NCBI GenBank assembly: GCA_025998575.1
Contig: BNWD01000021.1
Location: 1-13,201 of the forward strand
Direction: 5' to 3'
Source of the DNA: Alphaproteobacteria bacterium
Lineage (GTDB): Bacteria; Pseudomonadota; Alphaproteobacteria; RUG11792
DNA length: 13,201 nt
Shown here: one piece after another, positions 1 to 13,201 of the stretch
Layout: each line of letters opens with the position of its first letter
How positions within the stretch are numbered: position 1 is the first letter of the stretch
Program-made: the position numbers and the translations under genes
The notes under the pieces: model-generated
Told to the model about the DNA's origin: nothing
The model's database searches: none
What the model saw: only the letters and a program-made list of their open reading frames with translations

Positions 1-66
1 TCAACTCTGATAAACTTAATCACACTAGTAACTAGTTGGCAAAAACACAAAGAAGCTATGAGAAAG

Positions 67-105
67 TTTTCTTGGAACAAACATCACTATCAACTCCCAA
101 GAAAA
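67..105. other. Inverted repeat, 9-bp stem
   Basis: TTTTCTTGG (67-75) is perfectly complementary to CCAAGAAAA (97-105) across a 21-base loop. The stem is mostly A-T and no T-run follows on the plus strand, so it is not a convincing terminator. It may be the 3' end of a transcript from outside the window. The rest of bases 1-140 shows no gene, only a short palindromic stretch around 27-39 in which ACTAGT occurs twice. Confidence 0.3.
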
Positions 106-140
106 AACCCTACCTGGATCGGGTGAGGATGGGTAGATCT

Positions 141-311
141 TGACAAATAAATATCTTTGTGAGCGTAGTGAAAATTAACGGAATATTAATGCCAATGTGA
201 TATGCATAAGCTTATGCTTAAAGCATAAAGAGAATGAGTTAAGGATGGAGGCCTTTAACATAAAAGCATTATAGATAGTTGTTAACAGAACTGTGAATTT
301 CCTGTGAAAAA
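141..311 (+). repeat. Intergenic repeat copy A, palindrome module
   Basis: First of three copies of a non-coding unit (A here, B from 448, C from 1254). Blocks in order: TGACAAATAAATATCTTTGT; TTAA-N7-TTAA (175-189); TGTGATATGC; the palindrome TTATGCTT-A-AAGCATAA (212-228); GGATGGAG; CTTTAACATAAAA; GTTAACAGAACTGTGAATTT followed by CCTGTGAA. The last two blocks contain CTGTGAA twice, 11 bases apart. Copy A lacks the short hairpin insertion found in B and C. Only here is the palindrome extended by a second perfect one, GCATAAGCTTATGC, which overlaps it. No open reading frame is conserved between copies, so this looks like a regulatory, RNA or MITE-like element. Boundaries are judged by eye. Confidence 0.85.
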
Positions 312-359
312 GGTTGATTATTAATCAATAAGAGGGAAGAATATTAGTAAACTTCTTCT

Positions 360-418
360 GAGTTTCTTCTTGATTTAAATCTCTATCAATTACGCATGAG
401 CTGCTTATCAAAATCATA
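360..418 (+). repeat. Intergenic repeat copy A, distal module
   Basis: The distal block has a core of TTGATTTAAA, CTCTATCAATTACGCA and GAGCTGCTTATCAAAA. It recurs at 1650-1694 (copy C) and, more diverged, at 12711-12780 (copy D). Copy B lacks it. The varying distance from the palindrome module (about 60 bp in A, 200 bp in C) shows that the composite repeat tolerates insertions and deletions between its blocks. Confidence 0.7.
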
Positions 419-447
419 TATGGCCCACACCAAGCATATATAACTCT

Positions 448-645
448 TGACTTAAAAATATTTTTGTGAAAGTGTTGGGAATTAACGGAATATTAATGCA
501 AATATGATATGCTAAGCTTATGCTTAAAGCATAAAGAGAAGGAATTTGGTAATTCCCAGAGGATGGATGGAGTTCTTTTCCATAAAATTATTAAAAAAGT
601 GTTAACATAACTGTTAATTTTCTGTAAAAAAAAACGAATTCATAA
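448..645 (+). repeat. Intergenic repeat copy B, palindrome module
   Basis: Second copy of the unit. It has TTAA-N7-TTAA at 482-496, the palindrome TTATGCTTAAAGCATAA at 518-534, a perfect 6-bp hairpin with a TGGT loop (541-556, GGAATT/AATTCC), GGATGGATGGAG, and TTAA-N7-TTAAC at 591-606. It then follows GAATTCATAAAT, which matches copy D (GGATTCATAAAT). It is more diverged than A and C in its last block (ACATAACTGTTAATTTTCTG) and has no distal module. Confidence 0.82.
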
Positions 646-730
646 ATGTTAAGTGAAAAATATAATCAAAAACTATTGTAAATAGTTGGCGATACTATAA
701 ATAATAAAGTATGTGCAAAATTAATTACAC

Positions 731-820
731 ATGAATGAGCTTTATTTAGCTAAAGCTATGTCTCTTGCGGAAGAGCGTTTCAGCAGAACCGTAACTAACT
801 GTAATTCATTCACGTTCTAA
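731..820 (+). CDS. Doubtful 29-residue ORF in a structured segment
   Basis: ATG at 731 to TAA at 820 would encode 29 residues beginning MNELYLAKAMSLAEERFSR, a protein-like amphipathic stretch. There is no Shine-Dalgarno sequence. The same bases can fold as a branched RNA: TGAATGA (732-738) pairs with TCATTCA near 806-812, enclosing hairpins GCTTTA/TAAAGC (739-756) and CTCTT/AAGAG. It may be a gene remnant, a leader peptide or a non-coding RNA. No family is recognised. Confidence 0.2.
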   Translation: MNELYLAKAMSLAEERFSRTVTNCNSFTF

Positions 821-847
821 CACTGTCTCACGATTCTTCTCAGAAAC

Positions 848-1057
848 TTATTTTTGATAGGTTTGAGTTTGTAGATAGTTTGGTGGTTTTGGCGTGATGA
901 ATTCAAACATATTTCCTATATCAAAAAAGCACAGACTAGCTGTGACAGAAGCCCGTGTTTCTAAGCCCTCTTTGAACCTCTCGTAACTTGTTTGGTTATG
1001 AACGATGTTCGTTTCCAACATAGTTACTTTTTCGGTTAATTTCGATAAAATATTCAT
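848..1057 (-). CDS. Small hypothetical protein, 69 residues
   Basis: This is the best-supported small gene in the leading intergenic region. Reading leftwards, the ATG is preceded by AAGGAGAAAGAAA, a strong Shine-Dalgarno sequence at normal spacing, and by a TATAAT-like -10 (plus-strand 1077-1082). The product starts MNILSKLTEKVTMLETN, a predicted amphipathic helix, possibly a coiled coil, in roughly the first 35 residues. A more hydrophobic middle (SLCFFDIGNMFEF) and a polar tail follow. There is no signal peptide, no cysteine pair and no recognised domain. A terminator lies just upstream (1106-1132), so the gene probably has its own transcript. No function is assigned. Confidence 0.5.
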   Translation of the reverse strand: MNILSKLTEKVTMLETNIVHNQTSYERFKEGLETRASVTASLCFFDIGNMFEFITPKPPNYLQTQTYQK

Positions 1058-1105
1058 TTTCTTTCTCCTTTTATTAATTATAAACTTCTTTGATTAAATT
1101 TTGCG

Positions 1106-1132
1106 AAAAACATCAGCAAAACCCTGCTGATG
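1106..1132 (-). terminator. Rho-independent terminator, minus strand
   Basis: CATCAGC (1111-1117) and GCTGATG (1126-1132) form a perfect 7-bp stem with an 8-base loop. On the minus strand it is followed directly by TTTTT (plus-strand A-run 1106-1110). It would stop leftward transcription entering from 1135-1850, just before the promoter and start of the 69-residue gene. It could also act as an attenuator if that gene is transcribed from further upstream. Confidence 0.6.
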
Positions 1133-1161
1133 CCTTATGATATCACACAGATTATGTGAGG

Positions 1162-1470
1162 GTCAACTAAAAAGTCAGGCTGATTCTAGGGATTTGGGGT
1201 TTTGATAAATTTATTAGTCATAGATTAGTAACTATTTCGTAAGTCTATTGAGCTGACAAATAAATATCTTTGTGAAAGTGTTGAAAATTAACAGAATATT
1301 AATGCAATTGTGATATGCTAAGCTTATGCTTAAAGCATAAAGAGAAGGAGTTAGGTAATTCCCCGAGGAGGGAGGGGGTTAGGGATGGAGTCCTTTAACA
1401 TAAAAACATTAATAAAGTGTTAACAGAACTGTGAATTTCTTGTGAGAAAAACTGTTAATAACTATTTTGA
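1162..1470 (+). repeat. Intergenic repeat copy C
   Basis: This is the longest copy. It begins with GTCAACTA (1162-1169), then TTTTGATAAATTTATTAGTC, a proximal block shared with copy D at 12593-12630. From 1254 it follows copy A closely: TGACAAATAAATATCTTTGT, TTAA-N7-TTAA (1288-1302) and the palindrome (1324-1340). A hairpin GGAGTT/AATTCC (1347-1362) keeps the copy B stem with one G-T wobble. Next come a G-rich tract (1365-1390), CTTTAACATAAAAACATTA, TTAA-N7-TTAAC (1409-1424) and the AACAGAACTGTGAATTTC block. Its distal module lies separately at 1650-1694. Confidence 0.85.
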
Positions 1471-1546
1471 ATATAACAAGCCTAAAAAGCATAATTAATA
1501 AAATAGGATATTTTTACAATATGAAATTACTGTTGCCCATACAAAT

Positions 1547-1699
1547 ATGATAGCTAAAGAATATCCTGATATAAAAAATAAGGTTAATGTCAGTGACACT
1601 ACAATAAAAAAGTATATACAAAATCAATTACAAGAGACGGATTCTCTCATTGATTTAAAACTCTATCAATTACGCAGGAGCTGCTTATCAAAACAGTAG
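1547..1699 (+). CDS. Doubtful 50-residue ORF, possible gene remnant
   Basis: ATG 1547 to TAG 1699. The first 33 codons read like real coding sequence (MIAKEYPDIKNKVNVSDTTI, then a lysine-rich helix), and the frame is open upstream for about 16 further codons without an ATG. The last third is supplied by the distal repeat module (1650-1694), so the present C-terminus looks accidental. No ribosome binding site is seen. It is most likely a fragment of an older gene cut by the repeat. No family is recognised. Confidence 0.2.
   Translation: MIAKEYPDIKNKVNVSDTTIKKYIQNQLQETDSLIDLKLYQLRRSCLSKQ
1650..1694 (+). repeat. Intergenic repeat copy C, distal module
   Basis: TTGATTTAAAACTCTATCAA followed by TTACGCAGGAGCTGCTTATC closely matches the distal module of copy A at about 370-412 and more loosely copy D at 12733-12778. 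About 200 bp of unrelated sequence, including the possible gene remnant, separates it from the main part of copy C. Confidence 0.75.
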
Positions 1700-1737
1700 T
1701 TGATGGGCAATGCCGTCATGATCATGTTTTATTCATT

Positions 1738-1757
1738 AGACGCTAACGCAGCGTTTT
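1738..1757 (+). terminator. Possible terminator upstream of secA
   Basis: AGACGCT (1738-1744) pairs with AGCGTTT (1750-1756), with one G-T pair and loop AACGC, followed by a short T-run and another T-rich stretch near 1767-1772. It would stop plus-strand transcripts leaving the repeat region before they reach secA. The T-run is short, so efficiency is uncertain. Confidence 0.4.
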
Positions 1758-1850
1758 CTAAACTGCTTTTTTCCATTTGTTGTATCTCAAAGACAAATTT
1801 TGTTGTACCATTAAATATAGTGTGTGAGGAATTTATAATTTAAACGTAAT

Positions 1851-4541
1851 ATGCTTAGTTTTTTATCAAAATTGTTTGGAGACCATAACAGTCGCTTGGT
1901 CACAAAATATGAAAAAATAGTTTCTAAAATAAATGCTTTTGAGCCTGAAATCGCTTTGCTTTCAGACGATGATTTGCGCAATATGACTGTCAAGTTTCGA
2001 GAAAGGCTGGTAGCCGGGGAAACGCTAGACGATATACTGCCTCAGGCTTTTGCCGTCGTTCGAGAAGCGTCAAAAAGAATAATAGGTCTCAGGCATTTTG
2101 ATGTTCAATTAATAGGCGGAATCGCCCTTCATAGTGGACAGATTGCTGAAATGAAGACCGGGGAAGGCAAAACGCTGGTTGCAACGACTGCTGTCTATTT
2201 GAACGCATTGCCTGGCAAGGGCGTGCACGTCGTCACTGTTAACGACTATCTCGCTCAAAGAGACGCATCTTGGATGGGAAAAATCTATAACTTCCTTGGG
2301 CTTTCGGTTGCGACTATCACAAGCGGTATGTTCGATATGATGAAAAAACGCGCATACGAAGCTGATATCATCTATGGAACTAACCACGAATTCGGATTCG
2401 ATTATCTAAGAGACAACCTGAAATTTTCTGAAAAAGAGATGGTTATGCGCGGCCTCAATTTTGCAGTTGTTGACGAAGTCGATAGCATCCTGATTGACGA
2501 AGCACGAACTCCTTTGATCATTTCGGGATCTGCTGATGATGCCTCGAATCTTTATATAGCAATTGATTCTGTTGTCAAGCATGTGGAGGATGAGGACTTT
2601 GAGAAAGACGAAAAAAGCCGTTCTGTAAATTTGACGGATAAAGGTGTTGAAAAAATTGAACGAGAACTTAAAAATGCTGGTTTACTAATTTCTGAAAACC
2701 TTTACGACACAAGCAACATCAGCATTGTGTACCATGTTAACTGCGCTCTCAAGGCTCATAAAATCTTCGCAAGGAACGTCGATTATATGGTTAGAAACGG
2801 CGAGGTTTTTATCATCGACGAGTTCACTGGCCGCATCATGGATGGACGGCGCTATTCCGAAGGGCTTCATCAGGCAATCGAGGCGAAGGAAGGAGTTGAC
2901 GTCAAAACTGAAAGCCAAACTGTTGCAACGATCTCTTATCAGAACCTATTCAGACTTTATAATAAATTAGCTGGAATGACAGGAACGGCAATGACAGAAG
3001 AGGCTGAGTTTGATGAGATATACAAACTAAAAGTCGTTAGCATTCCATCTAACAAGTCTGTTTTGAGAATCGATCACGAAGATTCTATTTTCTTGACGAT
3101 TGAAGAAAAAGACAAGGCTGCAATCGCTCTCATCAAAGAATGCCATGCAAGGCAACAGCCTGTTTTGGTTGGAACTAACAGCCTTGAGCGCTCCGAGCAA
3201 TTTTCGCAGAAACTTGAGCTAGAAGGTATCAAACATAACGTTTTGAACGCTAAACAGCATGAACGAGAGGCTTATATCGTCGCTGAAGCTGGGGTTCCAG
3301 GAGCAGTTACGATTGCGACGAACATGGCTGGCCGAGGAACTGACATCAAACTCGGCGGCAACTTGGAAATGAGAATCGACCTCGAATGCAAGGATATTGA
3401 AGCTCCTGAGAAAAGAGAGCTCAAAATAAAGGAAATCAAAGAAGATATCGCGAAAAAACAAGAAGTGGTTGTTAAGGCCGGTGGCCTTTTCATCATTGGA
3501 ACTGAACGAAATGATAGCCGACGCGTTGATAATCAGCTAAGAGGCCGCGCTGGCAGGCAAGGCGATCCTGGAGCTTCTCGCTTCTTTATCTCGCTTCAAG
3601 ACGATTTAATGCGTCGATTCGGTTCACAGCAGCTTGAAAAAACGCTTCGAAAAATGGGAGTTGAACAAGACGAGGATCTGAGCCACAGGTGGGTCTCTCG
3701 GGCTATTGAAAAGGCTCAGCAAAGGGTTGAGGCGTTTAACTTTGATATAAGAAAGCAGATGCTGAAATACGATGACGTTGTCAATGATCAGCGCAAAATC
3801 ATATACGATCAGCGCAAATCTCTCATGCAATCTGAAGCCATCTCCGATCAAGTTACAGACATGTTCTCTGATGTCATCGAAACTATTATTGAGAGGATCG
3901 CGCCTCCTAACACTGTTCCTATGGAATGGAATTTCGAGGAGCTGGAGAACTCGCTTAAAACCATCTTTTCTATAGATATAGACAAAGAACAATTCTCCTC
4001 TGATCCGGCTCTAACTCAAGAATTATTAACTCAGAATTTGACTGATAAAATAATCGCCGCTTATAAGGAGAAAACGGAAAAATATGGTGATAATTTTATG
4101 CAATTTTTGGAAAAAGATGTCACATTGAAAACGCTAGATTCAGCTTGGAGAACGCATCTTTTGGCTCTGGAGCATCTCAGAAGCGGAATAAATTTGAGGG
4201 CCTATGCTCAGAAGAATCCGCTCAATGAGTATAAATTTGAGGCATTCAACATCTTCAAAGACATGCTGCATAAAATAAAGGTCGATGTTTCAAAATCGAT
4301 ATTCAAATTCGAATTGAACGTTCCGCCGATCACAAAGCCTTTCTTTACTGAGTCTCCTGAAGACTCTGCAGATGATTTTATTGTACAAGAAGAACAGCCT
4401 GCAATTTCCTCAAATAATGCCCCTGTTAGATCAGACAGAAATGCGCCATGCCCTTGCGGATCAGGCTTGAAATATAAATACTGCTGCGGAGCATTGAAAA
4501 AAATCGATTTAACTAAAAACCGCGAATCTAAAGAAGAGTAA
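1851..4541 (+). CDS. secA: SecA preprotein translocase ATPase
   Basis: SecA is the motor that drives unfolded preproteins through the SecYEG channel, using ATP, at the inner membrane. The 896-residue product has normal length and layout. Its N-terminus (MLSFLSKLFG) is typical of the family, and an in-frame stop just upstream fixes ATG 1851 as the first possible ATG. Walker A GEGKT lies at residues 104-108 and Walker B DEVD at 208-211. The preprotein-crosslinking region follows, then helicase motif VI GRAGRQGD near 565-572, the helical scaffold and wing domains, and a C-terminal zinc-binding SEC-C tail (CPCGSG...CC, cysteines 867, 869, 878, 879) as used for SecB or ribosome contact. GAGGA at 1826-1830 is too far away to be a clear ribosome binding site. 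A TATAAT at 1834-1839 lies too close to the ATG for a normal leader. nuoG starts 5 bp after the stop, so the two are probably co-transcribed. Confidence 0.98.
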   Translation: MLSFLSKLFGDHNSRLVTKYEKIVSKINAFEPEIALLSDDDLRNMTVKFRERLVAGETLDDILPQAFAVVREASKRIIGLRHFDVQLIGGIALHSGQIAEMKTGEGKTLVATTAVYLNALPGKGVHVVTVNDYLAQRDASWMGKIYNFLGLSVATITSGMFDMMKKRAYEADIIYGTNHEFGFDYLRDNLKFSEKEMVMRGLNFAVVDEVDSILIDEARTPLIISGSADDASNLYIAIDSVVKHVEDEDFEKDEKSRSVNLTDKGVEKIERELKNAGLLISENLYDTSNISIVYHVNCALKAHKIFARNVDYMVRNGEVFIIDEFTGRIMDGRRYSEGLHQAIEAKEGVDVKTESQTVATISYQNLFRLYNKLAGMTGTAMTEEAEFDEIYKLKVVSIPSNKSVLRIDHEDSIFLTIEEKDKAAIALIKECHARQQPVLVGTNSLERSEQFSQKLELEGIKHNVLNAKQHEREAYIVAEAGVPGAVTIATNMAGRGTDIKLGGNLEMRIDLECKDIEAPEKRELKIKEIKEDIAKKQEVVVKAGGLFIIGTERNDSRRVDNQLRGRAGRQGDPGASRFFISLQDDLMRRFGSQQLEKTLRKMGVEQDEDLSHRWVSRAIEKAQQRVEAFNFDIRKQMLKYDDVVNDQRKIIYDQRKSLMQSEAISDQVTDMFSDVIETIIERIAPPNTVPMEWNFEELENSLKTIFSIDIDKEQFSSDPALTQELLTQNLTDKIIAAYKEKTEKYGDNFMQFLEKDVTLKTLDSAWRTHLLALEHLRSGINLRAYAQKNPLNEYKFEAFNIFKDMLHKIKVDVSKSIFKFELNVPPITKPFFTESPEDSADDFIVQEEQPAISSNNAPVRSDRNAPCPCGSGLKYKYCCGALKKIDLTKNRESKEE

Positions 4542-4546
4542 GCAAG

Positions 4547-6208
4547 TTGATTGCAAAAATAGAGATCGATGGAAAGGAATACGAAGTCAAAAGGGGCGAT
4601 AACCTGCTGAGCGTCGCCCAAAAACTCGGCGTATTTATTCCGCATCTGTGCTATTTTTCTAAGCTCTCTCCCTCCGGAAAATGCGGAATATGCGCTGTCG
4701 AAATAAACGACAAAGCCATAGAACTCAGTTGCTTATTGCCTGTTGAAAATGGGCTTCGAGTTGCCACTCACAATGAAAAAATTCAAAATTTTAGGAAAAA
4801 AAACATAAACAGAATATTAAGAATGCATAACATAGAATGCTGCAAATGTTCGAAAAATGGATTCTGTAGTTTGCAAGGCGCAACAGCAAGCATATACAGG
4901 AAAGAGAAGAATATCGATAATTTTAAAGGCAATACAAACAAAGCTCTCCCAATAAAAATAAATGATGATATAATATACGATAAATCGAAATGCATATTTT
5001 GTATGCGTTGCGTTAAGTTCGCAAATGAAATATGCGGAAAAAACATTGAGTCTCCAGAAGATCTTCGAAATATGAAAAACAATGATTTTATTGGAAACCT
5101 TGTCGATCTCTGCCCAACAGCCGCTCTCAATCAAAGCAATATTAATGAGCAAAATTCGCTTTTGGACTCTGAATATATAGAAACATTCAGTATTTCGAAT
5201 GTCTTCATGCAGCCAATAACTGCCTTCTCTTCGAATAATCAAATAATAAAAGTATCTGCTACCGAGCATTTTATAGACGACAAAACTAGGTTTTTGCACA
5301 AAGACTTGAATAATTTGAGTTATAAATTCGACAACGAAAAATACAAAGAAATTATAGAAAAATTAGCTGAAAAGATTAGCGAAAATAACGATAAAAAGTG
5401 CCTATTTATTATTGGCGATAACATTGATATTGAGTCATTTTTCTATATCAAATACTTGCAAAAACACAAAAACAACGTAACGATATCTATCGATGACTTC
5501 AATATACCTAGGTTGTTCTTAGAAAACTCGCTGAAAAATATAGATAAATTAATACTTGCCGATGCAGTTATAATAGTCAACCCATTGAGTATAAACTTAG
5601 TTCAGGCGCTTCTAACGACAATAAAAAACCTTAAAGATAAGATTATAATCAATATTGATGAGCTTGAAAATTTCGCAGAGAACAACAAGCAAAACAGCAA
5701 ACTTTTTTCATACAAAAGACCCGCGTTAGTTTTATTTAGCAATTTCTTTGAGAGCGCGAATGTTCCTGAGAATATTATTAGCGACTTCAAGAAAAAGTAT
5801 GAAGAAGCATATTTGACAACCATAGAAACATTTGTCATTCCGCCTAGCCTATCGCTGATATTAAGCAATAATTTGCCTGAGTTTTCGCCATTGAATTGCT
5901 TAAATGAAGATTGGAATTTTATTTGTCAAATCGGAGATATATCGAAAAATATTGAGCTAAAACACGATCTATACGTTCAAAACGCAGCTTTTAGCGAAAA
6001 TATTCCAGCTCCTCACTTCTTGCAAGATTCTTGCCTTTACCTAAATATATTCGGAAAAACAATAAACACAAAAACTCTTATTTCAACTGAACTCAAACCT
6101 AACAGGGAGTTTCTGTTTGATTTAATGAGCAAAATTTTTAAAGATGAATTTTCTGACATTAATACGAAAATCCAAAATGAAATCAAAGAGAGATTTCTTA
6201 ATACATAA
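4547..6208 (+). CDS. nuoG: NADH-quinone oxidoreductase subunit G, compact form
   Basis: NuoG is the large iron-sulfur subunit of the peripheral arm of respiratory complex I, passing electrons from the NADH site toward quinone. All expected N-terminal ligands are present. The 2Fe-2S N1b site has Cys35, 46, 49 and 62 (C-x10-C-x2-C-x12-C). N5 has His94, Cys98, 101 and 107 (HxxxCxxCxxxxxC). N4 has Cys149, 152, 155 and 189. The extra N7 motif of some bacteria is absent, as in alphaproteobacteria and mitochondria. The rest is the degenerate molybdopterin-oxidoreductase-like domain, recognisable at TDDKTRFL-type (here IDDKTRFLHKDL) and C-terminal FGKTINTKTL positions. At 553 residues it is clearly shorter than the roughly 680-700 usual for alphaproteobacteria, the loss being in that domain. 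The start is TTG at 4547, overlapping the ribosome binding region in the end of secA; the first residues (MIAKIEIDGKEYEV) fit the family. No other nuo genes are adjacent. Confidence 0.93.
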   Translation: MIAKIEIDGKEYEVKRGDNLLSVAQKLGVFIPHLCYFSKLSPSGKCGICAVEINDKAIELSCLLPVENGLRVATHNEKIQNFRKKNINRILRMHNIECCKCSKNGFCSLQGATASIYRKEKNIDNFKGNTNKALPIKINDDIIYDKSKCIFCMRCVKFANEICGKNIESPEDLRNMKNNDFIGNLVDLCPTAALNQSNINEQNSLLDSEYIETFSISNVFMQPITAFSSNNQIIKVSATEHFIDDKTRFLHKDLNNLSYKFDNEKYKEIIEKLAEKISENNDKKCLFIIGDNIDIESFFYIKYLQKHKNNVTISIDDFNIPRLFLENSLKNIDKLILADAVIIVNPLSINLVQALLTTIKNLKDKIIINIDELENFAENNKQNSKLFSYKRPALVLFSNFFESANVPENIISDFKKKYEEAYLTTIETFVIPPSLSLILSNNLPEFSPLNCLNEDWNFICQIGDISKNIELKHDLYVQNAAFSENIPAPHFLQDSCLYLNIFGKTINTKTLISTELKPNREFLFDLMSKIFKDEFSDINTKIQNEIKERFLNT

Positions 6209-6234
6209 TCAATTTTAATGGAAATTGGATTTTG
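6209..6234 (+). terminator. Terminator after secA-nuoG
   Basis: CAATTT (6210-6215) and AAATTG (6222-6227) form a 6-bp stem, extended by a T-G pair, with loop TAATGG, followed by GATTTT. It starts directly after the nuoG stop. The stem is AT-rich and so weak, but its placement is right for ending the secA-nuoG transcript. Confidence 0.5.
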
Positions 6235-6265
6235 CGAAAAAGTTGTCGCAGATTGCGGTTTGGGG

Positions 6266-6274
6266 TGGTACAAT
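6266..6274 (+). promoter_or_regulatory. Extended -10 promoter of the frameshifted secreted gene
   Basis: TG-G-TACAAT is an extended -10 element, 34 bp before the ATG at 6308. No good -35 sits at 17 bp; the nearest is TTGTCG at 6243-6248 with a 20-bp spacer. Extended -10 promoters can work with a poor -35. It lies after the nuoG terminator, suggesting a separate transcript. Confidence 0.45.
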
Positions 6275-6307
6275 GATACTGAAGGTATTATTTCGATAAT
6301 TAAAATT

Positions 6308-6750
6308 ATGAACAGAAAAATCTTAAAAAAGAATATAATCCGCGCATCACTCTCTGCAATTGTGTCGTGCTGCGGGCTTTTAAATGGAGTTAACGTGACT
6401 AATGCAACAGAGAAAAAAAGAGCGATGACTTACGCATTATTCAGCTGAATATTAGTTATAGTGCTGCTGATTCAGGATATTCAACTTGGTTGCGTGACGC
6501 TGAACGTTTTAATTCTGCGACGTTAAAAACTTTAGCATTATCACCTAATGGCAGTTTATTTTTGGAATATGTTGAGGACTTTTACGTTTGGTGGAGAGCG
6601 TCATGTTTGAGTTCTCTGTTCGAATCGTGTTGGGACAGCGCTATGAGAGATTCTGCTATTCAACTAATCGCTTCTTTGCGTAAAGATTTTCTTGCTTTTG
6701 CCGAATGTGATTGCCAGTGCCAGAACCGACGTTGTCCTTTTCAAAATTAG
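6308..6750 (+). pseudogene. Frameshifted small secreted protein gene
   Basis: Two reading frames join at an A7 run (6413-6419). The first, from ATG 6308, encodes a signal peptide (MNRKILKKNIIRASLSAIVS, then a Gly/Leu segment ending near TNA) and stops at 6448 after 46 codons. The second, one base back, is open through the A-run and runs to TAG at 6750 with good protein character, ending in a cysteine cluster CDCQCQNRRC. It has no credible start of its own (a TTG at 6490 lacks a ribosome binding site). One extra A, or a -1 slip, would give a single 147-residue exported protein. It may be a young pseudogene, a phase-variable tract, programmed slippage or a sequencing error. No family is recognised. 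Its stop overlaps that of the convergent gene on the other strand. Confidence 0.6.
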
Positions 6751-7799
6751 CCAGTGATCACTTGCTCTTGTTGTATAATATTGCTTGCGCGACAGACGAC
6801 GATTGAGCTTTTGGGCACTACGGCGCTTTTTGCATACAACGTAAAACAAAGAATGCGAAATAGAGCGCCAGTGAATACATTATTCTCGCCAGAGAAGCGC
6901 TCCTTTTTTCTCTTTGTCAGTGTATGCAAAAGAGGATAGCACGTAGAGCACCCCATAACGACATACTTGTTAACGATAGACACAAGTGCATTCAAGTCTT
7001 TGTTTGAGCGAGTACACAAAAATTTATCCAGCGCTTGATTAGCATGCGCCATACTTGGATAGTTCTTTTGTTTTGAATTGTCAAAGGTTAATTTAATGCG
7101 TATACCGAGCATTCTGAGCGAAGGAACGCGCAAAGTACCGAGATCGAACGGTCTTTTTGGCGTCTGAGGCAGTGAAAAATGATAACCGCGGACGTTGAAT
7201 TTAGAGAGCACGTCGATGCGACAACCCATTTTAGATGTTCCACTCGGTTCGAACTTAACATAAATCATAGCATTGTTGTCTAACAATGCAGAAATACTTT
7301 CTAGTACAATGTTTAAAGCAGACAACTGTCTAAGTTTTTTTCGAACGGCCTGTTTTTTAGAGCAATCACCAGTAATAACACAGCAGAACGACGAACGTTT
7401 AGAAACAAGCTTTGCGTTAGTGTCAGCCTCACCATTTCTTATAAAGTATTTCGGAAATTCAGTCTTAATGTCGAAACACTGTGCGCAAAGGATGTGTTTG
7501 TGCGCGAGTTTATCGACCATTGAAAAAACAGAGTTGACCGAAATCAAATGATGCCAAAAACAATTACACATTCTAGCGCGCGAAGCAATGAGTGACCTAA
7601 TACGTGCATACACATCTTCCAGAACAAACTCACATTTATCGACTTCCTTAGAAAAAAGAGCAGGAAGAGTATCAAGGTAAAAATCAGGAACGTCAGCCTC
7701 AAAAGCCGCAGACTCAAATATAATTGTCGCGTTAGCGAGTGTGCCAAAAATTATCAGGTTTTTTAGCATTTTATTCTTAAACATACTTTTAAAGTTCAT
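6747..7799 (-). CDS. Cysteine-rich secreted protein of unknown function, 350 residues
   Basis: No family is recognised. The N-terminus is basic then hydrophobic (KNKMLKNLIIFGTLANATII, followed by FESAAFEA), a plausible Sec signal peptide cleaved after an Ala-x-Ala-like site near residue 32, so the mature protein is probably periplasmic or secreted. It is rich in cysteine for a protein of this kind, with CNC, CAQC, CC-x5-C and CSTC groups and an adjacent HH, suggesting disulfides or bound metal. The start at 7799 is backed by AAGGA nine bases upstream; in-frame Met codons at residues 6 and 11 are alternatives. A sigma70-like promoter lies at 7875-7905. The gene converges with the frameshifted secreted gene, sharing stop-codon bases. 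A segment near SLIASRARMCNC resembles QLIASLRKDF...CDCQC of that neighbour, so the two might be distant paralogs, but this is weak. Confidence 0.7.
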   Translation of the reverse strand: MNFKSMFKNKMLKNLIIFGTLANATIIFESAAFEADVPDFYLDTLPALFSKEVDKCEFVLEDVYARIRSLIASRARMCNCFWHHLISVNSVFSMVDKLAHKHILCAQCFDIKTEFPKYFIRNGEADTNAKLVSKRSSFCCVITGDCSKKQAVRKKLRQLSALNIVLESISALLDNNAMIYVKFEPSGTSKMGCRIDVLSKFNVRGYHFSLPQTPKRPFDLGTLRVPSLRMLGIRIKLTFDNSKQKNYPSMAHANQALDKFLCTRSNKDLNALVSIVNKYVVMGCSTCYPLLHTLTKRKKERFSGENNVFTGALFRILCFTLYAKSAVVPKSSIVVCRASNIIQQEQVITG

Positions 7800-7874
7800 A
7801 ATTATTTTCCTTATCTTAATAAAATTCTACTATCTTATGTTAAGTATATTAAAGAATACCTTAACAAATAATTA

Positions 7875-7905
7875 ATTATAATAACACTAAAAGTTCAGAT
7901 TTCAA
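7875..7905 (-). promoter_or_regulatory. Promoter of the 350-residue secreted protein gene
   Basis: Reading leftwards, TTGAAA (plus 7900-7905) is followed by TATTAT after 16 bp (plus 7878-7883) or TATAAT after 19 bp (plus 7875-7880). About 75 bp of AT-rich leader follows before the ATG. The -35 lies just outside the edge of the tRNA-like element at 7909-7965. Confidence 0.5.
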
Positions 7906-7908
7906 GTG

Positions 7909-7965
7909 GTTGGCGCCATAGTCGAATCCATGCCCCACTGATTAAGAGTCAGTTGCTCGGCCAAC
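7909..7965 (-). other. Degenerate tRNA-Lys(CUU)-like element
   Basis: On the minus strand the core GAGCAACTGACTCTTAATCA is a near-perfect D-stem to anticodon-arm sequence. Stem ACTGA/TCAGT encloses loop CTCTTAA with anticodon CUU (plus 7944-7946). AGTTGGC, typical of a D-loop, precedes it, and GGATTCGAC, resembling a T-loop, follows. The T-stem does not pair, the 5' D-stem is separated by an AT-rich stretch (plus about 7966-7982), and the acceptor stem is imperfect, so a working tRNA is unlikely. The element is instead closed by a 6-bp outer stem, GTTGGC (7909-7914) with GCCAAC (7960-7965). It may be a decayed tRNA gene, a tRNA fragment used as an attachment site, or a tRNA-like RNA. Confidence 0.4.
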
Positions 7966-8041
7966 TATATTTTTGCATATATTAGCCATGGCCTCCAACA
8001 CTTTGCAAGAGTAAGACTATTCAGCAAAGCCAAAAAGTTAT

Positions 8042-8068
8042 TTGCGTTAGCTTGGAAGGCTGTATAAT
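8042..8068 (+). promoter_or_regulatory. Promoter of rodA
   Basis: A perfect TATAAT -10 at 8063-8068 has a weak -35 (TTGCGT at 8042-8047, 15-bp spacer, or TTTGCG at 8041, 16 bp). It leaves a leader of about 40 bases in which TGGCT/AGCCA can form a small hairpin. Between the tRNA-like element and this promoter, CTTTGC...GCAAAG (about 8002-8029) forms another hairpin of unknown role. Confidence 0.5.
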
Positions 8069-8114
8069 TGTGATGTGTTTGGCTGCTATTGAAGCCATAT
8101 TTAGCGCAAAATAA

Positions 8115-9221
8115 ATGATAAGGAACGCTCTTGAAAAACTACGATTTTTTCCCATTTTTCCGTTTTTTATTATATTATTAATCACAGTTTTCGCGTTTTT
8201 GATTCTATATTCGATAAGCGGAGGTAGCTTTTTTCCGTTATGTTTCAAGCAGTTGGTCCGCCTAATCTTGGGGCTTTTCGTGCTTTTCGTCGGCTTTTTT
8301 ATTAACCAAAATTTTTGGAAAAAATACGCCTATGTTATCTTTTTCATCTGCATATGCGCGATCATAGCCGTCTCCATAGTCGGCAAAATCTCGATGGGAG
8401 CAAAGCGTTGGCTAGACTTATATTTCTTCAATTTTCAGCCGTCAGAACTGATGCGCATATCGCTTGTTCTTGCTCTCGCCAAATATTTTTCAACAAGATC
8501 AGAAGACGAAATCAGAAAAACGACTACTCTCATATTCCCGTTATTGATAATTACGCTTCCGATGTTCTTCGTTTTGACGCAACCCGATCTTGGCACTGCA
8601 GCGCTGTTTTTTCTTGTTGGAGCATCGATATTCTTCGCTTGCGGGGTCCAAATATGGAAGTTTTTCGTCGTTTTGCTCGCAGGAATAGCTTGCACGCCAA
8701 TTATTTGGAATATGCTCCACGACTATCAAAAAAACAGAGTTCTGATGTTTTTATCTCCTGAGCTCGATCCAAACGGAGCTGGATATCATATAATTCAATC
8801 GAAAATAGCGCTTGGATCCGGCGGCTTTTTCGGGAAAGGATTCATGAACGGAACGCAATGCCGCCTGAATTTCCTGCCAGAAAAACAGACAGATTTCGTG
8901 TTCGCGGCCCTCGGCGAAGAATTCGGCTTCCTCGGTTGCTTCGTCTTAATCTTCCTATACTCACTTTTGCTCCTATACAACATCAACGTCACAATAAAAA
9001 CAAGGCAAACGTTCAGTAGAATCGTCGTCTTCGGCTTAAATTCCATGCTGTTCTTCTATATCTGCATCAACATAGCCATGGTCTGCGGCATCCTGCCAGT
9101 CGTCGGCATACCACTGCCATTCTTCTCATACGGCGGCAGCGCGCTATCAATACTAATGTTCGCTCAAGGCCTCATCTTCGCTACCGATATCCTGGAAAAA
9201 ACCAAACAAAGACTCATCTAA
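8115..9221 (+). CDS. rodA: Rod-shape-determining protein RodA (SEDS glycosyltransferase)
   Basis: RodA polymerises lipid II into glycan strands for cell elongation, working with a class B PBP2 in the inner membrane. The 368-residue product has the SEDS pattern of about ten membrane segments. Motifs seen: GAKRWLDL (95-102), FQPSEL (107-112), TQPDLGTA (155-162), the large periplasmic loop with DPNGAGYHIIQSKIALGSGG, and KQTDFVFAALGEEFGFLG with Asp260 matching the catalytic Asp of E. coli RodA (262). Near the end come LPVVGIPLPFFSYGGSALS (residues 327-345). RodA is preferred over FtsW because of length and the QTDF loop. ATG 8115 lies at a usual N-terminus; AAGGA occurs just after it and does not serve an in-frame start. 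No mrdA or mre genes are adjacent. The last 92 bp of coding sequence before the final codon's third base are duplicated at 12148-12239. Confidence 0.95.
   Translation: MIRNALEKLRFFPIFPFFIILLITVFAFLILYSISGGSFFPLCFKQLVRLILGLFVLFVGFFINQNFWKKYAYVIFFICICAIIAVSIVGKISMGAKRWLDLYFFNFQPSELMRISLVLALAKYFSTRSEDEIRKTTTLIFPLLIITLPMFFVLTQPDLGTAALFFLVGASIFFACGVQIWKFFVVLLAGIACTPIIWNMLHDYQKNRVLMFLSPELDPNGAGYHIIQSKIALGSGGFFGKGFMNGTQCRLNFLPEKQTDFVFAALGEEFGFLGCFVLIFLYSLLLLYNINVTIKTRQTFSRIVVFGLNSMLFFYICINIAMVCGILPVVGIPLPFFSYGGSALSILMFAQGLIFATDILEKTKQRLI
9126..9217 (+). repeat. 92-bp direct repeat, upstream copy (3' end of rodA)
   Basis: This segment is identical over all 92 bases to 12148-12239. It starts exactly at the codon for RodA Ser338 and ends two bases into the final Ile codon. 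The base after it differs (C here, A in the other copy), yet both copies still encode Ile-stop (ATC TAA here, ATA TAG downstream). The two copies bracket the surface-protein gene and its promoter, like attachment-site repeats around an inserted element. Confidence 0.97.
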
Positions 9222-9255
9222 CATCAAAAAGATTTTTCTAACTTTTAGTCGAGAA

Positions 9256-9284
9256 TTGTAAAAAACTTTGAGCTGCTATATAAT
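9256..9284 (+). promoter_or_regulatory. Promoter of the surface-protein gene
   Basis: TTGTAA (9256-9261), a 17-bp spacer and a perfect TATAAT (9279-9284) make a strong sigma70-type promoter. It lies in the 98-bp gap between the rodA stop and the ATG at 9320, inside the repeat-bounded segment, so the cassette carries its own promoter. AAGGAAG at 9285-9291 is too far upstream of the ATG to be its ribosome binding site. Confidence 0.7.
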
Positions 9285-9319
9285 AAGGAAGAGACTGTAT
9301 CAGAAAAATTATTTTAACT

Positions 9320-12142
9320 ATGAATATAAAAAATATATTGTATGCAATTATTATTGCTAGTAATAATGTTTATGCGACAAGTGGAGGTATGAAGGTTGGC
9401 ATTGGATTTGGCGCTGATTTTTCGAAAGCTAAGGTTAGCGTTAAGAAGGAAATTCCGAAAGAGCTCAAGCGATTAATTGCTTTGCTTAAGGCCAACAACA
9501 GAAAACTCGTCGAGGATAGTGCCGAACACAAAACCAATTCTTCAAGTAAAAAAGAGCACCGTTACGCTGACGACGCGAAGAATGTTTGCAAAATAACACT
9601 CGATGATTTGTGGGAAGTTGCTGAATGCGATAAAATTGCCACATATCTTAGCAATTGTTTTGGGCGCTTTATCGAATATGATATATTAGGAAATAAGAAG
9701 TTGATGGAGGCGCTTTCATCTGAATCTTCTGGTGCTCATGGGCGTGCTCCAGGTTCTCCTGCTGCAATTGCTGCAAAGATTTATGATTCAGACAAATTAC
9801 TTGGGGAACTTTTCAGAATTATTGCTGAACAAGTTCCTGCGACTAAAAATAAAAAATGGTTTAACTCACCTTTGAGAAAATATTTTGGCAAAAAGACAGC
9901 ATCTGACTCAGGCAACTCATTTTCAGCTATATTGAAACCAATTTTTAAGCAAATTATAAGAGCAGGGAACGGGAAACAAATATTGAGGTTGTTTGTTAAT
10001 AAGTTTGAGTATTTATACAAAGATTCTAATGATGGAAAAATGCTTGGAGAGTACAGTGTATTCTATTGCAATTTATTTAAACCAAAAAATGAAAAAGTTC
10101 TTGGTGTTTTGACTCAACATTCTGAATCAACAGATGGAGAGAGTCTTCTGTTGGATGATATAATTGATTTTTGCCATTGCAATTTAAATAAATATAACTT
10201 GGGGCTTTCGATAATAAAAAATTCTAAAGTAACAGATGAGCAGCTTCGCGAGAATGTTTGGAAGATATTTGATGGGCCGCTGATCACGGAAAATTTATCT
10301 TTTGCTATTGCTGATATTGTTTTCCATATGAACACGACATCTGTTGATTTTCTAAAGAATTACTTTAAAGGAAATAATCGAGATGTTGAAGATGGTTCGC
10401 TTATAGCTATTGCAGAAAGTAATAACGAGCGTGAGGTGGGTCTTAAGAAATTGTTTGATATTTTGAATAATCTTGATACTAGCTTACGAAATCAAGAATG
10501 GGCAAAAAAGTCTTTTAGTGAAGAGAACTTTGCATCTGTTGAAGCATTATCTGAAAAATTAAAACCAGTTGTTGAAAAGATTTTTAAAGATGGAAATGGC
10601 AATTGCATTTTGAATTTATTTGTCCAAAACCACGATGGAACTTATTCTTTTGAATATAAGAATCAAGAATATTTTGATTTTACTTCTTATTTAACGCGCT
10701 TTGATTTGCTTTATATGCCATATAAATGTTCCCTTGATATATTGAAACCTCTGTCCACTATGAAAGAAAGAAGAACGTGGAAGAAACTGGATGGTGATAA
10801 CTTAGTAAAAAAATTGTGCCAACTTTATTCAAGGATGCTTGTAAAAAACATTATGTACAATAAATCCATTGTTAACACACTAAAAGATTATTATTCTGGC
10901 GCTGGAGGAGGTGAATCTATTGGGGCAGCTGGCTCTCCTGCTGCTTTTGCCCTTAAATATCCTTATAAAAACAGAGGGTATGGAACTATTGGAGCATTTT
11001 TTAATAAAATACTAAAGTTATGTCCTTCCGTCAATAAAGAAAAATGGTTTAAGGCTCCGCTTGAATATAATTTTGGAAAATCAAGTTTTGAAGAAGGTGT
11101 AAATGAACTCGCGAAATGCCTTAGCCGTTCTTTTAAAATAATCTTGAAAAAAGGCAAAGGTGACCAGTTGCTGTCTATTTTTGCTAGAGACATAGATGGT
11201 TCTTATTATTCTGATTTATTCACATTTTGCAACAAAGATTATGTAGAAAATAACAATGAGATAGATGTGAAACTGGAGCCTTTTTGTCTGGGGGCACGAT
11301 TCGAGCACAATAGCGAAGAAGCAGAAACTCTTAATTTGGCTAACAGTTTTTTTATCGCATATAAACCTATTCCAGTTAAATCTGACTCAAAAGCATCTCA
11401 TGAAAATACTAAGCAACACGACAAACGCAAAACTCTAAATAGTGCAAGGTCAAGAAAATTTACTAATAAAAAACATTGGAACCCAGAAAAAAAGCTGCAT
11501 AATTATTATGATGTTCGTGTTGACACTGTTTCGACAAGCAAGAAGGCGCCGATGGGAAATGTTTCTGGTTTAATTGGATATGGATGGATACTAGATAAAT
11601 GGTTTTATGAAGCTGATGGATATTTTTCTGCCTGTTTTGGAAAAGCAAAAATTGGCACTTTTAGCGAGATAAATTCTGCTAAAACTGATAAAGAGAAAAT
11701 TTCCTCAAAAGATACGCAATTTAGAGTCTCGAATCCTTGGCGTTTCGGATTAATGGGCTCAGCTAGTTATTTTTTTAATTCTAACATAGCAATAGGTTTT
11801 GCTATTGGATTTGAGTTGCGAAATATAAAACTCAATTCTGCAGGTTATTTGGCCTCGATTAAAAAATCAGACGCTTTTTACAATAAATATGCCAAGATCG
11901 TCAACAAAAATCTATCTGACAATGATAAAATAACCCTGATAGATTCAACTTCAGACATTAAAAACTTTAGTGAAACAAAATTGGGATATGTGGTAGGACC
12001 GAAACTCACTATTCCATTTTTGCAAAATAACTTATTCTCGATCTGCTTCCTAATAGGCTCTAAAACAAAAGTTAAACACTTAAACATCTCGGCTACTCAA
12101 AAATCTTTCAGAATCCAAGCTGCATTGCAAAGAGTTTTCTAA
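9320..12142 (+). CDS. Outer-membrane beta-barrel surface protein with threefold repeated domain
   Basis: 940 residues, no named family recognised. Residues 1-19 (MNIKNILYAIIIASNNVYA) form a signal peptide. Residues 22-43 (GGMKVGIGFGADFSKAKV) look like a first beta-strand. Residues about 90-680 contain three diverged copies of a helical domain. The shared core in each is K/EW-F/A...ILKPI-like helix, then a G-N/K-G turn and ILxLF: copy 1 at 178-226 (KKWFNSPLRKYFGKK, GNGKQILRLFV), copy 2 at 392-446 (QEWAKKSF, GNGNCILNLFV) and copy 3 at 574-634 (EKWFKAPLEYNFGKS, GKGDQLLSIFA). Copies 1 and 3 also share a Gly-rich GSPAA motif (145-149, 538-542). Residues 690-740 are basic and polar. Residues 745-940 give about seven amphipathic strands and end in ALQRVF, the C-terminal Phe typical of Bam-assembled proteins. 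The gene lies between the two rodA 3' repeats with its own promoter. It is probably an adhesin or host-interaction protein; the function is unproven. Confidence 0.75.
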   Translation: MNIKNILYAIIIASNNVYATSGGMKVGIGFGADFSKAKVSVKKEIPKELKRLIALLKANNRKLVEDSAEHKTNSSSKKEHRYADDAKNVCKITLDDLWEVAECDKIATYLSNCFGRFIEYDILGNKKLMEALSSESSGAHGRAPGSPAAIAAKIYDSDKLLGELFRIIAEQVPATKNKKWFNSPLRKYFGKKTASDSGNSFSAILKPIFKQIIRAGNGKQILRLFVNKFEYLYKDSNDGKMLGEYSVFYCNLFKPKNEKVLGVLTQHSESTDGESLLLDDIIDFCHCNLNKYNLGLSIIKNSKVTDEQLRENVWKIFDGPLITENLSFAIADIVFHMNTTSVDFLKNYFKGNNRDVEDGSLIAIAESNNEREVGLKKLFDILNNLDTSLRNQEWAKKSFSEENFASVEALSEKLKPVVEKIFKDGNGNCILNLFVQNHDGTYSFEYKNQEYFDFTSYLTRFDLLYMPYKCSLDILKPLSTMKERRTWKKLDGDNLVKKLCQLYSRMLVKNIMYNKSIVNTLKDYYSGAGGGESIGAAGSPAAFALKYPYKNRGYGTIGAFFNKILKLCPSVNKEKWFKAPLEYNFGKSSFEEGVNELAKCLSRSFKIILKKGKGDQLLSIFARDIDGSYYSDLFTFCNKDYVENNNEIDVKLEPFCLGARFEHNSEEAETLNLANSFFIAYKPIPVKSDSKASHENTKQHDKRKTLNSARSRKFTNKKHWNPEKKLHNYYDVRVDTVSTSKKAPMGNVSGLIGYGWILDKWFYEADGYFSACFGKAKIGTFSEINSAKTDKEKISSKDTQFRVSNPWRFGLMGSASYFFNSNIAIGFAIGFELRNIKLNSAGYLASIKKSDAFYNKYAKIVNKNLSDNDKITLIDSTSDIKNFSETKLGYVVGPKLTIPFLQNNLFSICFLIGSKTKVKHLNISATQKSFRIQAALQRVF

Positions 12143-12147
12143 CTTTG

Positions 12148-12239
12148 TCATACGGCGGCAGCGCGCTATCAATACTAATGTTCGCTCAAGGCCTCATCTT
12201 CGCTACCGATATCCTGGAAAAAACCAAACAAAGACTCAT
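12148..12239 (+). repeat. 92-bp direct repeat, downstream copy (rodA 3' fragment)
   Basis: Perfect duplicate of 9126-9217, beginning 5 bp after the surface-gene stop. It encodes RodA residues 338-368 in an open frame ending ATA TAG, but has no start or upstream rodA sequence, so it is an untranslated remnant. The sequence beyond it (12243 onward) probably represents the original DNA downstream of rodA before the cassette arrived. Confidence 0.97.
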
Positions 12240-12376
12240 ATAGCCTCCGTCGCTGCAATGTTATTAAACAACCGGAAGAGAGCGCAGAGATTGGACACCA
12301 GAAAATATTTATTGTTTTCGCGCTATGTTAAAATGCTAAATGGCAATCTACACACTATTCACAAAAAAGTAGGGAG

Positions 12377-12407
12377 AATTGTCTTTTCTGGAAGATTAAC
12401 AATTTTT
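12377..12407 (+). terminator. Possible terminator downstream of the rodA fragment
   Basis: AATTGT (12377-12382) pairs with ACAATT (12399-12404), with an inner TCTT/AAGA pairing, and is followed by TTTTT (12403-12407). It may be the ancestral rodA terminator, now serving the surface-protein gene, for which no nearer terminator is visible. The stem is AT-rich and so weak. The stretch 12243-12376 shows nothing else recognisable. Confidence 0.35.
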
Positions 12408-12421
12408 AAACAAAAAAATTC

Positions 12422-12601
12422 GTGGAGTTAGACATAGTTTTTATACAAACTTTGTTCTTCTTTAAAACTCTTGCTTTACAAATTTCACAACATTTAACTA
12501 TAACTCTCAGCAAAATAATATTAATATCAGCAGCCATCCTCACATCAACTTTTTCTATCAACTATGAACTCAATAAAAAGGTGCATACGGCTGTCAACTA
12601 G
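12422..12601 (+). CDS. Doubtful 59-residue hydrophobic ORF
   Basis: GTG 12422 to TAG 12601. The product is markedly hydrophobic, with one likely membrane helix in the middle (ITLSKIILISAAILTSTF) and a short polar end (NYELNKKVHTAVN). There is no Shine-Dalgarno sequence, and an AT-rich region can yield such frames by chance. Its stop codon lies inside the GTCAACTA motif that opens repeat copies C and D. No family is recognised. Confidence 0.22.
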   Translation: MELDIVFIQTLFFFKTLALQISQHLTITLSKIILISAAILTSTFSINYELNKKVHTAVN

Positions 12602-12780
12602 ATGGCTTTGATAAATTCATTAGTCATAAGCCTTAGCACCATAAAAACATTATAGAAGCGTTAACAGAACTGTGAATTTCCTGTAAAAATATGGATTCAT
12701 AAATTATGAATGAGTTTCTTCTAAATCTCTTCTTGATTTTAAACTCTGTCGATTGTGACTGAGCTGTTTACCAAAACCAT
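12593..12780 (+). repeat. Intergenic repeat copy D, lacking the palindrome module
   Basis: This copy keeps the proximal block (GTCAACTA, TTTGATAAATTCATTAGTCA), jumps directly to CCATAAAAACATTATAG and GTTAACAGAACTGTGAATTT, then has GGATTCATAAAT (shared with copy B) and the distal module (12711-12780; TTGATTTTAAACTCTGTCGA...GAGCTGTTTACCAAAA). The segment from TGACAAATAA through GGATGGAG, present in A, B and C, is missing, which marks that segment as a separable unit. Confidence 0.75.
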
Positions 12781-12845
12781 AACTCGTTGATAATCACGTC
12801 CGGTTTGATCCATTTTCTTAACGACTATAACTGGTGGTTGCCCAT

Positions 12846-13100
12846 ATGCAAAGACTGTCGGATAACGAGTCTTACATGTTTAGTTTCGACCGATTAAAAG
12901 ACTTTGTTAATAAATTTCCTGCTGATGATGAATTTCGATGTCCGGTTTTAATTTTGGGTCTTCCTGGTTTTTCACAAGAAGCTCGTGCTGACGCTGAAGA
13001 AAAATTTAAATCCTCGGGCCATGCCAAGAATGCACAAATATTTGATGGAACCAAAAAGAAGCTTGACGACTGGATAGAAAAAGGTTGTCCAGACCTCTGA
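12846..13100 (+). CDS. Small hypothetical protein, 84 residues
   Basis: ATG 12846 to TGA 13100, followed at once by a terminator. GTG 12834 would add four residues; an in-frame stop lies just upstream, and no good ribosome binding site is seen for either start. Codon use looks like real coding sequence. The product is soluble and charged: MQRLSDNESYMF, then a helix (FDRLKDFVNKF), a hydrophobic strand and loop (PVLILGLPGFS), and a helical tail with KKKLDDWIEKGCPDL. No signal peptide or recognised domain. It begins right after repeat copy D, so it could be the 3' part of a longer gene truncated at the repeat. Confidence 0.5.
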   Translation: MQRLSDNESYMFSFDRLKDFVNKFPADDEFRCPVLILGLPGFSQEARADAEEKFKSSGHAKNAQIFDGTKKKLDDWIEKGCPDL

Positions 13101-13116
13101 TAACAAACAATAAGCA

Positions 13117-13144
13117 TCTCTATTTTTTAATAGAGAGGTGTTTT
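13117..13144 (+). terminator. Rho-independent terminator
   Basis: TCTCTATT (13117-13124), loop TTTT, AATAGAGA (13129-13136), then GGTG and a TTTT run (13141-13144). It lies 16 bp after the stop of the 84-residue gene, supporting that gene as a transcribed unit. Confidence 0.6.
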
Positions 13145-13165
13145 AGTTTCGATATATTTTCGCCA

Positions 13166-13201
13166 AAAATCAACGGAATGTTAACTATTTAGAGATAAAC
13201 T
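13166..13201 (+). repeat. Possible edge of a further intergenic repeat copy
   Basis: AAAAATCAACGGAATGTTAA resembles AAAATTAACGGAATATTAAT of copies A and B. The following sequence (CTATTTAGAGATAAACT) does not match, and the window ends, so this may be a diverged copy or coincidence. Confidence 0.25.

What the first reader, a model, noticed from the sequence alone, without database searches (positions are those of the whole stretch)
9126..12239. Surface-protein cassette bounded by perfect 92-bp duplications of the rodA 3' end
The sequence shows two identical 92-bp segments, 3,022 bp apart. The first completes rodA and the second is an orphan fragment 5 bp after the surface-gene stop. The bases after the core differ but both give Ile-stop (ATC TAA and ATA TAG), so the reading frame of RodA survives with either end. 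This resembles site-specific elements that enter the 3' end of a gene and restore it, or recombination with another allele that swapped in a rodA-end plus surface gene. No integrase is encoded inside, so the enzyme would have to act in trans or the event was homologous recombination. If general, the end of rodA may be an expression or exchange site for variable surface genes.
Basis: partly seen in the sequence, partly recalled or inferred. Interest (0 to 1): 0.78.

Follow-up and report, generated by a model that had tools for sequence, protein, structure and literature searches.

The report
Surface gene bracketed by rodA-end copies
In an uncultured Holosporales-type bacterium a surface-protein gene sits between two copies of the tail of the essential gene rodA, probably a scar of local DNA duplication; similar scars around secreted-protein genes were found in a second genus of the family, which hints at a way these bacteria gain and lose such genes.

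Summary
In detail: 9126-9217 and 12148-12239 are identical over 92 bp; the first completes rodA, the second is an orphan 5 bp after the stop of a 940-aa secreted, probably beta-barrel protein. Chance is excluded and an assembly error unlikely (assembly word length 127 exceeds the repeat). A site-specific cassette is not supported: the rodA tail occurs only twice in the assembly, the one clear paralog of the gene lies elsewhere, and only two Xer-type recombinases were found. No close relative is available (full-length RodA at most 68% identical), so an empty site could not be tested. But the scar is not unique. Orphan copies of gene tails follow 5 of 245 genes tested here and 4 of 133 in another genus (G028), against 1 of 789 in three other samples. 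In G028, ruvB and gyrB show the same anatomy: gene tail, secreted-type gene(s), tail copy 7-15 bp after their stop. At gyrB tails are 94-95% identical, units 62%. Best reading: old local duplications with a breakpoint in the neighbour's 3' end, tails then kept alike by recombination; surface genes could come and go without breaking the essential gene. How the units arise is not settled.

The parts
8115..9221 (+). rodA, 368 aa, intact; its 3' end is the first repeat copy
   Evidence: TIGR02210 392 bits, cut-off 336.7
9126..9217 (+). repeat copy R1: tail of rodA, ending 4 bp before the end of its stop codon
9228..9245 (+). inner direct repeat D1, 17 of 18 identical to 12129-12146
   Evidence: 0 of 300 shuffles of the spacer reach its score
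9256..9284 (+). promoter-like TTGTAA-17-TATAAT ahead of the surface gene, in the spacer and not in the repeat (consensus match only)
9320..12142 (+). 940-aa protein with signal-peptide-like start and C-terminal predicted beta-barrel ending in F; no relative in 58 other genomes searched
12129..12146 (+). inner direct repeat D2 (3' end of the surface gene)
12148..12239 (+). repeat copy R2: orphan rodA tail, followed by an in-frame TAG
12240..13201 (+). flank after R2 up to the contig end, unrelated to the flank after R1; holds a dispersed intergenic repeat (about 12634-12795) and an 88-aa ORF (12834-13100)

Best explanation
The two rodA tails are the scar of a local duplication event: a stretch beginning inside the 3' end of rodA and taking in a surface-protein gene was duplicated or re-joined so that a second rodA tail now lies just behind that gene. 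rodA stays whole because the breakpoint leaves a full 3' end and stop in front. The unit after R2 has been lost, or lies beyond the contig end 962 bp on. The tails stay identical because they are recent or because recombination keeps copying one onto the other, while flanks and surface genes diverge freely. Recombination between the tails could delete or multiply the surface gene without harming rodA. Shown: the anatomy; the same anatomy at ruvB and gyrB in another genus; at gyrB, tails far more alike than the units between them; a recA gene. Inferred: tandem duplication as origin, gene conversion as keeper, gene turnover as consequence.
For: Orphan tail copies are recurrent and not tied to one gene: 5 of 245 genes in 643 kb of this genome, 4 of 133 in G028, 0 of 66 in G009, 0 of 232 in 31 other family stretches, 1 of 491 in 63 stretches from outside the family. 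Own genes hit include rodA, rpoB and an ABC transporter gene; tolB, whose downstream DNA is a patchwork of its own pieces, and an OmpA-like gene appear. In G028 ruvB and gyrB tails bracket secreted-type ORFs, copies starting 15, 7 and 13 bp after the ORF stop. At gyrB the [tail-spacer-ORF] units align at 62% over 692 bp, proteins 37%, while tails are 94-95% alike and the two orphans share 57 of 57 bp: tandem duplication with the tails kept alike. gyrB shows one tail in 8 of 8 other genomes where it was found, out of 11 others searched. The genome is rich in a dispersed repeat and has recA.
Against: At rodA the flanks after the two tails are unrelated and no second surface gene follows R2 in the 962 bp left, so a simple tandem duplication needs a later loss or replacement. 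The inner repeat gives the order R-D-gene-D-R, which one tandem duplication does not make. Copies starting 5-15 bp after an ORF stop, and homology ending near the donor's stop, look more regular than random breakpoints. Gene conversion is inferred from one locus. A secreted-type ORF is known between the copies at 1 of 5 own genes (a 116-aa ORF between rpoB copies was not examined), and one of the four G028 genes is part of an ordinary array of paralogs. With looser criteria the excess over relatives shrinks: 3'-tail copies 9 of 344 here, 8 of 326 in pooled family stretches, 6 of 615 outside, and copies of gene starts placed upstream are no commoner here (5 of 346, 5 of 341, 8 of 587).
Confidence: 0.55

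Rival explanations
1. Recombination with another strain: incoming DNA carrying a rodA end plus the surface gene joined by homology at rodA on the left and without homology on the right (or as a circle by a single crossover), leaving the recipient's own rodA end as R2.
For: Both tails end in an immediate in-frame stop (ATC TAA, ATA TAG), as two real gene ends would; the ABC-transporter and ruvB copies also get their own stop within 1-2 codons after homology ends. Four of six differences before the break in the ABC pair are synonymous. Flanks are unrelated.
Against: A donor identical over 92 bp but with unrelated DNA from the stop onward is unusual. No strain of the species is available. gyrB in G028 looks like tandem duplication, not import.
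Confidence: 0.22
2. Integrative element in the icd/e14 manner: a recombinase acting in trans inserted a small element at the rodA 3' end, which brings its own tail.
For: The product has the expected geometry; in E. coli e14 insertion after icd codon 362 leaves a 165-bp duplicated 3' end (PMC11148124, passages seen).
Against: No recombinase in the window; only two PF00589 genes found in the genome held, both best matched by Xer-type models; tails of different genes are involved in different genomes; the ABC and tolB scars hold no ORF of 100 aa or more; the inserted gene matches no PHROGs family and no viral contig.
Confidence: 0.06
3. Insertion of the surface gene as a unit that leaves a long target-site duplication (here 92 bp), perhaps from an RNA copy, since tail copies begin 5-15 bp after an ORF stop.
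For: No ORF related to the bracketed one was seen after the last tail at rodA, ruvB or gyrB, though the rodA and ruvB copies lie 962 and 216 bp from contig ends and an unrelated 255-aa ORF follows at gyrB. G028 has a reverse-transcriptase gene.
Against: No reverse transcriptase found in this genome (63.5% complete), G009, G011 or G023; no transposase or terminal repeats in the window; gyrB units share spacer as well as ORF.
Confidence: 0.07
4. The orphan tail is a working 3' end (Rho-type terminator) for the surface gene and is kept by selection.
For: In this genome third codon positions before the end of transcription units are C-rich and G-poor (skew -0.256 in 130 terminal against +0.050 in 75 internal genes); the tail has 27 C to 16 G; rho is present.
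Against: The C-rich composition is inherited from rodA; the surface gene's own last 180 bp already have 36 C to 25 G; G028 shows only a weak effect.
Confidence: 0.05
5. Assembly chimera.
For: A metagenome-type, fragmented assembly with no reads at hand.
Against: Repeat (92 bp) is shorter than the assembly word length (127; 21 exact end overlaps); the same anatomy recurs in another assembly.
Confidence: 0.05

Closest known systems
Prophage e14 / icd in E. coli (3'-end integration that restores the gene)
   Same: Gene with complete 3' end in front, orphan 3' copy behind the insert, both in frame (165 bp there, 92 bp here)
   Different: No phage genes and no integrase found, a single cargo gene; tails of several unrelated genes carry the scar in this genome and in G028
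Tandem arrays of secreted or outer-membrane protein genes in obligate symbionts (recalled)
   Same: Fast-diverging secreted genes repeated between direct repeats, amplified by unequal recombination
   Different: The repeat that anchors the array is the coding tail of a neighbouring housekeeping gene, and at gyrB the tail is more conserved than the genes
Antigen expression sites with gene conversion, e.g. msp2/p44 (recalled)
   Same: Surface gene beside conserved flanks
   Different: No cassettes with the same flanks found in this assembly; the clearest paralog is 38% identical and elsewhere
Partial (3'-end) tandem gene duplication
   Same: Orphan gene ends behind an intact gene, as at rpoB and the ABC gene here
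   Different: At rodA, ruvB and gyrB a secreted-type gene lies inside and the copy begins 5-15 bp after its stop

Membership tests
Integrative element at a gene 3' end | duplicated 3' end that restores the reading frame | tested here: met
Integrative element at a gene 3' end | recombinase gene in the element | tested here: not met
   the only long ORF between the copies is the 940-aa gene, without family match; only two PF00589 genes in the genome held, Xer-type
Integrative element at a gene 3' end | empty site in close relatives | tested here: inconclusive
   22 of 23 other family genomes searched have a rodA 3' end without a second copy above 45% identity, but the closest full-length RodA is 67-68% identical
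Tandem duplication array | direct repeats bracketing the gene | tested here: met
Tandem duplication array | second copy of the bracketed gene | tested here: not met
   none in the 962 bp after R2, where the contig ends; met at gyrB in G028
Tandem duplication array | homology continuing into the spacer after the repeat | tested here: not met
   rodA: alignment reaches about 4 bp past the stop; met at gyrB (27-54 bp past the stop, and 62% over the whole unit)
Transposon insertion | terminal inverted repeats and transposase, short target duplication | tested here: not met
   one weak inverted pair in the window, not at the borders; no transposase match among the six window ORFs scanned
Surface-antigen expression site | donor cassettes elsewhere sharing the flanks | tested here: not met
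   rodA tail only twice in the assembly; paralog pieces on C53 without rodA
Outer-membrane beta-barrel protein | signal peptide and C-terminal barrel ending in an aromatic residue | tested here: inconclusive
   signal-like start by a crude hydropathy test and final F; AlphaFold model of the last 251 residues mean pLDDT 68, mostly strands; best PDB match OmpX E=0.002, none at 0.001; Pfam OMP_b-brl_2 E=0.01, below its cut-off

The most novel reading that the evidence does not exclude
Bacteria of this family repeatedly carry lineage-specific secreted-protein genes between copies of the 3' tail of an essential neighbour (rodA, ruvB, gyrB, perhaps uvrD), the tail copy starting a few bases after the secreted gene's stop. 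The tails act as recombination anchors that let these genes be multiplied, lost or swapped while the essential gene is always restored: a gene-end-anchored turnover system made of host sequence only, without a dedicated recombinase.
Probability: 0.2. Interest if true: 0.72.

Novelty: new variant of a known kind. Interest (0 to 1): 0.48.

Why it matters
If gene tails of essential genes anchor arrays of fast-changing secreted proteins, a small genome with few mobile elements could still diversify its host-facing proteins safely. It also gives a sequence signature (secreted ORF between two copies of the upstream gene's tail) that can be counted in any genome.

Tried and rejected
Conserved rodA expression site: rejected, no second tail above 45% identity in 23 other family genomes searched with the tail. 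One apparent orphan tail in G024 is a rodA cut by the contig end. Homologs of the surface protein: only itself among the 7996 scored candidates of the protein collection, none in viral contigs, none in 58 other genomes. The 36-base core was absent from viral contigs. RodA: some partial alignments reach 73% identity over 73% of the length, full-length ones 68% (best 120 of 8000 listed). Ancestral order at ruvB and gyrB could not be read from relatives because downstream DNA is unrelated between species. A tandem unit in G011 (L065) looked alike but is a pair of paralogous genes with tandem repeats. Inverted end copies on C7 and C8 touch contig ends and were set aside as assembly overlaps. Weak hits not followed: three fragments (38-44%, E 0.03-0.05) in G003, G005 and G012 and a gyrB-tail-like match on another G028 contig (52%, E 0.25). 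Looser scan: 3'-tail copies 9 of 344 genes here, 8 of 326 pooled family, 6 of 615 outside; opposite-strand control 1, 2 and 0; upstream copies of gene starts 5 of 346, 5 of 341, 8 of 587. The same scan gave 7 of 172 and 8 of 169 in G028, 0 of 82 and 0 of 90 in G009. Many hits outside this genome were long alignments of 57-91% that look like paralogous genes (checked only for L065) or were 53 bp or shorter, so the stricter is quoted (genes of 200 aa or more, copies at least 80% and 40 bp, copies inside an ORF over 150 aa dropped). Literature searches with few or no relevant hits; passages of PMC11909080 were seen and not used. No claim of absence from print is made.

Full report
What is there. 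The window is a whole 13,201-base contig (G000:C21) of a fragmented genome of 855,653 bases in 171 contigs, 63.5% complete. The nearest named relatives are records called Holosporales bacterium; that these bins come from termite guts is recalled from their labels, not from a call. Shuffled windows reach at most 18 bp. The first copy completes rodA, 368 aa. The second begins 5 bp after the stop of a 940-aa ORF and also ends in an in-frame stop. The flanks outside the repeat are unrelated apart from a few bases.

Is it an assembly error? Among exact repeats of 60 bp or more in the 63 stretches I held, 21 are exactly 127 bp and all of these touch contig ends, which marks an assembly with word length 127. 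A 92-bp repeat is resolved at that length. No reads were available, so this is strong but not final.

What the bracketed gene is. The protein starts like a secreted protein by a crude hydropathy test, has no family match at cut-off and found only itself among the scored candidates of the protein collection. Its last 200 residues are modelled as a mostly stranded domain with moderate confidence (mean pLDDT 68, three sequences); the best PDB matches are mostly outer-membrane barrels such as OmpX, E=0.002, none reaching 0.001. A 38% paralog, in pieces and cut by the contig end, lies on C53 beside another gene, and a weak one on C33. A promoter-like site lies between the repeat and the gene (consensus only).

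Is it a cassette site? The rodA tail occurs only twice in the assembly. Of 23 other family genomes searched with the tail, 22 carry a rodA 3' end and none has a second copy above 45% identity. Only two tyrosine-recombinase genes were found; their best models are a general tyrosine-recombinase subfamily and XerC, both below the strict XerC and XerD cut-offs.

The scar is not alone. I took 63 stretches of this genome, 643 kb, and searched for gene tails copied downstream on the same strand. By the stricter criteria 5 of 245 genes of 200 aa or more have such an orphan tail: rodA, rpoB, a double ABC transporter gene, and two others. The tolB end, cut by its contig, is followed by a patchwork of its own pieces, an OmpA-like gene by a diverged copy of its end, and uvrC has copies of its start in front of it, the mirror case (uvrC named by recall). 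The same count is 4 of 133 in G028, 0 of 66 in G009, 0 of 232 in 31 other family stretches, and 1 of 491 in 63 stretches from outside the family. One of the four in G028 belongs to an array of paralogs. Samples differ in size and contig length and genomes in quality; with looser criteria the contrast with relatives is small (9 of 344 here, 8 of 326 pooled family, 6 of 615 outside), the difference being mainly that the others' hits look like paralogous genes or are short.

The same anatomy in another genus. In G028, ruvB is followed by a 258-aa secreted-type ORF and, 15 bp after its stop, by a 182-bp copy of the ruvB tail with its own in-frame stop, 216 bp from the contig end. gyrB is followed by a 173-aa secreted-type ORF, a tail copy after 7 bp, a related 191-aa ORF, and a third tail after 13 bp; an unrelated 255-aa ORF comes next. 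Copies of the uvrD tail lie ahead of two ORFs that face it and look secreted by eye, one copy inside the annotated front of its ORF. At gyrB the units align at 62% over 692 bp and the proteins at 37%, while tails are 94-95% alike and the two orphans are identical over 57 bp. gyrB shows a single tail in 8 of 8 other genomes where it was found, out of 11 others searched. In a wider test, ORFs with flanking direct repeats that start within 25 bp of their stop number 9 of 189 in G028, 2 of 409 here, 2 of 340 in other family stretches, 0 of 96 in G009 and 2 of 668 outside; several of these look like ordinary tandem paralogs or noncoding repeats.

Reading. gyrB shows what I think happens: a stretch that starts in the tail of a housekeeping gene and includes a secreted gene is duplicated in tandem; units diverge, tails stay alike, most simply because recombination keeps copying between them. 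rodA would be an older or further reduced case, in which the unit after R2 was lost or lies beyond the contig end. The four other own genes show that tail duplication also happens without a surface gene just ahead of the copy, so decay and repeat-driven instability may be enough; this genome carries an intergenic repeat with about 70 matches and only about 60% of the fetched DNA lies in ORFs of 120 aa or more.

What does not fit. The flanks of the rodA tails are unrelated, the inner 18-bp repeat gives the order R-D-gene-D-R, tail copies start very close to an ORF stop, and homology tends to end near the donor's stop. In-frame stops just after the break at rodA, the ABC gene and ruvB look like two real gene ends and keep import from another strain alive as a rival.

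Score. I rate it above an ordinary duplication and well below a demonstrated exchange system.

Noticed in passing
63 stretches of G000 (643 kb): Third codon positions in the last 150-180 nt of genes at the end of transcription units are strongly C-rich and G-poor (skew -0.256, n=130; down to -0.48 at 30-60 nt before the stop, n=109) but not in genes followed closely by a co-directional gene (+0.050, n=75; p about 1e-8). It stops at the stop codon. Absent in G009, weak in G028 (p 0.008) and in stretches outside the family (p 0.002), not significant in pooled family stretches. It looks like Rho-utilisation sites inside coding ends; rho is present.
   Followed up: partly
window 141-1700 and 12624-12795: Dispersed intergenic repeat family, 70 matches in the assembly including itself, 105 hits by a looser search with none inside ORFs, in either orientation; partial copies lie ahead of secA.
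   Followed up: partly
G024:C12, G032:C98, G034:C37, G036:C53: Of 34 relatives' contigs examined, four end inside rodA at residues 325-339, near where the repeat begins here, and six more end within 600 bp after rodA. It could reflect unresolved repeats at the rodA end.
   Followed up: no
L065:2850-4830: In G011 two paralogous secreted-type genes are separated and followed by arrays of a roughly 55-bp tandem repeat (period judged by eye).
   Followed up: no
G028, loci L301, L302, L308, L310, L311, L318: A family of secreted-type ORFs shares a conserved first 25 residues or so with the 255-aa ORF behind gyrB, with diverging bodies.
   Followed up: no
L115:14841-15143: Outside the family, a 100-aa ORF that looks like a GIY-YIG protein (recalled motif) is flanked by 93-bp direct repeats at 97%.
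   Followed up: no
window 4547-6208: NuoG-like ORF of 553 aa matches only the front part of the NuoG model, well below cut-off (141 of 470 bits).
   Followed up: no
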